Positions 1 through 64,000 of a DNA stretch of 64,000 nucleotides are shown in pieces. This DNA is from Clostridia bacterium (GTDB lineage: Bacteria > Bacillota > Clostridia > Saccharofermentanales > Saccharofermentanaceae): positions 1 to 64,000 of the forward strand of contig JAKSRE010000003.1 of the NCBI GenBank assembly GCA_024403775.1. The letters run 5' to 3'. Under the pieces are notes generated by a model, which saw nothing but the letters and a program-made list of their open reading frames with translations, searched no databases and was not told the origin of the DNA. A program made the translations under genes and the position numbers. Every line of letters starts with the position of its first letter. Positions within the stretch are counted from its first letter, which is position 1.

Positions 1-1
1 T

Positions 2-64
2 GTGGTAGCACTTATTGGTATTATTATCCTTCTTGCTAAGAGAAAGAATGACAAGAACAGATGA
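2..64 (+). CDS. C-terminal end of a membrane protein (partial)
   Basis: Only the last 20 codons are inside the window, ending in TGA at 62-64. They encode a hydrophobic stretch (VVALIGIIILLA) followed by a very basic tail (KRKNDKNR). This is the usual look of a C-terminal transmembrane helix with a short cytoplasmic tail under the positive-inside rule. It sits 39 bp upstream of a PP2C phosphatase and a Ser/Thr kinase and so may belong to the same signalling operon. Such operons often start with VWA- or FHA-domain membrane proteins, but nothing here identifies the family. Confidence 0.6.
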   Translation: MVALIGIIILLAKRKNDKNR

Positions 65-103
65 GTTGATGTATAATTAGGCAAATATTTATTTGAGGTG
101 TTT

Positions 104-877
104 ATGAATTACATAATTTCTGCATTAACGGATATTGGTATCACGAAGAAGACCAATCAGGATAGTTACCTTGGTCAGGTTTATGATACTTCAGTGGGCA
201 AAGTTGCTTTCGGAATAATGTGCGATGGCATGGGTGGACTTACTAATGGAGAATTGGCAAGTGCGACTGTTGTTGCAGAATTTGAAAAATGGGTGAAGAA
301 TAAGTTGCCTGTTCTTCTGGCTAATAATTCTTTGAGTGATGAGATTATTTCTGCAGAATGGATTCAAATTGCAACTAATTGTAATGAGACTATAAAACAG
401 TATGGAAGAAGAATTGGTTCAAATCTTGGAACTACTCTGTGTGCTATTTTGTTGGTTGGAAACAGATACTATATTATTAACGTAGGGGATAGTAGAGCAT
501 ATCTTTTGAATAATACACTAAATGTATTAACAAAAGATCAGACGGTTGTTGCTAGAGAAGTTGAACTTGGAAAACTTACTCTTGAGCAGGCTGCAGTTGA
601 TCCTAGACGAAGTGTACTTCTTCAGTGTATAGGTGCTTCAGATGTTATTTATCCTGATATGTTTTTTGGTACTGTTGAACCTAATAGTGTCTTCTTTTTG
701 TGTACTGATGGTTTTAGACACGAGATTACGCCTGAGGAGATTTATTCTTATTTGAATCCAAATGTAATTACTGGTACAGATGTAATTCAGAATAATATTT
801 CATGTTTGATAGAAGCTTGTAAGCAGAGAGATGAGCATGACAATATCAGTGTATTACTGATAAAGACCATTAACTGA
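104..877 (+). CDS. PP2C-family protein serine/threonine phosphatase
   Basis: This 257-residue cytoplasmic protein is a metal-dependent (PPM/PP2C) phosphatase and presumably reverses phosphorylation by the kinase encoded immediately downstream. The visible motifs are TNQD near residue 17, DGMGG near residue 41, GDSRAY in the middle, DGF for the second metal aspartate, and DNISV at the C terminus. Together these supply the acidic residues that bind the two metal ions. The length matches bacterial PrpC/Stp proteins. ATG 104 is chosen over GTG 98 because GAGGTG at 95-100 acts as the ribosome binding site and would overlap the GTG. The kinase starts 26 bp later, so co-transcription is likely. Confidence 0.93.
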   Translation: MNYIISALTDIGITKKTNQDSYLGQVYDTSVGKVAFGIMCDGMGGLTNGELASATVVAEFEKWVKNKLPVLLANNSLSDEIISAEWIQIATNCNETIKQYGRRIGSNLGTTLCAILLVGNRYYIINVGDSRAYLLNNTLNVLTKDQTVVAREVELGKLTLEQAAVDPRRSVLLQCIGASDVIYPDMFFGTVEPNSVFFLCTDGFRHEITPEEIYSYLNPNVITGTDVIQNNISCLIEACKQRDEHDNISVLLIKTIN

Positions 878-903
878 TTATTATTGAAGAGGATTTTTGT
901 TTA

Positions 904-2595
904 ATGTTAGAAATAGGTAGTCTTGTAGACGGAAAGTACAAAATACTAAGTGAGATTGGCCATGGCGGCATGAGCGTCGTTTATATGGCTATTAATGAGA
1001 AGGCTAATAAGACATGGGCTATTAAAGAGGTCCGTAGAGATGGTATAGTCAATTTTGAGGCGGTCAAGCAGGGTCTTACTGTTGAGACTGATATGATGAA
1101 GCGACTTAATCACCCTAACTTGCCAAGTATTGTAGACGTTATTGAGGGTGATGATACATTCCTTATCGTTATGGATTACATAGAAGGTATCTCATTAAAG
1201 AAAAAACTTGATGAAGAGGGTGCTCAATCTCAGGAAAATGTAATTGAATGGGCAAAGCAGCTCTGTGATGTTTTGGGCTATTTACATACAAGAACTCCTG
1301 CTATCATCTATCGTGATATGAAGCCTGCAAACGTTATGCTTAAACCTGATGGTAAACCAATGCTTATTGACTTTGGTACAGCACGTGAGTTTAAGGAACG
1401 TAACGTTGAGGATACTACATGTCTTGGTACCAGAGGATATGCTGCACCAGAACAATTTGGTGGTATGGGACAGACTGATGCCAGAACAGATATCTACTGT
1501 CTTGGTGCTACTATGTATCATTTGGTAACTGGATATAACCCAAGTGAACCTCCATATGAGATGCTTCCAATTAGATCTATTGATCCATCACTTTCGAGTG
1601 GATTGGAAAAAATCATACTTAAGTGTACTCAGCAGAATCCAAATGAAAGATATCAGTCTGCAAGTGAGTTGATGTATGATCTTGAGCATTATGAGGAAAT
1701 TGATGATAAGTACCGTAAGAAGCAGGTTACGAGAGTAGCAGTTTTTGTTGCGTCTTTGGTATTAGCAGTATGCTTCTTTTTTGGTGGGTTAACTTGCAGA
1801 TTGCTTTCGACAATGATGGCAAGTGATAATTATAATTATTTGTATGATGCTGCTGTAAGAAATACAGATCCAGAAATGAAAAGAGAATTATTTCTTCAGT
1901 GTATAGATGTTCCTGGAAAAAATGGAGATATTTCAGCATATTTAGGATTGGTAAAACTTTATATTAATGATAGTTCATTTTCAGTTGAAGAATCTACTGA
2001 GATTATTTCACTTGTTACAAATAATAAAGAGGCTTTGATAGAAAATCCTGAAGATTATGCAACTTTGTGTTTTGAAATAGGTTGTGCTTATTGGTTTTAT
2101 TATGAATACGGTGATGAAGCTGGTACAGATCGTTTTCAAATTCGTTCAGTAAGTGCGGTTCAATGGTTTTTGGACGTTATGACATATACTCAAGAAGACA
2201 GTGCTGATCGTAGAATGGCTGAAGCTTATTATAATATTGGTCTTTATAATCAAGAGATTCATCAGATGGACTTATCAGGTAGGGTAGATGGTCAATATTT
2301 GTTATTCTTTAATAACATGAGCATTTTATTGGATGAGATTGGAATGAAGGATTCAGAGAATCCAGTTGTTAGACTTGAGATTTTTGAGTGTTTTAGAAGT
2401 GTTATACAAGCCAATGCAACAGGCTTTAAACTTGATGGTATTACTGAAGCACAGTTGAATGAAGTTTGTGATAAGATATATGAATCTTTACCTAGGTTTA
2501 ATAAAAATCAGCCAGTAGTTTGTGATAAGGTTACTAATATTGAAAAATATGAATTGGAAACTAAGGAAGCTATTACGCTTGCATATTCGACTTAA
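904..2595 (+). CDS. Membrane-anchored serine/threonine protein kinase without PASTA repeats
   Basis: Residues 1-260 are a Hanks-type kinase domain. They contain a glycine-rich loop (GHGGMS), catalytic Lys41 (AIKEV), Glu62, YRDMKPAN with catalytic Asp138, DFG 156-158, and an activation loop with a Thr-Thr pair (about 171-172) before APE 181-183. A single membrane helix follows at about 277-299, so the last ~260 residues should lie outside the cell. This outer part has no PASTA repeats, unlike PrkC/PknB. It is rich in Tyr, Glu and Asp and looks alpha-helical, possibly TPR-like. The gene forms an operon with the PP2C phosphatase upstream and two membrane proteins downstream. The signal sensed is unknown. 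Confidence 0.93.
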   Translation: MLEIGSLVDGKYKILSEIGHGGMSVVYMAINEKANKTWAIKEVRRDGIVNFEAVKQGLTVETDMMKRLNHPNLPSIVDVIEGDDTFLIVMDYIEGISLKKKLDEEGAQSQENVIEWAKQLCDVLGYLHTRTPAIIYRDMKPANVMLKPDGKPMLIDFGTAREFKERNVEDTTCLGTRGYAAPEQFGGMGQTDARTDIYCLGATMYHLVTGYNPSEPPYEMLPIRSIDPSLSSGLEKIILKCTQQNPNERYQSASELMYDLEHYEEIDDKYRKKQVTRVAVFVASLVLAVCFFFGGLTCRLLSTMMASDNYNYLYDAAVRNTDPEMKRELFLQCIDVPGKNGDISAYLGLVKLYINDSSFSVEESTEIISLVTNNKEALIENPEDYATLCFEIGCAYWFYYEYGDEAGTDRFQIRSVSAVQWFLDVMTYTQEDSADRRMAEAYYNIGLYNQEIHQMDLSGRVDGQYLLFFNNMSILLDEIGMKDSENPVVRLEIFECFRSVIQANATGFKLDGITEAQLNEVCDKIYESLPRFNKNQPVVCDKVTNIEKYELETKEAITLAYST

Positions 2596-2606
2596 GGAGT
2601 TTTTTT

Positions 2607-3149
2607 ATGACAGTTAGTCAGTTAAATGTTTTAATGATTGTTTTGTTTGTATTAGCAGCTGTCTTTTTTGTATTAGCTATTGTCTTGTATTTTTTGCTTG
2701 ATGTTAAATATGCAATTGGAGTTATTACTGGTTTCTCTGCTCGTAAGGGAGTAGCGGCAATAGGTGCCAAGCAAAAAACAATAAAAGATCTTGATCCTAT
2801 TACTGATAAGTTAGCTGATCGTAATAAGATTCCTGTAAAGGCTCCTGCTGTAAATAATGTTGCTGCTCCAGCGCCAGTAGCTCCTTCGGTAAATCAAGCA
2901 GCATCTGCTGCAACAAAGGTTGATGAACTTGGCCAGACGACATTACTTAGTAATGAGGCTTCCAATTTTAATTATGGTGAGACTACTCAGTTATCAGCTG
3001 ATGAACCATCTGCTCCTATTGCGGTGGGTAGTTTTGGCGAGACTACTGATTTGTCTGTTCTTGAACCATCAGCACCAAATCCAAGTGTAAGCTTCGCTTT
3101 TGTTTGTGTTGAAGAGGTTCGCTTTACTGCTGGTACTTCTGTAATTTAA
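2607..3149 (+). CDS. Membrane-anchored protein with three G(E/Q)TTxLS repeats, candidate kinase substrate
   Basis: This 180-residue protein has no recognised enzymatic domain. Residues 8-32 form one hydrophobic helix, and the remainder is a low-complexity Ala/Pro/Ser segment. Three near-identical motifs occur at residues 109-115 (GQTTLLS), 124-130 (GETTQLS) and 144-150 (GETTDLS). Each gives Thr with Leu at +3, which fits the pT-x-x-(I/L/D) pattern read by FHA domains and resembles the ETTS phosphosite of mycobacterial GarA. The gene lies 11 bp after the kinase gene with a clear AAGGAG site. I infer a phosphorylated scaffold for the kinase. The C terminus ends in a short Phe/Val/Glu-rich stretch of unknown role. 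Confidence 0.7.
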   Translation: MTVSQLNVLMIVLFVLAAVFFVLAIVLYFLLDVKYAIGVITGFSARKGVAAIGAKQKTIKDLDPITDKLADRNKIPVKAPAVNNVAAPAPVAPSVNQAASAATKVDELGQTTLLSNEASNFNYGETTQLSADEPSAPIAVGSFGETTDLSVLEPSAPNPSVSFAFVCVEEVRFTAGTSVI

Positions 3150-3159
3150 GGATTATTTA

Positions 3160-3564
3160 ATGAGATATATTAAACTATCGATATTTTTTGCGTGCTGCGA
3201 TTGCTTGGCTTTAGCTGCCATTGTGTTTGTTAATACTACTGACATTAACGAGAAATCAGCTAAAATGATAGCTATTGCATCTATGTTCTGGATTTCATTG
3301 ATATTAGAATTTGTTTGTTTATATAAGGCTGGCAGGCATAAAGGAAATATTCGTCAGCCAAATAAATTTTTTTTCTCTAATAATGAAGCTAAGGTAGTTG
3401 ATGTTTGTATGTTAGTTACTATACTCTCGTTTGTTGTGATAAATATTTTTCATATTATTGATAAGACTGTAATACTACCTTTGTTTGCTTTTCTGTTTTT
3501 TACTGTTAATCTTCATTTCTTGTTGAATAGTAAGACATATAATCGATGCAAAGTATCAAAGTAA
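3160..3564 (+). CDS. Small four-helix membrane protein of unknown function
   Basis: The 134-residue product has four hydrophobic segments at about residues 5-25, 36-56, 80-100 and 104-122, with basic loops between (KAGRHKGNIRQPNK). It starts 10 bp after the TTxL-repeat protein, so it is probably the last gene of the kinase/phosphatase operon. No catalytic motif or known family is apparent. The first helix contains three cysteines close together (CCDC), which may be incidental. Confidence 0.6.
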   Translation: MRYIKLSIFFACCDCLALAAIVFVNTTDINEKSAKMIAIASMFWISLILEFVCLYKAGRHKGNIRQPNKFFFSNNEAKVVDVCMLVTILSFVVINIFHIIDKTVILPLFAFLFFTVNLHFLLNSKTYNRCKVSK

Positions 3565-3602
3565 GAATTTTGTGTTAGATTTTTATAATATTAATCTTTA
3601 TT

Positions 3603-3635
3603 TTGATAATCTACGCCATATTTCTATGCTATATT
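3603..3635 (+). promoter_or_regulatory. Probable sigma-A promoter for the aldo/keto reductase gene
   Basis: TTGATA lies at 3603-3608. Downstream, TGC-TATATT at 3627-3635 forms an extended -10, though the distance to the -35 is longer than optimal. An overlapping TATGCT at 3625 has 16-bp spacing. The site lies 30 bp upstream of the reductase start, after the end of the preceding operon. Confidence 0.35.
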
Positions 3636-3664
3636 ACCTTTAGATTTGTTAGCGGGAGGTTTTT

Positions 3665-4789
3665 ATGGAGACTCGTATTGTTAGAGGTTTTGACAAACCA
3701 GTGTCACTTCTTGGTTTTGGATGTATGAGATATCCAACAAATCATGATGGTTCTATAAATGAAGAATTAGCTGAAAGAATGATTATGAAGGCTTATAATG
3801 CTGGAGTGAATTATTTTGATACAGCATATCCATATCATGATAAGCATTCAGAATTGTTTACAGGTAGAATACTTGATAAGTTGGATCGTAGCACTTATTA
3901 TCTTGCTACAAAACTTCCTGTTTGGGAGATTAATAGTAGAGAAGAAGCTGAGAATATGTTCTTCAATCAGTTGAAGCGATTGAATAAGGAATATGTTGAT
4001 GTATATCTTCTTCACGCAATGGGAGAAGATAAGTTCGTTAAGATGCAGGAGTTAGGCGTTTTTGATTTGCTTTTCGAGCTTAAGGAGAAGGGATATATCA
4101 AAAATGTTGGTTTTTCTTTCCATGATGGATATCCTGTTTTTGAGAAGTGGATTAAAGCTGCTCCTTGGGATATAGTACAGATTCAGTTTAATTATATGGA
4201 TATCAACGAGCAGGCTGGAGAGAAGGGATTATTACTTGCTGAAGAGTTGGGCATTCCTGTAGTTATTATGGAGCCAATTAGAGGCGGTTCTCTTGCAATG
4301 ATTCCTGATGACTTGATGAATGAACTTGATGATATTGATAGTGGTAGATCCAAGGCTTCATGGGCTTTGAGATTTGTAGCTTCTTATGATAACTGCAAAG
4401 TTATTCTTAGCGGAATGTCTGATATGAGTCAGGTTGATGATAATCTTAATACTTTTATTAACTATAAGAAGCTTACGGATGATGAACAGAAGGCTATTTC
4501 TAATTTGAGAAGTAACTTGAATTCTCGTGTGTTTAATAAGTGTACAGGTTGTAGATATTGTATGCCTTGTCCTGCTGGAGTTGATATTCCACGAAGCTTT
4601 GGTATCTGGAATGAATTTGGTAAATATGGAAATGAAGGCCATACCAAGTGGGCATGGGGAGATATGGGAGAGAGTGCTCACCCTGTTAATTGTGTGAAGT
4701 GTGGAATGTGCGAAGAGGCTTGTCCTCAAAAAATATCGATTAGAGAAGATCTGGTCAAAGTAACAGAGTTAGTAGAATCGCTGAGGTGA
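3665..4789 (+). CDS. Aldo/keto reductase with C-terminal 4Fe-4S ferredoxin-like domain
   Basis: Residues 1-280 form an aldo/keto reductase TIM barrel. Evidence includes the LGFGCMRYP start, FDTAYPY with the catalytic Asp region, the ATKLP lysine, and LLHAMG. The last ~90 residues carry two cysteine clusters (CTGCRYCMPC and CVKCGMCEEAC) able to hold iron-sulfur centres. This architecture is common in anaerobes and is usually annotated only as a predicted oxidoreductase of the aldo/keto family. Substrate is unknown. The ribosome binding site GGGAGG lies at the proper distance from ATG 3665. The gene is monocistronic, with a terminator directly behind it. Confidence 0.9.
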   Translation: METRIVRGFDKPVSLLGFGCMRYPTNHDGSINEELAERMIMKAYNAGVNYFDTAYPYHDKHSELFTGRILDKLDRSTYYLATKLPVWEINSREEAENMFFNQLKRLNKEYVDVYLLHAMGEDKFVKMQELGVFDLLFELKEKGYIKNVGFSFHDGYPVFEKWIKAAPWDIVQIQFNYMDINEQAGEKGLLLAEELGIPVVIMEPIRGGSLAMIPDDLMNELDDIDSGRSKASWALRFVASYDNCKVILSGMSDMSQVDDNLNTFINYKKLTDDEQKAISNLRSNLNSRVFNKCTGCRYCMPCPAGVDIPRSFGIWNEFGKYGNEGHTKWAWGDMGESAHPVNCVKCGMCEEACPQKISIREDLVKVTELVESLR

Positions 4790-4812
4790 TTTTATATAGG
4801 GGTAAATAGAAG

Positions 4813-4845
4813 AGCGTCACTTGTTAGTGGCGCTTTTTTTCTTTT
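4813..4845 (+). terminator. Rho-independent terminator of the aldo/keto reductase gene
   Basis: AGCGTCAC at 4813-4820 pairs with GTGGCGCT at 4826-4833, with one U-G wobble and loop TTGTTA. A T-rich run follows. Confidence 0.9.
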
Positions 4846-4888
4846 AAATTGCTGTTAACAACGAATTAAAGTGAATAATCATGAAAGT

Positions 4889-4917
4889 TTTACATATATT
4901 TATAGTTGGTTAATAAT
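4889..4917 (+). promoter_or_regulatory. Probable promoter of the DUF4214 protein gene
   Basis: TTTACA at 4889-4894 and AATAAT at 4912-4917 are separated by 17 bp. This lies about 45 bp upstream of the start codon and after the preceding terminator. Confidence 0.45.
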
Positions 4918-4959
4918 TATCATTTATATGTAAGTTCTTTTTTGTTACAGGAGGTTATT

Positions 4960-6498
4960 ATGAAGTTTAAAAAAGTTTTAGCAACTGCACTTACAGTTAC
5001 TATGTGTTTTAGCTCATTAGCATTTAATGCTTTTGCAGATGGAACAACAGGAGTTAAGGATTTTGTTACGAGATGCTATAAAATTGCATTGGGACGCGAA
5101 CCTGATGAGACAGGCCTTCAAGGCTGGACAGATCAATTGTTGAGTGGAGATGCCTGTGGTGTATCAGTAGCTTATGGTTTTGTTTATAGTCCAGAATTTC
5201 AGAGTGCTGGCTATGACAATAGTACTTATGTAGAGAAGATGTATAATATGCTTCTTGGAAGAGAGTCGGATAGTGCTGGTAAGGCTAGTTGGGTTGAAAA
5301 ACTCGATAATGGTGAGAATAAGGAAACAATTTTCTATGGCTTCGCTAATTCTCAAGAGTTTTATAATCTTTGTAATGAGTACGGAGTATTCTCTGGATTC
5401 TATCTTCCAGGTGAAGGCATGCAGAAAAATGCTGCAATCAATGGATTTGTAGACAGATTATATACTATTTGTTTAGGAAGACATGGTGATCAGGGCGGTC
5501 ATAATGGTTGGGTAACTAATCTTTATAATGGCACAACTACTGGTTCAGAGGCTGCTTATGGTTTTATTTTCAGCCCAGAGTTCACTAATAAAAATCTTAG
5601 TGATAAAGAATATGTTTCCGTTTTGTATGCTACATTTCTAGGCAGACAGCCTGATGAAGTAGGTCTTAGTGGCTGGGTTGATCAGCTTTCATCTAAGAAT
5701 GCAACAAGAACAGATGTATTTAATGGATTTGCTAATTCAATTGAATTTGATGCTATTTGCGGTAATTATGGAATTGTAAAGGGAACTGCTAATTATGTTG
5801 ATACATCTGCACCTGAGACTGATGTTGCACCTACAGTAACTCCTGTTACAACACCAGAAGTTGAAATAACACCAACAACAGCACCTTCAGATGCTTTTGT
5901 ATTTACTTTTGACGGAATTGAAATAACGATTGGTAAGACAACAGGTCGTGATATTATTAATGATCCTAATACTGACTGGAATCTGGATCATAATTATTGG
6001 GAAGCAGGTGAAGAACCGGTATTTGAACTATTAGTTCGTTCCAAAGTTTATCACTTAATTAGCGAGGACTGGAATACAGATGAGTCTCTTTGGACAAATA
6101 GTACACCAATGTCCACATATGAAGGTATAGTTGACTGGTATGATGCGCATTTTGATAACGGTGCTTTAGGTTTTTTTGTTAGCGTTGAAGATTATGATGA
6201 AAATATTAAACCTCTTGATGTTGTGCCTTGGATGATTGAAATCGGAGATCATTATAATTATAAAAACTTTAGTGACCATCCAGAGTGTGATGTAAAGGGT
6301 ATTAACCTAGGTACATCATATGATGATATGATTAATACTTTAGGGGAGCCTTTTGGTCATCATGAAGTACCACTAAATGGTATTACTTATTGGTACTATA
6401 TCGATAATTGCTACTTGGGTTTCCTCATCCCAACAAATAAAACAAATATCTATCAGATTTCTATTTCTACTACAGATTCAGTTGTGACTATTGATTAG
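4960..6498 (+). CDS. Secreted protein with four DUF4214 repeats and a C-terminal domain
   Basis: The 512-residue protein begins with a classic signal peptide (basic MKFKK, hydrophobic core, predicted cleavage near AFA-DGTTG). Four repeats of about 60-65 residues follow, to around residue 285. They share the pattern YxxxLGRxPDxxGLxGWVxQL ... FxxSxEF, typical of DUF4214, a domain found in cell-surface and exopolymer-associated proteins. A Thr/Pro linker (about residues 290-312) leads to a ~200-residue C-terminal domain with many aromatic and acidic residues. I cannot assign this domain. ATG 4960 follows AGGAGG and is preferred over the in-frame upstream ATT/ATG codons. It probably acts at the cell surface, but its ligand is unknown. 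Confidence 0.8.
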   Translation: MKFKKVLATALTVTMCFSSLAFNAFADGTTGVKDFVTRCYKIALGREPDETGLQGWTDQLLSGDACGVSVAYGFVYSPEFQSAGYDNSTYVEKMYNMLLGRESDSAGKASWVEKLDNGENKETIFYGFANSQEFYNLCNEYGVFSGFYLPGEGMQKNAAINGFVDRLYTICLGRHGDQGGHNGWVTNLYNGTTTGSEAAYGFIFSPEFTNKNLSDKEYVSVLYATFLGRQPDEVGLSGWVDQLSSKNATRTDVFNGFANSIEFDAICGNYGIVKGTANYVDTSAPETDVAPTVTPVTTPEVEITPTTAPSDAFVFTFDGIEITIGKTTGRDIINDPNTDWNLDHNYWEAGEEPVFELLVRSKVYHLISEDWNTDESLWTNSTPMSTYEGIVDWYDAHFDNGALGFFVSVEDYDENIKPLDVVPWMIEIGDHYNYKNFSDHPECDVKGINLGTSYDDMINTLGEPFGHHEVPLNGITYWYYIDNCYLGFLIPTNKTNIYQISISTTDSVVTID

Positions 6499-6519
6499 GA
6501 ATAATAAAACTTAATTCTT

Positions 6520-6550
6520 GCTCCTCCTACTAAAGTGGGGGAGCATTTTT
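6520..6550 (+). terminator. Terminator after the DUF4214 gene
   Basis: GCTCCTCC at 6520-6527 pairs with GGGGGAGC at 6537-6544 across a 9-nt loop, with one wobble pair. A T-run follows. Confidence 0.85.
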
Positions 6551-6570
6551 ATATTTAGGTATTTATTAAA

Positions 6571-6603
6571 GCAAAAAAAAAGGCTTCCATTTGGAAGCCT
6601 TTT
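6571..6603 (-). terminator. Terminator of tRNA-Lys (possibly bidirectional)
   Basis: An 11-bp perfect stem (AAAGGCTTCCA / TGGAAGCCTTT) is flanked by an A-run on the left. Read on the minus strand this gives a stem followed by Ts, just 3' of the tRNA. The right flank also holds a few Ts, so it could act in both directions. Confidence 0.8.
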
Positions 6604-6606
6604 AAC

Positions 6607-6682
6607 TGGTGCACCTTCAGGGACTCGAACCCGGGGCCCACTGATTAAGAGTCAGTTGCTCTACCATCTGAGCTAAAGGTGC
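6607..6682 (-). tRNA. tRNA-Lys (anticodon CUU)
   Basis: The 76-nt minus-strand cloverleaf has acceptor GCACCTT/AAGGTGC, D-arm GCTCAGATGGTAGAGC and an anticodon stem ACTGA/TCAGT. The loop CTCTTAA gives anticodon CTT, and the T-arm contains GGTTCGAGTCC. The CCA end is encoded. It stands alone between terminators and the oxidoreductase gene. Confidence 0.97.
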
Positions 6683-6767
6683 GTGTGTTGTTTACTAACA
6701 ACGTGTAGAATTATACACATAGTAATTAGTGATGTCAACACTTTTTTTGAAAAAAGTTTATTTTTTT

Positions 6768-7874
6768 TCAGAACTTATATTCACTCATATCTGAAGATGA
6801 AAAGTTCTCATCAAGAGGCAAAGATATAGTTCTTTTAAGAAGAGCAGACTTATAGATTCCAAGAAGATTATCAACAGATGTATAGCCAGCTTTACCATCA
6901 GCAATTGGCTGATTATTTGTTCCAACCTTCTTTACAAGATCTGCATAAATGGCAGTGTGTGGATTGAGAGCATATGTGAATGATTTAATGCCACCATCTT
7001 TGAACTGACGCATAATATAAGATCCGTTAAGACTTTTTCCATCATTGTTGGTGATCTTAATAAATGGGATTTTTTTACGAAGACCAAGACTTATTACTCC
7101 GTCTGTACACAAAATGTTGAAGCTTGCTTCCTGACATTTAGGGGAAGTTGAAGTAGTACCTTCAATTTGAGCTAGAGCACCACTTTCAAGTCTTAATATT
7201 GCCATACCAGTATCATCTGCTTCCATGTTATGAGTGCGTTTGGATATTAAAGAAGTAGCCTCAACTGCATCTGAATTCATAAGCCATATAAGAAGGTCAA
7301 TGGCGTGTATTGTCTGATTCATCATCGCTCCGCCATCGCTTTTCCAAGTGCCTCTCCAGGCTGCAGAATCATAGTAGGCCTGATTGTGGCCCCATCTAAC
7401 AGTAATAGTACCGTGCGTAACAGTACCAAACTTTCCATTTTTTATGTCTTCCTGAAGAAGTGATACCAAAGGGAAATATCTATAAATATGTCCCATTGAG
7501 ATTTTTAAATTTAGTGAATTTGAAAGGTCATACAACTCGTGGCTCTCATTTGAAGACATTGTCATTGGCTTTTCGAGAAGGAGATTACAATTATGCTCCA
7601 AAGCGAATTTAGCAACAGAATAATGAAGACCTGAAGGAAGAGTAATTGCTACTATATCCGGCTTTAATTCCTCAATTGCAGTTTTGTAGTCGTTATATAC
7701 TCTTATATTATTGTTGTATTTGAGCTTTGAAGACGCGATAAGCTTATTTGCAGCGTCATTATTAGTATCTACTATAGCAACAAGTTTAAGGGCGTTTTTG
7801 AGCGTTCTGCACGCTTTTACGTGTTTATAAGCAACTCTTCCAGCGCCGATAATTATCAAAGATTTTTCTTCCAT
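6768..7874 (-). CDS. Gfo/Idh/MocA-family NAD(P)-dependent oxidoreductase
   Basis: The 368-residue protein starts with a Rossmann dinucleotide-binding motif (IIGAGRVAYKH). It contains the family EKP motif (LLEKPMTMS) near residue 100 and a C-terminal alpha/beta dimer domain with a GGAMMNQTIHAIDLL segment that carries the conserved substrate-binding Asp/His. Family members oxidise or reduce sugars, inositols and related compounds. The substrate cannot be read from the sequence. The gene is transcribed opposite to its right-hand neighbour and has only a weak ribosome binding site (GCGAGA) before ATG. Confidence 0.9.
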   Translation of the reverse strand: MEEKSLIIIGAGRVAYKHVKACRTLKNALKLVAIVDTNNDAANKLIASSKLKYNNNIRVYNDYKTAIEELKPDIVAITLPSGLHYSVAKFALEHNCNLLLEKPMTMSSNESHELYDLSNSLNLKISMGHIYRYFPLVSLLQEDIKNGKFGTVTHGTITVRWGHNQAYYDSAAWRGTWKSDGGAMMNQTIHAIDLLIWLMNSDAVEATSLISKRTHNMEADDTGMAILRLESGALAQIEGTTSTSPKCQEASFNILCTDGVISLGLRKKIPFIKITNNDGKSLNGSYIMRQFKDGGIKSFTYALNPHTAIYADLVKKVGTNNQPIADGKAGYTSVDNLLGIYKSALLKRTISLPLDENFSSSDMSEYKF

Positions 7875-7961
7875 CTGAAGTCTCGCTTTCTTTTAGTACA
7901 CTGTATTTTAACATAAACCTGTTACAAATATATTTCTTTTCGAAAATGGGATTTTTTTGCA

Positions 7962-7990
7962 TTCAAATAAGAACAAAAGTTTGTTATAAT
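7962..7990 (+). promoter_or_regulatory. Extended -10 promoter of the pyrimidine-nucleoside phosphorylase/ruv operon
   Basis: TTCAAA at 7962-7967, a 17-bp spacer and TATAAT at 7985-7990, preceded by TGT (extended -10). It lies 26 bp upstream of the start codon. Confidence 0.7.
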
Positions 7991-8004
7991 GTAAAAAAAC
8001 AAAC
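7972..8004 (+). promoter_or_regulatory. Candidate operator: AACAAA/TTTGTT inverted repeats over the -10 box
   Basis: AACAAA-AG-TTTGTT at 7972-7985 is a perfect inverted repeat that runs into the -10 box. A second AACAAAC arm at 7998-8004 pairs in palindrome with GTTTGTT at 7979-7985. Placement over the promoter core suggests a repressor site, but the protein is unknown. Confidence 0.4.
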
Positions 8005-8016
8005 GGGGTAACGCTT

Positions 8017-9342
8017 ATGACAATGCAGGAAATTATTCTTAAAAAGAGATATGGCAAAGCATTGAGTAATGAAGAGATAGAATTCTTTATTAACGGTGTT
8101 GTTGATAAGTCAATTCCAGACTATCAGACTTCGGCACTTCTTATGGCGATTGTACTAAATGGTATGAATGAAGAGGAAATGACTACTCTTACTATAAAAA
8201 TGGCTGAATCTGGTGAGCAGAATGATTTGTCTTATATTGATGGGATTCCAGTTGATAAGCATAGTACAGGAGGAGTAGGTGACAAGTGTACACCACTTAT
8301 TATGCCGCTTGTTGCAACCTTTGGTGTAAGTACTGTTAAGTTGTCTGGTAGAGGACTAGGGTTTACTGGAGGCACTGTTGACAAGTTTGAATCTATTGAA
8401 GGGTTTAACGTAGCGCTTCCTATTAGTAGCTTTCCTGAATTAATTAGTAATTGTAATATGGCAATATCGGGTCAGACTCCTGACTTGGCTCCAGCTGATA
8501 AGGTTCTCTATTCGTTAAGAGATGTTACTGGAACTATTGATTCAATTCCACTTATTGCTTCTAGTATTATGAGTAAAAAACTTGCAGGTGGAGCAAAAGG
8601 AATTGTTCTCGATGTTACATGTGGCAGTGGTGCTTTTATGAAAACAATTGATGAGGCAAAAGCTCTTTCTGAAGCAATGATAAAAATCGGTAAATTGTCT
8701 GGAAGAGAAGTGGTTGCAGTTATTACTGATATGAATCAGCCCCTTGGAAGAAATGTAGGAAATGTATCTGAAATGCAGGAAGTATTTGAGATTCTTTCTG
8801 GAAACGTAATTGAAGATGTTGTTGAGGTAGTTTCTGTTTTAAGTGCCAATATGGTCATGCTCGCTGGTAAAAATGATGGCATGAATATGGAAGAACTTAT
8901 AAATGAATGTAAGCTTAGACTTACAGATGGCAGAGCTCTTGAGAAGTATAAGGATTTGATTTTATCTCAGGGTGGTTCTCTTAATTCTAATGGTTCGCCC
9001 GTATATGTGGATTATCCAAATGATTGCATGAGAGTAAATGCGACAGAAGATGGTTATATTACTGAGATTAAAGCGGATATTATTGGTAAGGCTTCAGTAA
9101 AACTTGGTGCTGGAAGACAGGTTAAAACTGATATAATTGACTATGGAGCTGGAATTGGTTTCTTTGTTAAAGTTGGAGACTATGTAAAACGAGGTGACTG
9201 TTTATGTGCTCTCTATCTTGGTAATGAACATATAAATGAAGACGATAAACTTTTTGATGCTGCAGAAATGATAACAGATGCATTCTCTTATTCGTCTGAG
9301 AAGCCTGAAGATAAACCAGTTGTAATTGAGGTGCTTAAGTGA
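8017..9342 (+). CDS. pdp: Pyrimidine-nucleoside (thymidine) phosphorylase
   Basis: The enzyme phosphorolyses uridine, thymidine or deoxyuridine to the base and (deoxy)ribose-1-phosphate in nucleoside salvage. The family signature is clear at about residues 80-115: KHSTGGVGD binds phosphate, and SGRGLGFTGGT follows. The C-terminal glycine-rich domain is complete, and 441 residues is the usual length. The first of two near-adjacent ATGs (MTMQE) is kept because GGGG at 8005 is 8 nt away. Its stop codon overlaps the GTG start of ruvC by 4 bp, which suggests translational coupling. Confidence 0.95.
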   Translation: MTMQEIILKKRYGKALSNEEIEFFINGVVDKSIPDYQTSALLMAIVLNGMNEEEMTTLTIKMAESGEQNDLSYIDGIPVDKHSTGGVGDKCTPLIMPLVATFGVSTVKLSGRGLGFTGGTVDKFESIEGFNVALPISSFPELISNCNMAISGQTPDLAPADKVLYSLRDVTGTIDSIPLIASSIMSKKLAGGAKGIVLDVTCGSGAFMKTIDEAKALSEAMIKIGKLSGREVVAVITDMNQPLGRNVGNVSEMQEVFEILSGNVIEDVVEVVSVLSANMVMLAGKNDGMNMEELINECKLRLTDGRALEKYKDLILSQGGSLNSNGSPVYVDYPNDCMRVNATEDGYITEIKADIIGKASVKLGAGRQVKTDIIDYGAGIGFFVKVGDYVKRGDCLCALYLGNEHINEDDKLFDAAEMITDAFSYSSEKPEDKPVVIEVLK

Positions 9343-9878
9343 GTGAAGTTTTTATTGGAATAGATCCTGGATATGCTATTACAGGTTATGGCGTTATTTC
9401 TAAGGAAGGAAATAAGTATTCAGTTATTGATTATGGTGTGATTTCTACTAAGCCTGAAATGGTCTTTGAAGAGAGACTTCTTGCCATTAATACAAAAATA
9501 GCTTTTCTTCTTGATATGCATAAGCCTGATTATATGGCTGTTGAGGAATTGTTTCTGGGTCAGAATAAGACAACTGCTATTGGTACTGCTCAGGCAAGAG
9601 GTGTTGTAATAGTAGAGGCAGCTCGTAAGAATATTCCAGTTTATGAGTTTACTCCTGGACAGATTAAACTTGCGGTTACTGGGTATGGTAAAGCTGACAA
9701 GAATCAGGTATCACAGATGGTTAAGAGTATTTTGCATCTGGATGAGATTCCAAAACCTGATGATGCCTGTGATGGTCTTGCGGTTGCCTTGTGCCTTGCT
9801 AATACTGGTGTAAAGTTTGCTGAACGTGCCGTATCTGGTTATCAGTATGGCCGATATGGTAAAAGAGAATGGATTTAA
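9339..9878 (+). CDS. ruvC: Holliday junction resolvase RuvC
   Basis: RuvC cuts Holliday junctions made during homologous recombination and works with the RuvAB branch-migration motor encoded next. The RNase H-like active site is visible as Asp9 (GIDPGYAITGYG), Glu69/70 (AVEELFLG), and Asp142/Asp145 (DDACDGLAVAL). The 179-residue length is slightly above the norm. The GTG start overlaps the previous stop (GTGA). RuvA follows after 20 bp. Confidence 0.97.
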   Translation: MSEVFIGIDPGYAITGYGVISKEGNKYSVIDYGVISTKPEMVFEERLLAINTKIAFLLDMHKPDYMAVEELFLGQNKTTAIGTAQARGVVIVEAARKNIPVYEFTPGQIKLAVTGYGKADKNQVSQMVKSILHLDEIPKPDDACDGLAVALCLANTGVKFAERAVSGYQYGRYGKREWI

Positions 9879-9898
9879 TATTTTGGGGAGATTAATTA

Positions 9899-10522
9899 AT
9901 GTACGCATATATTAAAGGTGAATTGGTTAAAGCTAGTGATGATTATATCGTAGTAGAGAATAATGGTATTGGTTATCTTATAAACATGCCCTTTATTATG
10001 TCTGCTAAGTTTGGATCTATTGGAACAGAGATAAAGGTCTATGTTTATCAGAATGTAAGAGAAGATGAGATATCCTTATTTGGTTTTACTTCAGAAGCCG
10101 AAAAAAATATGTTTGAGATGTTAATTACCGTTAGTGGTGTAGGTCCAAAGGTTGCTCATTCAATTTGTTCTCAGGCAGAACCTGATCAGCTTGCTGTTGC
10201 CGTAATAAATGGTGATGTTAATTTCCTTACTAAGGTAAAAGGCCTTGGTAAGAAAGGTGCTGAGAAGATTATTGTTGAACTTAAAGATAAACTTAAGAAG
10301 CAGGGCAGAGGAGATTCAGTTAAGTCAACAGTTACAGGAGTATCTGTTACTGTTAGCAGTAATTCAGAATCTATGTCTCTAATAAATGATGCTATAGATG
10401 CATTAGTTGTTCTTGGATATAAGCAGAATCTTGCTGAGGAAGCTGTTGCTAGTTGTTTTACTGACGGTATCAGTTTACAACAGCTTATAACGACTTCTCT
10501 TAAGTCTTTAAGTAAGTTTTAA
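9899..10522 (+). CDS. ruvA: Holliday junction branch-migration subunit RuvA
   Basis: RuvA binds four-way junctions as a tetramer and recruits RuvB. The N-terminal OB fold starts with MYAYIKGEL. Two helix-hairpin-helix motifs follow (SGVGPKVA near residue 78 and KGLGKKGAEKI near residue 113). A flexible Ser/Thr/Val linker leads to the C-terminal RuvB-binding three-helix domain (DALVVLGY). The 207-residue length is typical, and GGGGAG provides the ribosome binding site. Confidence 0.97.
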   Translation: MYAYIKGELVKASDDYIVVENNGIGYLINMPFIMSAKFGSIGTEIKVYVYQNVREDEISLFGFTSEAEKNMFEMLITVSGVGPKVAHSICSQAEPDQLAVAVINGDVNFLTKVKGLGKKGAEKIIVELKDKLKKQGRGDSVKSTVTGVSVTVSSNSESMSLINDAIDALVVLGYKQNLAEEAVASCFTDGISLQQLITTSLKSLSKF

Positions 10523-10552
10523 TCTCATTAGATATAGATTTCAGAGGTATTT

Positions 10553-11626
10553 ATGAATTTTGATTCATTTGATGAAGAAAGAGTAATTGGAAGACAGAAG
10601 CAGGCGATTGATGGCGATGACAAGAATATTCGTCCGATATCGTTTGACGATTATAGTGGCCAGGATAAAGTTAAAACTAATCTGAAGATTTTTATTGAAG
10701 CAGCTAAGTCACGTGGTGAGGCCTTAGATCATGTTCTTCTTTATGGCCCTCCTGGTCTTGGTAAAACTACTCTTGCTGGTATTATCGCATCTGAGATGGG
10801 AGTAGGAATGCATATTACTACTGGTCCTTCAATTGAGAAGGCAGGCGATCTTGCTGCTATTCTTACAAACCTTGGTGAGAATGAAGTTTTATTTATTGAT
10901 GAGATTCATAGACTAAATAAAAGCGTAGAAGAGATTTTATATCCTGCTATGGAAGATTACTGCCTTGATTTGATGATTGGTAAGGGGCCTTCTGCTAGAT
11001 CTTTGAGACTTGATTTACCTAAGTTTACTCTTGTTGGTGCAACAACAAGAGCAGGAATGTTGTCTGCTCCACTTCGTGACAGATTTGGTATGCTTCACAG
11101 ACTTGAATTATATGAGACCCCTGATTTGATGAATATTCTTAAAAGAGATGCTGAGATTCTTAATATTAAGATTTCAGAAGATGGTTTGAGAAATATCGCT
11201 TCCAGATCCAGAGGTACCCCACGTATTGCTATCAGACTTCTTAAGAGAATGAGAGACTATGCTATTTACCTTAAGAAAGATTGTATTGATAAAGATGTAT
11301 CTGATTATGGTCTTAAAGCTCTGGATATTGATTCATTTGGTCTTGATGCAATAGATAGAAGAATTATGACTACAATTGCCGATGTTTTTCAGGGAGGACC
11401 AGTTGGTTTGGAGACACTTGCAGCTTGTACTGGTGAAGATCCTATTACAATAGAAGATGTTTATGAACCTTTCCTTCTTGCTAATGGTTTTCTTGCAAAG
11501 ACTCCACGAGGAAGAGTTCTTACAAAGAGGGCTTTTGAGCACTTAAATATTCCTATGCCAAAGGCTTTTGCTGATAAGAATGTTATTCAGACAGATATCT
11601 GGAATAACCCGGAGGTAGATTCATGA
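10553..11626 (+). CDS. ruvB: Holliday junction DNA helicase RuvB
   Basis: RuvB is the AAA+ hexameric motor of branch migration. Walker A GPPGLGKT lies at residues 65-72 and Walker B FIDEIHR near residue 115. Sensor 1 (GATTRAG) and the arginine finger region (RDRFGM) follow. The C-terminal winged helix includes the TPRGR motif. At 357 residues it has a slightly longer N terminus than usual. The 3' end overlaps queH by 4 bp (ATGA). Confidence 0.98.
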
Positions 11627-12210
11627 GTAGTTCAGGTAATCTCTTACTTCATTGCTGCTGTGGTCCATGTGCCATGTATCCTGTGTATGATTTACTACAG
11701 AATTATCATTCACAAAGTGACATGTCTTTATTTTGGTATAATCCGAACATTCATCCTGAATTTGAGTGGAATAGAAGACTAGATAACCTTAAAAAAGTTA
11801 GTGAACATTATTGTCTTAATCTTTTGATTAAAGATGGATTTATGCAGGAATATTGGGAGAAGAAGGAATATCTTAAACCTAATGGTTCGTATGATTCACG
11901 TTGTGATTTATGTTATGACATTCGTATTGAAGAAACTTGTAAATATGCTGCTGAAAATGGCTTTGATACAGTTTCTACCACTCTTTTTGTTAGTCCTTAT
12001 CAGCAGCATGACAAAATCAAGTTGATTTTTGAGGATAAGGCCCAGAAGTATGGTCTGAGCTTTGAATATCATGACTGGAGAGAAAATTTTAGAGAAGGTC
12101 AGAAAATGGCACGCGATATAGAGCTTTACAGACAAAAATATTGTGGATGCATTTTCTCACTTGAAGAGTCTGACTTTAGAGATAAGATTTACAAAAGCTT
12201 TGAGAAGTAA
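11623..12210 (+). CDS. queH: Epoxyqueuosine reductase QueH
   Basis: QueH carries out the last step of queuosine synthesis, reducing epoxyqueuosine in tRNA to queuosine. It is an iron-sulfur alternative to QueG. The N terminus shows the defining HCCCGPC cluster (residues 10-16), and further cysteines occur in RCDLCYD and YCGCIFS. The 195-residue length fits the family (formerly DUF208). It is translationally coupled to ruvB through a 4-bp overlap, an arrangement of convenience rather than pathway. No other queuosine gene is nearby. Confidence 0.93.
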
Positions 12211-12211
12211 T

Positions 12212-14200
12212 TTATTGTTCTTTGGATGTTATTACTGGTACAACATTAATTGAGTAGTAGCCTTCATAAATAACCATTCCTGGCTTTGCCTTTGGAATTT
12301 TCTTTACGTGAGATACTGGACAATAATCAATCTCGACTTTTAAATCCTGAGTAGAATGTTCCTCGATTACAGTACTTCTGGAAAAATAAGCAGCAATTGA
12401 AGCAGCCTCAATTACAGATGAATCTGATGGAATATCCTCATCAATTCTTTTCTGAAGAATAACATGTGTCCCTGGAAGACCTTTTATATGGAACCACCAG
12501 TCTTCTTTATTTGCTACGCTGAATGTAAGATTATCATTTTGAATGTTGTTACGTCCGCAAAGAATAACATGACCATCTGTAGATAAAAACTTTCGATAAT
12601 TATCCTTAGAAATAGATTTCTTGCTATCCTTTTTGTTTTTCTGTGAATTGGACTTAGCTCGCTGTGCTGCAGCACGAAGAGCACGCGAGGAAGCTTTACC
12701 AGATTTTGCCATACCAACGGTTCTGTTTGGATCAAGATTTTCCTTTTTTACTTTTGTGCTGTTACGAGAAGATGATTCAACAAGCATCTGAATCTCTTCA
12801 TCAATTGCATTAATATCATCTACAGAATTAGCTGCGTCTATTGCAGTCTTCAGAGTTCTTAAATAGAAAATAGCCTGATTATCATCTTCAAGGTAAGTAG
12901 ATGACAATTCAAGTTTACGCTTAGCCTTACGGAAGCGTTTATAATAATCCTGAGCATTATCATTAGAATTAAGGGTTACGTCAAGAGGGATGGTTATTAA
13001 TGGACAACCTTCTTCATAGTAATCTTCTACCTGAACAGAATCGCATTTATCGGTAATTCTATATATATTACTTAATATAAGATCACCGTACTTTTTATAG
13101 ATATCAGCCTTTAAGCCTTCATCAACATCACTTTTATGCTGCTCCTGCTTATGAAGTACTTTGGATAAAGCATTATTTACAATGGTTCTAAGGCGGTTTT
13201 TCTTGTTCTCAATATCTATAATTCTGTCTTTATTTCCGTTATAAAGTTCTATTGCTTCTGATAAAGAACCGCAGACTGCCTCATTACTATATGAATTAAG
13301 CTTAATTGGTGAGAATTCAGAAGAATCACCTGTATCAGAATAGTAAACGTAAGATTTTCCATTATATGACTTTATTGATTTACAAAAAGCTAATAATGAA
13401 TCCTCTAATCTCTTAGCTTCAGAAGGCTTCATCATATTAGGTGTCATTCTATCATCGATATCAGCATCGGAAATTATAGCCTGTACAAGAAGAGGAGAGA
13501 GGCCTTTGATTGAATTAAGCAGAGCCTTTGATAAAGGTCTGTTTTGTTCGGATATAAGTATTGGATATGATTTGTCATTAACTGAAATTAAATCCCATAA
13601 ATTAGTATTGATACCATTAAAAATATCTTCAATATCATAAGGAATAATCTTGTTTTGCACAGGTGGATACTCATAAATTCTTGCAGGCATAACTTCTCTG
13701 ACACGGTTAATACTGTAATCAATATGAATCGCCGAATCAATTATCTTACCATGCTGATTAATAAGTATGAGATTACTGTAGCGTCCCATAAGCTCAACAG
13801 TTAGTTTTAAATCGCATACATCTCGAAGTTCGTTAATAGTTGAGATATTTATCTCAAGAATTCTCTCAACTCCTGGATTAACCACAGAAGTGATATGAGC
13901 TCCTGACAGATATTTACGAAGGAGCATACAAAATGAAGGGGGAATAGCAGGATTCTCTCTTGTTTTATCAGTTAAATTGATACGTGGATTTGATGGAGCA
14001 AAACAAATAAGTAATTTGCTTTTGTCTATAAATGAGATTGTCTCGTCATCAAAGCCTGTAAGTTTTGATGCAGTAATACCTCTTAAGTTAAGAATTACTG
14101 TGTATTTATCAGGCATATAAATCTTATCGATTCTTGCACCAGTAAGAATACGATTTAGTTCGTTTGTAAGTAAATCACATGTAATTCCATCAAAAGCCAT
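12212..14200 (-). CDS. rqcH: Ribosome quality control protein RqcH (NFACT/FbpA family)
   Basis: RqcH binds obstructed 50S subunits carrying peptidyl-tRNA and recruits tRNA-Ala to add C-terminal alanine tails that mark the nascent chain for degradation. The 662-residue protein has the NFACT-N domain (MAFDGI start, PPSFCMLLRKYLSG near residue 87), a central coiled-coil region (about 320-470), a Lys/Ser-rich linker, and the NFACT-R domain (WWFHIKGLPGTHVIL). The Asp-Arg pair known to be needed for tailing in other members appears here as Glu112-Arg113, a conservative change. Older annotations call such proteins fibronectin-binding. The right-hand neighbour on this strand is a small basic membrane protein. 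Confidence 0.93.
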   Translation of the reverse strand: MAFDGITCDLLTNELNRILTGARIDKIYMPDKYTVILNLRGITASKLTGFDDETISFIDKSKLLICFAPSNPRINLTDKTRENPAIPPSFCMLLRKYLSGAHITSVVNPGVERILEINISTINELRDVCDLKLTVELMGRYSNLILINQHGKIIDSAIHIDYSINRVREVMPARIYEYPPVQNKIIPYDIEDIFNGINTNLWDLISVNDKSYPILISEQNRPLSKALLNSIKGLSPLLVQAIISDADIDDRMTPNMMKPSEAKRLEDSLLAFCKSIKSYNGKSYVYYSDTGDSSEFSPIKLNSYSNEAVCGSLSEAIELYNGNKDRIIDIENKKNRLRTIVNNALSKVLHKQEQHKSDVDEGLKADIYKKYGDLILSNIYRITDKCDSVQVEDYYEEGCPLITIPLDVTLNSNDNAQDYYKRFRKAKRKLELSSTYLEDDNQAIFYLRTLKTAIDAANSVDDINAIDEEIQMLVESSSRNSTKVKKENLDPNRTVGMAKSGKASSRALRAAAQRAKSNSQKNKKDSKKSISKDNYRKFLSTDGHVILCGRNNIQNDNLTFSVANKEDWWFHIKGLPGTHVILQKRIDEDIPSDSSVIEAASIAAYFSRSTVIEEHSTQDLKVEIDYCPVSHVKKIPKAKPGMVIYEGYYSINVVPVITSKEQ

Positions 14201-14224
14201 ATTAATCTCCTAGATTAGATGATT

Positions 14225-14575
14225 TTAGTTTTGTTTCTTGCCAGCTATCAGTATAAAAATATAGATGCAGGCACAAATTACTATCTCGATACCAGAGATA
14301 ATAAAGAATTTATCAAAGTTATTCCAGGAAAGAAGAAGATTAAGTGATATTGCCAAAATGAAAACTAATACTCCAAATATAAATCTGAATATTTTAGTTT
14401 TTGAAAAAGCATGAAAATAATCAGCAAATCCTATCTGAGCTTCATTTGCTGCCGCTGCAGAAGTTCTATTTGATGTCTTAGGTGAAGACTTAGTCTTTGC
14501 TTGAGACCTGGTGTTTGATTTTTTTGTTGAAGGCTTCTTTGAAGTAGTCTTCTTTTTACTTTTTGAATTTGCCAT
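14225..14575 (-). CDS. Small lysine-rich two-helix membrane protein of unknown function
   Basis: From ATG 14575 the 116-residue product has a strongly basic first ~40 residues (repeated Lys, Ser, Thr). A short linker and two hydrophobic segments at about 66-84 and 90-110 follow. The upstream in-frame codons belong to the prs terminator region. GGAGAG five bases before ATG 14575 decides the start. The tail resembles basic extensions that bind nucleic acids or acidic lipids, but no family is recognised. It lies 24 bp before rqcH and probably shares its transcript. Confidence 0.6.
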   Translation of the reverse strand: MANSKSKKKTTSKKPSTKKSNTRSQAKTKSSPKTSNRTSAAAANEAQIGFADYFHAFSKTKIFRFIFGVLVFILAISLNLLLSWNNFDKFFIISGIEIVICACIYIFILIAGKKQN

Positions 14576-14587
14576 AACTCTCCAAAC

Positions 14588-14622
14588 CAAAATAAAAAAT
14601 GGGGTTGAATTACTTCAACCCC
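14588..14622 (-). terminator. Terminator of the PRPP synthetase gene pair
   Basis: On the minus strand a perfect 9-bp stem GGGGTTGAA/TTCAACCCC with a 4-nt loop is followed by a T-rich tract. That tract runs almost directly into the ribosome binding site of the small membrane protein gene. Confidence 0.9.
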
Positions 14623-14647
14623 AATATTGTACCAAACTTTTATTAGA

Positions 14648-15859
14648 TTAGGAAATCTCGCCCTTTTCTCTAAGGAGATTTTTAATTTTCTCAGTAGGAT
14701 TGATGAGATTTGCAAGTGAAGAGTCGTGGTTAATAGCATCAATAAGAAGTGCAACGAACTTACACATATTAACATCAGCAAACCAAGGAGCTGCAAGAAG
14801 ATCAGGACGACGATAAATAAGATTTGTTGCAAATACCTTATTTATGATGCCTTCTTCATAAGCCTTATTAAAGTGTTCGATACCTTCAGTAAACAAACCG
14901 AAAGTAACTGCACAGTAAACATTTCTTGCACCACGCTGCTTCATCTCACGACCAATATCTAGCATTGAATCACCTGATGAAATCATATCATCAACGATAA
15001 GAATATCCATGCCTTCTACAGAATCACCAAGGAACTCGTGAGCGATGATTGGGTTACGACCATTTACAATCTTTGTATAATCTCTTCTCTTATAGAATGT
15101 TCCAAGTGGAACTCCAAGGATAGAAGCAAAATACATAGCTCTTGTAATACCACCTTCATCAGGTGATACAACCATAAATTTATTATTTTTAAAGGAAAGG
15201 TTTGGAATCTGACGATACATCTCTTTAATAATCTGATAAGTAGGTGAGATGCTCTCAAATCCTGACAATGGAATAGCGTTGGCAACTCGCTCATCGTGAG
15301 CATCAAATGTAATAATGTTGTCTACTCCAAGATTGTAAAGTTCTTCCAAAGCGAAAGCACAGTCAAGAGATTCACGAGCGTTTCTCTTATGCTGTCTACT
15401 CTCATAGAGGAAAGGCATAATTACGTTAATTCTTCTTGCCTTACCAGAACAAGCAAGAATTACTCTCTTCAAATCCTGATAATGATCATCTGGACTCATT
15501 CTGTTGTCGTAACCGAACATCTTGTAAGTACAAGAACAGTTCATTACATCAGCGAGAATGAATAAGTCATGACCTCTTACAGAACTCTGAACAACAGCTT
15601 TACCTTCACCAGAAGAAAAACGAGCATTGTTAACTGCAATCTTATAATCCTCTCTGAAGAAACCAGGATGCTTTGAGATAAATACTTCCTGCTGATACTC
15701 AGAACGTCTCTTGTTAAGATAGTAGTTAACCTGATCAGTAAAGTCTTCGCTTCCTTTAATAGGTACAAGACCAATTGGTCCAACTGGAGCCATTGGGTTG
15801 TCTCCGTATTGGTTGTAACGTGAGTAGGATTTCTCGTCATTTGAAGAAGTTGAAATCAT
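14648..15859 (-). CDS. prs: Ribose-phosphate pyrophosphokinase, catalytically intact copy
   Basis: Prs makes PRPP from ribose-5-phosphate and ATP for nucleotide, His, Trp and NAD synthesis. At 403 residues it is much longer than the classic ~315-residue enzyme, with extra N- and C-terminal sequence. Key positions are present: Arg155-Gln156 (RQ, ATP contact), His188 in FDAHDE, SPDEGGITRA, Lys257-Arg258-Arg259 of the catalytic flexible loop, and the PRPP loop VDDMISSGDS with Asp290-Asp291. ATG 15859 is chosen over TTG 15868 because AAGGAAGG is 10 nt upstream. It is the second gene of a tandem pair and ends in a strong terminator. Confidence 0.9.
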   Translation of the reverse strand: MISTSSNDEKSYSRYNQYGDNPMAPVGPIGLVPIKGSEDFTDQVNYYLNKRRSEYQQEVFISKHPGFFREDYKIAVNNARFSSGEGKAVVQSSVRGHDLFILADVMNCSCTYKMFGYDNRMSPDDHYQDLKRVILACSGKARRINVIMPFLYESRQHKRNARESLDCAFALEELYNLGVDNIITFDAHDERVANAIPLSGFESISPTYQIIKEMYRQIPNLSFKNNKFMVVSPDEGGITRAMYFASILGVPLGTFYKRRDYTKIVNGRNPIIAHEFLGDSVEGMDILIVDDMISSGDSMLDIGREMKQRGARNVYCAVTFGLFTEGIEHFNKAYEEGIINKVFATNLIYRRPDLLAAPWFADVNMCKFVALLIDAINHDSSLANLINPTEKIKNLLREKGEIS

Positions 15860-15930
15860 GGTACACAAACCTTCCTTGTAAGTTTTTGTTTTATATTTTA
15901 ATCATTACACATAGCAACGATATAAATATC

Positions 15931-17154
15931 TTAGTTTTTATTTCCGAATTCATCAAAGAATTCTCCCATTCTCATTTGTTCAAGAAACTCGGATAACTTA
16001 GTTGTTGAGTTAATCAGCTTTCCTACAGATTCATCAACATTAAGCGCATCAATGATTCTTGCAACAAATGGTGTCATATTTACTTCTTTGAACCATTCTC
16101 TAGCCATAAGCTCACTTCGAGAATAAATCAAATTAGTGCATAACACAGCTTTAATTATTCCTTGTTCATATGCCTCATCAAATCCAGTAAGACTGTTGTC
16201 AGAATTAAAAAGACCAAATGGTGCTAGGCAATAAATGTCCTTAGCTCCTGATTCTTTAAGAATTCTAGCAGTATGAAGCATGGTAGCGCCAGACTGAATA
16301 ACTCCGTCGACAAGCATAATATCTTTACCTTTTACGTCGTCACCGAGGAATTTATATTCCTTTATTGGAGCAACACCATTGCTATCAGTCTCTGTATAAT
16401 CTCTATGTCTGTAGAAAACACCAAGAGGAAGATTAAGCATCGAAGAGTAGAAGATAGCTCTTGTAATACCTGTCTCATCAGGGCTTACTACCATTGTGTA
16501 GTCTTTATCAAGCTTAATAGAATTATGCTGGGAAAGAAGGCTGCTAATGATTTTGTAAGCACACCTAGGAGTCTCAATTCCAAGAAGTGGAACTGCATTA
16601 TATATTCTAGGATCATAAGGATCAAAGACAATCAAATTTGATACGCCATAATTGTAAAGTTCTTTGAGGAACTGTGCACAGTCAAGTGATTCCTGAGAAG
16701 ACTCAGATTTAAGAATCTGTGAGCCCTCATAAACATAAGGCATAATAACATTGATACGTCTTGCTTTACCAGCAACAGTAGATACAATACGAAGTAAATC
16801 TCTAAAGTGATCATCAGCTGATGCGATATGAGGATTGCCATTCAAAGTAAAAGATTCGCCACTAGCAAGAACGTCAGTAATAATAAAAATATCGTGTCCT
16901 CTTGAACTTTCTGCAAGAGAAAATTTACCTTCTCCAGTCTGAAAACGTGGAAGGGAAGAGTCCATAATATAATTTTTTCTTAAATAACCTGGAGTATTTA
17001 CAAACGGATTAGCATGACTTTCAGTACGTTTAAGTCTTTTCTGATATAAAACATCGCTAACCATCTGGACAAATTTATAATTTGCGGTGTGTGAAATGAT
17101 GCCTATAGGTCCAAAAGGTTCCTGTTTCATTATTTCAAATGAAGAATCAGACAT
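15931..17154 (-). CDS. Diverged PRPP synthetase paralogue lacking catalytic signature residues
   Basis: This 407-residue protein aligns along its whole length with the downstream prs product (shared RGHD, DDHFRDL, KARRINVIMP, SPDE-GITRA, TNLIYSR). Four signature sites have changed: RQ becomes SQ (145-146), the catalytic His becomes Tyr180 (FDPYDP), the Lys-Arg-Arg loop becomes Arg249-His250-Arg251, and the PRPP-loop Asp-Asp becomes Asp283-Gly284 (VDGVIQSGAT). The frame is open and the codon use ordinary, so it is under selection, not a pseudogene. A regulatory partner of Prs, or an altered enzyme, is likely. ATG 17154 follows GGGAG; the upstream TTG is rejected. Confidence 0.85.
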   Translation of the reverse strand: MSDSSFEIMKQEPFGPIGIISHTANYKFVQMVSDVLYQKRLKRTESHANPFVNTPGYLRKNYIMDSSLPRFQTGEGKFSLAESSRGHDIFIITDVLASGESFTLNGNPHIASADDHFRDLLRIVSTVAGKARRINVIMPYVYEGSQILKSESSQESLDCAQFLKELYNYGVSNLIVFDPYDPRIYNAVPLLGIETPRCAYKIISSLLSQHNSIKLDKDYTMVVSPDETGITRAIFYSSMLNLPLGVFYRHRDYTETDSNGVAPIKEYKFLGDDVKGKDIMLVDGVIQSGATMLHTARILKESGAKDIYCLAPFGLFNSDNSLTGFDEAYEQGIIKAVLCTNLIYSRSELMAREWFKEVNMTPFVARIIDALNVDESVGKLINSTTKLSEFLEQMRMGEFFDEFGNKN

Positions 17155-17188
17155 CTGTTTATCTCCCAATAAATTACTTTACATAAAT

Positions 17189-17216
17189 ATATTAACTAAA
17201 AACAAAATAAAAGCAA
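17189..17216 (-). promoter_or_regulatory. Candidate promoter of the PRPP synthetase pair
   Basis: Read on the minus strand, TTGCTT (complement of 17211-17216) and TAATAT (complement of 17189-17194) are 16 bp apart. They lie 35 bp upstream of the start at 17154. Confidence 0.4.
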
Positions 17217-17265
17217 TTAGTTAAAATGTCACAAACTGAATTCTTTATAGGCAATATAAAAGTTA

Positions 17266-17874
17266 TCATGCCCAAGCGTCTGTATCTTCCAGGTAAGATA
17301 CTATTGCATTTCTCAAAGAATCCATACCAATCTTACGTTCTGATGATACTGGAAAAATTGAGGCATCATCACCAAAATTAAATTCTTCATTCAACTCTCT
17401 AAGTCTGTTATTTAACTGCTGTCTTGAGAATTTATCACATTTGGTAAAAATAACGAAATATGGAATATTGTTGTTATTCATATATTCGAGCATACCAATA
17501 TCTTCTTCAGATGGCTCATGGCGAATATCAATAAGATGAAGAACAAGATTAAACTTTCGTCCAGAAGTAAAATATGAATCAGCCAGCTGTGAGAACTGAG
17601 CTTTTACATCCTTAGAAGCTTTTGCGTAGCCATAGCCAGGAAGATCAGCAAATAAGAGCTTACGGTCACAGTTAAAGTAGATAACAGCTCTTGTTTTACC
17701 TGGTGTCTGAGATACTCTAGCAAGCTTTTTATTGTCAGCAAGTCCGTTAATAAGTGAGGATTTACCTACATTTGATTTACCTGAAAGAACAACTTCAGGA
17801 AGACCAATATTAGGACATCCGTCAACTGAAGCGGCTGTAGTGAAGTATTGTGTATTTCTAAAATTAACCTGCAT
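17266..17874 (-). CDS. engB: Ribosome biogenesis GTPase YsxC/EngB
   Basis: EngB is an essential small GTPase needed for late 50S subunit assembly. The 202-residue protein shows G1 GKSNVGKSSL, G2 threonine in TPGKTR, G3 DLPGYGYA and G4 TKCDK. The length is typical. A good ribosome binding site (TTAAGGAG) precedes ATG 17874. The gene diverges from comEC, and the shared 89-bp region contains the four-box TGTCG element, which could therefore influence both genes. Confidence 0.96.
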   Translation of the reverse strand: MQVNFRNTQYFTTAASVDGCPNIGLPEVVLSGKSNVGKSSLINGLADNKKLARVSQTPGKTRAVIYFNCDRKLLFADLPGYGYAKASKDVKAQFSQLADSYFTSGRKFNLVLHLIDIRHEPSEEDIGMLEYMNNNNIPYFVIFTKCDKFSRQQLNNRLRELNEEFNFGDDASIFPVSSERKIGMDSLRNAIVSYLEDTDAWA

Positions 17875-17894
17875 GTATATCTCCTTAACTACAT

Positions 17895-17928
17895 TGTCGT
17901 TTTTGTCGTAATTTGTCGTATTTTGTCG
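17895..17928 (+). promoter_or_regulatory. Four tandem TGTCG boxes upstream of comEC (copy 1 of 2)
   Basis: TGTCG starts at 17895, 17904, 17914 and 17924, giving spacings of 9, 10 and 10 bp (about one helical turn). The boxes read TGTCGTT, TGTCGTA, TGTCGTA and TGTCGAG. The same 34-bp layout recurs at 32101-32134 with two substitutions. The core and phasing resemble tandem Spo0A boxes (TGNCGAA), such as those of the B. subtilis abrB promoter. The last box ends 35 bp before the comEC start, so it probably overlaps the -35 region of the promoter. Confidence 0.8.
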
Positions 17929-17963
17929 AGTTCTATTGTATCAGAAAGAATTAAAATTTACTC

Positions 17964-20270
17964 ATGAATACCCAAATGATTAATGAATTTTTTAAGAGAA
18001 TATCTTATAGACCACTATTGTTGCCAGTGATTTTTCTGATAATTTCTGGTATGGGTGAGTATTATTTATTTATAAAGTGGGGTACAAGACTGTCAATTAT
18101 CTATTCATCGGTTTTGATTGTTTTGTTATTATTTTTTTGCATATATACCTTAGTAAAAAGGCTGGATTCTAAAATAACTTTTGCAGCAATACTTACTCTG
18201 TCGCTTGTTATTTATTCAACATGTATCTATCAAAATCGATTTTTTCTTGGCGAAAGCAGCGGTATAAAACTATCAGATGATATAGTCTACGATTTTACGA
18301 TAACAGACATTGAATACAAATTGGATGGAAAAATTAGATATTATGCTTTTAGCGATAAATTTGGAAAAGTAATTATTTATAATACTGATGAATTAGTTGA
18401 TTTAGGTATAAAAACTTTATGTAAGATATCTTTAAAGGGAAAACTTTTAGTTCCTTCAGAAGGTACTAATCCAGGTGAATTTAATAATAAAGAATACTTA
18501 AATAAACAAGGGATATTCTATATTTTTAAGCCACAGTCAGTAGTATCAATTAAAGACAATAACAATCCTTTGTATAATAGTTCGAGTACAATAAATTACC
18601 TGAACTTTAATCTTAGAAGTAAAATATATTCATTTTTGAATAAGTGTCTTGAGCCAGAAAATTCTGAATTATCTGGAGCAATTTTTCTTGGCGACAAAAG
18701 TGAATTAAGTGATGATGTTAAAAGGGATTTCAGACTATCGAACAGTTCTCATATTCTTGCATGTTCAGGTACGCATTTTACTGCGTTTTTGTTATTTGTT
18801 CCTGTTTTTCTGGATAAATACTGCAAAAGAAAGAAAACCAAGGTGGTAATATATTCGATTATTGCGACGATTATTGGCATTCTTACTGGATTTGGTAAGT
18901 CTGTAACGAGAGCTTATTTTATGAGTATTACCAGATTTTCAGGTCGTGAATCTATATCTGGTATCCTTTTTGCATTCATTATAATTGTACTAGTTAATCC
19001 ATTTGTTTTGTTTGATGGTGGCTTTCAGATGAGTTTTATGGTTAGTACATTTATCGTGCTTTTCGCAGACAGGAATATAGAAAATAATGGAATAGCTAGT
19101 TTTATAAAACTAACTTTTCTGGCATTAATCTCCATACTTCCATTTATGCTTACAACTGATTACTATCTAAATCCAGTCAACATTCTGGTTCAGCTGATTA
19201 ATAATACAATTCTTCTTGTAGCGTGTATTTTAATAATTCCATGTGCGTTACTAAGTGTTATTTCGGTTGCTTTTATTTGGCCAATTGATATGCTATTAAC
19301 TCTTATGAGGAAAATTGTAGTGTTTTCATCCAGCTTTTCGCTAATTACAATTAACCTTCGAATGATTTATTATCCATTACTGGTAAGCCTTTTTCTTGGT
19401 TTTATTGTATATAAGCTCCCAAAAGTTTATATAAAGAAATTTCTTATTAAATTTACCATACTAATTATCTCTTCTAGTTTGGGTGCTGCACTTGCTGAAT
19501 ATATTACTGCTCCTACATGTAAAGTAATCTTTGCTGATGTAGGACAGGGAGATTCTGCGCTAATAATAAGCGAGAAATATAATGCCATTATTGATGGAGG
19601 AGTGTATGAAGAAGGAGAGAAGACTTTATTTGATTTATTGGATTACTATCAGATTGATAGAATTGATTTTGCTATTATAACGCACCCTGATGGAGACCAT
19701 GGTGGTGGAATAGCGGCCCTTTATAACCTTGGGAGAGTTAAATCTATCTATTCTTCATACATTAAAGAAGATAAGATTATGGCACTTGGATTTGAGATTA
19801 TGCCAGATATTGTCCAGCTTGTTGAAGGATATAGTATTAAATTATCAAATAGTACGGTTCTTAAGGTGATTAGTCCATCTTATATAACTGATGGCGAGAA
19901 CGATGATAGTTTGGTTATCAGTTTAAATTGCTTTAATACATCAATTCTGTTTACAGGTGATATATCATCTTCTAGAGAGAATAAGCTGATAGAGAGTAGT
20001 CTTATAGACAAAGCTGATGTTTTAAAGGTCAGTCATCATGGAAGCCGATTTTCCACTTCTAGTGAATTTATAGCAACTGTTAATCCCAAGGAAGCTGTTA
20101 TCTCTGTTGGTAAATATAATAATTACGGTCATCCATCTGAAGAAGTGATTGAACGATTGAATGAAAGTGAAGTGGATATATATACCACTTGTGACTGTGG
20201 CGCAGTTATTGTGGACATTTACTATCATAAATATGAACTTTACGGCTATCTGGAAGAAAATAATGTATAA
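17964..20270 (+). CDS. comEC: ComEC/Rec2 DNA-uptake channel
   Basis: ComEC carries single-stranded DNA across the cytoplasmic membrane during natural transformation. The 768-residue protein has N-terminal membrane helices and an OB-like DUF4131 region. The Competence domain follows, with several helices from about residue 230 to 500 (SHILACSGTHF, GKSVTRAYFM). A C-terminal metallo-beta-lactamase domain (DVGQGDSALI, HPDGDHGGG, SHHGSRFS, GHPSEEV) completes the three-part architecture of functional ComEC. There is no good ribosome binding site before ATG 17964. holA follows after 28 bp, the usual comEC-holA pairing. The four-box element lies directly upstream. Confidence 0.95.
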   Translation: MNTQMINEFFKRISYRPLLLPVIFLIISGMGEYYLFIKWGTRLSIIYSSVLIVLLLFFCIYTLVKRLDSKITFAAILTLSLVIYSTCIYQNRFFLGESSGIKLSDDIVYDFTITDIEYKLDGKIRYYAFSDKFGKVIIYNTDELVDLGIKTLCKISLKGKLLVPSEGTNPGEFNNKEYLNKQGIFYIFKPQSVVSIKDNNNPLYNSSSTINYLNFNLRSKIYSFLNKCLEPENSELSGAIFLGDKSELSDDVKRDFRLSNSSHILACSGTHFTAFLLFVPVFLDKYCKRKKTKVVIYSIIATIIGILTGFGKSVTRAYFMSITRFSGRESISGILFAFIIIVLVNPFVLFDGGFQMSFMVSTFIVLFADRNIENNGIASFIKLTFLALISILPFMLTTDYYLNPVNILVQLINNTILLVACILIIPCALLSVISVAFIWPIDMLLTLMRKIVVFSSSFSLITINLRMIYYPLLVSLFLGFIVYKLPKVYIKKFLIKFTILIISSSLGAALAEYITAPTCKVIFADVGQGDSALIISEKYNAIIDGGVYEEGEKTLFDLLDYYQIDRIDFAIITHPDGDHGGGIAALYNLGRVKSIYSSYIKEDKIMALGFEIMPDIVQLVEGYSIKLSNSTVLKVISPSYITDGENDDSLVISLNCFNTSILFTGDISSSRENKLIESSLIDKADVLKVSHHGSRFSTSSEFIATVNPKEAVISVGKYNNYGHPSEEVIERLNESEVDIYTTCDCGAVIVDIYYHKYELYGYLEENNV

Positions 20271-20298
20271 TAGTTACACAACGTGATTAGGAGCATAT

Positions 20299-21348
20299 AT
20301 GAGCGATATTATCGATGTTAGTAGTTTTAATAGAGTCCTTAAAGATAATGTTGATTTTAAGACAGTTTTTCTTTTTGGAGAAGAAGAATATCTGATACAA
20401 AGTGCAATTTCGGGGATGAAGAAGATGTATCTTAGTCCTGAAGGTGAACAGATGGACTGTTGCACTTTGGATTATGATAACAAGAATGTTCCTGTTAATG
20501 ATTTACTAACTGATATTGAGAGTAATCTTATGATTCCGCCCTGGATGAGTAAAAAGAGAATCGTTATAGTAAAAAATGTTGATTTATTCCAGTACAATAG
20601 TGGAGATAAGGATTTTCTTGATCGTGGAAGTAGAATTTTTGGAAACATTCCTCAAGAATCGCTTTTGATTTTTGTTGCCGAGAAGATTGATAAGCGTAAG
20701 AAATCAACACTTAGTATGTTTCTTAAGAACGGATATGTTGTAGAAGTTAATTATATGGAAGAAGAGAAGTTAGCTCTTTATATCCGTAAACAACTTTCAA
20801 AATCAGGTATTTCAATTGATGAGCCTTCCATCAATAGCCTTATGTCCAGATGTGATAAAAAATTAAGACAGGTTATTACGGAGATAAAAAAACTTACTCT
20901 TTATTGTGAAGGAAAAGGAATCAATTCAATTGACGAGAAACTGATTGAGAATATGTGTCCGCCTGATATCAGAGGTACAGTATTCAATATAACTGATGCT
21001 ATAGGAAGTGGAGATGTATCTCAGGCACTAATAATTCTTGATACGCTTCTTAAGAATCTTCTAGTTAGTAAAGAACCACCAATTAAGATAAGAGCGATGT
21101 TTACAAAACATATAAAGCAGCTTATTTGCGCCAAAGAGATTGGAAACGAGAGAGAGATTATTGCACAGATGAAGGTTCATCCTTTTGTTGCAAAGAAAAT
21201 TAATAATCAGGCCCGTAATTTCAGCATGAATTCTCTTCTTGATTTATATGCCAGATGTGGAAAAGTTGATGCAGATATTAAGCATGGTCTTATGGAAGAG
21301 CGCCAGGGGCTTGAGATGCTTATTATTTTATCTGCTGGTGCCAGATAA
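20299..21348 (+). CDS. holA: DNA polymerase III delta subunit
   Basis: HolA is the clamp-loader subunit that opens the beta sliding clamp. The 349-residue protein has the expected N-terminal lines (FLFGEEEYLIQSAISGM), a central AAA-like fold without a Walker A motif, and a C-terminal collar domain (LDLYARCGKVDADIKHGL). It is followed only by non-coding DNA and probably shares the comEC transcript. AGGAG precedes ATG 20299. Confidence 0.9.
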   Translation: MSDIIDVSSFNRVLKDNVDFKTVFLFGEEEYLIQSAISGMKKMYLSPEGEQMDCCTLDYDNKNVPVNDLLTDIESNLMIPPWMSKKRIVIVKNVDLFQYNSGDKDFLDRGSRIFGNIPQESLLIFVAEKIDKRKKSTLSMFLKNGYVVEVNYMEEEKLALYIRKQLSKSGISIDEPSINSLMSRCDKKLRQVITEIKKLTLYCEGKGINSIDEKLIENMCPPDIRGTVFNITDAIGSGDVSQALIILDTLLKNLLVSKEPPIKIRAMFTKHIKQLICAKEIGNEREIIAQMKVHPFVAKKINNQARNFSMNSLLDLYARCGKVDADIKHGLMEERQGLEMLIILSAGAR

Positions 21349-21381
21349 TAAATATTAATCCAATATTAATCAATTTATAGT

Positions 21382-21410
21382 TTGACCTTTATTGATTGTT
21401 GTCTTAAAAT
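21382..21410 (+). promoter_or_regulatory. Sigma-A promoter of icd
   Basis: TTGACC at 21382-21387, exactly 17 bp, then TAAAAT at 21405-21410. It is located 58 bp before the start of icd. Confidence 0.75.
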
Positions 21411-21468
21411 ATAGCCGTTATTTTATGATGAGTTACTATGTATATTAATAGATTCACGGAGGTTTTCG

Positions 21469-22677
21469 ATGGATAAGATTAAGATGAATGTGCCACTCGT
21501 TGAGATGGATGGAGATGAGATGACCAGAATTATTTGGCAGCAGATTAAGGATATTCTTTTGCTTCCTTATGTTGACTTGAAGACTGAGTATTTTGATCTC
21601 GGACTCAAGAATCGTGATTTGACAAATGATCAGGTTACAATTGATTCTGCAAATCGTACAAAGGAACTTGGTGTTGCTGTTAAGTGTGCTACAATCACTC
21701 CAAATGCTCAGAGAATGACAGAATATAATCTTAAGCAGATGTGGAAGAGTCCTAACGGAACAATCAGAGCTATTCTTGATGGTACTGTTTTTAGAGCTCC
21801 TATTATGATAAATGGTATTAATCCATTTGTATCTTGCTGGAAGAAGCCAATCACTATTGCAAGACATGCTTATGGTGACGTATATAGAGATTCAGAGATG
21901 AGAATTGAGGGCGCAGCAAAGGTTGAGATTCTTGTAACATATCCTGACGGAACTACTAAGACACAGGAAATCTTCGATTTTAAGGATTCAGGTGTAGTAC
22001 TTGGTATGCATAATACAGATAAGTCAATTACTGCTTTTGCAAGATCATGCTTTACATACGCTCTTGATATTAAGCAGTCACTTTGGTTTGCTACTAAGGA
22101 TACAATTTCAAAGACATACGATCACAGATTTAAGGACATCTTTGCTGAGATTTATGAGAATGAGTTTAAGGCTAAGTTCGAAGAAGCTGGTATTGAGTAT
22201 TTCTACACACTTATCGATGATGCTGTAGCTCGTATTATGAAGTGCGAAGGTGGTATTCTTTGGGCTTGTAAGAACTATGATGGCGATGTAATGAGTGATA
22301 TGCTTGCTTCAGCAAACGGCTCACTTGCAATGATGACATCAGTTCTTGTTTCACCAGATGGTAAGTATGAGTATGAGGCTGCACATGGTACAGTTACTCG
22401 TCATTATTACAGATACCTTAATGGTGAGAATACTTCAACAAACCCTGTAGCTACTTTGTTTGCTTGGACTGGTGCTTTGAGAAAGAGAGCTCAGCTTGAC
22501 GGACTTAATGAGCTTGAAAGATTTGCTGATCTTCTTGAAGAATCAACAATCGCAACAATTGAGTCTGGTACTATTACTGGTGACTTAAAGAATCTTCTCG
22601 ATGTTCCAGTTAAGACAGTTGTTAATACAGAAGAATTCCTCAAGGCTGTTGCTACAACACTTGAGAGCAAATTATAA
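21469..22677 (+). CDS. icd: NADP-dependent isocitrate dehydrogenase
   Basis: The enzyme oxidatively decarboxylates isocitrate to 2-oxoglutarate, supplying glutamate carbon and NADPH. The 402-residue sequence belongs to the homodimeric type shared with eukaryotic IDH, as shown by [11 protein letters not shown] at the N terminus, [28 protein letters not shown] and [10 protein letters not shown]. These cover the metal/isocitrate site and the NADP-binding loop. It has its own promoter, and a small SEC-C protein gene follows after 21 bp. Confidence 0.96.
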
Positions 22678-22698
22678 TTTTTTACGAGGTGAACGAAA

Positions 22699-23217
22699 AT
22701 GAGTTATTACGAGACATGGATTGATAGATCAGAGACAATTAAGGATCAGAATTCTTATACAAGATATATTCAGCTTTATTATGCTATGGAGCAGAAGGCT
22801 TATGATATGATTCTTACAGCTTATCCAGATAATAAGGATTTAACATCTGGTAAGGCTTCAGAGCTTGCTAAGAAGCTTGGTTTTGACAAGAATACTATGG
22901 ATATTTTTGTTGGTTTCCTTGATGGTATCAAGACAAGCCTTAATAATGAGCTTAATGTTGAGACAGTTGATGACGATACTGCTATCGAGCTTGATATTGA
23001 TTATAAGAAGCTTTTCTACAATATGAAGGATGCTAAGGCTAAGTGGCTTTTCAAGCTTAATTCTTGGAAGAATGTTTTGAGCGCTGAAGAGATTGCTGAA
23101 GTTACACGTAACTTTTCTGAGGATAATATTGCTCATTCTGAGAAGATTGGTAGAAATGATCCATGTCCATGTGGCAGTGGTAAGAAGTACAAGAAGTGCT
23201 GCGGTAAGAACGCATAA
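22699..23217 (+). CDS. Small helical protein with C-terminal SEC-C zinc-binding motif
   Basis: The 172-residue protein has an alpha-helical N-terminal ~145 residues of no known catalytic family. It ends in a SEC-C motif ([16 protein letters not shown]) that binds zinc through the CxC...CC cluster. In SecA this tail contacts SecB and ribosomes. The tail of this protein is nearly identical to that of SecA encoded at 35707-38496. It probably works in protein export, the ribosome, or quality control, but the exact partner is unknown. It is co-transcribed with icd (21-bp gap, GAGGTGA site). Confidence 0.8.
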
Positions 23218-23251
23218 TTTTTGCTTTTCTTAATTCGAAGGATTTAATGAT

Positions 23252-24154
23252 TTGAGACGTTTATTAACAAACCGTTGGTTTATGACCGCTTTAGCTGTGC
23301 TATTACTTGTGGCTGTTGTTATTTTGGGAGCCATTCCTAATAGCCCAGTTAAAAATATGGTTAAGCCTATTAATGCGGTTATTTCTCCTATACAGAAAAT
23401 AGTAAAAAATGCAGGTGATGCATTGGGTAATTTTTATGCCGCCATTAGTGACGGTATTGCTATTCGTGAGGAAAATCAGGAATTAAAATCTCAGATTGTT
23501 GAACTCCAGTATGTGATTACACAAAATGACGAAGCGCGAATCAAATATGAAGAATTGAAGGATGCCTTTCATATAAAAGATACATTTAGTAGTTACGAGA
23601 TTTATGGTGCTGCTATTTTGTCGAGAGATGCTGATGAGTGGTTCTCTATTATAAGAGTTGATATTGGTACAGATGACGGTCTTGTTGTTGATAATGGCTC
23701 TTCTCTGGCGGTAGTTGATGTTCAGATGAATTTATTAGGCCGAGTTATAGAGACTGGCAAAGATAACAGTAAAATTCTTCCATTAATTCATGAAGGTTTT
23801 AATGTTATTGGTAAAGTTAATGAAGTAAATGGTGCCGTTGTAGTTATATCTGGAGATTCATATTTAAAAAATGATGGATTGTGCCTAGTTACAGGTATTG
23901 ATGCTAACATTATTCCTGAAATTGGTTCCGAGATTGTTACATCAGGTGATGGTGGATTGTTTCCACAGGGTATACCAATTGGAACTATAACATCTGTTGA
24001 TACATCTGATCCTTTAAATATAACTGCAACTTTATTACCATATACAGAGATTGGTTCTGTAAAGGATTTATTTATCATGGTTCCAAATGCGCCTGAGGAT
24101 TCTGAGTTTATTGATGCAGATAGTAGTCAGGTAAGTAATACAGATGGTGAATAA
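23252..24154 (+). CDS. mreC: Rod shape-determining protein MreC
   Basis: MreC links the MreB cytoskeleton to the periplasm-side elongation machinery. The 300-residue protein has an N-terminal transmembrane helix (about 11-30), a coiled coil (about 65-95) and the beta-barrel MreC domain with GAAILSRDADEWFSII. The TTG start at 23252 is supported by AAGGA 9 nt upstream; the nearby ATG at 23247 hits a stop immediately. mreD starts 1 bp after its stop codon, and a PBP2 gene follows, forming a classic mreC-mreD-mrdA operon (mreB is not in the window). Confidence 0.93.
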   Translation: MRRLLTNRWFMTALAVLLLVAVVILGAIPNSPVKNMVKPINAVISPIQKIVKNAGDALGNFYAAISDGIAIREENQELKSQIVELQYVITQNDEARIKYEELKDAFHIKDTFSSYEIYGAAILSRDADEWFSIIRVDIGTDDGLVVDNGSSLAVVDVQMNLLGRVIETGKDNSKILPLIHEGFNVIGKVNEVNGAVVVISGDSYLKNDGLCLVTGIDANIIPEIGSEIVTSGDGGLFPQGIPIGTITSVDTSDPLNITATLLPYTEIGSVKDLFIMVPNAPEDSEFIDADSSQVSNTDGE

Positions 24155-24155
24155 C

Positions 24156-24776
24156 ATGATTGATTCAGCTTTGATTCGAAAAATTGTTGTTTATTTCATT
24201 TATACCATGCTCATTGTATGTGTGCAGGTTTCTTTTCCAAATTCATTTACTTTTAACCATCAGGTTATGGACTTTATGTTTGTTTATGTCTGTCTCGTCT
24301 CATACTATTTTGGTACCATAGATGGACTAATTATTGGATGCGTCGTTGGTATTTGCAGAGATGTATTAGCAACGCCTGTAATTGTTGGAACTGATGGAAA
24401 TGCTAATCTGGTGTATGGTCTCGGGCTTCTGCTTATGGTAGGTGTCTCATTATTGTCCTCTAATTTTTTTACGAAACATACCAGACGTAAATTCTCATTT
24501 GCAATGATGGATGTCCTTGTAATGACAATCCTTTATAAGTTGTTTGGACACATTGTAAATCTTGGCTTTAATATTTTTATTCTTGGCAAGAATTACAGCC
24601 TTAGTTTTCAGCAGGTGTTGTTCGATTCTATTACTACACAGTTTATACTTAATCTTCTTGCTGCATTACCTGTAGTGGTTTTACTGCGTTTCATGGGACC
24701 ATATAGAAGTGGCATTAATCCGCGACTTTTAAATAAGTCTGAGTTTGGAGGTGACGATAATTGGCTGACAATTTAA
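24156..24776 (+). CDS. mreD: Rod shape-determining protein MreD
   Basis: This is a small integral membrane partner of MreC in lateral wall synthesis. About five hydrophobic helices span the 206 residues, with the family-typical pattern FMFVYVCLVSYYFG...GCVVGICRDVL in the second and third helices. ATG 24156 is preferred over the in-frame ATG 24144, which lies inside mreC and lacks a ribosome binding site. The 3' end overlaps the next gene by 16 bp. Confidence 0.9.
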   Translation: MIDSALIRKIVVYFIYTMLIVCVQVSFPNSFTFNHQVMDFMFVYVCLVSYYFGTIDGLIIGCVVGICRDVLATPVIVGTDGNANLVYGLGLLLMVGVSLLSSNFFTKHTRRKFSFAMMDVLVMTILYKLFGHIVNLGFNIFILGKNYSLSFQQVLFDSITTQFILNLLAALPVVVLLRFMGPYRSGINPRLLNKSEFGGDDNWLTI

Positions 24777-27103
24777 AATCTCCTGACTTTACAAATAGTG
24801 ATTCTTTTGATGAGAGTTACTATGATTTGAATCGTAAAAATGAGAATCCTATAAGTGTTTTATTTAGAACGATTTTTAATCGTTATTTTGTATTGGCTTT
24901 TGTTTTTGTTTGTTTTGGTGCTGTAATTCTTATTATGACAGCAAGACTTCAGTTTTCTGGTTATCAGAAGACAATTTCTGCTTCATCAGAAGGTGTTCAG
25001 CGTCAGTATGCTACTGATGCGCCACGTGGTGATATCTATGACTCCAACGGTGTTTTATTAGCCAGTTCCGAATCTACTAATACAGTTCTCATAGCCAATG
25101 CTTATTTGGAGAATGATGAACTTAATTCTTTGTGTCTTGAATTGAGTTATCTTTTCGATGAATATAACTGCGTTACAGAGTCGGCTCTTGATGACTATTT
25201 TTCTTATGAGCCGTTTATGTTTCTTAAGTCTGAAGAAGAGATAAGAAGATGGCAGACTAACCGTAATCTTTTTAATCTTGATGATTATGCTCAGGGCATT
25301 ATTGTTACTTTCACTGATAATTATGTAAAAACAGATCCGCAGGTATTTTTCTTATACTTAAGACAGTTATTCGAAATCGATAATTCTTATTCTGTAGATG
25401 AAGCATATAGAATTGTAAGAATTCGTTATCAGATTTTCCAGGATCAGTGGGCATTTAATAATGGTACGCCTGTAATGCTCGCTTCTGATGTACCTGATGA
25501 ACTTCTTTTGATATTTGATGAGCAGAATTATCACTATCAGGGTGTAATTCATTCTGTAAATTACCGAAGAACATATTCTCCGCTGGCTCAGTTATCCTGC
25601 CATGTAGTTGGATATATTGGAAAGATTTCTCAGGAATCTCTTTCTGTTTTGAATACATTTGGTTATACAAATACCGATGTAGTTGGACAGTCAGGCGTTG
25701 AATCACAGATGGAACGTTATCTTCATGGTACTCATGGTGTATCTACTTATGCTATATGGACCGAAAATGGTGAAGATGATGCATTCTATCCATCAAATTA
25801 TGGCATTGATGCTGTTCCGGGAGCTTCTTGTTATTTAACCATAGATTCAAATATTCAGAGAGTTGGAATTGAAGCTTTAAAGAGCTATATTCAGGATGGC
25901 CGTGAGACAGAAAGACGTGAGCAGAAGGGTTATAAGACAGCTAATGCGGGTGCTTTTGTAATGATGGATGTAAATACTGGAGCACTAATTGGAATGGGAT
26001 CTTATCCTAACTTTGACCCAAATGACTTTGTTCTTTCTATGTATGGTGATATTCAGGCAGAGGAGCAGGTAAAGTACTATCTTGGTCTTGATGAATATGA
26101 AGATATTACTGCAGAAGACATGCCTCTTTGGAATCGTGCAATTATGTCTCAGTATGCGCCAGGTTCAACTTTTAAGATGTGCACCGCTCTTGCTGGCCTC
26201 GAAAGTGGTGTTATCACACCAAACAGTACCTGGATACGCTGCGAAAGTCCAATAGATATCGGTGGATGGACATTTAAATGCCTTGAGTATCCTGAGACTG
26301 GCCATGGTGCTTTATCACTTTATAGTGGTATGGCTACTTCATGTAATATTTATTTTATGAGACTTGGAGTTGAGACTGGTATTGATAGTATTGATGCAAT
26401 GGGTGAACGTTTGGGTCTTGGTGAATATACTGGAGTTGATTTACCTGGTGAGATTAGCGGCGTAAGAGCAAGCCGAGAGACAAAAAGACTATTGCATGAA
26501 TCAGAATATGACAGAACCTGGTTCCCGGCTGATACTGCTCAGTCTGCTATTGGACAGTTTGATAATTGTTTTACTATTTTGCAGTTGTGCAGATATACTG
26601 CTGCAATTGCTACTAACCAGCTTGTAACACCTTATGTTATTGACAGAGTCGTTGCTTCGGATGGTTCAATCCTTTATAGCGGTCAGTCCGCTCCTGAGAA
26701 TCTTGGTATTAATGAGGATTATCTTGATGCAGTAAGATTTGCAATGCGTTGTGTTATTACAGGTGCAGACGTGTGGGAAGGAACTGCAACTGTTAACTTT
26801 GAAGGTTTTGCTGTAAATGTTTGTTGTAAAACTGGTACTGCTGAGACAGGATTTGAAGAGATTCGTAAGGAGTATTCAAATGCTTTGTTCGTTTGCTATG
26901 CACCAGCTGAGAATCCTGAAGTTGCTATCGCACTTGTAGTTGAGAGAGGTGAGTGGGGTTCAAAGTCTGTTATCATTGCAAAGAAACTTCTTGCCGCTTA
27001 CTTTGGCGTTCCTTTGGATCGCGCAACAAATGTTATGGAAATTCACCCATATACTGGTGATATGTTAGATTCAATTAACCCAACTGGATACGTAGCTGGT
27101 TAA
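24761..27103 (+). CDS. mrdA: Penicillin-binding protein 2 (elongation transpeptidase)
   Basis: This class B penicillin-binding protein cross-links peptidoglycan during cell elongation with RodA and MreCD. A cytoplasmic N terminus precedes a membrane helix (about 41-62). A dimerisation domain with a large variable insert of about 180 residues follows, then the transpeptidase domain. The active-site motifs are visible: Ser469-Thr-Phe-Lys472, Ser527-Cys-Asn529 and Lys690-Thr-Gly692. Its 780-residue length is above the ~650 of enterobacterial PBP2 but normal for Clostridia. The TTG start at 24761 is fixed by GGAGGTG 7 nt upstream. Confidence 0.95.
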   Translation: MADNLKSPDFTNSDSFDESYYDLNRKNENPISVLFRTIFNRYFVLAFVFVCFGAVILIMTARLQFSGYQKTISASSEGVQRQYATDAPRGDIYDSNGVLLASSESTNTVLIANAYLENDELNSLCLELSYLFDEYNCVTESALDDYFSYEPFMFLKSEEEIRRWQTNRNLFNLDDYAQGIIVTFTDNYVKTDPQVFFLYLRQLFEIDNSYSVDEAYRIVRIRYQIFQDQWAFNNGTPVMLASDVPDELLLIFDEQNYHYQGVIHSVNYRRTYSPLAQLSCHVVGYIGKISQESLSVLNTFGYTNTDVVGQSGVESQMERYLHGTHGVSTYAIWTENGEDDAFYPSNYGIDAVPGASCYLTIDSNIQRVGIEALKSYIQDGRETERREQKGYKTANAGAFVMMDVNTGALIGMGSYPNFDPNDFVLSMYGDIQAEEQVKYYLGLDEYEDITAEDMPLWNRAIMSQYAPGSTFKMCTALAGLESGVITPNSTWIRCESPIDIGGWTFKCLEYPETGHGALSLYSGMATSCNIYFMRLGVETGIDSIDAMGERLGLGEYTGVDLPGEISGVRASRETKRLLHESEYDRTWFPADTAQSAIGQFDNCFTILQLCRYTAAIATNQLVTPYVIDRVVASDGSILYSGQSAPENLGINEDYLDAVRFAMRCVITGADVWEGTATVNFEGFAVNVCCKTGTAETGFEEIRKEYSNALFVCYAPAENPEVAIALVVERGEWGSKSVIIAKKLLAAYFGVPLDRATNVMEIHPYTGDMLDSINPTGYVAG

Positions 27104-27152
27104 CGAATTTATTGTTTTTATTTATCTTTTTGTACATATAGCAAAAAATGTA

Positions 27153-27181
27153 TTGCGTTAAATTAAGTGTTTTTGTAAAAT
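27153..27181 (+). promoter_or_regulatory. Promoter of the methylglyoxal-synthase-like gene
   Basis: TTGCGT at 27153-27158, a 17-bp spacer, and TAAAAT at 27176-27181, which is 27 bp before the start codon. No terminator is visible between mrdA and this site, so read-through is also possible. Confidence 0.6.
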
Positions 27182-27208
27182 TAACATATACGATTTTGGA
27201 GGTAAGCT

Positions 27209-27610
27209 ATGAAAGTAGTTTTGTTGGCTGATAATAGAAAGAACGAATTACTTGTTAATTTTTGTACTGCTTACCGACCTCTTCTTATGAAGCATCAGTT
27301 GATTTCAGTTTATAATACTGGTAAGCTCCTTCATTCTTCAGTTGATCTTGAGATTTCAGGTTTGTCAGTTGATTACTCTTCTGGTCTTGAGCAGCTTGCT
27401 TCAAGAGCTAATTTTAATGAGATTGACTGTGTTATCTATCTTAGAGATGGTAAGAATGCTCAGACAGGTATTGATGAACTTCTCAAGGTTTGTGATGCCA
27501 ACAATATTCCTTGTGCTACTAACCTTGCTACTGCTGAGATTCTTATTCTTGGAATGGATAGAGGAGACCTCGACTGGCGACTTAATATCAATAAAGATTA
27601 TGAGGTATAA
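27209..27610 (+). CDS. Methylglyoxal-synthase-like protein with altered active site
   Basis: The 133-residue protein is clearly of the MGS fold. The N-terminal ADNRK, the CDANNIPCATNLATAEILI segment and YLRDG align with MgsA, and a Thr-Gly-Lys loop is present near residue 37. Compared with E. coli MgsA, the phosphate/Asp71 loop GGDQQ is replaced by SGLEQ near residues 58-62. The His19 position (AHD) is Asp (ADN), and the His98 position in PHDPD is lost. Such changes should abolish or change conversion of dihydroxyacetone phosphate to methylglyoxal. mgsA commonly sits near PBP2 in related genomes. The next gene is a glyoxalase-II-like hydrolase. Confidence 0.75.
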   Translation: MKVVLLADNRKNELLVNFCTAYRPLLMKHQLISVYNTGKLLHSSVDLEISGLSVDYSSGLEQLASRANFNEIDCVIYLRDGKNAQTGIDELLKVCDANNIPCATNLATAEILILGMDRGDLDWRLNINKDYEV

Positions 27611-27612
27611 TT

Positions 27613-28287
27613 TTGCAGATTTATTCTTTTGATTTTGGTCCTTTGAACGCTAACATGTATGTTGTTTCCGTTTCCAAGGGCTTTTTTATTATTGATCCTT
27701 CCTGTGATCCTGACAAAGTTTTGAAGATATTTGATTCTGGAAATGCGGATGAATATTGCATTTATGATGACTTTAATCAGAATATAGATTTTTCTGTAGA
27801 TAAAGTTTTGGCTTTGGTTGCTACACATGGTCATTTTGATCATATCGCTTATCTTAATCAGTGGCATAAAGTGACTAATAAGCCTGTTTTTATTCATGCT
27901 GATGAGAAAATCTGTCTTTCTGATTCTTCGTATAATGTTTCAGATTTATTTGGTATGCCAGTAAAATATGATGTTCCTTCAGAGGATATATTTAACCTCG
28001 AAAGGATTGATTTATCAGATTCACAAGTAAAAATTATCCATACTCCTGGCCATAGTGATGGTTCCTGTGTAATTGTTCTTAATGATAAGCTTATGTTTAC
28101 AGGTGATACTTTGTTTTCTGGCTCAGCTGGAAGAACAGATTTTATAAATGGAAGCTATGTTAAATTACATAAGTCGCTACAGGTTCTTAAAGAGTTATTT
28201 AAAGAAAATGATTATTCTATCTTTTCAGGACATGGACCATCTAGTTTTTCTATGATTGAACTTGCGCAGAATCCATTTCTTGCTTGA
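27613..28287 (+). CDS. Metallo-beta-lactamase-fold hydrolase (glyoxalase II-like)
   Basis: The 224-residue enzyme has the HxHxDH metal-binding signature as THGHFDH near residue 75. A third histidine lies in TPGHSDGS, an Asp in FTGDTLF, and a last His in SGHGPS, giving a complete dinuclear metal site. It resembles hydroxyacylglutathione-hydrolase-type thioesterases common in anaerobes. It starts with TTG 27613 two bases after the preceding stop (GAGGT site 6 nt away), so the two genes are tightly coupled. If the neighbour were an active methylglyoxal synthase, a detoxification link would follow, but that is uncertain. Confidence 0.85.
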   Translation: MQIYSFDFGPLNANMYVVSVSKGFFIIDPSCDPDKVLKIFDSGNADEYCIYDDFNQNIDFSVDKVLALVATHGHFDHIAYLNQWHKVTNKPVFIHADEKICLSDSSYNVSDLFGMPVKYDVPSEDIFNLERIDLSDSQVKIIHTPGHSDGSCVIVLNDKLMFTGDTLFSGSAGRTDFINGSYVKLHKSLQVLKELFKENDYSIFSGHGPSSFSMIELAQNPFLA

Positions 28288-28324
28288 CTTTATCAGGTGA
28301 TTGTGTCATTTTATTATAGATATT

Positions 28325-28577
28325 TTAAAAGCATTGATCGAGTTAATGGATATTAGCGCTGGGTATTTTCAGAGAGCGGTTTTAGGTGCAAGTACCGTAA
28401 TATCTTCTAATTATTCTTTCGCCTCGGGAGCTCCTTATGAAAAGTAAGGTGTAGTTGCTGCATTAAAGCATATTAAGTGCAAATATTTGACTAGTGTCTT
28501 TATTTGAACGTGGGTGGTACCGCGGTATTGTTTGTTAATCCGTCCCATGGCTTTTGGCCGTGGGATTTTTGTTTTTA
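28325..28577 (+). promoter_or_regulatory. T-box leader controlling pheST
   Basis: The 314-bp gap before pheS holds a T-box riboswitch, which senses uncharged tRNA and allows read-through. Seen are the AGAGAGCGG and GGTG...ACCG elements of stem I (28370-28397) and TTC triplets suitable as Phe specifier (28418-28420, next to GCCTCGGGAGC; alternative 28405-28407). The conserved antiterminator T-box TGGGTGGTACCGCGG lies at 28511-28525, followed by the terminator. The specifier matches the downstream phenylalanyl-tRNA synthetase genes. Confidence 0.92.
28543..28577 (+). terminator. Regulated terminator of the T-box leader
   Basis: TCCCATGGC (28543-28551) pairs with GCCGTGGGA (28557-28565) with one wobble, followed by a T-rich tract to 28577. 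The 5' side competes with the T-box antiterminator. Confidence 0.9.
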
Positions 28578-28601
28578 GGAATTTTTTTTTAGGAGGATAA
28601 T

Positions 28602-29645
28602 ATGGCTGATCTTGGTGAGTTAAGCGAGAAGCTTGCTGGTATTAAGCAGGAAATCACAGTTGAATTGACAAAATTAGACAATTCAAAGGCAGTTTTTGAG
28701 TATCGTAAGTCAATCATGGACTCTAAGACTGGTAAAATCGGATCTCTCATGAGAGAAATGGGTAAAATCCCAAATGAGTTAAAATCCGAGTATGGTAAGA
28801 AAGTTAATGAGATAAGAGGCTGGGCTACAGCAGAGTTTGATGCTCTTGAAGTTAAGTTTAAAGAGCAGGAGATGCAGCGTCGTTATGAGAGCGAGAAGAT
28901 AGATGTTACACTACCATCAAAGAAGCTCACACGTGGTAATCTTCACCCAACAACTCAGGTTCGTAACCAGATAGTTGATATCTTTGGTTCAATGGGTTTT
29001 GCAATTTATGAAGGTAATGAGATTGAGAAGGATTACTATAACTTCACAGCTCTTAATATTCCTCAGGATCATCCAGCAAGAGATATGCAGGATACTTTCT
29101 ATTTAAGTCCTGAATTCCTTTTGAGAACACAGACTTCATCTGGTCAGATTCATGTTATGGAGGCACAGCAGCCACCTATTAAGATCATCTCACCAGGTAA
29201 GGTTTTCCGTTCTGATGATGATGCAACACATTCACCTATGTTCTCACAGATGGAAGGTCTTGTAGTAGATAAGGGAATTACTCTTTGTGATCTTCAGGGT
29301 ATGCTTGATGTATTCGTTCAGAAGATTTTTGGAGAGGATACAAAGACAAGATTGAGACCTTCATACTTCCCATTTACTGAGCCTTCTGTAGAGGTTGATG
29401 TTAGCTGCTTCCAGTGTAAGGGATGCGGTTGTAAGCTCTGTAAGGGTACTGGCTGGATTGAAGTACTTGGTGCTGGTGTAGTAAATAACACAGTTCTTGA
29501 GGGCTGCGGTATTGATAGTAATGTCTATAGTGGCCTTGCTTTTGGTATTGGTATTGAGCGTATTGCTATGCTTAAGTATGGTATCAATAATATTAAGTTG
29601 TTATTTGAGTCTGATCTTCGTGTTCTTGATCAGATCGATGATTAA
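28602..29645 (+). CDS. pheS: Phenylalanyl-tRNA synthetase alpha subunit
   Basis: PheS is the catalytic subunit of the alpha2-beta2 enzyme that charges tRNA-Phe. The 347-residue protein has the N-terminal coiled-coil tRNA-binding arm. Class II motifs follow: HPTTQ, motif 2 around [15 protein letters not shown], and motif 3 [13 protein letters not shown] near the C terminus. A cysteine set ([16 protein letters not shown] near residue 269) is usual for the family. GGAGG precedes ATG 28602. Expression is under the T-box leader. Confidence 0.97.
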
Positions 29646-29662
29646 TAAGGGAGGATTGAAAT

Positions 29663-32080
29663 ATGTTAGTACCACTTAGTTGGCTTAAAGAATATGTTGA
29701 TGTAAATGTTACTCCCGATGTACTTGAGGAGAAGCTTTTCTCTTGCGGTTTTGAAGTAGAAGAAAAGTATGAATTAGGAAAAGATATTTCTAATGTTGTA
29801 GTAGGAAAAGTAATTAGCTGTGAGGATATTCCAGATACTCATTTACATCTTTGTAAAGTTGATGCTGGTGAGCATGGTGAACTTCAGATCTGCTGCGGTG
29901 CTGATAATGTCTATGCTGGTGGTAAGTATCCATTGGCTCTTATCGGTGCTACTGTTTATGCTACAGCAAAAGATCATAAGACTATTGAAGGTGTTATGAC
30001 TATTGGTAAGGGTAAGCTTAGAGGATACGATTCATTCGGTATGCTTTGTTCTGGTACAGAGCTCGGTATGACTGAGGATTTGTTCCCAGGTGCTGGTTAT
30101 AATGGTCTTCTTGTTCTTCCAGAAGATTCAGTTCCAGGCGCAGATGTTAAGCCTATTCTTGGTTTGGATGAATGGATTTTTGATGTATCTATTACAGCTA
30201 ACAGACCTGACTGTCAGAGTATTTTTGGTATTGCAAGAGAAGTAGCTGCAGTTCTTGAACTTCCTATTAAGGCACCAGCTCTTGATTATAATGAGACTGA
30301 TCTTAAGAAGGATTTCAAAGTAACTGTTGAGGCTCCAGATCTTTGCCCACGTTATAGTGCTCATTATGTTTATGATGTTGAGATTAAGGAGTCACCAGCA
30401 TGGATGAAGAGAAGACTTGCTCTTGTTGGTTGTTCTGCAATCTCTAATATTGTTGATATTACAAACTATGTTCTTAAGGAAATTGGTCAGCCAATGCACG
30501 CTTTTGATTATAATTACCTTGAAGGTGATGCAATCAATGTTCGTCGTGCAAAAGAAGGCGAGAAGATTGTTACTCTTGACGAGAAAGAGTTTGCTCTTAC
30601 AACAAATAACCTTGTAATCTGTGATGGCAAAAAGCCAGTTGCTCTTGCTGGTATTATGGGTGGACTTAATTCTGAGATTCTTGATACTACTAAGGAAGTA
30701 ATGTTTGAGTCTGCAAAGTTTGCAAGAGATAATATTCGTCAGAGTTCAAAGGCTCTTGGTCAGGTATCTGATTCAAGTGCAAGATATTCAAAGGGTGTTG
30801 ATGAGTACGCTACTGTTATGGCTTTAAAGCGTGCTTTACATCTTATTGATGAGCTTGGTTGTGGTAAGGTATCTTCAACTCATTTTGATGTAAATGTTGG
30901 TAATTCTGTTGAGCCATCTGAGCTTAAGGTAAGTGTTAACAAGGTTAATTCAGTTCTTGGTATTAAGGTACCAGATGAGGATATGGTAAGAATTCTTAAG
31001 AATCTCTGTTTTGATCCTTCTCTTAATGGTGATGAACTTACATTGAGCATTCCTGCTTACCGTGAGGACATGTCAACTTATCAGGATGTAGCTGAAGAAG
31101 TTATCCGTATGTATGGTTATGAGCATATTGTACCTACATTCATTCCAACAGCAGAAGTTACTAGCGGTGGTTATGATCTCCGTCAGAGAACTGAACTTAA
31201 GATAAAGAATGCTTTGTGTGCAGCTGGCGCTTTTGAAGGTGTACATTATTCATTCTTCTCACCATCAGATCTTGATATGATTAAGCTTCCATCTGATGCT
31301 CCAGAAAGACATGCAATTAAGCTTATTAATCCTATCAATATTGATTTGTCTCTTATGAGAACAACTCTTGCTCCACAGATGATTAAGGCTATGGCTAATA
31401 ATCAGAAGAAGGGTACTCTTGAAGGTAGAATTTTTGAGCTTGGTAATGTATTTATTGCAAAGGAGATTCCACTCGTTGAATATCCAAACGAGAGAGAAAC
31501 AATCTGTATTGGTGTATTTGGTGAGAATGAGGATTTCTTCTCAGTTAAGGGTCTTGTAGATAATATTGCTGATGCTCTTGATATCACTTTCGAGTATGAG
31601 TCATGTACTAAGACTTTCCTCCATCCATACAGAACAGCAAAGATTATGTGTGATGGTGAAGAGATTGGATATCTTGGACAGCTTCTCTATGAGATTTCAG
31701 ATGAACTCGATATGAGAGTTAAATCTTATGTTGCTGAGATTAATCTCCAGGCACTTACTAAGTATTACGGAAAGAGCAGAAAGTTCATACCACTTCCTAA
31801 GTATCTTGAAGAGAAGCGTGATTTCTGCTTCGTAGTAGATAAGAATGTAACATGTGCTCAGCTTTCTAATACAATTTGTGCTGCATCTGATTATATTACT
31901 GACATTAAGCTTTTCGACTTGTTTGAAGGTGCTCAGCTCGGTGATAATAAGAAGAGTATGGCTTTCTCTGTTGTATTCACTCCAAGAGATGAGGAGTTTA
32001 AGCCTGCAATTATTGATGGTTTTGTATCAGATATTCTTAAGGCTTGTGAAGAGAATCATGGTGCTGTACTTCGTGCTTAA
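29663..32080 (+). CDS. pheT: Phenylalanyl-tRNA synthetase beta subunit
   Basis: This is the beta subunit, with editing activity against mischarged Tyr-tRNA. The 805-residue protein shows the N-terminal EMAP-like tRNA-binding fold (VVGKVISCEDIPDTHLHLC), B3/B4 editing region (SAHYVYDVEI), B5 DNA-binding-like part and C-terminal ferredoxin-like anticodon domain (FDLFEGAQLGDNKKSMAFSV). The length is standard. It starts 17 bp after pheS and ends 20 bp before the second four-box TGTCG element, with no terminator seen between. Confidence 0.97.
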   Translation: MLVPLSWLKEYVDVNVTPDVLEEKLFSCGFEVEEKYELGKDISNVVVGKVISCEDIPDTHLHLCKVDAGEHGELQICCGADNVYAGGKYPLALIGATVYATAKDHKTIEGVMTIGKGKLRGYDSFGMLCSGTELGMTEDLFPGAGYNGLLVLPEDSVPGADVKPILGLDEWIFDVSITANRPDCQSIFGIAREVAAVLELPIKAPALDYNETDLKKDFKVTVEAPDLCPRYSAHYVYDVEIKESPAWMKRRLALVGCSAISNIVDITNYVLKEIGQPMHAFDYNYLEGDAINVRRAKEGEKIVTLDEKEFALTTNNLVICDGKKPVALAGIMGGLNSEILDTTKEVMFESAKFARDNIRQSSKALGQVSDSSARYSKGVDEYATVMALKRALHLIDELGCGKVSSTHFDVNVGNSVEPSELKVSVNKVNSVLGIKVPDEDMVRILKNLCFDPSLNGDELTLSIPAYREDMSTYQDVAEEVIRMYGYEHIVPTFIPTAEVTSGGYDLRQRTELKIKNALCAAGAFEGVHYSFFSPSDLDMIKLPSDAPERHAIKLINPINIDLSLMRTTLAPQMIKAMANNQKKGTLEGRIFELGNVFIAKEIPLVEYPNERETICIGVFGENEDFFSVKGLVDNIADALDITFEYESCTKTFLHPYRTAKIMCDGEEIGYLGQLLYEISDELDMRVKSYVAEINLQALTKYYGKSRKFIPLPKYLEEKRDFCFVVDKNVTCAQLSNTICAASDYITDIKLFDLFEGAQLGDNKKSMAFSVVFTPRDEEFKPAIIDGFVSDILKACEENHGAVLRA

Positions 32081-32100
32081 ATTTACGATTGAACGACCTT

Positions 32101-32134
32101 TGTCGTTTATGTCGTAATTTGTCGGATTTTGTCG
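32101..32134 (+). promoter_or_regulatory. Four tandem TGTCG boxes upstream of the TadE-like operon (copy 2 of 2)
   Basis: TGTCG starts at 32101, 32110, 32120 and 32130, with the same 9/10/10 bp spacing as upstream of comEC. The 34 bp differ from copy 1 at only two positions, both outside the TGTCG cores except for the base after box 3. The last box extends to TTTTGTCGAA, a full match to the Spo0A box TGTCGAA. It lies 74 bp before the pseudopilin gene. Confidence 0.8.
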
Positions 32135-32151
32135 AACAAATAACAAATATT

Positions 32152-32197
32152 TCTCTGTATTCTGTTTTTATACCTTTAGGTAAATAGAATACAGGGA
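32152..32197 (+). promoter_or_regulatory. Leader hairpin enclosing the ribosome binding site of the first TadE-like gene
   Basis: CTGTATTCT at 32155-32163 pairs with AGAATACAG at 32186-32194. The stem extends by TCT/GGA-type pairs so that part of the GGGAG ribosome binding site (32194-32198) is base-paired. An inner TACC/GGTA stem (32171-32174/32179-32182) stacks inside. It is not followed by a good T-run at the stem, though Ts at 32202-32208 lie between the site and ATG. Confidence 0.55.
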
Positions 32198-32208
32198 GAT
32201 ATTTTTTT

Positions 32209-32499
32209 ATGGGAAATTCAATAGAAGGTGCAATTGTATTTACTATGGTTCTCGGACTTATTACTTTTCTTGTAGTAGGACCATTTGAGATTGTTGTTAG
32301 GACAATTGAAGTTGAGCAGAAATACTATGAGAGGGTCGAAGATTATTCAGATAATGGTGATATTTATATCGAATCTGATCATGTGTCAACATCGGCAGAA
32401 AGGCTGTGTACAATCCTATCTGGCATATCTGACAGCTATAACATTATCTATGATGGAATCGTAAATTCTCTTGATTCATTTTCGGAAGAGGGTGATTAA
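32209..32499 (+). CDS. TadE-like pseudopilin / small pilus-associated membrane protein
   Basis: The 96-residue protein has a short N terminus, an N-terminal hydrophobic helix (about 7-30) with Glu6 near its start, and a polar, acidic outer part. This fits Tad/Flp-type pseudopilins, though the exact G-x4-E cleavage pattern is not matched (Gly2, Glu6). It lies immediately upstream (no gap, TAA then ATG) of a DUF5702 gene and a clearer TadE-like gene. The first gene of this operon sits behind the four-box element and an unusual leader hairpin. Confidence 0.55.
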   Translation: MGNSIEGAIVFTMVLGLITFLVVGPFEIVVRTIEVEQKYYERVEDYSDNGDIYIESDHVSTSAERLCTILSGISDSYNIIYDGIVNSLDSFSEEGD

Positions 32500-33891
32500 A
32501 TGAGAAGAAAATCCAAAAGAAGAGTAATAAGTAATAATAGAATTGGGGCAACAACTTTATTTCTAGCGATAATTCTTGCTGCAGTTATTTCTGTCGAAAG
32601 TACTTATCTTTACGCCAATATAATGGCAGACAGGAGAGTTCAGATTAACAGAGCACTTAAATCTCAGGTCGAAGTACTTCTAGGTGATTATGACAGAGAA
32701 TTATTCAGTGTTTACGGTATATATGGTTACTGTAAGGGTGAACTAGATGATACTGTTTTTAATAAAGTTTTAAGTAGTAATGGTATTGATCCGGAAGGTT
32801 ATCTGACAATCGGAAATTTTGCCAGCATATCCTCATCTGATATAAAAAAAGCAGTAGCTTCATACTATTCTTACCGTGGTGCTTCGATTGTAGCATCAGG
32901 ATTTACAGATGTAATTGTTGGTGCTTTGGAGGAATTTGAAGATGATTTTGTGTTATCCAAACTTAAAAGTCTTACTTCTGGTAAAGCTGCAACTCTTATT
33001 AATGAGGTTTTAAAGGGATCGGAAAGAATAAGTGAGATTTTATCTTCAGTCGATAATTTTACAGAACTAGATAATGCGGAATCTAAAATAAGTGATTATA
33101 TCGATTTGTTTTCAGACTACTCAAGTGCAAAAGAACATGCTCCAGAACTAGGAAATTCAATTAACCTTGGTGGAATTTCTAATCTTTTTAGTGTGTATGA
33201 AGGAATAGACGATTTTGCATCTATTGGAGAAAACGCAATGTCTGGTGCTTTGGGGCACATTCCGTTATGTCATTATGCCAGCTATAATTTTGATTCGAGA
33301 ATGGATAATGATTCTTCGATTAATGGTACTGCTTTCACTGATATTCATTATGACAATTATATGGATTCAGAGTACATTCTTACGGGATTATCTGGTTTTG
33401 CTTCTAAAGCCATAGTGAATTCTGATATATTTCTAATCTGTCTTTTGTCGGAGATTCTTCAGATAAGATTTGATTCAAAAACGATGGCAGTGATTAATGG
33501 AATTGCCGTCGTATTGGAAATAGTTATATCCATTCTTACTTTAGGTGTTGGTCTTGCAGTTCCTTTTGCTGCTTATAAAGCTCTTGTTGTTCTGATTTAT
33601 GGAATAGTTCTGGCAATTAATGATGTTAATGCTGTTCTCGTTGGAAAATCAGTTGAATTATTTGCAATTGATGGAGTTCCTTTTCTTGAAGATGGAATTT
33701 TGTGTTTTGAATACAGTGATTTTATTTTTACGATGATGCTGTTTCAAAGTGATGATAATATTTGTAGCCGTATATCTGAGGTTCTAGAAAGAGACTTTGG
33801 AACTATCGTTACTAATGTAGAACTTGCTTACGTAACTAATGATGATTTGTATTCTTATGAAGGGGGGTACTATCTATATGAACAAAGCTAA
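32500..33891 (+). CDS. DUF5702-type Tad pilus-associated protein
   Basis: The 463-residue protein has a basic N terminus and a pilin-like helix (about 17-40) with the IGATTLFLAIILA pattern. Gly16 is followed at +5 by Phe, as in DUF5702 proteins. After this come ADRRVQINRALKSQVEVLLGDYDRELFSVYGIYGY, a typical DUF5702 region split here into shorter segments, and a large extracellular part. A second hydrophobic region near residues 335-375 may be membrane-embedded. It probably contributes to a Tad-like surface apparatus whose ATPase and assembly proteins are not in this window. Confidence 0.6.
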   Translation: MRRKSKRRVISNNRIGATTLFLAIILAAVISVESTYLYANIMADRRVQINRALKSQVEVLLGDYDRELFSVYGIYGYCKGELDDTVFNKVLSSNGIDPEGYLTIGNFASISSSDIKKAVASYYSYRGASIVASGFTDVIVGALEEFEDDFVLSKLKSLTSGKAATLINEVLKGSERISEILSSVDNFTELDNAESKISDYIDLFSDYSSAKEHAPELGNSINLGGISNLFSVYEGIDDFASIGENAMSGALGHIPLCHYASYNFDSRMDNDSSINGTAFTDIHYDNYMDSEYILTGLSGFASKAIVNSDIFLICLLSEILQIRFDSKTMAVINGIAVVLEIVISILTLGVGLAVPFAAYKALVVLIYGIVLAINDVNAVLVGKSVELFAIDGVPFLEDGILCFEYSDFIFTMMLFQSDDNICSRISEVLERDFGTIVTNVELAYVTNDDLYSYEGGYYLYEQS

Positions 33892-34900
33892 ATATTTAAA
33901 ACGTAGAGCTGGCTCAATTGCATTAGAGGCAAGTATTGTTTTTACTATATTTCTAGCACTTGTGGTCTCGGTTATAACTTTTATAGATATTAAGAGAACT
34001 GATATTCTTATGCAAACTGCAGTTGATGAGACTTGTGAGAAACTTCAGATATTACCTCCGTTTAGAATACCGGTTCAGGATTTTACGAATACAGCTGTGA
34101 ATATTATTCCAGACGACATATATTCAGGTCTTGCAAGTAGTGAAGCACTAATGAATGTATTTGGTGGACTATATAAATTAGACAACATAGGTGAGGGAAG
34201 AATTGAAGATATCATTTTGTCTGTAGCATTTGGTAATCTGGTATCTGATGATATAGCTAATGAGTTTGTCATATTAAATGATAATTCTGATTATTTTATG
34301 CCTGATAGCATAAAGTCCACTTTCGAGATAAATAGAGATAGTAATTATATTGGACTTACTGTAACTTATTTAAAAAATACAATTGTCGGTTCTACAAAAA
34401 AACAAATCTATGCTGCAATACCCATGTATGGAGAATTCAATGTAAATATAGATGGAACAGGTATTGCTGAAGAAAATACAGATGATATATGGAGTAAGGA
34501 TAATTTTACCAGAGGTCTGGAGATAAGAAGAATTTTTGGTGCCAATCTTCCAAGTACTTATCCAGTTATTGATGCATATAATAACGGAACTGTAACTTCA
34601 ATTCTGTCCATTGATACAACTGCTCCTCATTATTCTAAAGCCGCTTCAATACTTGGTAAAGTCTATGGTGACATAAATGAACTTGCTGAATTTGAGGGTG
34701 CCGATGTCAGAATAAACGGTGAAAAATTTTGTATTAACAGAAGTGACATAGAAAGTCGTGAACTTATAATTGTAATTCCCGAAAATGATGAAAAATTTGA
34801 CGATATGTTGTGCAATGATATAATTGTTTACGGTCTGCAAAATGGTGTTAGTGTACATATTGAAATGTATGGAAATTCATATAAGTACATAGATGAGTAA
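33878..34900 (+). CDS. TadE-like minor pseudopilin
   Basis: From ATG 33878 (GGGGGG ribosome site 10 nt upstream; the earlier in-frame ATG at 33839 lies inside the previous gene) the 340-residue protein has a basic start. The class III signal AG-SIALEASIVF follows, with Gly12 at -1 and Glu17 at +5, then a hydrophobic helix. This is a textbook prepilin-peptidase (TadV/CpaA-type) substrate and matches TadE-like pseudopilins. The remainder is an extracellular domain of unknown fold, far larger than classic TadE. The start overlaps the DUF5702 gene by 14 bp. Confidence 0.7.
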   Translation: MNKAKYLKRRAGSIALEASIVFTIFLALVVSVITFIDIKRTDILMQTAVDETCEKLQILPPFRIPVQDFTNTAVNIIPDDIYSGLASSEALMNVFGGLYKLDNIGEGRIEDIILSVAFGNLVSDDIANEFVILNDNSDYFMPDSIKSTFEINRDSNYIGLTVTYLKNTIVGSTKKQIYAAIPMYGEFNVNIDGTGIAEENTDDIWSKDNFTRGLEIRRIFGANLPSTYPVIDAYNNGTVTSILSIDTTAPHYSKAASILGKVYGDINELAEFEGADVRINGEKFCINRSDIESRELIIVIPENDEKFDDMLCNDIIVYGLQNGVSVHIEMYGNSYKYIDE

Positions 34901-34919
34901 TGTTTGTTTGATTTTTTAG

Positions 34920-34948
34920 TTGTATTAAAACGTAAGTTGCGTTATTAT
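34920..34948 (+). promoter_or_regulatory. Promoter of the small membrane protein/TrpR-like/secA operon
   Basis: TTGTAT at 34920-34925, a 17-bp spacer, and TATTAT at 34943-34948. The start codon (GTG 34979) is 30 bp downstream behind AGGAGG. Confidence 0.6.
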
Positions 34949-34978
34949 TTATTAGATTATCTTTAGGAGGCTTTCTTA

Positions 34979-35212
34979 GTGAAACGCAAGGATGCAGTTA
35001 GAAGTCCAGAACTTATTAATTCTGGTTCGAATAATACTTCAGACAGTGAGAACAGTGTTGGTGCTGTTTTGCGTAGAGCAAAGAGAGATTTGATTCTGTC
35101 TCGAATTGTTTATGGAATTCTGTTTTTGTTGGTGGTTGCCTTGTTGTTCCTGGCTTACAGTTTTGGATATATAGGTGACGCTATTGAAAAATTCTATGCT
35201 TTGATGGGATAA
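34979..35212 (+). CDS. Small single-helix membrane protein of unknown function
   Basis: The 77-residue product has a polar, basic N-terminal half (RRAKRDLILSRIVYG) and one membrane helix at about residues 43-62. A short amphipathic tail follows. GTG 34979 is set by AGGAGG 8 nt upstream. It starts the run leading to the TrpR-like regulator and secA. A role in membrane insertion or secretion is possible from position only; no family was recognised. Confidence 0.6.
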   Translation: MKRKDAVRSPELINSGSNNTSDSENSVGAVLRRAKRDLILSRIVYGILFLLVVALLFLAYSFGYIGDAIEKFYALMG

Positions 35213-35225
35213 GGCATTACAGATT

Positions 35226-35690
35226 ATGGATGATAAGAATGTTCATTTGGATCCTTCGCTTTTAGAAGGTTTTGACGAAGAAGAGATTAGAGAACTTGAG
35301 AATTTGTATTTGGCAGTTCTTTCTCTTAAAGATGTGAATGAGGTTCATAAATTCTTTTTGGATTTGTGTTCTTCAAATGAGATTTGTTCTTTCTTGAGAA
35401 GGTGGCAGATTTTACTTAGAGTTCATAACAATTGTAGTTATGAATCAATAATTGAAGATTTGGCGCCGCGTAATGAAGAAATTGGAGTTGCTGAAGTTTC
35501 TTCTGATTCAGATTTTAAGTCTGTTAACAAACGCAAGGCCAGAACAGAAGCAAAAGTTAGTTCAGCCACTATATCAAGGGTTAAGAACTGTTATAAAAAG
35601 AGTGATAGTGGATACCGAATTGCTTTGAACCGACTTGGCGATAAGGCAAGACTGGATTTAATAAATCCTGATAAGTACGGAAAATTATAA
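35226..35690 (+). CDS. TrpR-like (YerC/YecD) DNA-binding protein with a split helix-turn-helix
   Basis: Residues 20-78 match the TrpR/YerC fold (VLSLKDVNEVHKFFLDLC, then FLRRWQILLRV and SYESIIEDL, the first HTH helix). Residues 111-125 (VSSATISRVKNCY) match the recognition helix. In the family these two parts are contiguous across the turn. Here about 32 extra residues (79-110), polar and Lys/Glu/Ser-rich, interrupt them. The protein is 154 residues rather than about 100. The flanking codons and reading frame are intact. DNA-binding ability is therefore uncertain. It lies 16 bp upstream of secA. Confidence 0.75.
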   Translation: MDDKNVHLDPSLLEGFDEEEIRELENLYLAVLSLKDVNEVHKFFLDLCSSNEICSFLRRWQILLRVHNNCSYESIIEDLAPRNEEIGVAEVSSDSDFKSVNKRKARTEAKVSSATISRVKNCYKKSDSGYRIALNRLGDKARLDLINPDKYGKL

Positions 35691-35706
35691 AGAAGGTGGA
35701 TTATAA

Positions 35707-38496
35707 ATGAAGTTATTTAAGACACACAGTGAGAGAGAATTAAAGCGCATCATGCCAATTGTAAAGAAGGTCATGAGCTATGATGAGGAATATTCTAAGT
35801 TGTCTCAGGAAGAGCTTATTGGAAAGACTGCCTGGTTTAAAGAGAGACTCAGCCAGGGCGAGACACTTGATGATATTCTTCCAGAAGCTTTTGCAACTAT
35901 CCGTGAAGCAGCATTCCGAGTTCTTGGTATGAAGCCATACGAAGTTCAGGTAATTGGTGGTATTGTTCTTCATCAGGGTCGAATTGCCGAGATGAAGACT
36001 GGTGAAGGTAAAACTCTCGTTGCTACACTTCCTGTTTATCTAAATGCTTTGACTGGACTTGGAGTTCATGTTGTTACTGTAAATGACTATCTTGCTAAGC
36101 GTGATAGTGAGTGGATGGGTAAGGTTTATAGATATCTTGGTCTTTCAGTTGGTCTTATTATTCATGATATTCCACATGATAAGCGTAAGGAAATGTATTC
36201 CTGCGATATCGTATATGGAACTAATAATGAGTTTGGATTTGATTATCTTAGAGATAATATGGTTCACCGTAAAGAACAGCTTAGTCAGAGACAGTTGAAC
36301 TTTGCTATCGTGGATGAGGTGGATAGTATTCTCATTGATGAAGCTAGAACTCCACTCATTATTTCTGGTAGAGGAACCAAGTCTTCAGATATGTATGAGA
36401 GAGCAGATAAGTTTGTAAGAACTCTTAAGGCATACACTGTTGTTGAGACAGATGACAAGGTGGATATTGATGATCTTGTTGGTGATAGTGATTATGTAAT
36501 TGATGAGAAGGCTCAGACTGCTGTTCTTACTTCTAACGGTGTTAAGAAAGCTGAGAAATATTTTAATGTTGATAACCTTTCGGATCCTGAGAACCTTGAC
36601 CTTCAGCATTATGTTAATAATGCATTGAAAGCTCATGGTAATTACAAGCGTGATCAGAGATATATTGTTACGGATGAAGGTGAAGTTGTTATTGTAGATG
36701 ACTTTACTGGTCGTTTGATGCCAGGTCGTCGTTATTCTGATGGTATTCATCAGGCTATCGAGGCAAAGGAAGGTGTTAAGATTGCTGATGAGAATAAAAC
36801 ATTGGCTACAATTACTTTCCAGAATTTCTTCCGTATGTATACAAAACTTTCTGGTATGACAGGTACAGCTTACACTGAGGAAGAAGAGTTTAGAACTATT
36901 TATAATCTTGATGTTATTCAGATTCCTACAAATAGACCTGTTATTCGTAAAGATGATGACGATGCAGTTTACAAGACACAGAGAGGTAAGTATGCTGCTG
37001 TTCTTAAGTCTGTTATTGAGGCTCATGATAAAGGACAGCCTGTTCTTGTTGGTACTGTAAATGTTGATATGTCTGAGTATCTTAGCAAGGTATTTAATAA
37101 GGCAGGAATTAAGCATAATGTTCTTAATGCTAAGAATCACTTAAGAGAGGCTGAGATTGTTGCTCAGGCAGGACGTAAGGGTGCAGTAACTATTGCTACT
37201 AATATGGCTGGTCGTGGTACCGATATCCTTCTTGGTGGTAATGCTGAGTTTATGGCAAAGCAGGAAATGCGTAAGATGGGCTATTCTGAAGAGTTAATTG
37301 ATGCTTCAACTGCATACAATGAGACTTCGGATGAGGTTATTAAAGAGGCAAGAGAGAGATTCTCAACTCTTAAGAAAAAGTTCTCAGATCAGATTGCTCC
37401 AGAAGCAGAGGAAGTTCGTGCTGCTGGTGGTCTCTTTATTGTTGGTACTGAGCGTCATGAGTCACGTCGTATTGATAATCAGCTCAGAGGCCGTGCTGGT
37501 CGTCAGGGAGACCCAGGTAGATCAAAGTTTTTCCTTGCTCTTGATGATGATTTGCTTAGAATTTTTGGTGGTGACAGAGTAACTAGAACATTTAATTCTT
37601 TGGGTGTTGATGAAAATCTTGAGATTCAGAACCCAATTATCTCTAAGTTGGTTAGAGATTCACAGCGTAAGCTTGAAGGTTTCCATTTCAGTTCGCGTAA
37701 GTCAGTCCTTGAGTTTGACGATGTTATGAATATTCAGCGTCAGATTACATACGAGCAGCGTCGTAAGGTTATCGACGGCGAGGATATGCATGATACATTT
37801 ATCAAGATGATTGACAGAGTTGCTGAGTCTAAGGTTACTCAATTTGGACTTGAAGATGACAATGCTTCAAGTGAGAGATATACATTGGCTATCCAGCTTG
37901 GTGAGATTTTTGGTAATCTTCCTATCGTTGAGTTGTTAAAGGATAAGACAGTTGAGTGTCCTTCTTCAGAGGAGATTATTGAGAGACTTAATAATGAGTC
38001 AATTGAAGCTCTTAAGGCTAAGGAAGAAGCAATTTCTACTGAAGTATTTAAGACAGCCGAGAGAGCAATTCTCTTGAATTCTGTTGATGATCAGTGGATG
38101 GATCAGATTGATGCAATGGATCAGCTCAGAACTGAAATCAGCATGAGAAGTGTTGCTCAGCATAATCCTGTTGATGAATATAAGTTTGAAGGATCTGCTA
38201 TGTTTGATGAGATGAATGCTTCTATTCGTGAGAACGCTGTTAAGTATCTTATGCGTGCTCAATTCTCAGCTGAAAAGCAGGTTGAAGTAAAAGAGACTGT
38301 AAGAAATGTGTCTGAGGGTATGGGCAAGAACGTAACAAAGGCTCCTGCTGGTGTTCCAGCTCCTACTGCTGTACCTGTTCAGGAACCGATGAGTCAGCCT
38401 GTAAAGCGTGATAGTAATAAGGTTGGTCGTAATGATCCATGTCCTTGTGGAAGTGGTAAAAAATATAAGAATTGCTGTGGCAAGAATGAGCAGTAA
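35707..38496 (+). CDS. secA: Preprotein translocase ATPase SecA
   Basis: SecA drives post-translational export through SecYEG. The 929-residue protein contains Walker A MKTGEGKTLVAT (about residue 96), DEAD-like DEVDSILIDEARTPLII, the preprotein cross-linking domain, the second NBD with ATNMAGRGTDI, the helical scaffold, and a C-terminal Pro/Val-rich linker. It ends in a SEC-C zinc motif ([16 protein letters not shown]). No gaps or frameshifts. A strong terminator follows 22 bp after the stop. Confidence 0.98.
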   Translation: MKLFKTHSERELKRIMPIVKKVMSYDEEYSKLSQEELIGKTAWFKERLSQGETLDDILPEAFATIREAAFRVLGMKPYEVQVIGGIVLHQGRIAEMKTGEGKTLVATLPVYLNALTGLGVHVVTVNDYLAKRDSEWMGKVYRYLGLSVGLIIHDIPHDKRKEMYSCDIVYGTNNEFGFDYLRDNMVHRKEQLSQRQLNFAIVDEVDSILIDEARTPLIISGRGTKSSDMYERADKFVRTLKAYTVVETDDKVDIDDLVGDSDYVIDEKAQTAVLTSNGVKKAEKYFNVDNLSDPENLDLQHYVNNALKAHGNYKRDQRYIVTDEGEVVIVDDFTGRLMPGRRYSDGIHQAIEAKEGVKIADENKTLATITFQNFFRMYTKLSGMTGTAYTEEEEFRTIYNLDVIQIPTNRPVIRKDDDDAVYKTQRGKYAAVLKSVIEAHDKGQPVLVGTVNVDMSEYLSKVFNKAGIKHNVLNAKNHLREAEIVAQAGRKGAVTIATNMAGRGTDILLGGNAEFMAKQEMRKMGYSEELIDASTAYNETSDEVIKEARERFSTLKKKFSDQIAPEAEEVRAAGGLFIVGTERHESRRIDNQLRGRAGRQGDPGRSKFFLALDDDLLRIFGGDRVTRTFNSLGVDENLEIQNPIISKLVRDSQRKLEGFHFSSRKSVLEFDDVMNIQRQITYEQRRKVIDGEDMHDTFIKMIDRVAESKVTQFGLEDDNASSERYTLAIQLGEIFGNLPIVELLKDKTVECPSSEEIIERLNNESIEALKAKEEAISTEVFKTAERAILLNSVDDQWMDQIDAMDQLRTEISMRSVAQHNPVDEYKFEGSAMFDEMNASIRENAVKYLMRAQFSAEKQVEVKETVRNVSEGMGKNVTKAPAGVPAPTAVPVQEPMSQPVKRDSNKVGRNDPCPCGSGKKYKNCCGKNEQ

Positions 38497-38517
38497 TATT
38501 TAGAATTTGTGATTTAG

Positions 38518-38560
38518 GCAATCACTAGTAAGCATCTGTTAACTGGTGATTGCTTTTTTA
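38518..38560 (+). terminator. Terminator after secA
   Basis: GCAATCACTAGT (38518-38529) pairs with ACTGGTGATTGC (38542-38553) with one wobble. A T-run follows directly. Confidence 0.9.
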
Positions 38561-38579
38561 TTATCTTTAGAGGTGTTTT

Positions 38580-39425
38580 ATGATTGAGAACAAAGAGCTA
38601 TATCTAAATAATATTTCCAGTGCATCTAGTTACATTCTAAATAGACTTAATTCTGAAGGAATTATTACACCAAAGATTTGTGTTGTACTTGGTTCTGGAC
38701 TAGCTCCATTAGCAAAAATGTGTAATGTTAAACTTGAAATACCATATTCAGATATTCCATGTTTTCCTGTTTCAACTGCTCCAGGACATGATGGTAAACT
38801 TCTTGTAGGTGAACTTTCAGGGAAAATGGTGTTTTTGATGTCAGGTCGTTTCCATTACTATGAAGGTTATGATTATGAGATATGTACATTCTATGTAAGA
38901 GTAATGGCAAATCTTAAGATTGAGACTCTTGTTCTTACCAATGCGGCAGGTGGATTAGGAAGTGATATGAAGCCTACAGATCTTATGTTGATTGAAGATC
39001 ACATTTCATTTTTCTGTGAATCTCCTCTCAGAGGTCCAAATCTTGATGAATATGGTGTTAGATTTCCAGATGTTTCTAATGTCTATGATGATGAATATGA
39101 AAAAATCATGTGTGTAGTTGCAAATGATTTAAAAATCAAGTTGTGTAAGGGCATATATTGCTATACGAAAGGGCCACAGTATGAGACTCCTGCTGAGATT
39201 AGAATGTTAAAGACACTTGGTGTTGGTGCTGTAGGTATGTCTACTGTGCCAGAAGCAATTGTTGCTACACATTGTGGTATCAGAACAGTTGCTGTATCAT
39301 GTATTACTAATATGGCAGCAGGAATTCTTCCACAGAAATTGACTCATGAAGAAGTTATAGAGAATGCTGGTAAAGCATCTGATAATAGTTGTAACCTTGT
39401 TAAGGGATTTATTGAAAGACTATAA
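38580..39425 (+). CDS. punA: Purine nucleoside phosphorylase
   Basis: The enzyme cleaves (deoxy)inosine or guanosine with phosphate. At 281 residues it belongs to the trimeric PNP family. GSGLAPL and TAPGHDGKL are at the phosphate site, SGRFHYYEGYD and NAAGGL at the ribose/base site, with GPQYETPAEI and VGMSTVPEAI as the signature. It is followed 26 bp later by adenosylhomocysteinase. The pairing links purine salvage to adenosine release from S-adenosylhomocysteine. Confidence 0.95.
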   Translation: MIENKELYLNNISSASSYILNRLNSEGIITPKICVVLGSGLAPLAKMCNVKLEIPYSDIPCFPVSTAPGHDGKLLVGELSGKMVFLMSGRFHYYEGYDYEICTFYVRVMANLKIETLVLTNAAGGLGSDMKPTDLMLIEDHISFFCESPLRGPNLDEYGVRFPDVSNVYDDEYEKIMCVVANDLKIKLCKGIYCYTKGPQYETPAEIRMLKTLGVGAVGMSTVPEAIVATHCGIRTVAVSCITNMAAGILPQKLTHEEVIENAGKASDNSCNLVKGFIERL

Positions 39426-39451
39426 TATATATATTAGAAAGGAATAATCCA

Positions 39452-40708
39452 ATGAACGTACCTCAGTATGAAGTAAAAGATATTAATCTTAAAGAAAGCG
39501 GTATGAAAAAGATAGAATGGGCTTATCGTAATATGCCTGTTTTGAGAGCTATTGAGAAAGAATTGATTGAAGAACAACCTTTTAAGGGCCTTAAGATTTC
39601 TGTATCAGTTCATGTAGAGGCCAAGACTGCTTGTCTTGCAAGAGCTTTGGCTCGTGGTGGTGCTGATGTCGCACTTACTGGATGTAATCCTTTGTCTACT
39701 CAGGATGATGTAGCAGCTGCTCTTGCTTCTACTGGAATGCATGTATATACAATTCACGGTGACAATGAAGAGGAGTATATTAAGCATCTTTCAATGGCAC
39801 TTTCTTTTGGTCCAGATATTGTAATTGATGATGGCGGAGATTTTGCTATGCTTCTTCATTCTTCACTTAAGGATTTGGTTCCTAATATCATTGGTGGTTG
39901 TGAAGAGACAACTACAGGAGTTCACAGACTTGAGATTCTTGAGAAAGAAAATAAGCTTTTGTATCCAGTAGTTGCTGTTAATGATGCTAGATGTAAGCAT
40001 CTTTTTGATAACAGATTCGGTACTGGTCAATCAGTATGGACTGCAATTATGGCAACTACTAATCTTGTTGTTGCAGGAAAGACAGTTGTTGTTGCAGGTT
40101 TTGGAATGTGTGGTCGCGGTGTCGCTATGAGAGCTAAAGGTCTTGGTGCCAAGGTTATTGTAACTGAAATTGATCCAGTTAAGGCTTGCGAGGCTATTAT
40201 GGAAGGATATCAGGTTATGACTATGGAGGAGGCTGCTCCGCTTGGTGATTTCTTTGTAACAGTAACTGGTTGTAAAGACGTTATCACAGCTAAGCATTTT
40301 GATTTGATGAAGGATGGTGCTGTTTGTTGTAATGCTGGTCATTTTGACTGCGAGGTCAATGTTAAGGAACTTTCTGAGATTTGTGTTAGTTCTGCTGAAC
40401 TTCGTAATAACATCATTGGCTATACTCTCAAGAATGGAAATACAATTTGTGTAATTGCTGAGGGAAGATTAGTAAATCTTGCTTCTGGCGACGGACACCC
40501 AGTAGAGATTATGGATATGAGTTTTGCTTTACAGGCACAGTCAGCAAGATATATTGCAAAGAATGGTAGAAGTCTCGAAAAGAAGGTCTACCAGACTCCA
40601 GAGATTATTGATAATCGTGTGGCTGAGATTTTACTGGATACAAAATCTGTAAATATTGATGTTCTTACTCCAGAACAGGAAAAATATGTTAATTCCTGGG
40701 AGTTTTGA
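39452..40708 (+). CDS. ahcY: Adenosylhomocysteinase
   Basis: This NAD-dependent enzyme splits S-adenosylhomocysteine to adenosine and homocysteine, relieving product inhibition of methyltransferases. The 418-residue sequence has the N-terminal substrate region (KISVSVHVEAKTA, DDGGDFAMLLH), the NAD-binding GFGMCGRGVAMRAKGLGAKV and VTGCKDVI, and the family signature NAGHFDCEV. It follows purine nucleoside phosphorylase, which could consume adenosine-derived inosine. A terminator follows. Confidence 0.96.
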   Translation: MNVPQYEVKDINLKESGMKKIEWAYRNMPVLRAIEKELIEEQPFKGLKISVSVHVEAKTACLARALARGGADVALTGCNPLSTQDDVAAALASTGMHVYTIHGDNEEEYIKHLSMALSFGPDIVIDDGGDFAMLLHSSLKDLVPNIIGGCEETTTGVHRLEILEKENKLLYPVVAVNDARCKHLFDNRFGTGQSVWTAIMATTNLVVAGKTVVVAGFGMCGRGVAMRAKGLGAKVIVTEIDPVKACEAIMEGYQVMTMEEAAPLGDFFVTVTGCKDVITAKHFDLMKDGAVCCNAGHFDCEVNVKELSEICVSSAELRNNIIGYTLKNGNTICVIAEGRLVNLASGDGHPVEIMDMSFALQAQSARYIAKNGRSLEKKVYQTPEIIDNRVAEILLDTKSVNIDVLTPEQEKYVNSWEF

Positions 40709-40723
40709 TTTTACTTCTGAATT

Positions 40724-40770
40724 AAAAAATGCCTTAGAACTGAATTGAATCTGTTTTAAGGCATTTTTTT
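40724..40770 (+). terminator. Terminator after ahcY
   Basis: AAAAATGCCTTA pairs with TAAGGCATTTTT across a ~20-nt loop. A T-run is at its end. Confidence 0.85.
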
Positions 40771-40810
40771 ATATAAAAAAGCTGTCTCAAACATTCTTTG
40801 AAACAGCTTT
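40771..40810 (-). terminator. Terminator of tRNA-Thr
   Basis: On the minus strand the stem AAAGCTGTTTCAAA/TTTGAGACAGCTTT (one wobble) with a 5-nt loop is followed by a T-run, immediately 3' of the tRNA. Confidence 0.85.
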
Positions 40811-40814
40811 GATA

Positions 40815-40889
40815 TGGAGCCAATGGTGGGAATCGAACCCACGGCCTATTCATTACGAGTGAATTGCTCTACCCCTGAGCCACATTGGC
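40815..40889 (-). tRNA. tRNA-Thr (anticodon CGU)
   Basis: The 75-nt minus-strand tRNA has acceptor GCCAATG/CATTGGC, D-arm GCTCAGGGGTAGAGC and anticodon stem ATTCA/TGAAT. The loop CTCGTAA gives anticodon CGT, reading ACG. The T-loop is GGTTCGATTCC, and CCA is encoded. Confidence 0.97.
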
Positions 40890-40932
40890 AAAATACTTGG
40901 TTAATGCGTTAAAAATATACTAATATCTTGCA

Positions 40933-40959
40933 TTGATGTCAAGTTTTTAATGTTATAAT
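40933..40959 (+). promoter_or_regulatory. Candidate extended -10 promoter of the lipoprotein operon
   Basis: TGT-TATAAT with TATAAT at 40954-40959. TTGATG at 40933-40938 is a -35 candidate with a short 15-bp spacer. It lies 33 bp before the TTG start. Confidence 0.55.
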
Positions 40960-40992
40960 GAATCTATACTGTTAATACGGAAGTGCACGTTT

Positions 40993-42336
40993 TTGTATAA
41001 GATTAAGTACATTAGTTTAATTTTGTTGATTAACTTAACAGCTGCTTTTTTACTTGGTGGCTGTAAGACTTCTGATGATACTTTTCCGACATTTACTATA
41101 AATCCAACGGTTGACGATTTGTCTAGCAGTTCATCTATAGATGAAGAAACTGATGATACTTCATCTGTTGAATCAGTGCCGCATATTGTTGTTTCATTAC
41201 CGTATTCTGATACAACTATCAGTTATCTTGGAAAGTTATTCTATCTTAAACAAAGTGATAATCTTGGTAGTAATACAACAGGTGCTTCTATTAATCTAGA
41301 GTATCTTGAAGGTGTTAATGCACCATTTATTATAGATTCACTTTTATCTTCACCGACTGGTTCTAATTTGAATACAATTAAGAATTGGTCTGATAACGGT
41401 GGTGTTCCTGATTTGTTTTTAACTAATGATTTGAAGGGCGTTTATGAAAATGGTTATATTTGTCCTCTTGATCAGTATGTTTTTGATAATGATTTATTAA
41501 GTTCTGTTAACACATTTGATTCTGTGTATTCCTGTAGAATTGGTGATGCTTTATTTGGTATACCATATGGGTTCTCGTATGATTTAATCTTTGCGAATAT
41601 TGATTATCTGCCACGAGATTTTATTGAGAATTATGATATTACCTCAAAGTCATATGTTAATGTGTTTAGCGATGTATCAACATTAAATAGTTTTATTATT
41701 GATAATTTTTTAAGTGGCAATGAAAATAGTTCTGAAAGTGAGACTAATCAATTAGTAATATTTAGAGGAGCTTACCAGCTTCTTTTAAATGATTACAGTA
41801 CTGAAACTTATGATTTTGTTAAATCGTGGTATGATAATGATTTTGCCTCAGAATATGATACTAATAATTCTGATCCAGTTGTTTCACGTAGTGCTGTAAT
41901 GTGGATAGGAAATAGTTCTGAAATGGATTTCTGGTCTGATTATTATCCTGAAAAGTTGTGCTTTTTCAGGCTTCCATCTGTCAATGGTAATTATTATCCA
42001 TATGCAACTCTTTATCCGATGTGTGTGTCATCTGAATCTCAATTTAAGTCATTTGCTTCGGATTTTGCTTCATTTATTGCGTTTGATGAAGATGCTCTAT
42101 TGCTTATAAATAGATTAGAGAATAATAACGGTATATACCCAATGGCTGATTATTATTCTGTTTGGAATAATATTACTTCGGATTCGGATTTTGGTAATAT
42201 AGCGAGAAGTATTCAGCAACTTACTGGTGATATCGTGTTTAGCAACAACGTAATTGATAATGCTTCATATAAAGATTTGTTGTTGGAGATTAGAGAGTCC
42301 GTTGTTATTGAAGAGGAAGAAAATGAACAGGAATAA
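40993..42336 (+). CDS. Lipoprotein resembling family 1 extracellular solute-binding proteins
   Basis: The 447-residue protein has a lipoprotein signal peptide (basic YKIK, hydrophobic core, lipobox LLGGC with Cys24). An acidic Ser/Thr/Asp linker leads to a body that looks like a sugar-type ABC transporter binding protein. Supporting features are IPYGFSYDLIFAN, the central WxDN segments, FFRLPSVNGNYYP and a late EDALLLINRLE region. There are no permease or ATPase genes next to it. Start codon TTG 40993 is supported by GGAAG 8 nt away, as no ATG is available. The 3' end overlaps the next gene by 14 bp. Confidence 0.7.
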   Translation: MYKIKYISLILLINLTAAFLLGGCKTSDDTFPTFTINPTVDDLSSSSSIDEETDDTSSVESVPHIVVSLPYSDTTISYLGKLFYLKQSDNLGSNTTGASINLEYLEGVNAPFIIDSLLSSPTGSNLNTIKNWSDNGGVPDLFLTNDLKGVYENGYICPLDQYVFDNDLLSSVNTFDSVYSCRIGDALFGIPYGFSYDLIFANIDYLPRDFIENYDITSKSYVNVFSDVSTLNSFIIDNFLSGNENSSESETNQLVIFRGAYQLLLNDYSTETYDFVKSWYDNDFASEYDTNNSDPVVSRSAVMWIGNSSEMDFWSDYYPEKLCFFRLPSVNGNYYPYATLYPMCVSSESQFKSFASDFASFIAFDEDALLLINRLENNNGIYPMADYYSVWNNITSDSDFGNIARSIQQLTGDIVFSNNVIDNASYKDLLLEIRESVVIEEEENEQE

Positions 42337-43405
42337 TGACTTGTTAAAAAGAGTTAGAATTTCCGATGCTCCTGCTTTATGCAAATATGGCATAATCAAA
42401 GGGAGTATAAAAAGTGCTGAACAATTAATCAGAGGATTAGATAGCCTTCCTTTTATTGACGTATATACGTGTAAAGATTCTGAAGGTACAATTATTGCTT
42501 TAGTAAATGTCACGCATCGCGATGATGAATGTTTTTCTTCAGAGTTTAAATTTTTGTTTTCTAATAAATTATCAATTGAAGAATTAAATGCAAATTATAA
42601 GCTTGTTCTAGGTAGATGCGTTAGAACTCTGTGGGTAGAAGGTTTTTTTAAAGTTTCTACAATTATAAAAACTGATGAAGAATTTAAGGGAATCTGTCTC
42701 AATGAACTAGGGTTTATTCAGGAAGCTGTTTTGCATGAAGAAAACAGTTTTGAATGTAGTAATCCTGATTCAGCTTTATTCTACTTAATCGAGCCACGTT
42801 ATAAAGAATATAATTGTTGCTTTGTTCCTTTTCAAAAAGGAGTATATGTTCTTTATGGTGGTGAGGATTATATTGATTGTGGAAAAATATATTCATATGG
42901 TGAAGAAGTAACTGAAACTGTTGCATTAAGAATGGGAAAGTACCTCGGTATTCTCAATTCGAATAACTGTCTTCTTCCTAAAGGAAGTGAAGAATATATT
43001 ATCGAGGATGATTATATTGGTAGTTTTTTACCTTCTGAAGTATTTAAGGGGTATAGACAACTTAAAGAATATTTTCAGAAGGAAAGAAGCAGTTTTGATT
43101 TAAACATAAAGTTTGAATCTAAATCTGATTTTAGATTGAATGTTTGGAATGAAATACGTAAAATAGCATATGCTTCAACACTATGTTATGAAGATATCGC
43201 TAATATTTTATGCGATAATAATATAAATAAAGCTAAAACAATGGTTAGAGTAGTTGGTCAAGCTTGTTCTGATTGTCCTGTTCCAGTTATTATTCCTTGT
43301 CACAGAGTTATTGGTAAGGATGGAAAGCTTGTGGGATATAAAGAAGGTATTGAATTTAAGGATTTTCTTTTGATTCATGAATCGTTCTCTGCCATTTTGA
43401 TTTAA
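42323..43405 (+). CDS. Fusion of an unassigned N-terminal domain with an O6-alkylguanine-DNA alkyltransferase domain
   Basis: From ATG 42323 (GGAAG 5 nt upstream) the protein has 360 residues. The last ~90 residues hold the alkyltransferase fold: VWNEIRKIAY, the RVVGQA helix with the Arg finger, and the active-site PCHRV with acceptor Cys. GKLVGY ends the active region. The first ~180 residues resemble a GNAT-like or other alpha/beta domain, and a middle domain follows. No N-terminal AdaA-type zinc motif is seen. The gene is translationally coupled to the lipoprotein upstream. The substrate (DNA repair or other SN2-type thiol chemistry) remains uncertain. Confidence 0.7.
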   Translation: MNRNNDLLKRVRISDAPALCKYGIIKGSIKSAEQLIRGLDSLPFIDVYTCKDSEGTIIALVNVTHRDDECFSSEFKFLFSNKLSIEELNANYKLVLGRCVRTLWVEGFFKVSTIIKTDEEFKGICLNELGFIQEAVLHEENSFECSNPDSALFYLIEPRYKEYNCCFVPFQKGVYVLYGGEDYIDCGKIYSYGEEVTETVALRMGKYLGILNSNNCLLPKGSEEYIIEDDYIGSFLPSEVFKGYRQLKEYFQKERSSFDLNIKFESKSDFRLNVWNEIRKIAYASTLCYEDIANILCDNNINKAKTMVRVVGQACSDCPVPVIIPCHRVIGKDGKLVGYKEGIEFKDFLLIHESFSAILI

Positions 43406-43416
43406 CGGAGGTTCAT

Positions 43417-44082
43417 ATGGCTAAATATGATAAAACTGAGATTGGTATCTCAACACTACTTAATCCTGTTCCTGTAGTTATGGTGTCATGTGCGGGAGAG
43501 AATTTTGCTCCTAATATTACTACTGTTGCATGGGCAGGAACTGTAAATTCTGAGCCACCTATGCTTACAATTTCACTACGTAAATCTCGTTTGTCTCATG
43601 AAATTATATCTCAGACTGGTGAATTTGTAGTCAATCTTGTCAATAAATCACTTGCTAAGTCATGTGATCTATGTGGCGTTAAGTCTGGTAGAGATATTAA
43701 TAAATTTGAGACTTGTTCACTTACTCCTATCAAGGCTTTAAATCTTGATAAGGCGGTTGCTATTAAAGAGGCTCCTGTCTCTTTATCATGCAAGGTTAAG
43801 AGCGTAACAGAATTAGGTTCTCACGATATGTTTCTTGCTGAGATTGTAGGCATTACAGCTAGTAAATATCTCTTGGATGATGAAGGTAAACTTTGTCTCG
43901 ATAATGCAAAAATGGTTGCATATAATCATGGAGAATACTTCCTTCTTGGTGAGAAGATTGGTTTCTTCGGATATTCTGTTGCTTCTTCAGACATCTTTGA
44001 GAAAAGAATGGGTTATAAAAAGGAACGTGATAAATATAAGCGTCTTCGTGAACAGGGGAAAAAGAACGGTAAAAAATTCTAA
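43417..44082 (+). CDS. Flavin reductase-like FMN-binding protein
   Basis: The 221-residue protein matches the flavin reductase-like domain (flavoredoxin type). It includes NPVPVVMVSC near the N terminus, the NITTVAWAG and PPMLTISLR strands, SRLSHEII and the GEFVVNLV loop, which bind FMN. It probably carries electrons in a redox reaction in an anaerobe. No dedicated partner is nearby. GGAGG lies 7 nt before ATG 43417, 11 bp after the alkyltransferase gene. Confidence 0.88.
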   Translation: MAKYDKTEIGISTLLNPVPVVMVSCAGENFAPNITTVAWAGTVNSEPPMLTISLRKSRLSHEIISQTGEFVVNLVNKSLAKSCDLCGVKSGRDINKFETCSLTPIKALNLDKAVAIKEAPVSLSCKVKSVTELGSHDMFLAEIVGITASKYLLDDEGKLCLDNAKMVAYNHGEYFLLGEKIGFFGYSVASSDIFEKRMGYKKERDKYKRLREQGKKNGKKF

Positions 44083-44097
44083 TTTTAGGTGGGGAAA

Positions 44098-44655
44098 ATG
44101 AAATTTATAGGAATGGAAAAAGTCCATGATGGACGTTTTATAAAAAGATATAATCTATTCTATGAGACTGAACTTGGTAATAAAAAAACTTATGAGATGA
44201 TTAGTCGTCGTGATTTAGAGTCTTTTGAAGACTTAACTAATTCGCATTCTGAAGCTGTTGTTCTAATCATTCACGATGCTGAAAATAGTAAAGTTTTGCT
44301 AAGTAAAGAATATAGAATGGCAGTTGGTGGTTTTGTTTATAATTTTCCAGCTGGATTGATTGATCCAGGTGAGTCTCTTGAAGTAGCTGCAAAACGTGAA
44401 CTTTGGGAGGAGACAGGACTAAATCTTACTTCAATAAAGGATATTTGGCCAGAAGCTTATAGTGCTGTTGGTTTTGCTAATGAGAAATCACAGGTTATTG
44501 TTGGAACTGCAGAAGGTGATTTTAAGCCTAGCACATCCGATTTAGAGGAAATAGAAGCGGGATGGTATACCAAGTCTGATGTTTTGGAACTTATGAAAGA
44601 AGGTAATTTTGCTGCGAGAACACAAGCTTACTGTGCCTTATGGGCAAAGATTTAA
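44098..44655 (+). CDS. Nudix hydrolase (ADP-ribose pyrophosphatase-like)
   Basis: The Nudix box is complete, G-x5-E-x7-REL-x-EETGL, near residues 91-113, with GLIDPGE at its start and RELWEETG at its end. The enzyme hydrolyses nucleoside diphosphates linked to X; the ~185-residue length and N-terminal domain suggest ADP-ribose. ATG 44098 is set by AGGTGGGG. GTG 44089 lies inside that site. It closes the operon with the flavin reductase. The 125 bp that follow hold no feature I can support. Confidence 0.9.
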   Translation: MKFIGMEKVHDGRFIKRYNLFYETELGNKKTYEMISRRDLESFEDLTNSHSEAVVLIIHDAENSKVLLSKEYRMAVGGFVYNFPAGLIDPGESLEVAAKRELWEETGLNLTSIKDIWPEAYSAVGFANEKSQVIVGTAEGDFKPSTSDLEEIEAGWYTKSDVLELMKEGNFAARTQAYCALWAKI

Positions 44656-44780
44656 CTTCTTATATAATATAGTTGTTCTTCTTTTGTTAATAGAATTCAT
44701 AGATTGTTTATAATTGAAATCTGTTCTGCCATTTTAATAGTGATAAAATTACAAAGTATTATTTTATATGGTAGGCAATA

Positions 44781-45911
44781 GTGAAGTTTTATAGATCGTT
44801 AAGAGAAACTTATAAAAGAATGAATACTGCTGGCACCTGGATTTCTATTTCGGATGCTGCTTGTTTTGTCGGTACGATTATTTTTATTATTTCTCTTGTG
44901 TTCTTTACTACTTTATATTACATTACGATTTCAACACTCAATTTTGATTTGTTTGTTTCTTTTGGAAGAATGCCATCTACTCAGTTGGTTTTATTTATTC
45001 TATTTTTCCTTTTTACAATTTTTTCAACATTTGTATTCACCACATTATTTATTAAGCTATATGATATGTTGATTAATACACCAGTCAATCAATTGTTAGC
45101 AAAAATGAAGAATTTGAATGCTGGCAATCAGTTGGATTATCTTATGAGTGGTAAGATTTCCAATCCATTAAAGAACAGTAATGGTGATGAGACATGGATG
45201 GACTTGGTTCAGAATTATTTGGATGTTTCTTCAGCAGAAAAGTATATAGATGAATTAACAGGCTGCTTTAATCGTAAATATTATAGTCAGTTTCTTGTTC
45301 ATTTTATGGCAACACAAATGCTTTCTTATCCTAATCCAAATATGCCTAAGACTTATGATACTGATACGTATGCAGTATTTCAGTTAGATATCGATCATTT
45401 TAAGAGAATCAATGATGACTATGGTCACGATGCTGGTGATAAGGTTCTTAAGGAAGTTGGATTAAGATTAAGAGAGTATATAGGAGATAACGGAATTGTT
45501 ATCCGTAATGGTGGCGAAGAGTTCGTTGTCGTTGTATCTAGAAAATTCCCATTCGAATTTAGCTCTATTGCTGAAGAGATTAACCAGCTTTTTAGAGACA
45601 ACATTGTTGCTTATGGTACTAGTACAAAAGAGAGTCGTAAAGTAACTTGTTCTATTGGTTTTATTTCTTATCCAATTTATGGTGATAAGACAATTGAGTT
45701 ATCTTTTCAAGATCATGTTACACTTGCCGATATGGCTCTTTATAAGTCCAAGGAAGATTCACGTGATATGTGGTATGAGGTGGTTCCTAAATATAAGCCA
45801 AAGGCTAATGATCTTCATATGTTGTTAGAGTTCCCTGAAAAGGCTGTTGAAGAAGGTTATATCGAGTTTAAATCTTCAAAAAGTGCTCATCCTACACGTG
45901 CTAAAAACTGA
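44781..45911 (+). CDS. Membrane-bound diguanylate cyclase (GGDEF domain)
   Basis: Residues 27-50 and 68-92 form two membrane helices, followed by a HAMP-like linker (INTPVNQLLAKMKNLNAGN). A C-terminal GGDEF domain follows with DELTGCFNRKYY at its start, FQLDIDHFKRINDDYGHDAGD (Mg2+-binding Asp), and an active site GGEEF. It should make cyclic-di-GMP. The inhibitory RxxD site is not visible in its usual position. The GTG start has only a weak ribosome binding site (GGTAGG). Probably single gene; a promoter for ylxM follows. Confidence 0.9.
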   Translation: MKFYRSLRETYKRMNTAGTWISISDAACFVGTIIFIISLVFFTTLYYITISTLNFDLFVSFGRMPSTQLVLFILFFLFTIFSTFVFTTLFIKLYDMLINTPVNQLLAKMKNLNAGNQLDYLMSGKISNPLKNSNGDETWMDLVQNYLDVSSAEKYIDELTGCFNRKYYSQFLVHFMATQMLSYPNPNMPKTYDTDTYAVFQLDIDHFKRINDDYGHDAGDKVLKEVGLRLREYIGDNGIVIRNGGEEFVVVVSRKFPFEFSSIAEEINQLFRDNIVAYGTSTKESRKVTCSIGFISYPIYGDKTIELSFQDHVTLADMALYKSKEDSRDMWYEVVPKYKPKANDLHMLLEFPEKAVEEGYIEFKSSKSAHPTRAKN

Positions 45912-45924
45912 CAAGTAAAAACAC

Positions 45925-45953
45925 TTGACAGAATAGATTGTTAATGTTAAACT
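45925..45953 (+). promoter_or_regulatory. Sigma-A promoter of the ylxM-ffh operon
   Basis: Perfect TTGACA at 45925-45930, 17 bp, then TAAACT at 45948-45953, 60 bp before the ylxM start. Confidence 0.8.
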
Positions 45954-46013
45954 CCGTACTGTGTTTTTGTATCTGTTAATTTTAGATAGCAAAAATTCAT
46001 GCGGAGGTTTTTT

Positions 46014-46331
46014 ATGACTTCAGTTGATGTGTGTATGTTAGTTGATTTTTATGGAAATTTACTAACAGAGAAAATGCTCAATATGATTGAGCTAAAGTAC
46101 TTTGATGATTTGTCTTTGTCAGAGATTGCTGAACAAACTGGTGTATCACGACAGGCAGTTCACGACACACTTAAGAGAGCCGTTTCAACGCTTGAACAAT
46201 ACGAGGATAAGCTTGGTCTTATTGAGAGATTTACTAATCAGAAGAAGATTGTTGAAGAAGCGGTTGATTTGATTAAGAGAGATAAGATTAATGATGCTGT
46301 TGTTCAGTTAGAACAGCTTACTGAAATATAA
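46014..46331 (+). CDS. ylxM: YlxM-type putative DNA-binding protein (SRP operon regulator)
   Basis: The 105-residue protein carries a sigma-70 region-4-like helix-turn-helix (DDLSLSEIAEQTGVSRQAV at about residues 35-55). It always precedes ffh in Firmicutes and is thought to modulate SRP function. ATG 46014 follows GGAGG; the upstream in-frame ATG 45999 overlaps that site and is rejected. ffh begins 15 bp later. Confidence 0.92.
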   Translation: MTSVDVCMLVDFYGNLLTEKMLNMIELKYFDDLSLSEIAEQTGVSRQAVHDTLKRAVSTLEQYEDKLGLIERFTNQKKIVEEAVDLIKRDKINDAVVQLEQLTEI

Positions 46332-46346
46332 TGAGGATTAAGATTA

Positions 46347-47735
46347 ATGTTTGAGAGTTTATCTTCAAAACTTCAGAATATCACTTCTAAGATGAAGGGC
46401 AAGGCTCGCGTTACAGAGCAGGATATTAAAGATATGATGCGTGAGATACGTATGGCTCTTCTTGAAGCCGACGTAAATTACACTGTAGTTAAAGAATTCT
46501 GCGCAGAGATGAAGGAGAAGTGTCTTAATCAGTCAGTTCAGGAGAGTTTTACTCCAGGCCAGCAGATTGTTAAAATTGTTCACGATTCTCTTGTAGAACT
46601 TCTTGGTTCTGGCGATGAGAGAATCAAGGTATCTCCACAGGGTTTTACCGTAATTATGCTTTATGGTTTGCAGGGTGCTGGTAAAACTACTACCGCTGTT
46701 AAGCTTGCTAAGATTCTTAAGGCTGATGGTAAAAAACCTATGGTTGCTTCAGTTGACGTTCATAGACCAGCTGCTGCAAAACAGCTCGAAGTTCTTGCTC
46801 AGGCTAATGGAATTGAGTCTTATATTGAGCCAGAAGAGAGTGATGCTGTTAAGATTGCTGATAACGCTATCGCTAGAGCAAAATACATGTTATGTAATTT
46901 TCTTATCGTTGATACAGCAGGTCGTACTGTTGTCGATGATGAGCTTATGGGCGAGCTTAAGGCTATTGATGATCATGTAAATCCTACCGAGAGAATACTT
47001 GTTGTAGATGCAATGATTGGTCAGGAAGCGGTAAATGTAGCTCAAAGCTTTGATACAGCTATTGGTATGGATGGCTTTATCATGACAAAGCTTGATGGTG
47101 ATGCTAGAGGCGGTGCCGCACTTTCTATCAGAAAGATTACTGGTAAGCCTATCAAATATATCTGTGTTGGTGAGAAGATTGAAGCTATTGAAGTTTTCCA
47201 TCCAGACAGAATGGCTGATCGTATTTTGGGTATGGGTGATGTTGTAAGTCTTTTCGAGAAGGCTTCACAGACAATTGACCAGGATGCGGCAATGAAGACA
47301 GCCGAGAGAATGATGAGTAATCAGTTTGATTTAAATGATTTACTTGATCAGTTCATCCAGATTAAGAAGATGGGTTCAATGAAGGATGTTCTTGGAATGA
47401 TTCCAGGTGTTGCTGGTAAAGTAGATGAGAGTCAGATTGATGACCATATCATTGATAAGAATATGGCTATTATCAGAGCTATGACGAAGAAGGAGAGACG
47501 ATGTCCTCAAATTTTAAATGCTAGTCGTCGTAAGAGAATTGCTGCTGGTTCAGGTACTACTGTTCAGGATGTAAATACTCTTATGAAGCAGTATGATCAG
47601 ACATCACAGATGATGAAGCGCTTTACTAAGGGTGGATTCAAGCTTCCGAAGGGCCTAGGAGCAATGGGAGGTTTCCCAGGTGGAAAATTCCCAGGAATGG
47701 GAGGCTTTCCTGGAGGCAAAAAGGGTTGGTTCTAA
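46347..47735 (+). CDS. ffh: Signal recognition particle protein Ffh
   Basis: Ffh binds signal peptides and targets ribosomes to the membrane via FtsY. The 462-residue protein has the NG GTPase domain with GLQGAGKTTTAVKLAK (about residue 107), DTAGRT, TKLDGDARGG, and the C-terminal M domain rich in Met (MKRFTKGGFKLP), ending with a Gly/Phe tail. The length is normal. It starts the ribosome-maturation operon. Confidence 0.98.
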   Translation: MFESLSSKLQNITSKMKGKARVTEQDIKDMMREIRMALLEADVNYTVVKEFCAEMKEKCLNQSVQESFTPGQQIVKIVHDSLVELLGSGDERIKVSPQGFTVIMLYGLQGAGKTTTAVKLAKILKADGKKPMVASVDVHRPAAAKQLEVLAQANGIESYIEPEESDAVKIADNAIARAKYMLCNFLIVDTAGRTVVDDELMGELKAIDDHVNPTERILVVDAMIGQEAVNVAQSFDTAIGMDGFIMTKLDGDARGGAALSIRKITGKPIKYICVGEKIEAIEVFHPDRMADRILGMGDVVSLFEKASQTIDQDAAMKTAERMMSNQFDLNDLLDQFIQIKKMGSMKDVLGMIPGVAGKVDESQIDDHIIDKNMAIIRAMTKKERRCPQILNASRRKRIAAGSGTTVQDVNTLMKQYDQTSQMMKRFTKGGFKLPKGLGAMGGFPGGKFPGMGGFPGGKKGWF

Positions 47736-47837
47736 TTGATGAACCACATTTAAATAAGTATATTCCATAGGCGTTTACAAAAGTAATTTCACTATGTGAA
47801 TAATATAAATATTATGTTTTTTACGGAGGGTAAAAAA

Positions 47838-48080
47838 ATGGCAGTTAAGATTCGTTTGAGAAGAATGGGTAAGAAGAAGGCACCTTTCTATCGTGTAGTA
47901 GTAGCAGATTCACGTTATCCACGTGATGGTCGTTTTATCGAGGAGATTGGTACTTATAATCCTCTTACAGAGCCAGCTGACGTTAACATTGACGCAGAGG
48001 CAGCTAAGAAGTGGATTGGTAATGGCGCTCAGCCAACTGAGACAGTTCGTAATCTTCTTAAGAAGCAGGGTATACTTTAA
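47838..48080 (+). CDS. rpsP: 30S ribosomal protein S16
   Basis: From ATG 47838 (GGAGGG 10 nt upstream) the 80-residue product starts [19 protein letters not shown] and continues through [14 protein letters not shown], both diagnostic of S16. The upstream in-frame ATG is inside the leader. It follows ffh and precedes khpA. Confidence 0.98.
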
Positions 48081-48122
48081 TCAAGTAAATTCTATTTATT
48101 AACTTAAGGAGGTTAAATTAGT

Positions 48123-48353
48123 ATGAGTGATTTACTTACTTATATGGCTCAATCTCTTGTTAATAATCCGGATGAAGTTGTTGTTAAGAAGACAGAGAAG
48201 GGAAACACTATTTTGTTTGAACTTTCTGTTGCTCCGGATGATATGGGTAAGATTATCGGTAAGAATGGTAAGAGAGCACAGGCTATTCGTTCGATAATGA
48301 AGGCTAAATATCTTCGCACAGGTAAGCGTGTAGTTGTAGATATTGTCGGATGA
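48123..48353 (+). CDS. khpA: KH-domain RNA-binding protein KhpA
   Basis: The 76-residue protein has the GxxG loop GKNGKR in IIGKNGKRAQAIRS, as in KhpA (YlqC), a partner of KhpB in cell division and RNA binding. AAGGAGG lies 10 nt before ATG. Its stop overlaps the rimM start by 4 bp (ATGA). Confidence 0.95.
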   Translation: MSDLLTYMAQSLVNNPDEVVVKKTEKGNTILFELSVAPDDMGKIIGKNGKRAQAIRSIMKAKYLRTGKRVVVDIVG

Positions 48354-48889
48354 GAAATTCATATTTAACAATAGGTAAAATTGTCGGCGTACATGGCATT
48401 AAAGGCGAGGTTAAAGTCTTGCCTTTAACTGACGATGTACGTCGTTTTAAAAAGTTGAAATTTTGTGCTCTATGTAAATCGGCTGAAAATCCTGATGAGT
48501 TCTTCATTGAGAAAATCAATATTTTATCTGTCAGAATAGATAAAGATGTTGCTTTGATTAAATTTGAAGGCTACGAAGATCGTACAATAGCTGAAAGACT
48601 TAGAAATCTTTTTATTTCTGTCAGCAGAGATAATGCTGTTAAGCCAAAAGATGGTGAGTTTTTTATTGTCGATCTAATAGGACTTAATGTTATTGATGAT
48701 AATCTTGGTGAGTTAGGAACTATTCAAGACGTTTATGAGACTGGTGCAAACTTTATTGTTCAGGTTAAGCGTCGTGGTAAAAAGGATTTGCTAATTCCTT
48801 ATCTTAAAACAATTTGTTATGAAGTTGACTTTGAGGAAAATTCATTTAAAGTAAAACTTCCAGATGGATTGATAGATATCTACAATTAA
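48350..48889 (+). CDS. rimM: Ribosome maturation factor RimM
   Basis: RimM assists 30S head assembly around S19 and acts before TrmD. The 179-residue protein has the N-terminal IGKIVGVHGIKGEVKV (beta-barrel) and C-terminal PRC-barrel (FFIVDLIGLNV, LIPYL). It is translationally coupled to khpA and followed by trmD after 10 bp. Confidence 0.96.
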   Translation: MRNSYLTIGKIVGVHGIKGEVKVLPLTDDVRRFKKLKFCALCKSAENPDEFFIEKINILSVRIDKDVALIKFEGYEDRTIAERLRNLFISVSRDNAVKPKDGEFFIVDLIGLNVIDDNLGELGTIQDVYETGANFIVQVKRRGKKDLLIPYLKTICYEVDFEENSFKVKLPDGLIDIYN

Positions 48890-48899
48890 TGGTTTTTTT

Positions 48900-49637
48900 A
48901 TGATATTTAATGTTTTGACTTTATTTCCTGATCAGGTTTCTGGTTTTTTGAATGTCAGTATAACTGGAAATGCAGTTAATAAAGGTTTGATAGAACTTAA
49001 TACTGTTAATATTCGTGATTTTACTGAACCAGATGATAAGTATCATAAGGTCGATGATACTATGTTTGGCGGTGGTACTGGCATGCTTATGAAGTGTGAG
49101 CCTGTTTATAAGGCTTACCAGAGTGTTAAAGATAAGTGCCCGGATACTTATACGGTTTTTGTTGGTCCCAAAGGATCAAGACTTAATCAGAGTAAAGTTA
49201 TTGAATTATCAAAAAAGACAAGTCTTACTATTATTTGTGGACATTATGAGGGAATTGATTCAAGAGTTCTTGATGAGATAGTTGATGAAGAGATTTCTAT
49301 TGGCGATTATGTACTAACTGGTGGTGAACTTGCTGCCTGCGTTATTATTGATTCATGCTCCCGTATGATTGACGGAGTTCTGCCTAATGAAAATGCATTT
49401 ACTATTGAATCTCATATGAATGGTACACTGGAGGCTCCACAGTATACAAAGCCTCAAAAGTGGCATGACAGAGAGGTACCACAGGTTTTACTATCTGGTA
49501 ACCAGGCTCTGATTGATGAATATAATGAACTTAGTTCTTTATATGAAACTTTAAAGAAAAGACCGGATATGTTCGATAAACTCGAGATTTCAAGGGAAAA
49601 AATGGAAAAACTTCTTGCCTTTATGAGAACGATATGA
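48900..49637 (+). CDS. trmD: tRNA (guanine-N1)-methyltransferase TrmD
   Basis: TrmD methylates G37 of tRNAs with G36, preventing frameshifts. The 245-residue protein has the SPOUT knot features: FGGGTGMLMK, GHYEGIDSRV, and SIGDYVLTGGELAA, which form the SAM-binding knot. It lies in its conserved rimM-trmD-rplS order. Confidence 0.97.
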   Translation: MIFNVLTLFPDQVSGFLNVSITGNAVNKGLIELNTVNIRDFTEPDDKYHKVDDTMFGGGTGMLMKCEPVYKAYQSVKDKCPDTYTVFVGPKGSRLNQSKVIELSKKTSLTIICGHYEGIDSRVLDEIVDEEISIGDYVLTGGELAACVIIDSCSRMIDGVLPNENAFTIESHMNGTLEAPQYTKPQKWHDREVPQVLLSGNQALIDEYNELSSLYETLKKRPDMFDKLEISREKMEKLLAFMRTI

Positions 49638-49649
49638 TATATTTATTCG

Positions 49650-49706
49650 GTTGAAAGGGATGGTCCTCTGTCCGCGCGAGACAAGAACATCTACCAGAGA
49701 AGGAGG
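49650..49706 (+). ncRNA. L19 (rplS) leader RNA
   Basis: The trmD-rplS gap is GC-rich and resembles the Firmicutes L19 leader. It includes AAGGGATGGTCCTCTGTCC, then GACAAGAACATCTACC, ending in the AAGGAGG ribosome binding site. Complementary segments (GGATGGT/ATCTACC and CCTCTG/CAGAGAAGG) allow folding in which the ribosome binding site can be paired. Autoregulation by L19 is proposed for this class. Confidence 0.65.
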
Positions 49707-49715
49707 AATTTGACA

Positions 49716-50057
49716 ATGGATTTGGTTAAAGTTGTTGAGCAAGAGAATCTTCGTAACAGCTATTCCGAGGTTGAGGTTGGTGACTATGTAAAGGCACATC
49801 TCAAGATCAAGGAGGGAAACCGTGAGCGTATCCAGATTTTTGAAGGATATGTAATCGCTCGTAAGGGCGGCGGAATTTCTGAGACAATGACTATCCGTCG
49901 TATTTCATACGGTGTAGGCGTTGAGCGTATTCTCCCTGTACATTCTCCAAAGATCGATAAGATCGAAATTGTACGTAAGGGTCGCGTTAGAAGAGCAAAG
50001 CTTTATTATCTTCGTGGACGTCAGGGCAAAGCTGCTCGTATCCAGGAGAAGCTCTAA
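49716..50057 (+). CDS. rplS: 50S ribosomal protein L19
   Basis: The 113-residue protein has typical L19 segments: [37 protein letters not shown], and [18 protein letters not shown] near the end. ATG 49716 is set by AAGGAGG 9 nt upstream; TTG 49710 would be too close. A terminator follows 27 bp later. Confidence 0.98.
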
Positions 50058-50083
50058 TTCAATATTATTGTTGGATAATGAGA

Positions 50084-50120
50084 AGAGATTGTCTTTTTAC
50101 AAGACAATCTCTGTTTTTTT
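50084..50120 (+). terminator. Terminator after rplS
   Basis: A perfect 12-bp stem AGAGATTGTCTT/AAGACAATCTCT with a 5-nt loop is followed by a T-run. Confidence 0.95.
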
Positions 50121-50127
50121 GTCATCT

Positions 50128-50156
50128 TTTACAAGATTGTATAAAAACTATATAAT
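50128..50156 (+). promoter_or_regulatory. Sigma-A promoter of the rbgA-rnhB operon
   Basis: TTTACA at 50128-50133, a 17-bp spacer and TATAAT at 50151-50156. It lies 39 bp before the start of rbgA. Confidence 0.8.
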
Positions 50157-50195
50157 TAAGCGTATGTATTTATAAATTATTAAGGTGGTATTTAT

Positions 50196-51098
50196 ATGAG
50201 TGACAATATGTCAAGCATTAACTGGTTTCCAGGTCATATGAGAAAGGCTCTTAACGATATTGGTGAGAACCTTAAGATGGTAGATATAGTATATGAGACA
50301 TGTGACGCCAGAATCCCATTTTCGAGCAGAAACCCAGAATTAAATAAGATTATTGGCGATAAAAAAAGAATAGTAATTTTAAACAAGGCTGATCTTGCTG
50401 ATCCAGATAAGACACAAAGATGGATTCAGTATTTCAAAGAAAATGGAATTAATGCAATTGCACTTGATTCTGCTAAGAAGAAGGGATTAGATACTCTTAA
50501 TAAACTTACTCTTGATGTTTGTTCTGATATACTAGATAAGGCAAAATCAAAAGGAAGAATTGGTCGTCCAATCAGAGTAATGGTTGTTGGTGTTCCTAAT
50601 ACAGGTAAATCAACTCTCATTAATGGTCTTTGTGGAAAAAAGGTAGCTGTAACTGGCGACAAACCAGGAGTTACCAGAGCACCAAAGTGGCTTAAGACTC
50701 AGGGTACTTTGGAACTTATGGATATGCCAGGTGTATTGTGGCCAAAGATTCAGAGTAAGAGAAGTCAGCTTTGTCTTACGGCAACAGGTGCTATTAAAAA
50801 TGAAGTTACTGACCAGGTTGAAGTTGCTTATGAGACAATCAAGCTTCTTAATGAATTGTATCCTGATTTAATGTGTGACAGATTTGGTATTACTCTTCCT
50901 AATAGTAAAGATTTTGAAGAGGATGAGTATATCGAAGACGATTACGACCGTTTCCAGTTTATGGCACGTAAGCGTGGGTGCATTATGTCTGGAGGAAGAA
51001 TCGACGAGGAACGTTTTGCAAAGCAGCTTCTTGATGATTTAAGAAGTTCCAGAATTGGAAGAATTACTTTTGAGACCGCAGATAAGCCAGTAAAGTAA
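50196..51098 (+). CDS. rbgA: Ribosome biogenesis GTPase RbgA (YlqF)
   Basis: RbgA completes 50S assembly around L16. The 300-residue protein has the permuted GTPase order: G4 NKADL, then G1 GVPNTGKSTLI, G2 threonines (KPGVTR), G3 DMPGVLW. A C-terminal RNA-binding region follows. The N-terminal INWFPGHMRKA is diagnostic. Its own promoter; rnhB follows 9 bp later. Confidence 0.97.
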   Translation: MSDNMSSINWFPGHMRKALNDIGENLKMVDIVYETCDARIPFSSRNPELNKIIGDKKRIVILNKADLADPDKTQRWIQYFKENGINAIALDSAKKKGLDTLNKLTLDVCSDILDKAKSKGRIGRPIRVMVVGVPNTGKSTLINGLCGKKVAVTGDKPGVTRAPKWLKTQGTLELMDMPGVLWPKIQSKRSQLCLTATGAIKNEVTDQVEVAYETIKLLNELYPDLMCDRFGITLPNSKDFEEDEYIEDDYDRFQFMARKRGCIMSGGRIDEERFAKQLLDDLRSSRIGRITFETADKPVK

Positions 51099-51107
51099 GA
51101 GGTATAT

Positions 51108-51743
51108 ATGGCAAAACTAACTACTGAACAATTAATCGAAAAGTACGATGAGCTTTATCAGTTTGAGAGAGAATACCTTGATAAAGGAGTTAAATATATT
51201 GCTGGTATTGATGAGGCTGGAAGAGGTCCGCTTGCAGGCCCTGTAGTTGCTGCAGCTTGTATCTTGGATCCAGAATATAAAATTCTTGGTCTTGATGATT
51301 CAAAGAAACTTTCTGAGAAGAAAAGGGAAGCTCTTTTTACTGAGATTAAGGAACATGCTTTAGCATATTCTATCTGCAGGATTGAAGCAGATGAGATTGA
51401 TAGTATAAATATTTTGAATGCTACTAAGAAAGCAATGAGAACCTGTGTTAGTAATCTTGAGATTAAGCCAGGTGTACTTTTGATTGATGCAGTTAATCTT
51501 GATGGTACGGGTGTTGAGGTTGTACCAATTATAAAAGGTGATGCTAAATCTAATTCAATTGCTGCTGCTTCGATTTTGGCCAAAGTCACAAGGGATCATA
51601 TTATGATTGATTATGATTCAGAGTACCCTGGCTATGGTTTTGCTAAGCATAAAGGATATGGAACTAAGGCTCATTATGATGGAATTAAGGCTCAGGGAAT
51701 GTGTCCTATTCATAGAAGAACATTTCTTAAAGTAATCCACTAA
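51108..51743 (+). CDS. rnhB: Ribonuclease HII
   Basis: RNase HII removes misincorporated ribonucleotides and RNA-DNA hybrids. The 211-residue protein has the active-site DEAGRGPLAGPVVAA (Asp-Glu), DSKKLSEKKRE, and catalytic Asp in LIDAVNL and KVTRDHIM. The length is typical. Confidence 0.97.
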   Translation: MAKLTTEQLIEKYDELYQFEREYLDKGVKYIAGIDEAGRGPLAGPVVAAACILDPEYKILGLDDSKKLSEKKREALFTEIKEHALAYSICRIEADEIDSINILNATKKAMRTCVSNLEIKPGVLLIDAVNLDGTGVEVVPIIKGDAKSNSIAAASILAKVTRDHIMIDYDSEYPGYGFAKHKGYGTKAHYDGIKAQGMCPIHRRTFLKVIH

Positions 51744-51760
51744 TTTTGTCGTAAATCCTG

Positions 51761-51790
51761 TTGTATTATTTCTGTTTATTCTAATATAAA
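51761..51790 (+). promoter_or_regulatory. Candidate promoter of yraN, with a TGTCG box just upstream
   Basis: TTGTAT at 51761-51766, an 18-bp spacer, TATAAA at 51785-51790. A TTTTGTCGTA box (TGTCG at 51747-51751) lies 10 bp upstream, and an imperfect TGTTG at 51759 overlaps the -35. Confidence 0.4.
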
Positions 51791-51821
51791 ATCTAATTGG
51801 TTACAGTTAGAAAGAAGATAT

Positions 51822-52196
51822 ATGCAGAACACATCACAGACAGGACGCAATTATGAAGAGGCAGCATGTGCAATGCTTCAGAGATTTGGCTACAAAATTT
51901 TAGTCAGAAATTTTACTGTTCACAATGTTGGCGAACTGGATATTGTTGCTATTAAGAACAATGAGGTATGTATTTTTGAAGTTAAGTCTCGAAAAGCTTC
52001 ACCATACAAATTCTCGTCCTTTGGTGCACCAGAATATTCAATTACCAGATCCAAACGTCAGAAAATCTATAAGACCACGCGTTATCTTATTCAAAAGTAT
52101 AAGCTTCACGACTACAATATTCGTTATTTAGCTGTATCTTTATTGTTTGATGAGCGTGGTTTAATACAAAATGTAGAATTTATTCCTTTTGATTAA
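51822..52196 (+). CDS. yraN: UPF0102 (YraN) family putative endonuclease
   Basis: The 124-residue protein has the Holliday junction resolvase-like nuclease fold. It shows GRNYEEAACAMLQRFGYKIL, ELDIVAIKNNEVCIFEVKSRK (Asp-Glu-x-Lys catalytic set), and SKRQKIYK. Biochemical role is unclear; homologues often sit near DNA-processing or competence genes. It ends the conserved rnhB-yraN cluster. The region 52200-52349 contains only an imperfect A/T-rich inverted repeat. Confidence 0.85.
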   Translation: MQNTSQTGRNYEEAACAMLQRFGYKILVRNFTVHNVGELDIVAIKNNEVCIFEVKSRKASPYKFSSFGAPEYSITRSKRQKIYKTTRYLIQKYKLHDYNIRYLAVSLLFDERGLIQNVEFIPFD

Positions 52197-52349
52197 AAGA
52201 AAATGAAATGTTGTTGTTAAAAAACTTCATTATTATTATAATTAATCTTGGTTTTAGGGCTGTTTAGGCTCTATTATGAAAGTTAATTGGTTTGAAGTTT
52301 CATTTTTTAAAAGAAAAAATGAGATTAAAATATACGTTGGAGGTTTATT

Positions 52350-53636
52350 ATGAAGTCATATAAGGAAATGACAAAGCAGGAATTAGAAGCTGAAAGCATT
52401 TTGGTTAATGAGAAGTTGAATGAATTCAAGAATATGAATTTATCCCTTGATATGACCCGTGGTAAGCCATCTCCAGCTCAGCTCGATTTGTGTAATGATT
52501 TGTATAAAGTTTTAGATAACAGTTCTTTTAAGACAGCAAAAGGTGAGGATTGCCGTAACTATGGTATTCCTACAGGTATTGAAGAGGCTAGAGTTCTTTT
52601 TGGTGAGATTCTCGGAACTGATAAATCTAATGTATTTATTGGTAATGCATCAAGTCTTAATCTTATGTTTGATACTCTTATGAGAGCTATGGTCTTTGGT
52701 GAAGTTGATTCAGACAAGCCTTGGTCTCAGGAGCCAGTCAAGAAGTGGCTTTGTCCTGTTCCAGGTTATGACAGACATTTTAGAATAACAGAGACTTTGG
52801 GTTTTGAGTTGATTTGTGTTCCACTTAAGGATGATGGTCCTGATATGGATTTGGTTGAGAAGCTCGTTTCTGAGGATGAGTCAATTAAGGGTATGTGGAC
52901 AATTCCATGCTATTCGAATCCAGATGGTGTTGTTTATTCTGAAGAAGTTTGTAAGAGACTTGCTTCAATGAAGACAAAGGCAAAAGACTTTAGAATTTAC
53001 TGGGATAATGCTTATTGCGTACATCACCTCTATAATGATGAGAGTATGCAGGGTAAGATTCCTGATATTTTAAGTCTTTGTGCTGAAGCTGGAAATGCAA
53101 ACAGAGTATATGAGTTTGCCTCTACATCTAAGGTAACTCTTGCTGGTAGTGGTCTCGCTGTTATGGCTTGCAATGAAGATAACATGAAGCACTCAATGAA
53201 GTATATTAATGCTCAGACAATTTGTTCTAACAAGATTAATCAGCTTGCTCATGTTTATTATCTTAAGAATCTTGATGGTGTTAAGGCTCAGATGTCTAAG
53301 CATGCTGAACTTTTAAGACCTAAGTTTGAGATGACACTTGATATTCTTGATAAGGAACTTTCAGGTCTTGATATTGTTAACTGGAGAAAGCCACTTGGTG
53401 GATATTTTGTAAGTGTATTTGTATATCCAGGTACAGCTGATAAGGTTGTAAAGATGTGTAAGGAAATGGGTGTTGCATTTACTCCTGCAGGAGCTACATT
53501 CCCATATGGCAAGGATCCAGATGATTCTAATATCAGAATTGCTCCTAGCTTCCCATCAATCGAGGATATTGAGAAGGCTGTAACAGTATTTGCTCTTTGC
53601 TGTAAGGCTTGTGCACTTGAGAGTCTTCTTGCTTAA
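52350..53636 (+). CDS. Aspartate aminotransferase-type PLP enzyme (group Ic, Aminotran_MocR)
   Basis: The 428-residue enzyme is a fold-type I PLP aminotransferase of the PF12897 type (subgroup Ic aspartate aminotransferase). Recognisable segments are LSLDMTRGKPSP at the N terminus and IGNASSLNLMFDT at the PLP phosphate site. IPCYSNPDGVVYS, DNAYCVHHL and the PLP lysine in STSKVTLAGSG follow, with the carboxylate-binding Arg in IRIAPS. It probably interconverts aspartate and oxaloacetate, though substrate choice is not certain. GGAGG before ATG 52350. Confidence 0.9.
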   Translation: MKSYKEMTKQELEAESILVNEKLNEFKNMNLSLDMTRGKPSPAQLDLCNDLYKVLDNSSFKTAKGEDCRNYGIPTGIEEARVLFGEILGTDKSNVFIGNASSLNLMFDTLMRAMVFGEVDSDKPWSQEPVKKWLCPVPGYDRHFRITETLGFELICVPLKDDGPDMDLVEKLVSEDESIKGMWTIPCYSNPDGVVYSEEVCKRLASMKTKAKDFRIYWDNAYCVHHLYNDESMQGKIPDILSLCAEAGNANRVYEFASTSKVTLAGSGLAVMACNEDNMKHSMKYINAQTICSNKINQLAHVYYLKNLDGVKAQMSKHAELLRPKFEMTLDILDKELSGLDIVNWRKPLGGYFVSVFVYPGTADKVVKMCKEMGVAFTPAGATFPYGKDPDDSNIRIAPSFPSIEDIEKAVTVFALCCKACALESLLA

Positions 53637-53660
53637 TTAGATTAATATATTTGAAATTCA

Positions 53661-53722
53661 ATAGCCTATTTTGTTTTATTTATTACTTGAATAAATTGTA
53701 TATTTAAAGCAAAATAGGTTAT
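53661..53722 (+). repeat. Long inverted repeat between the aminotransferase and purB
   Basis: A 21-nt arm (53661-53681, starting ATAGCCTATTTTG) pairs with 53702-53722 (ending CAAAATAGGTTAT) with three mismatches or wobbles, around a 20-nt loop. No long T-run follows, so it may be a weak terminator, attenuator, or mRNA-stability hairpin. Confidence 0.6.
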
Positions 53723-53760
53723 GTTATTTAACCGTATGTTTATTTATGGAGGTTTTAATC

Positions 53761-55194
53761 ATGTACGATTCTTATGAGAGTCCACTAAATTCAAGATATG
53801 CTAGTAAAGAAATGCAGTATATTTTCTCACCTGATAAGAAGTTTAAGACTTGGAGACTTCTTTGGATTGCTCTCGCAAAGTCTGAGAAGGAACTTGGTCT
53901 TGATATCACTGATGAGCAGATTGCTGAATTGGAAAAGTTCAAAGATGATATTAATTATGAGGTTGCAAAGGAAGAAGAGAAGAGACGTCGTCATGATGTA
54001 ATGAGCCACGTACATGCATATGGTGTTCAGTGTCCTAATGCTAAGGGTATCATCCACCTTGGTGCTACTTCTTGTTATGTTGGTGATAATACAGATATCA
54101 TTCTTATGCGTGAGGCACTTACTCTTATTCGTAAGAGAGTAGTAGTTTGTATGGACGCTCTTTCTAAGTTTGTTGATGAGTATAAGGATATGCCAACATT
54201 AGGTTTTACTCATTATCAGCCAGCTCAGATGGTTACAGTTGGTAAGAGAGCATCACTTTGGCTTCAGGATTTAATGTTTGATCTCGAGGAAGTAGAAGAG
54301 GTATTAGGTTCACTTAAGCTTCTCGGATGTAAGGGTACTACTGGTACACAGGCTTCTTTCCTTGATTTGTTCAATGGTGATCATGAGAAGTGTATTATGC
54401 TTGACAAGAAGATTGCTAATTATATGGGATTTGAGTCTTCTTACTATGTATCTGGACAGACATATTCACGTAAGGTTGACTCTCGTGTTATGAATTGTCT
54501 TGGATCAATTGCTCAGAGTGCTCACAAGTTCAGTAATGATATCAGAATCTTACAGCATCTTAAGGAGATTGAGGAGCCATTTGAGAAGACACAGATTGGT
54601 TCATCAGCAATGGCATATAAGCGTAATCCAATGCGTTCTGAAAGAATTTGTTCTCTTTCACGTTATGTAATGTGTGATTGCCTTAATCCTATGCTTACAG
54701 CTGCTGAGCAGTGGTTCGAGAGAACTCTTGATGATTCAGCCAACAAGAGAATCTCTATTCCAGAGGCTTTCCTTGCAGTAGATGCAATTCTTGGTATTTA
54801 TCTTAATGTTGTATCTGGTCTTGTTGTTTATCCAAATATGATCAATAAGCACATTAATGATGAACTCCCATTCATGGCTACTGAGAATATTATGATGGAA
54901 GCAGTTAAGCGTGGTGGTGACAGACAGGAGCTTCACGAGAAGATTCGTGTTTATTCAATGGAAGCAGGTGCTGTTGTTAAGAAGGAAGGCAAACCAAATG
55001 ATCTTCTTGAGAGAATCTCTAATGATCCAGCATTTGGTCTTGATAAGGATTCTTTAAGCGAACTTCTTAACCCTAAGCTTTATATTGGCCGTTGTCCTGA
55101 GCAGGTTACAGCGTTCTTAAATGAGTGCATTAAGCCTATCCTCGATTCTCATAAGGATGATTTAAAGGTTGATGAAGTTGAACTTAATGTATAA
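53761..55194 (+). CDS. purB: Adenylosuccinate lyase
   Basis: PurB acts twice in purine synthesis (SAICAR and adenylosuccinate cleavage). The 477-residue protein has the fumarase/aspartase-superfamily signature SSAMAYKRNPMRSE with catalytic Ser loop (about residue 284). THYQPAQMVTVGKRA and HLGATSCYVGDNTD are also present. It belongs to the longer type found in Clostridia. ATG 53761 follows GGAGG; the upstream in-frame ATG lies before that site. Confidence 0.96.
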   Translation: MYDSYESPLNSRYASKEMQYIFSPDKKFKTWRLLWIALAKSEKELGLDITDEQIAELEKFKDDINYEVAKEEEKRRRHDVMSHVHAYGVQCPNAKGIIHLGATSCYVGDNTDIILMREALTLIRKRVVVCMDALSKFVDEYKDMPTLGFTHYQPAQMVTVGKRASLWLQDLMFDLEEVEEVLGSLKLLGCKGTTGTQASFLDLFNGDHEKCIMLDKKIANYMGFESSYYVSGQTYSRKVDSRVMNCLGSIAQSAHKFSNDIRILQHLKEIEEPFEKTQIGSSAMAYKRNPMRSERICSLSRYVMCDCLNPMLTAAEQWFERTLDDSANKRISIPEAFLAVDAILGIYLNVVSGLVVYPNMINKHINDELPFMATENIMMEAVKRGGDRQELHEKIRVYSMEAGAVVKKEGKPNDLLERISNDPAFGLDKDSLSELLNPKLYIGRCPEQVTAFLNECIKPILDSHKDDLKVDEVELNV

Positions 55195-55233
55195 TTATTA
55201 AGTCATCTTAAACAAAATATTATTGATAACAAA

Positions 55234-55272
55234 AGCGTTGTGATATGGTATAATCACAACGCTTGCTTTTAT
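55234..55272 (+). terminator. Hairpin after purB, probable terminator
   Basis: A perfect 10-bp stem AGCGTTGTGA (55234-55243)/TCACAACGCT (55254-55263) is followed by TGCTTTTATT. The 10-nt loop contains an extended -10 promoter sequence. Confidence 0.65.
55246..55254 (+). promoter_or_regulatory. Extended -10 box in the loop of the purB hairpin
   Basis: TGG-TATAAT (TATAAT 55249-55254) sits in the loop and first base of the stem. TTGATA at 55223-55228 is the nearest -35 but 20 bp away. It would start transcription about 35 bp before the cysteine desulfurase gene. Confidence 0.5.
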
Positions 55273-55295
55273 TATAATAAAATAAGAGGACAAAA

Positions 55296-56432
55296 ATGAT
55301 TTATTTTGATAATAGTGCTACAACAAAAACAATTCCACAGGTTATAGAAGCGATAACTAATAATCTTTCTTCAGAATCACTTTATGGTAATCCTGGATCA
55401 CTTCATGAGCTTGGTACTCTGGCATATAAAGCCTATAATGAGCAGCTTAAAGCTATCTCTTCTGTTTTGCACTGCTATGAAAATGAATTGTATTTTACTT
55501 CTTGTGGTACTGAGAGTGCTAATACTGCTATTCTTGGATTTATTACGCGTAACAAGCGTAATGGCAGTAGTATTATATCAACCAGGACCGAACATAAAGC
55601 TACACTCGAGACTTTAAAGAAAGCTGAAGAATTAGGTTTTAATATTAAGTTTGTTGATGTTGATTCAGATGGCAAGCCGAAACTAGATATGCTTGAATCT
55701 ATAATTGACGATTCAGTAATTCTTATGTGTTTTACTCATGTTAATAATGAGACTGGTTCAGTTCTTCCTTTGGAAGAAATAGTTAAAATTAGAAATCAGA
55801 AGAATCGTAAAATTGCTATCTATCTTGATATGGTTCAGTCTGTAGGTAAGCTTCCAATTGATTTGAAGAAGATGAATATTGAACTAGGTTCTTTTTCTGG
55901 ACATAAAATCCATTCAGTTAAGGGTACAGGTCTTCTTTATGTTAAGGCTGGAGTTAATATTAATCCTTACATTGTTGGTGGTGGACAACAGAATAATATG
56001 CGTTCAGGAACACAGAGTATTGTTCTTGCCGAAGCTTTCAGAGTAGCATTAGAAGAAGCATATAATAATTATGATGAATCACATCGTGGGGTTCATGAGA
56101 TAAATGAATATCTTCGTAAAGAATTAATTAGTCGAGAGGCCAAGATTTTATCTCCTGATGATGCAATTGACTATGTACTTAATGTATCATTTAAAGGATT
56201 TGAATCTGAGACAATGCTTCATTGTCTGGAGAAATATAAGATTTATGTTTCAACAATATCTGCATGTTCCTCTAAGACGAAGAAAGTCAGTTATGTTCTT
56301 CTCGATATGGGAATCGACCGTAAGGTAGCTGGAAATAGTATAAGATTAAGCTTTTCGAGATTTAATACTATGGCTGAGGCGGAAGAATTTATTAAAGCCG
56401 TAGATGAGATATATAAATTGTTTTTATTATAA
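55296..56432 (+). CDS. Cysteine desulfurase (NifS/IscS family)
   Basis: The enzyme removes sulfur from cysteine as a persulfide. The 378-residue protein shows YFDNSATTKT at the start, GTESANTAI, the PLP-lysine in SGHKIHSVKG and a cysteine loop (STISACSSKTKKVS) near residue 325. It is directly followed by thiI, as in Bacillus where NifZ and ThiI together make 4-thiouridine in tRNA. Thus a dedicated sulfur donor for ThiI is the likely role. Confidence 0.93.
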   Translation: MIYFDNSATTKTIPQVIEAITNNLSSESLYGNPGSLHELGTLAYKAYNEQLKAISSVLHCYENELYFTSCGTESANTAILGFITRNKRNGSSIISTRTEHKATLETLKKAEELGFNIKFVDVDSDGKPKLDMLESIIDDSVILMCFTHVNNETGSVLPLEEIVKIRNQKNRKIAIYLDMVQSVGKLPIDLKKMNIELGSFSGHKIHSVKGTGLLYVKAGVNINPYIVGGGQQNNMRSGTQSIVLAEAFRVALEEAYNNYDESHRGVHEINEYLRKELISREAKILSPDDAIDYVLNVSFKGFESETMLHCLEKYKIYVSTISACSSKTKKVSYVLLDMGIDRKVAGNSIRLSFSRFNTMAEAEEFIKAVDEIYKLFLL

Positions 56433-56451
56433 GTACTGTTAGGAGATAGAA

Positions 56452-57651
56452 ATGAGTACTAATGTAATTCTTGCAAGAATGGGTGAAGTAACACTCAAAG
56501 GTTTAAACAGAGGTGTATTTGAGAATAAGCTTATGTCAAATCTTAAGTACAGACTTCGTGGCTTTGGTAAGCTTTCAATATTTCAGAGCCAGAGCAGAAT
56601 TTGGATTGAACCAAAAGAAGAGAATAATGAGTATTTTGAAGATGAAGCTAAGGCAATGGATATTCTTAATGCCTGTGCTCAGGTATTTGGAATTGTATCT
56701 GTAAGTTTTGCTCATAAATTTGAAGGTGGATATGACGAGATTGCCAAAGAGGCTATTTCTTATGTTGAAGAATATCTTCAGAATCATCCTGAGCAGAAAA
56801 CATTCAAGGTTGAATCAAAAAGAGGAGATAAGTCTTTCCCAATGAATTCAATGGAATTATCTGGAGAGATTGGTCACGAACTTCTTGAGAGATTCTCTGA
56901 ACTTTCTGTTGATGTAAAAAAGCCTGATTTTGTTTTGTCAGTCGAGGTACGTGATTTTAATTATGTATATGCTGGAAAGGTAATGGGACATAGAGGTCTT
57001 CCAGTAGGTACTGCTGGTAAGGGAATGCTTCTTTTATCTGGTGGTATTGATAGTCCTGTTGCAGGTTACATGATGGCAAGTCGTGGTATGCAGCTTGATG
57101 CAGTATATTTTCACTCTTATCCATATACAAGTGACAGAGCTAAGGACAAGGTTATTGATCTTGCAAAGATTGTATCCAGATTCTCTGGTAGGATGAATCT
57201 GTATGTAGTTGATTTCACTCAGATTCAGCTTGATATGTATAAGAATTCAAGACAGGACATGCTTACTGTTACAATGAGACGTGTTATGTTCCAGATTGCT
57301 GAAGAACTTGCAAAGAAGACTGGCTGTGGATGTTTGATAACAGGTGAGAGTCTAGGTCAGGTCGCAAGTCAGACTCTAGAGGCTATTAATATTACTAATG
57401 AAGTGGTAGAATTACCAGTGTTTAGACCACTTATTGGGCTTGATAAAGAAGCTACCTGTGATTTGTCACGTAAAATAGGTGCTTTTGAAACTTCGATTCT
57501 TCCTTATGAGGATTGCTGCACAGTATTTGTTGCCAAGCATCCTAAGACTCATCCTAAGCATAAGGATATTGAAGAAGCAGAGTCTAAGCTTGATATAAAG
57601 CAGATGGTTTATAACGGAGTAAATAATAATCTTGAGATAATCGAGATTTGA
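56452..57651 (+). CDS. thiI: tRNA 4-thiouridine synthase ThiI
   Basis: ThiI adenylates and thiolates U8 of tRNA. The 399-residue protein has a ferredoxin-like N-terminal domain, a THUMP domain (about 70-165), and a PP-loop ATPase with LSGGIDSPVAGYMM near residue 184. PYEDCCTVFVAKHPKTHP is at the C terminus. It lacks the rhodanese domain of E. coli ThiI, as usual in Firmicutes, so the adjacent desulfurase likely donates sulfur directly. Confidence 0.95.
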   Translation: MSTNVILARMGEVTLKGLNRGVFENKLMSNLKYRLRGFGKLSIFQSQSRIWIEPKEENNEYFEDEAKAMDILNACAQVFGIVSVSFAHKFEGGYDEIAKEAISYVEEYLQNHPEQKTFKVESKRGDKSFPMNSMELSGEIGHELLERFSELSVDVKKPDFVLSVEVRDFNYVYAGKVMGHRGLPVGTAGKGMLLLSGGIDSPVAGYMMASRGMQLDAVYFHSYPYTSDRAKDKVIDLAKIVSRFSGRMNLYVVDFTQIQLDMYKNSRQDMLTVTMRRVMFQIAEELAKKTGCGCLITGESLGQVASQTLEAINITNEVVELPVFRPLIGLDKEATCDLSRKIGAFETSILPYEDCCTVFVAKHPKTHPKHKDIEEAESKLDIKQMVYNGVNNNLEIIEI

Positions 57652-57664
57652 TTTGGAGGATAAA

Positions 57665-58693
57665 ATGGGTATTTTTAATCGTAAGAAAGACAATTCACCT
57701 ATTTCTGATAGTGAGAGACTACAGAATGATTATTTTTCTAATGTTTTTGATGAAGTAGATAAAGAAATTGAGTCTGAAAATAAAGAGCGAATTGAGCATG
57801 AAAACGAGCTCGAGAAAGAAAGACTTGAGCATAGAAGAAAGTTAGAAGATGGTGAAATCTCTTTTAAGAGCAGTGAATTTGAAGGTCCATTGGAGCCAAC
57901 TGAACCAGGTTCAGATGGTAAAGTTCAGTTTATTTTGCCAAACACAACAGGTTATTCTCTTGTATTTGACGATTTTGAGGATGTAACTGAGAGCGTTTAT
58001 ATTGCCAAGGGTAAAGTATATGGTGAGATTAAAGCTAACTCTGAAGCATTTGTATATTTGCCTAATGGCCCATTTTTTAAGACAAACATTAAAGCTATTT
58101 ATGATGAGAATATGGTAGCTCAGGAATCAATTAAGGATGGTCGTGTTTGCATTAAGATTGATATGCTCGGTAACGCCAATGCACTTCCTAAGTTTACAGT
58201 TGTATCTTCAAATATTTTCGTTGCAAATAGTATGCAGTCAATTACTAATCCATTGATGCTTGCTTATACTTATGCATATAAAGATTTATATAAGGTTAAG
58301 GAATTCTCAAACGTATTTGTATTCACTCTTGTTCATACAAGATTTTCGACACCTGCGCTTCCTGTAAAGGAAGGTCGTCCTGGACTTCTTATGATTAAGA
58401 ACAGACAGGATCCAACAAAGCACGATATTCCATTGTTTACTGACATTAACAACTTATCCTCAGCTGAAAGACAGCTTAAAACACAGCAGGGTGAGAAGAA
58501 GTATGCTATGTCTATCAGATTTAATGCTTTGGCTGATGGTTTGGTACAAAATGGTGATGCAATTGTAATTAACCCATTTACACCTGCTCCAGTTGTAATT
58601 CCTAACAATCTTATTAAGTCTATAACTGAGATGGATGCATACAAAAAGGAATTCCCAAAAAAGGCTGAGTCAAATTCTGACGATGCTCAATAA
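57665..58693 (+). CDS. SseB-like domain protein
   Basis: The 342-residue protein has a charged N-terminal segment (many Glu/Lys, about residues 15-80, coiled-coil-like). A beta-rich middle follows, then a C-terminal region (about 215-340) resembling the SseB N-terminal domain: VFTLVHTRFSTPALPV...DIPLFTDINNL. SseB-like proteins have been linked to sulfur metabolism and type III secretion annotations, but the function here is unknown. ATG 57665 follows GGAGG. It lies 13 bp after thiI, so it is likely co-transcribed. Confidence 0.6.
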   Translation: MGIFNRKKDNSPISDSERLQNDYFSNVFDEVDKEIESENKERIEHENELEKERLEHRRKLEDGEISFKSSEFEGPLEPTEPGSDGKVQFILPNTTGYSLVFDDFEDVTESVYIAKGKVYGEIKANSEAFVYLPNGPFFKTNIKAIYDENMVAQESIKDGRVCIKIDMLGNANALPKFTVVSSNIFVANSMQSITNPLMLAYTYAYKDLYKVKEFSNVFVFTLVHTRFSTPALPVKEGRPGLLMIKNRQDPTKHDIPLFTDINNLSSAERQLKTQQGEKKYAMSIRFNALADGLVQNGDAIVINPFTPAPVVIPNNLIKSITEMDAYKKEFPKKAESNSDDAQ

Positions 58694-58782
58694 TTGAGTT
58701 AGTTAAAGAATTTCTTCTTTACTATATCAGTCTTTTTAAGTATCATTAACGAGTAAATTTAAATAATACGGAGGAAATATAT

Positions 58783-60024
58783 ATGTACGATCACATTAAG
58801 GCACAGGATCCTGAATTATATTCAGCAATTATGTCCGAGCTTAACAGACAGAGAACAAAGATTGAGCTTATTGCTTCTGAGAACTTTGTATCTGAGGCAG
58901 TTTTGGAGGCAGCTGGTTCTCCTTTGACAAATAAATATGCAGAAGGATATCCTGGAAAGCGTTATTATGGCGGATGTGAGTTCGTTGATATCGCTGAGCA
59001 GCTCGCTATTGACAGAGCTAAGCAGCTTTTTGGTGCAGAGCACGTTAATGTTCAGCCACATTCTGGTGCACAGGCTAACACAGCAGTTTATTTTGCTGTT
59101 CTTGAGCCAGGTGATAAGATTCTTGGTATGGATCTCTCACACGGTGGTCACCTTACACACGGTATGAAGCTTAATGTTTCTGGTAGAACATATAGTTCTG
59201 AGTTCTATCAGGTAGATGAGAAGACACAGGTTATCGATTATGAAGCAATTCGTCAGAAGGCACTCGAAGTAAAGCCTAAGATTATTGTTGCTGGTGCTTC
59301 TGCTTATCCTAGAATTATTGACTTTAAGAAGTTCAGAGAGATTGCTGATGAGGTTGGAGCTTATTTGTTCGTAGATATGGCTCACATCGCTGGTCTTGTT
59401 GCTGCTGGTTTACATCCAAATCCAGTTCCATATGCTGACTTCGTTACAACAACAACACATAAGACACTTCGTGGACCACGTGGTGGTATCATTATGTGTA
59501 AGGAAGAGTTTGCTAAGAAGATTGATTCTGCTGTATTCCCAGGTCAGCAGGGTGGTCCTTTGATGCACATTATTGCTGCTAAGGCTGCAGCATTTAAGGA
59601 AGCTCTTTCACCAGAGTTCAGAGAGTATGCAAACAATATTATTGTTAATGCTAAGGCTTTGTCTGAGGGTCTTTTGGCTAATGGTGTAAATCTTGTTTCT
59701 GGTGGTACTGATAATCACCTTATGTTGATTGACTTGAGAGGTACTGGTATTACTGGTAAGGAACTCCAGAACAGACTTGATGATTGTAATATTACAGCTA
59801 ATAAGAATACAATTCCTTTCGATCCTGAGAAGGCATTCGTAACATCAGGTGTTCGTGTTGGTACTGCTGCAGTTACAGCAAGAGGCATGAAGGTTGAAGA
59901 TATGAAGGTTATTGCTGATTGTATTTCTGACTGTATCTTTAATTATGAGGAGAAGAAGGATGATGTTATCGCTCGTGTAGCTGAGCTTACTTCTAAGTAT
60001 CCTTTATATCCAGATATTGTTTAA
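58783..60024 (+). CDS. glyA: Serine hydroxymethyltransferase
   Basis: GlyA interconverts serine and glycine with tetrahydrofolate. The 413-residue PLP enzyme shows [57 protein letters not shown], and the PLP lysine in [13 protein letters not shown]. The length is typical. AGGAGG lies 8-9 nt before ATG 58783. A strong terminator follows. Confidence 0.98.
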
Positions 60025-60043
60025 TTATCGGTTTGATTTTTAT

Positions 60044-60077
60044 TACGCTTCCTTGGATTTCAGGGAAGCGTTTTTTT
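60044..60077 (+). terminator. Terminator after glyA
   Basis: ACGCTTCCT (60044-60052) pairs with GGGAAGCGT (60063-60071) with one wobble; a run of Ts follows. Confidence 0.9.
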
Positions 60078-60122
60078 ATGTCATTTGTTATTACAATACC
60101 TTTACTTTGATTACTTAATAGG

Positions 60123-60151
60123 TTGACATAAAATTAAATTATTCTTAAAAT
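60123..60151 (+). promoter_or_regulatory. Sigma-A promoter of rny
   Basis: Perfect TTGACA at 60123-60128, a 17-bp spacer, and TAAAAT at 60146-60151. The ~85-bp leader to the start at 60237 is AT-rich and ends in GGAGGTG; it shows no clear structure. Confidence 0.85.
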
Positions 60152-60236
60152 AGTTTAGTGTAATTTTTCAATGCGATTAATTATATTTATAGTTTTTGAT
60201 CTTTGACAACTAAATATTTGGAGGTGTGTTACCAAC

Positions 60237-61796
60237 ATGTGGTTATTTTTATTAATTGGACTCGTGGTTGGTGCTTTCATTGGATTTTTAGTTACTTTCT
60301 TTGTTTATAAAAAAGGTTTGACTAAGCAGCAGAAGCAGTTAGAGGAAAGTATTGTAACTGCCGAAGCTGAAAGTAACAAAATTATCGCCGAAGCACAAAA
60401 GAATGCCGAGAGTCGTAAACGTGAATTGCTTTTACAGGCAAAAGAAGAAGTTACGAATGCCCGCGTTGAATTGGAACAGGATGTTCGTGAGAGAAAGCAG
60501 GAACTTGCCAGAGAGCGTAGTAAGCTTGAGCAGAAGGAAGAGAACATTGATAAGATGCTTGATAAAGTTGAAGCCAGACAGGCTGAGATTATTGCAAAGC
60601 AGGAAGAGATCAATGAACTTGAGAATAAAGCTAAGGCTTTGGAAGCTCAGAAGGCTATGGAGCTTGAGAAAGTATCTGGTTTGTCAATCGCCGAAGCTAG
60701 AAACTTAGTTCTTGAGGCTGCAGAGCGTGAATATAGTCATGATATGGCTACTATGCTTAAGCAGATGGAAGAGAAAACTAAGCAGGATGCTGACAAGATT
60801 GCAAAAGAGATTATTGTCAACTCTATTCAGAGATATGCATCAGACTATGTATCTGAAGTTACTGTATCCGTTGTAAATCTCCCAAATGAAGAGATGAAGG
60901 GTCGTATTATCGGTAGAGAAGGTCGTAATATCCGTGCTATTGAGACTCTTACAGGTGTTGAATTGATTATTGATGATACTCCTGAAGCTGTTATTTTATC
61001 TTCATTTGATCCAATCAGAAGAGAGATTTGTCGTTTAACCATTGAAAAGCTTGTTATTGATGGTCGAATCCATCCAGCAAGAATCGAAGAGATGGTAAAT
61101 AAAGCCAAGAAGGAAGTTAATCAGACTATTAAACAGGAAGGTGAGCGTGCAGCTTACGATACTGGCGTCATGAATTTGCATCCAGAGATTATTAAGTATC
61201 TCGGTAAACTTCGTTATCGTACAAGTTTTGGTCAGAATGTTCTTCAGCATTCAATTGAAGTATCATGGCTTGCTGGTATGATGGCTTCTGAGCTTGGTCT
61301 TGATGTTACTCTTGCTAAGAGAGCAGGTCTTTTACATGATATTGGTAAGGCTGCTGATTTTGAGCAGGAAGGAACACATATTGAACTTGGTGCAGATATT
61401 GCCAAGAAGTACAAAGAATCACCAGAGATTGTAAATGCCATTATGGCACATCATGGTGATGTTGAACCACAGACCGAGATTGCAGTTTTGGTTGCTGCTG
61501 CTGATGCTATTTCAGCTGCTAGACCAGGTGCAAGAAGAGAGAATCTTGAGACTTATATCAACCGTATTCAGAAGCTTGAAGAGATTGCAACAAGCTTTGA
61601 AGGAGTTGAAAAGAGTTATGCTATCCAGGCTGGTCGTGAGATTCGTGTTATTGTATCACCTGAAAAGGTTAATGATGATGACATGATTCTTAAGGCAAGA
61701 CAGATTTGTAAGAAAATCGAAGATGAACTTGATTATCCAGGTCAGATTAAAGTCAATATTATTCGTGAGACAAGAGCGACTGATATTGCAAAATAA
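60237..61796 (+). CDS. rny: Ribonuclease Y
   Basis: RNase Y is the membrane-bound endonuclease that starts much mRNA decay in Firmicutes. The 519-residue protein has an N-terminal membrane helix (about 3-25), a long coiled coil (about 30-190), a KH domain with [15 protein letters not shown] near residue 220, and an HD domain with HDIGKA and AHHGD near 365-405. The length is normal. Confidence 0.98.
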
Positions 61797-61876
61797 TTAC
61801 TTTTAAAATTACCTTAGTTAAAGTATATATTATCGAAATACTCCGAATATAGTTGATTTCAGAGAACAATAAATTT

Positions 61877-61908
61877 GCAGGTGAATCTTTTGATTTGCCT
61901 GCTTTTTT
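61877..61908 (+). terminator. Terminator after rny
   Basis: An 11-bp stem GCAGGTGAATC (61877-61887)/GATTTGCCTGC (61892-61902) with two wobble pairs and a TTTT loop is followed by a T-run. Confidence 0.9.
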
Positions 61909-61929
61909 ATCGAATAAATGTACTTTTTA

Positions 61930-61938
61930 TGTTAGAAT
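61930..61938 (+). promoter_or_regulatory. Candidate extended -10 of ymdB
   Basis: TGT-TAGAAT with TAGAAT at 61933-61938 follows the rny terminator and lies 30 bp before the ymdB start. The -35 region is weak. Confidence 0.4.
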
Positions 61939-61967
61939 AGATAGGATTATCTAGATGAGGTATGTTA

Positions 61968-62747
61968 ATGCGTATTTGTTTTGTTGGAGATGTAGTATCT
62001 AATCCTGGTTTAAGAGTCGTTAAGCGTCTTTTACCAGAGATTAAAAGGAATTACAATGTAGATGTTATCATTTTAAATGGTGAGAATTCCTGCTATGGTC
62101 TGGGAATATCAAGTCGAATTGCTGATGAACTCTTAGCTATTGGTGTCGATGTTATTACTCTTGGAAACCATAGTTTTTCTAATAAAGATTTTCAGCGCTC
62201 ATGTGTTAAATATGATCAGGTTATACGTCCAGCTAATATCGAATGCTGGCCTGGAAATGATTATTATGTGGTTGAGAAGAATGGCTTTAAACTCGGTGTT
62301 ATTAACCTTTTAGGTCAGGTTGATATTTCTCCTGCTGGAGATAATCCTTTCAAAAAGGCAGATGAACTTGTTCATAAGCTTAAGTCTGAGCATAAAGTTA
62401 ATGGTATTTTCCTTGATATGCACTGTGAGGCTACTAGTGAGAAGCAGGCAATAGGTTTTTATCTTGATGGTAAAGTATCTGCTGTATGTGGTACTCACAC
62501 TCACGTCCAGACAGCTGATGACAGAATTTTGCCTAATGGTACAGCTTTTATTACAGATGTTGGAATGTGTGGTGTAGCTGATTCTATTATAGGAATGGAT
62601 ATTGATACCTCTTTAAGAAGATTTGTAAGTAAACTTCCAGCAAAATTTGAACCAGCTGAAGGTGAGGCATTTCTTAATGCCGTTCTGATTGATATCAACG
62701 ATAACGGTCTTTGTTCATCTATAAGGAGATTATTTGAGTATGAGTAA
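61968..62747 (+). CDS. ymdB: YmdB-family metallophosphoesterase
   Basis: YmdB is a cyclic-nucleotide phosphodiesterase tied to biofilm and motility choice in Bacillus. The 259-residue protein shows the metal-binding set FVGDVV, NGEN, LGNHSFSN, HCEA and GTHTHVQTAD. ATG 61968 is chosen over ATG 61962, which is too close to GAGG. It follows rny, the conserved pairing, but after a terminator. lspA overlaps its 3' end. Confidence 0.93.
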   Translation: MRICFVGDVVSNPGLRVVKRLLPEIKRNYNVDVIILNGENSCYGLGISSRIADELLAIGVDVITLGNHSFSNKDFQRSCVKYDQVIRPANIECWPGNDYYVVEKNGFKLGVINLLGQVDISPAGDNPFKKADELVHKLKSEHKVNGIFLDMHCEATSEKQAIGFYLDGKVSAVCGTHTHVQTADDRILPNGTAFITDVGMCGVADSIIGMDIDTSLRRFVSKLPAKFEPAEGEAFLNAVLIDINDNGLCSSIRRLFEYE

Positions 62748-63315
62748 TGGAAAGAACTATAAATATTCTATATGGGGTTGGACCTTTTTATCGTTATTTT
62801 TAGTTTTTCTTGATCAGATAACTAAATTGCTTGTTGTTAAAAATCTCGATTTGGCTGAATATAAATGGGTGATTAACGGCTTTTTTTCAATATTTTATGT
62901 TCGTAATACTGGTGTTGCATTTAGTATGTTTGAAAAATTGAGTAACGGTCCGTATGTTTTAGCAGTTGTTGCAGTTTTATTAGCATGTGCTGTGTTTTAT
63001 GTTTTATTTAAGATTTCAAAAAAGGGATATTTAATTGAGTGTTTTTGCTTGTCACTTATTTTGGGCGGAGCACTTGGTAATATTATTGACAGAATAAGAC
63101 TTAAGTATGTTGTTGACTTTCTGAGATTTGATTTTGGTCCAAGATATACATTCCCAATTTTTAATTTTGCAGATATCTGTGCAGTTGTTGGATGTTTTCT
63201 TTTCATTTTCCTCTGCATTGTTAAGAGTAAGGAAATTGATGAGATTTGGGATATGTTTACTTTAAAGAAGACAGTAGCACCAGTTGAGAAACAGGAGAAG
63301 AATGATGAGAATTGA
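62740..63315 (+). CDS. lspA: Signal peptidase II (lipoprotein)
   Basis: LspA removes signal peptides from prolipoproteins, including the one encoded at 40993. The 191-residue protein has four membrane helices and the conserved sites RNTGVAFSM, GGALGNIIDRI and FNFADIC, which contain the two catalytic Asp residues. ATG 62740 is used; TTG 62734, closer to AGGAG, is a possible alternative. The start overlaps ymdB by 8 bp. Confidence 0.96.
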   Translation: MSNGKNYKYSIWGWTFLSLFLVFLDQITKLLVVKNLDLAEYKWVINGFFSIFYVRNTGVAFSMFEKLSNGPYVLAVVAVLLACAVFYVLFKISKKGYLIECFCLSLILGGALGNIIDRIRLKYVVDFLRFDFGPRYTFPIFNFADICAVVGCFLFIFLCIVKSKEIDEIWDMFTLKKTVAPVEKQEKNDEN

Positions 63316-64000
63316 AGTTGAAGCAGCAGAAGGCAGATTAGATAGTTACGTTGCTAAGCGTATAACTGACTATTCAAGATCTTATTTGTCACAACTTATA
63401 AGTGACGGTCTTATAACTGTTAACGGTAACAAAAGTAAGGTGTCCTATAAGCCAGTAAAGGGTGACGTTATCGATATAACAATTCCTGAGCCTGTTAATA
63501 CAGATGCTCTTCCAGAAGAAATACCTCTTAACATTGTCTATGAGGACGAGGACTTAATTATTATAAATAAGCCTCAGGGCATGGTTGTTCATCCTGCATG
63601 TGGTCATCATGAAGGTACTCTTGTTAATGCTCTTCTATCTCATTGTGGTGATGATTTGTCAGATATAAATGGTGTAATTAGACCTGGAATTGTTCATCGA
63701 ATTGATAAAGATACTTCAGGACTTATGGTTGCTTGCAAAAATAATGAGACTCATTTAAAGCTTGCTGAGATGCTTTCTAAGCACGAGATTAAAAGACAAT
63801 ATAGAACTGTAGTTTACGGAGTTGTTGGACCAGAAAAAGGTACTATTAATGCACCAATTGGTCGTTCATCATCTGACAGACGTAAAATGGTAGTTACAGA
63901 AGACGGAAAACCTTCAATTACTCATTTCGAGGTTGTAAAAAGATATTCTAAAGCAACTGATCTTAAAATTGATCTTGAGACTGGCAGAACACATCAGATT
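63305..64000 (+). CDS. RluD-family 23S rRNA pseudouridine synthase (partial, runs off window)
   Basis: The first 232 codons are present; the 3' end lies beyond position 64000. An S4-like domain (SRSYLSQLISDGLITVNG) leads to the RluA-type catalytic domain with HRIDKDTSGLMV (catalytic Asp) and VHPACGHHEGTLVNALL. Start codons at 63302 and 63305 are both possible; 63305 has the better distance to AGGAG. It overlaps lspA by 11 bp, as often in Firmicutes. Confidence 0.93.
   Translation, partial: MRIEVEAAEGRLDSYVAKRITDYSRSYLSQLISDGLITVNGNKSKVSYKPVKGDVIDITIPEPVNTDALPEEIPLNIVYEDEDLIIINKPQGMVVHPACGHHEGTLVNALLSHCGDDLSDINGVIRPGIVHRIDKDTSGLMVACKNNETHLKLAEMLSKHEIKRQYRTVVYGVVGPEKGTINAPIGRSSSDRRKMVVTEDGKPSITHFEVVKRYSKATDLKIDLETGRTHQI

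Follow-up and report, generated by a model that had tools for sequence, protein, structure and literature searches.

The stretch of DNA analysed here (the window) comprises 64,000 nucleotides of a genome from Saccharofermentans, a genus of gut and rumen bacteria. A block of four TGTCG boxes lies between the gene for the DNA internalization channel ComEC/Rec2 and its divergent neighbor engB, and a second such block precedes an operon of pseudopilin-like genes. The features of the two loci are:

17266–17874, minus strand: engB/ysxC, divergent neighbor of comEC (TIGR03598, 196 bits)
17895–17928, plus strand: four-box TGTCG element, candidate activator operator, 5' of comEC (boxes at 17895, 17904, 17914 and 17924)
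17952–17957, plus strand: candidate -10 hexamer TAAAAT of comEC, 23 bp past the last box, with the ATG 6 nt later
17964–20270, plus strand: comEC (Pfam Competence, 8e-26; TIGR00361, 202.9 bits, above cut-off)
32101–32134, plus strand: second four-box element, 5' of the pseudopilin operon (boxes at 32101, 32110, 32120 and 32130)
32158–32163, plus strand: weak candidate -10 hexamer TATTCT of the pseudopilin operon, 23 bp past the last box
32209–32499, plus strand: first gene, small pseudopilin-like protein of 96 aa, with orthologs 3' of the element in relatives
32500–33891, plus strand: second gene, DUF5702-like/TadE-like surface protein (weak Pfam DUF5702 match)
33839–34900, plus strand: third gene, TadE-type pseudopilin N-terminus joined to a CdiA-CT DNase-like domain (Pfam PF21111, 2.9e-9; PDB 4g6u, 3.4e-4)

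The boxes upstream of comEC, spaced by 9, 10 and 10 bp, lie exactly where a first-pass annotation had placed them, and the recurrence of the 34-bp block that it had noticed was confirmed at 32101–32134, where 32 of 34 bases are identical (two differences). Two sites in the window match the four-box pattern perfectly, versus none in 100 dinucleotide shuffles of the window. Single 0A-type boxes (TTTGTCGWA, one mismatch allowed) occur at chance level, with 35 observed in the window against 32 expected, and thus only the arrays are meaningful.

Promoters carrying the element in the source genome and its relatives

In the 2.82-Mb assembly, the exact triple box TGTCG-N5-TGTCG-N5-TGTCG occurs at five sites, every one upstream of a gene and on that gene's strand, while the reversed-pattern control has no match. 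A double-box search added four further credible promoters, and a search with an 18-base pattern allowing up to three mismatches returned the same nine and only two weak sites besides. These nine promoters precede comEC, a Tad/Flp pilus operon, the pseudopilin operon, recA, four paralogous genes for probable nucleases and one gene for an unknown 217-aa protein; no comEA or comM of this genome lies under a strong site in the 18-base search. Outside the comEC and pseudopilin loci, the targets include the following (G, C and L numbers are our labels for genomes, contigs and loci; G000 is the source genome):

G000, C16:26833 (L015): recA promoter
G000, C2:35671, C2:84587, C11:46903 and C40:5243 (L012, L008, L009, L020): four paralogs of ~275 aa, all under TGTCG arrays
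G000, C78:13427 (L024): the 217-aa protein (family U217), under the element and with no Pfam match

Relatives of U217 occur in other genomes (L057, L241, L267). The Tad operon encodes a TadA ATPase, a TadB/C-like membrane protein, a Flp-type pilin (MKTLKNKKGMGTVEIVIIIAVLVGLALLF), an FHA/DUF6382 protein and a 318-aa protein labelled CpaE/TadZ-like from its position alone; together with the pseudopilins, and on that positional label, the Tad/Flp pilus set is complete. Its profile matches include T2SSE (4.7e-53) and T2SSF (6.3e-7), and TIGR03819 is the best match yet falls below its cut-off. The recA promoter features a TGTCG pair followed downstream by its own TTGACA-17-TACAAT promoter, and a LexA-like GAAC-N4-GTTCG site was read there by eye. 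A recombination gene recruited to competence would be expected to show such apparent double control. The first-pass annotation had also suggested that the element may control the divergent engB. Lying 20 bp from the engB start, on its upstream side, the element could affect that gene, but the analysis turned up no link between the two, and all assigned targets run the same way as their elements.

The match sets of eight relatives were compiled into 60 loci, leaving out one match at a contig end, and the downstream genes were classed with BLAST, profiles and visual inspection. The ~275-aa nuclease family is the commonest class (20 loci), followed by tad (7), comM (5), pseudopilin (5), Rpn nuclease (5), comEC (4), comEA (3), recA (3), U217 (2), toxin-antitoxin (2) and other genes (4). 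Thus 27 of the 60 loci precede comEC, comEA, comM, recA, Tad or pseudopilin genes, and another 25 lie before genes for nucleases. The comEA products feature SLBB and HhH domains and score over the TIGR00426 cut-off; those of comM/YifB score just below theirs. Some arrays in relatives precede HicAB/HigBA-like toxin-antitoxin genes (L052, L225, L258, L265), genes for tiny hydrophobic type I toxin-like proteins (L045, L240, L266) or Rpn nucleases (L236, L239, L242, L253, L263).

Of the 115 family genomes, 111 yielded ComEC itself, usually at ~35% identity. Most of the 30 genus loci inspected nevertheless carry TGTCG boxes in tandem in the interval from engB to comEC, an arrangement shared by several sister-genus members. 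The site has been conserved while the ComEC gene drifted. Across the family, the triple box is present in 67 of the 115 genomes and in two of five genera; outside the family only two genomes of the order match, and at class level few of 391. A scan of named genomes returned members of the genus and scattered matches in unrelated phyla, and a tblastn search of plasmids with ComEC gave no useful match. Two genomes from outside the family (G164, G283) contain element matches with no recognizable competence gene adjoining. In a genome from another order (G312; L382), four TGTCG boxes at 10-bp spacing precede a TadA homolog (45% identity, 2e-86), at least two of them with the 3' AA of a canonical 0A box, and a TATAAT lies 34 bp past the last; this is a single case.

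The first-pass annotation had expected a functional operator to recur before com, tad and DNA-processing genes and to be kept upstream of comEC in close relatives, and both patterns were found. The shared operator stands before comEC, comEA, recombination genes and pilus genes in relatives, and before comEC, recA and two pilus operons in the source genome. This concentration of matches before com, tad, recA, pseudopilin and nuclease genes makes us confident that the TGTCG element marks a natural-competence regulon, as far as promoter sequence and gene content can indicate.

A candidate Spo0A-like regulator and the promoter geometry

The first-pass annotation had likened the boxes to the 0A boxes bound by Spo0A. 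In part this parallel stood: the box core is that of a 0A box, and the genome encodes a single protein with the Spo0A_C domain (190 aa, G000:C45:37471-38040; PF08769, 29.2 bits against a cut-off of 25); 18 of 19 relatives match this profile as well. No canonical Spo0A was found in the lineage, and the compact protein's TIGR02875 score is far below cut-off. The ~75 residues before its Spo0A_C domain have no Pfam match to a receiver and fall short of the ~120 aa of that domain. The compact plan is similar in relatives across the order (ten examples read). A sensor histidine kinase gene (L030, 2173–3141) is a conserved neighbor of the Spo0A-like gene and holds the same place in relatives, even though the Spo0A-like protein itself lacks a full receiver.

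Profile searches of the PDB match the protein to Spo0A structures 1fc3 and 1lq1. Its AlphaFold model is confident in the C-terminal half only, and Spo0A chains occupy Foldseek ranks 1 to 6 (1lq1 first), with probabilities of 0.99–1.00 and E-values of only 0.015–0.24; identity to Spo0A over the domain is only ~17%. A 19-row alignment contains 14 invariant columns. Among these, E132, R133, R136 and Y137 fall in the predicted recognition helix, whose ERDVRYAI aligns with VERAIRHAI of the Spo0A helix. By solved-chain length, E132, R133 and R136 map to E213, R214 and R217 of Bacillus subtilis Spo0A, which we take to be base-contacting residues; a literature search returned no confirmation of that role. 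Spo0A contacts G2, C4 and G5 of TGTCGAA (PMC3485338). All exact matches keep these bases because the search pattern itself requires them; only some boxes retain the 3' AA, which is often absent (TGTCGGT, TGTCGTA). The boxes are arranged head to tail 10 bp apart, as in 0A-box operators: 91 distinct elements hold this register, 64 with three boxes, 23 with four and four with two.

A homolog of the Spo0A-like protein is present in 112 of the 115 family genomes. It is so nearly universal that co-occurrence cannot prove a link to the element, and the assignment rests on the box, the domain and the residues. Even profile searches did not detect it in G072, G081 and G086, of which G072 and G086 have many elements. 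We do not take these absences as a refutation: the conserved neighbors of the gene are likewise missing from the same three genomes, so the whole locus is probably absent from the assemblies through an assembly gap, and three absences are no more than incompleteness alone would give. Together, these comparisons suggest that the boxes are probably read by the compact Spo0A_C protein.

The same competence regulon could instead answer to another regulator that binds direct repeats, either of OmpR/PhoB type or an unrecognized one, with the Spo0A-like protein doing something else. TGTCG resembles the PhoB half-site TGTCA, Spo0A_C proteins also occur in genomes and genera that have no exact triple box, and our list of the genome's regulators is not exhaustive. 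However, half-sites of OmpR, PhoB and WalR usually repeat every 11 bp, whereas the register here is 10 bp and none of the 91 elements has an extra box 11 bp upstream. Moreover, the box matches the core of a 0A box, and the genome's only Spo0A_C protein keeps the Spo0A recognition residues. We thus regard a different regulator as unlikely, though deserving of consideration.

In 69 of the 91 elements, the best -10 hexamer begins 12/13, 23/24 or 34/35 bp past the last box, whereas 500 mononucleotide shuffles of the downstream sequences averaged 9.3 such elements and never exceeded 17, as scored with a matrix made for this analysis and with orthologous elements that are not independent of one another. 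Unrelated gene classes share these three peaks, which are spaced by one helical turn. Distances in whole helical turns suggest an activator facing RNA polymerase rather than a sigma factor. An alternative sigma factor with the TGTCG repeats as an extended -35 would account for elements just upstream of -10-like hexamers, but it sits poorly with a box to -10 distance that varies by turns (12, 23, 34 bp), with a box number that varies from two to four, and with a recA promoter whose own -35 and -10 lie downstream of the boxes; we consider it very improbable. Least probable of all is that the repeats are mobile or repetitive DNA without a regulatory function: although the same block recurs at several sites of one genome, only the boxes are shared while the flanks differ, the sites lie upstream of a few functional classes and are kept across species as the genes diverge, and the reversed control found nothing in 115, 188 and 391 genomes. 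Helical phasing and target specificity led us to reject both of these readings.

Two of the three comEA promoters, and roughly half of the nuclease promoters that were tested, show the same 6-nt distance from -10 to ATG as comEC, suggesting that the comEC, comEA and nuclease transcripts may be leaderless.

We infer that these bacteria take up DNA and that the Spo0A-like protein binds the boxes and activates transcription. In the proposed mechanism, a single compact Spo0A_C protein, a Spo0A derivative lacking a full receiver, would dock side by side on the 10-bp tandem boxes along one face of the helix. The bound array would end either beside the -35 region or one helical turn upstream of it, and RNA polymerase would be recruited to the weak promoters of comEC, comEA, comM, recA, the Tad/Flp pilus and pseudopilin operons, and the nucleases.

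The pseudopilin with a DNase-like domain and the probable nuclease paralogs

The true start of the third pseudopilin-operon gene, annotated from 33839, is probably at 33878. Catalytic residues of the Zn-dependent DNase CdiA-CT were taken from the literature (PMC9086364); in the alignment of six homologs, the catalytic Lys is kept in one and lost in five, and the Asp is kept in three. In the window's own protein the Lys has probably been lost. Given these losses, the CdiA-CT-like domain may bind DNA rather than cut it, and the product may be a candidate DNA-binding part of the pilus; we offer this as a lead, not a result.

The ~275-aa family features invariant residues E152, K167, D182, E197, G200 and Y207. 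Its best profile match is the nuclease Bax1, with a weaker one to T7 endonuclease I, and its structural model (pLDDT 90.8) retrieves weak Foldseek matches, several of which are restriction-endonuclease folds. These matches suggest that the family is probably an unnamed PD-(D/E)XK-like nuclease. The C-terminal part also shows similarity to PADLOC PDC-S68.

Combining these parts, we lean slightly towards a fuller model in which a receiver-less Spo0A descendant is the master activator of competence and drives a Tad-type uptake pilus with a DNase-derived, probably inactive, DNA-binding pseudopilin, along with PD-(D/E)XK nucleases; the link between box and tad may reach other orders of Clostridia.

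Implications and comparison with known systems

A literature search found no paper on genetic competence in Saccharofermentans. Our analysis predicts that this large gut genus can take up DNA, and names the operator, the genes and a testable candidate regulator. If correct, both halves of sporulation initiation, sigmaH elsewhere and Spo0A here, would have been turned to competence in bacteria with no known sporulation, and Tad-pilus transformation would extend to Firmicutes. For genetic work, a single small protein might suffice, once expressed, to render intractable rumen Clostridia transformable.

The closest parallel is Spo0A and its 0A boxes in Bacillus and Clostridioides, which share the TGTCG core including the G2, C4 and G5 that Spo0A contacts, tandem boxes 10 bp apart, the fold of the C-terminal domain (predicted here) and the recognition residues. 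Unlike Spo0A, the candidate regulator lacks a full receiver and therefore has no evident phosphorylation site; the promoters described here typically carry three to four boxes, often without the flanking AA, and the targets are genes of DNA uptake and recombination. The ComK regulon of Bacillus subtilis likewise places one regulator before comE-type genes, pilus genes and recA, whereas its K-boxes (AT boxes) and ComG-type pilus resemble neither the site nor the pilus found here. In non-sporulating Firmicutes, competence is controlled by sigmaH (PMC3364868, PMC3486894), and there too a factor known mainly for initiating sporulation is linked to com genes in hosts that form no spores; that factor is a sigma factor, while the element described here would be the operator of an activator that binds DNA in the manner of Spo0A. 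Micrococcus luteus is transformed by means of a Tad/Flp pilus (PMC4322843), and the gene content described here similarly suggests that Tad genes may provide the pilus for DNA uptake in a Gram-positive bacterium. The two differ in phylum and in regulation, since here tad and com share one operator, and here a pseudopilin carries a DNase-like domain.
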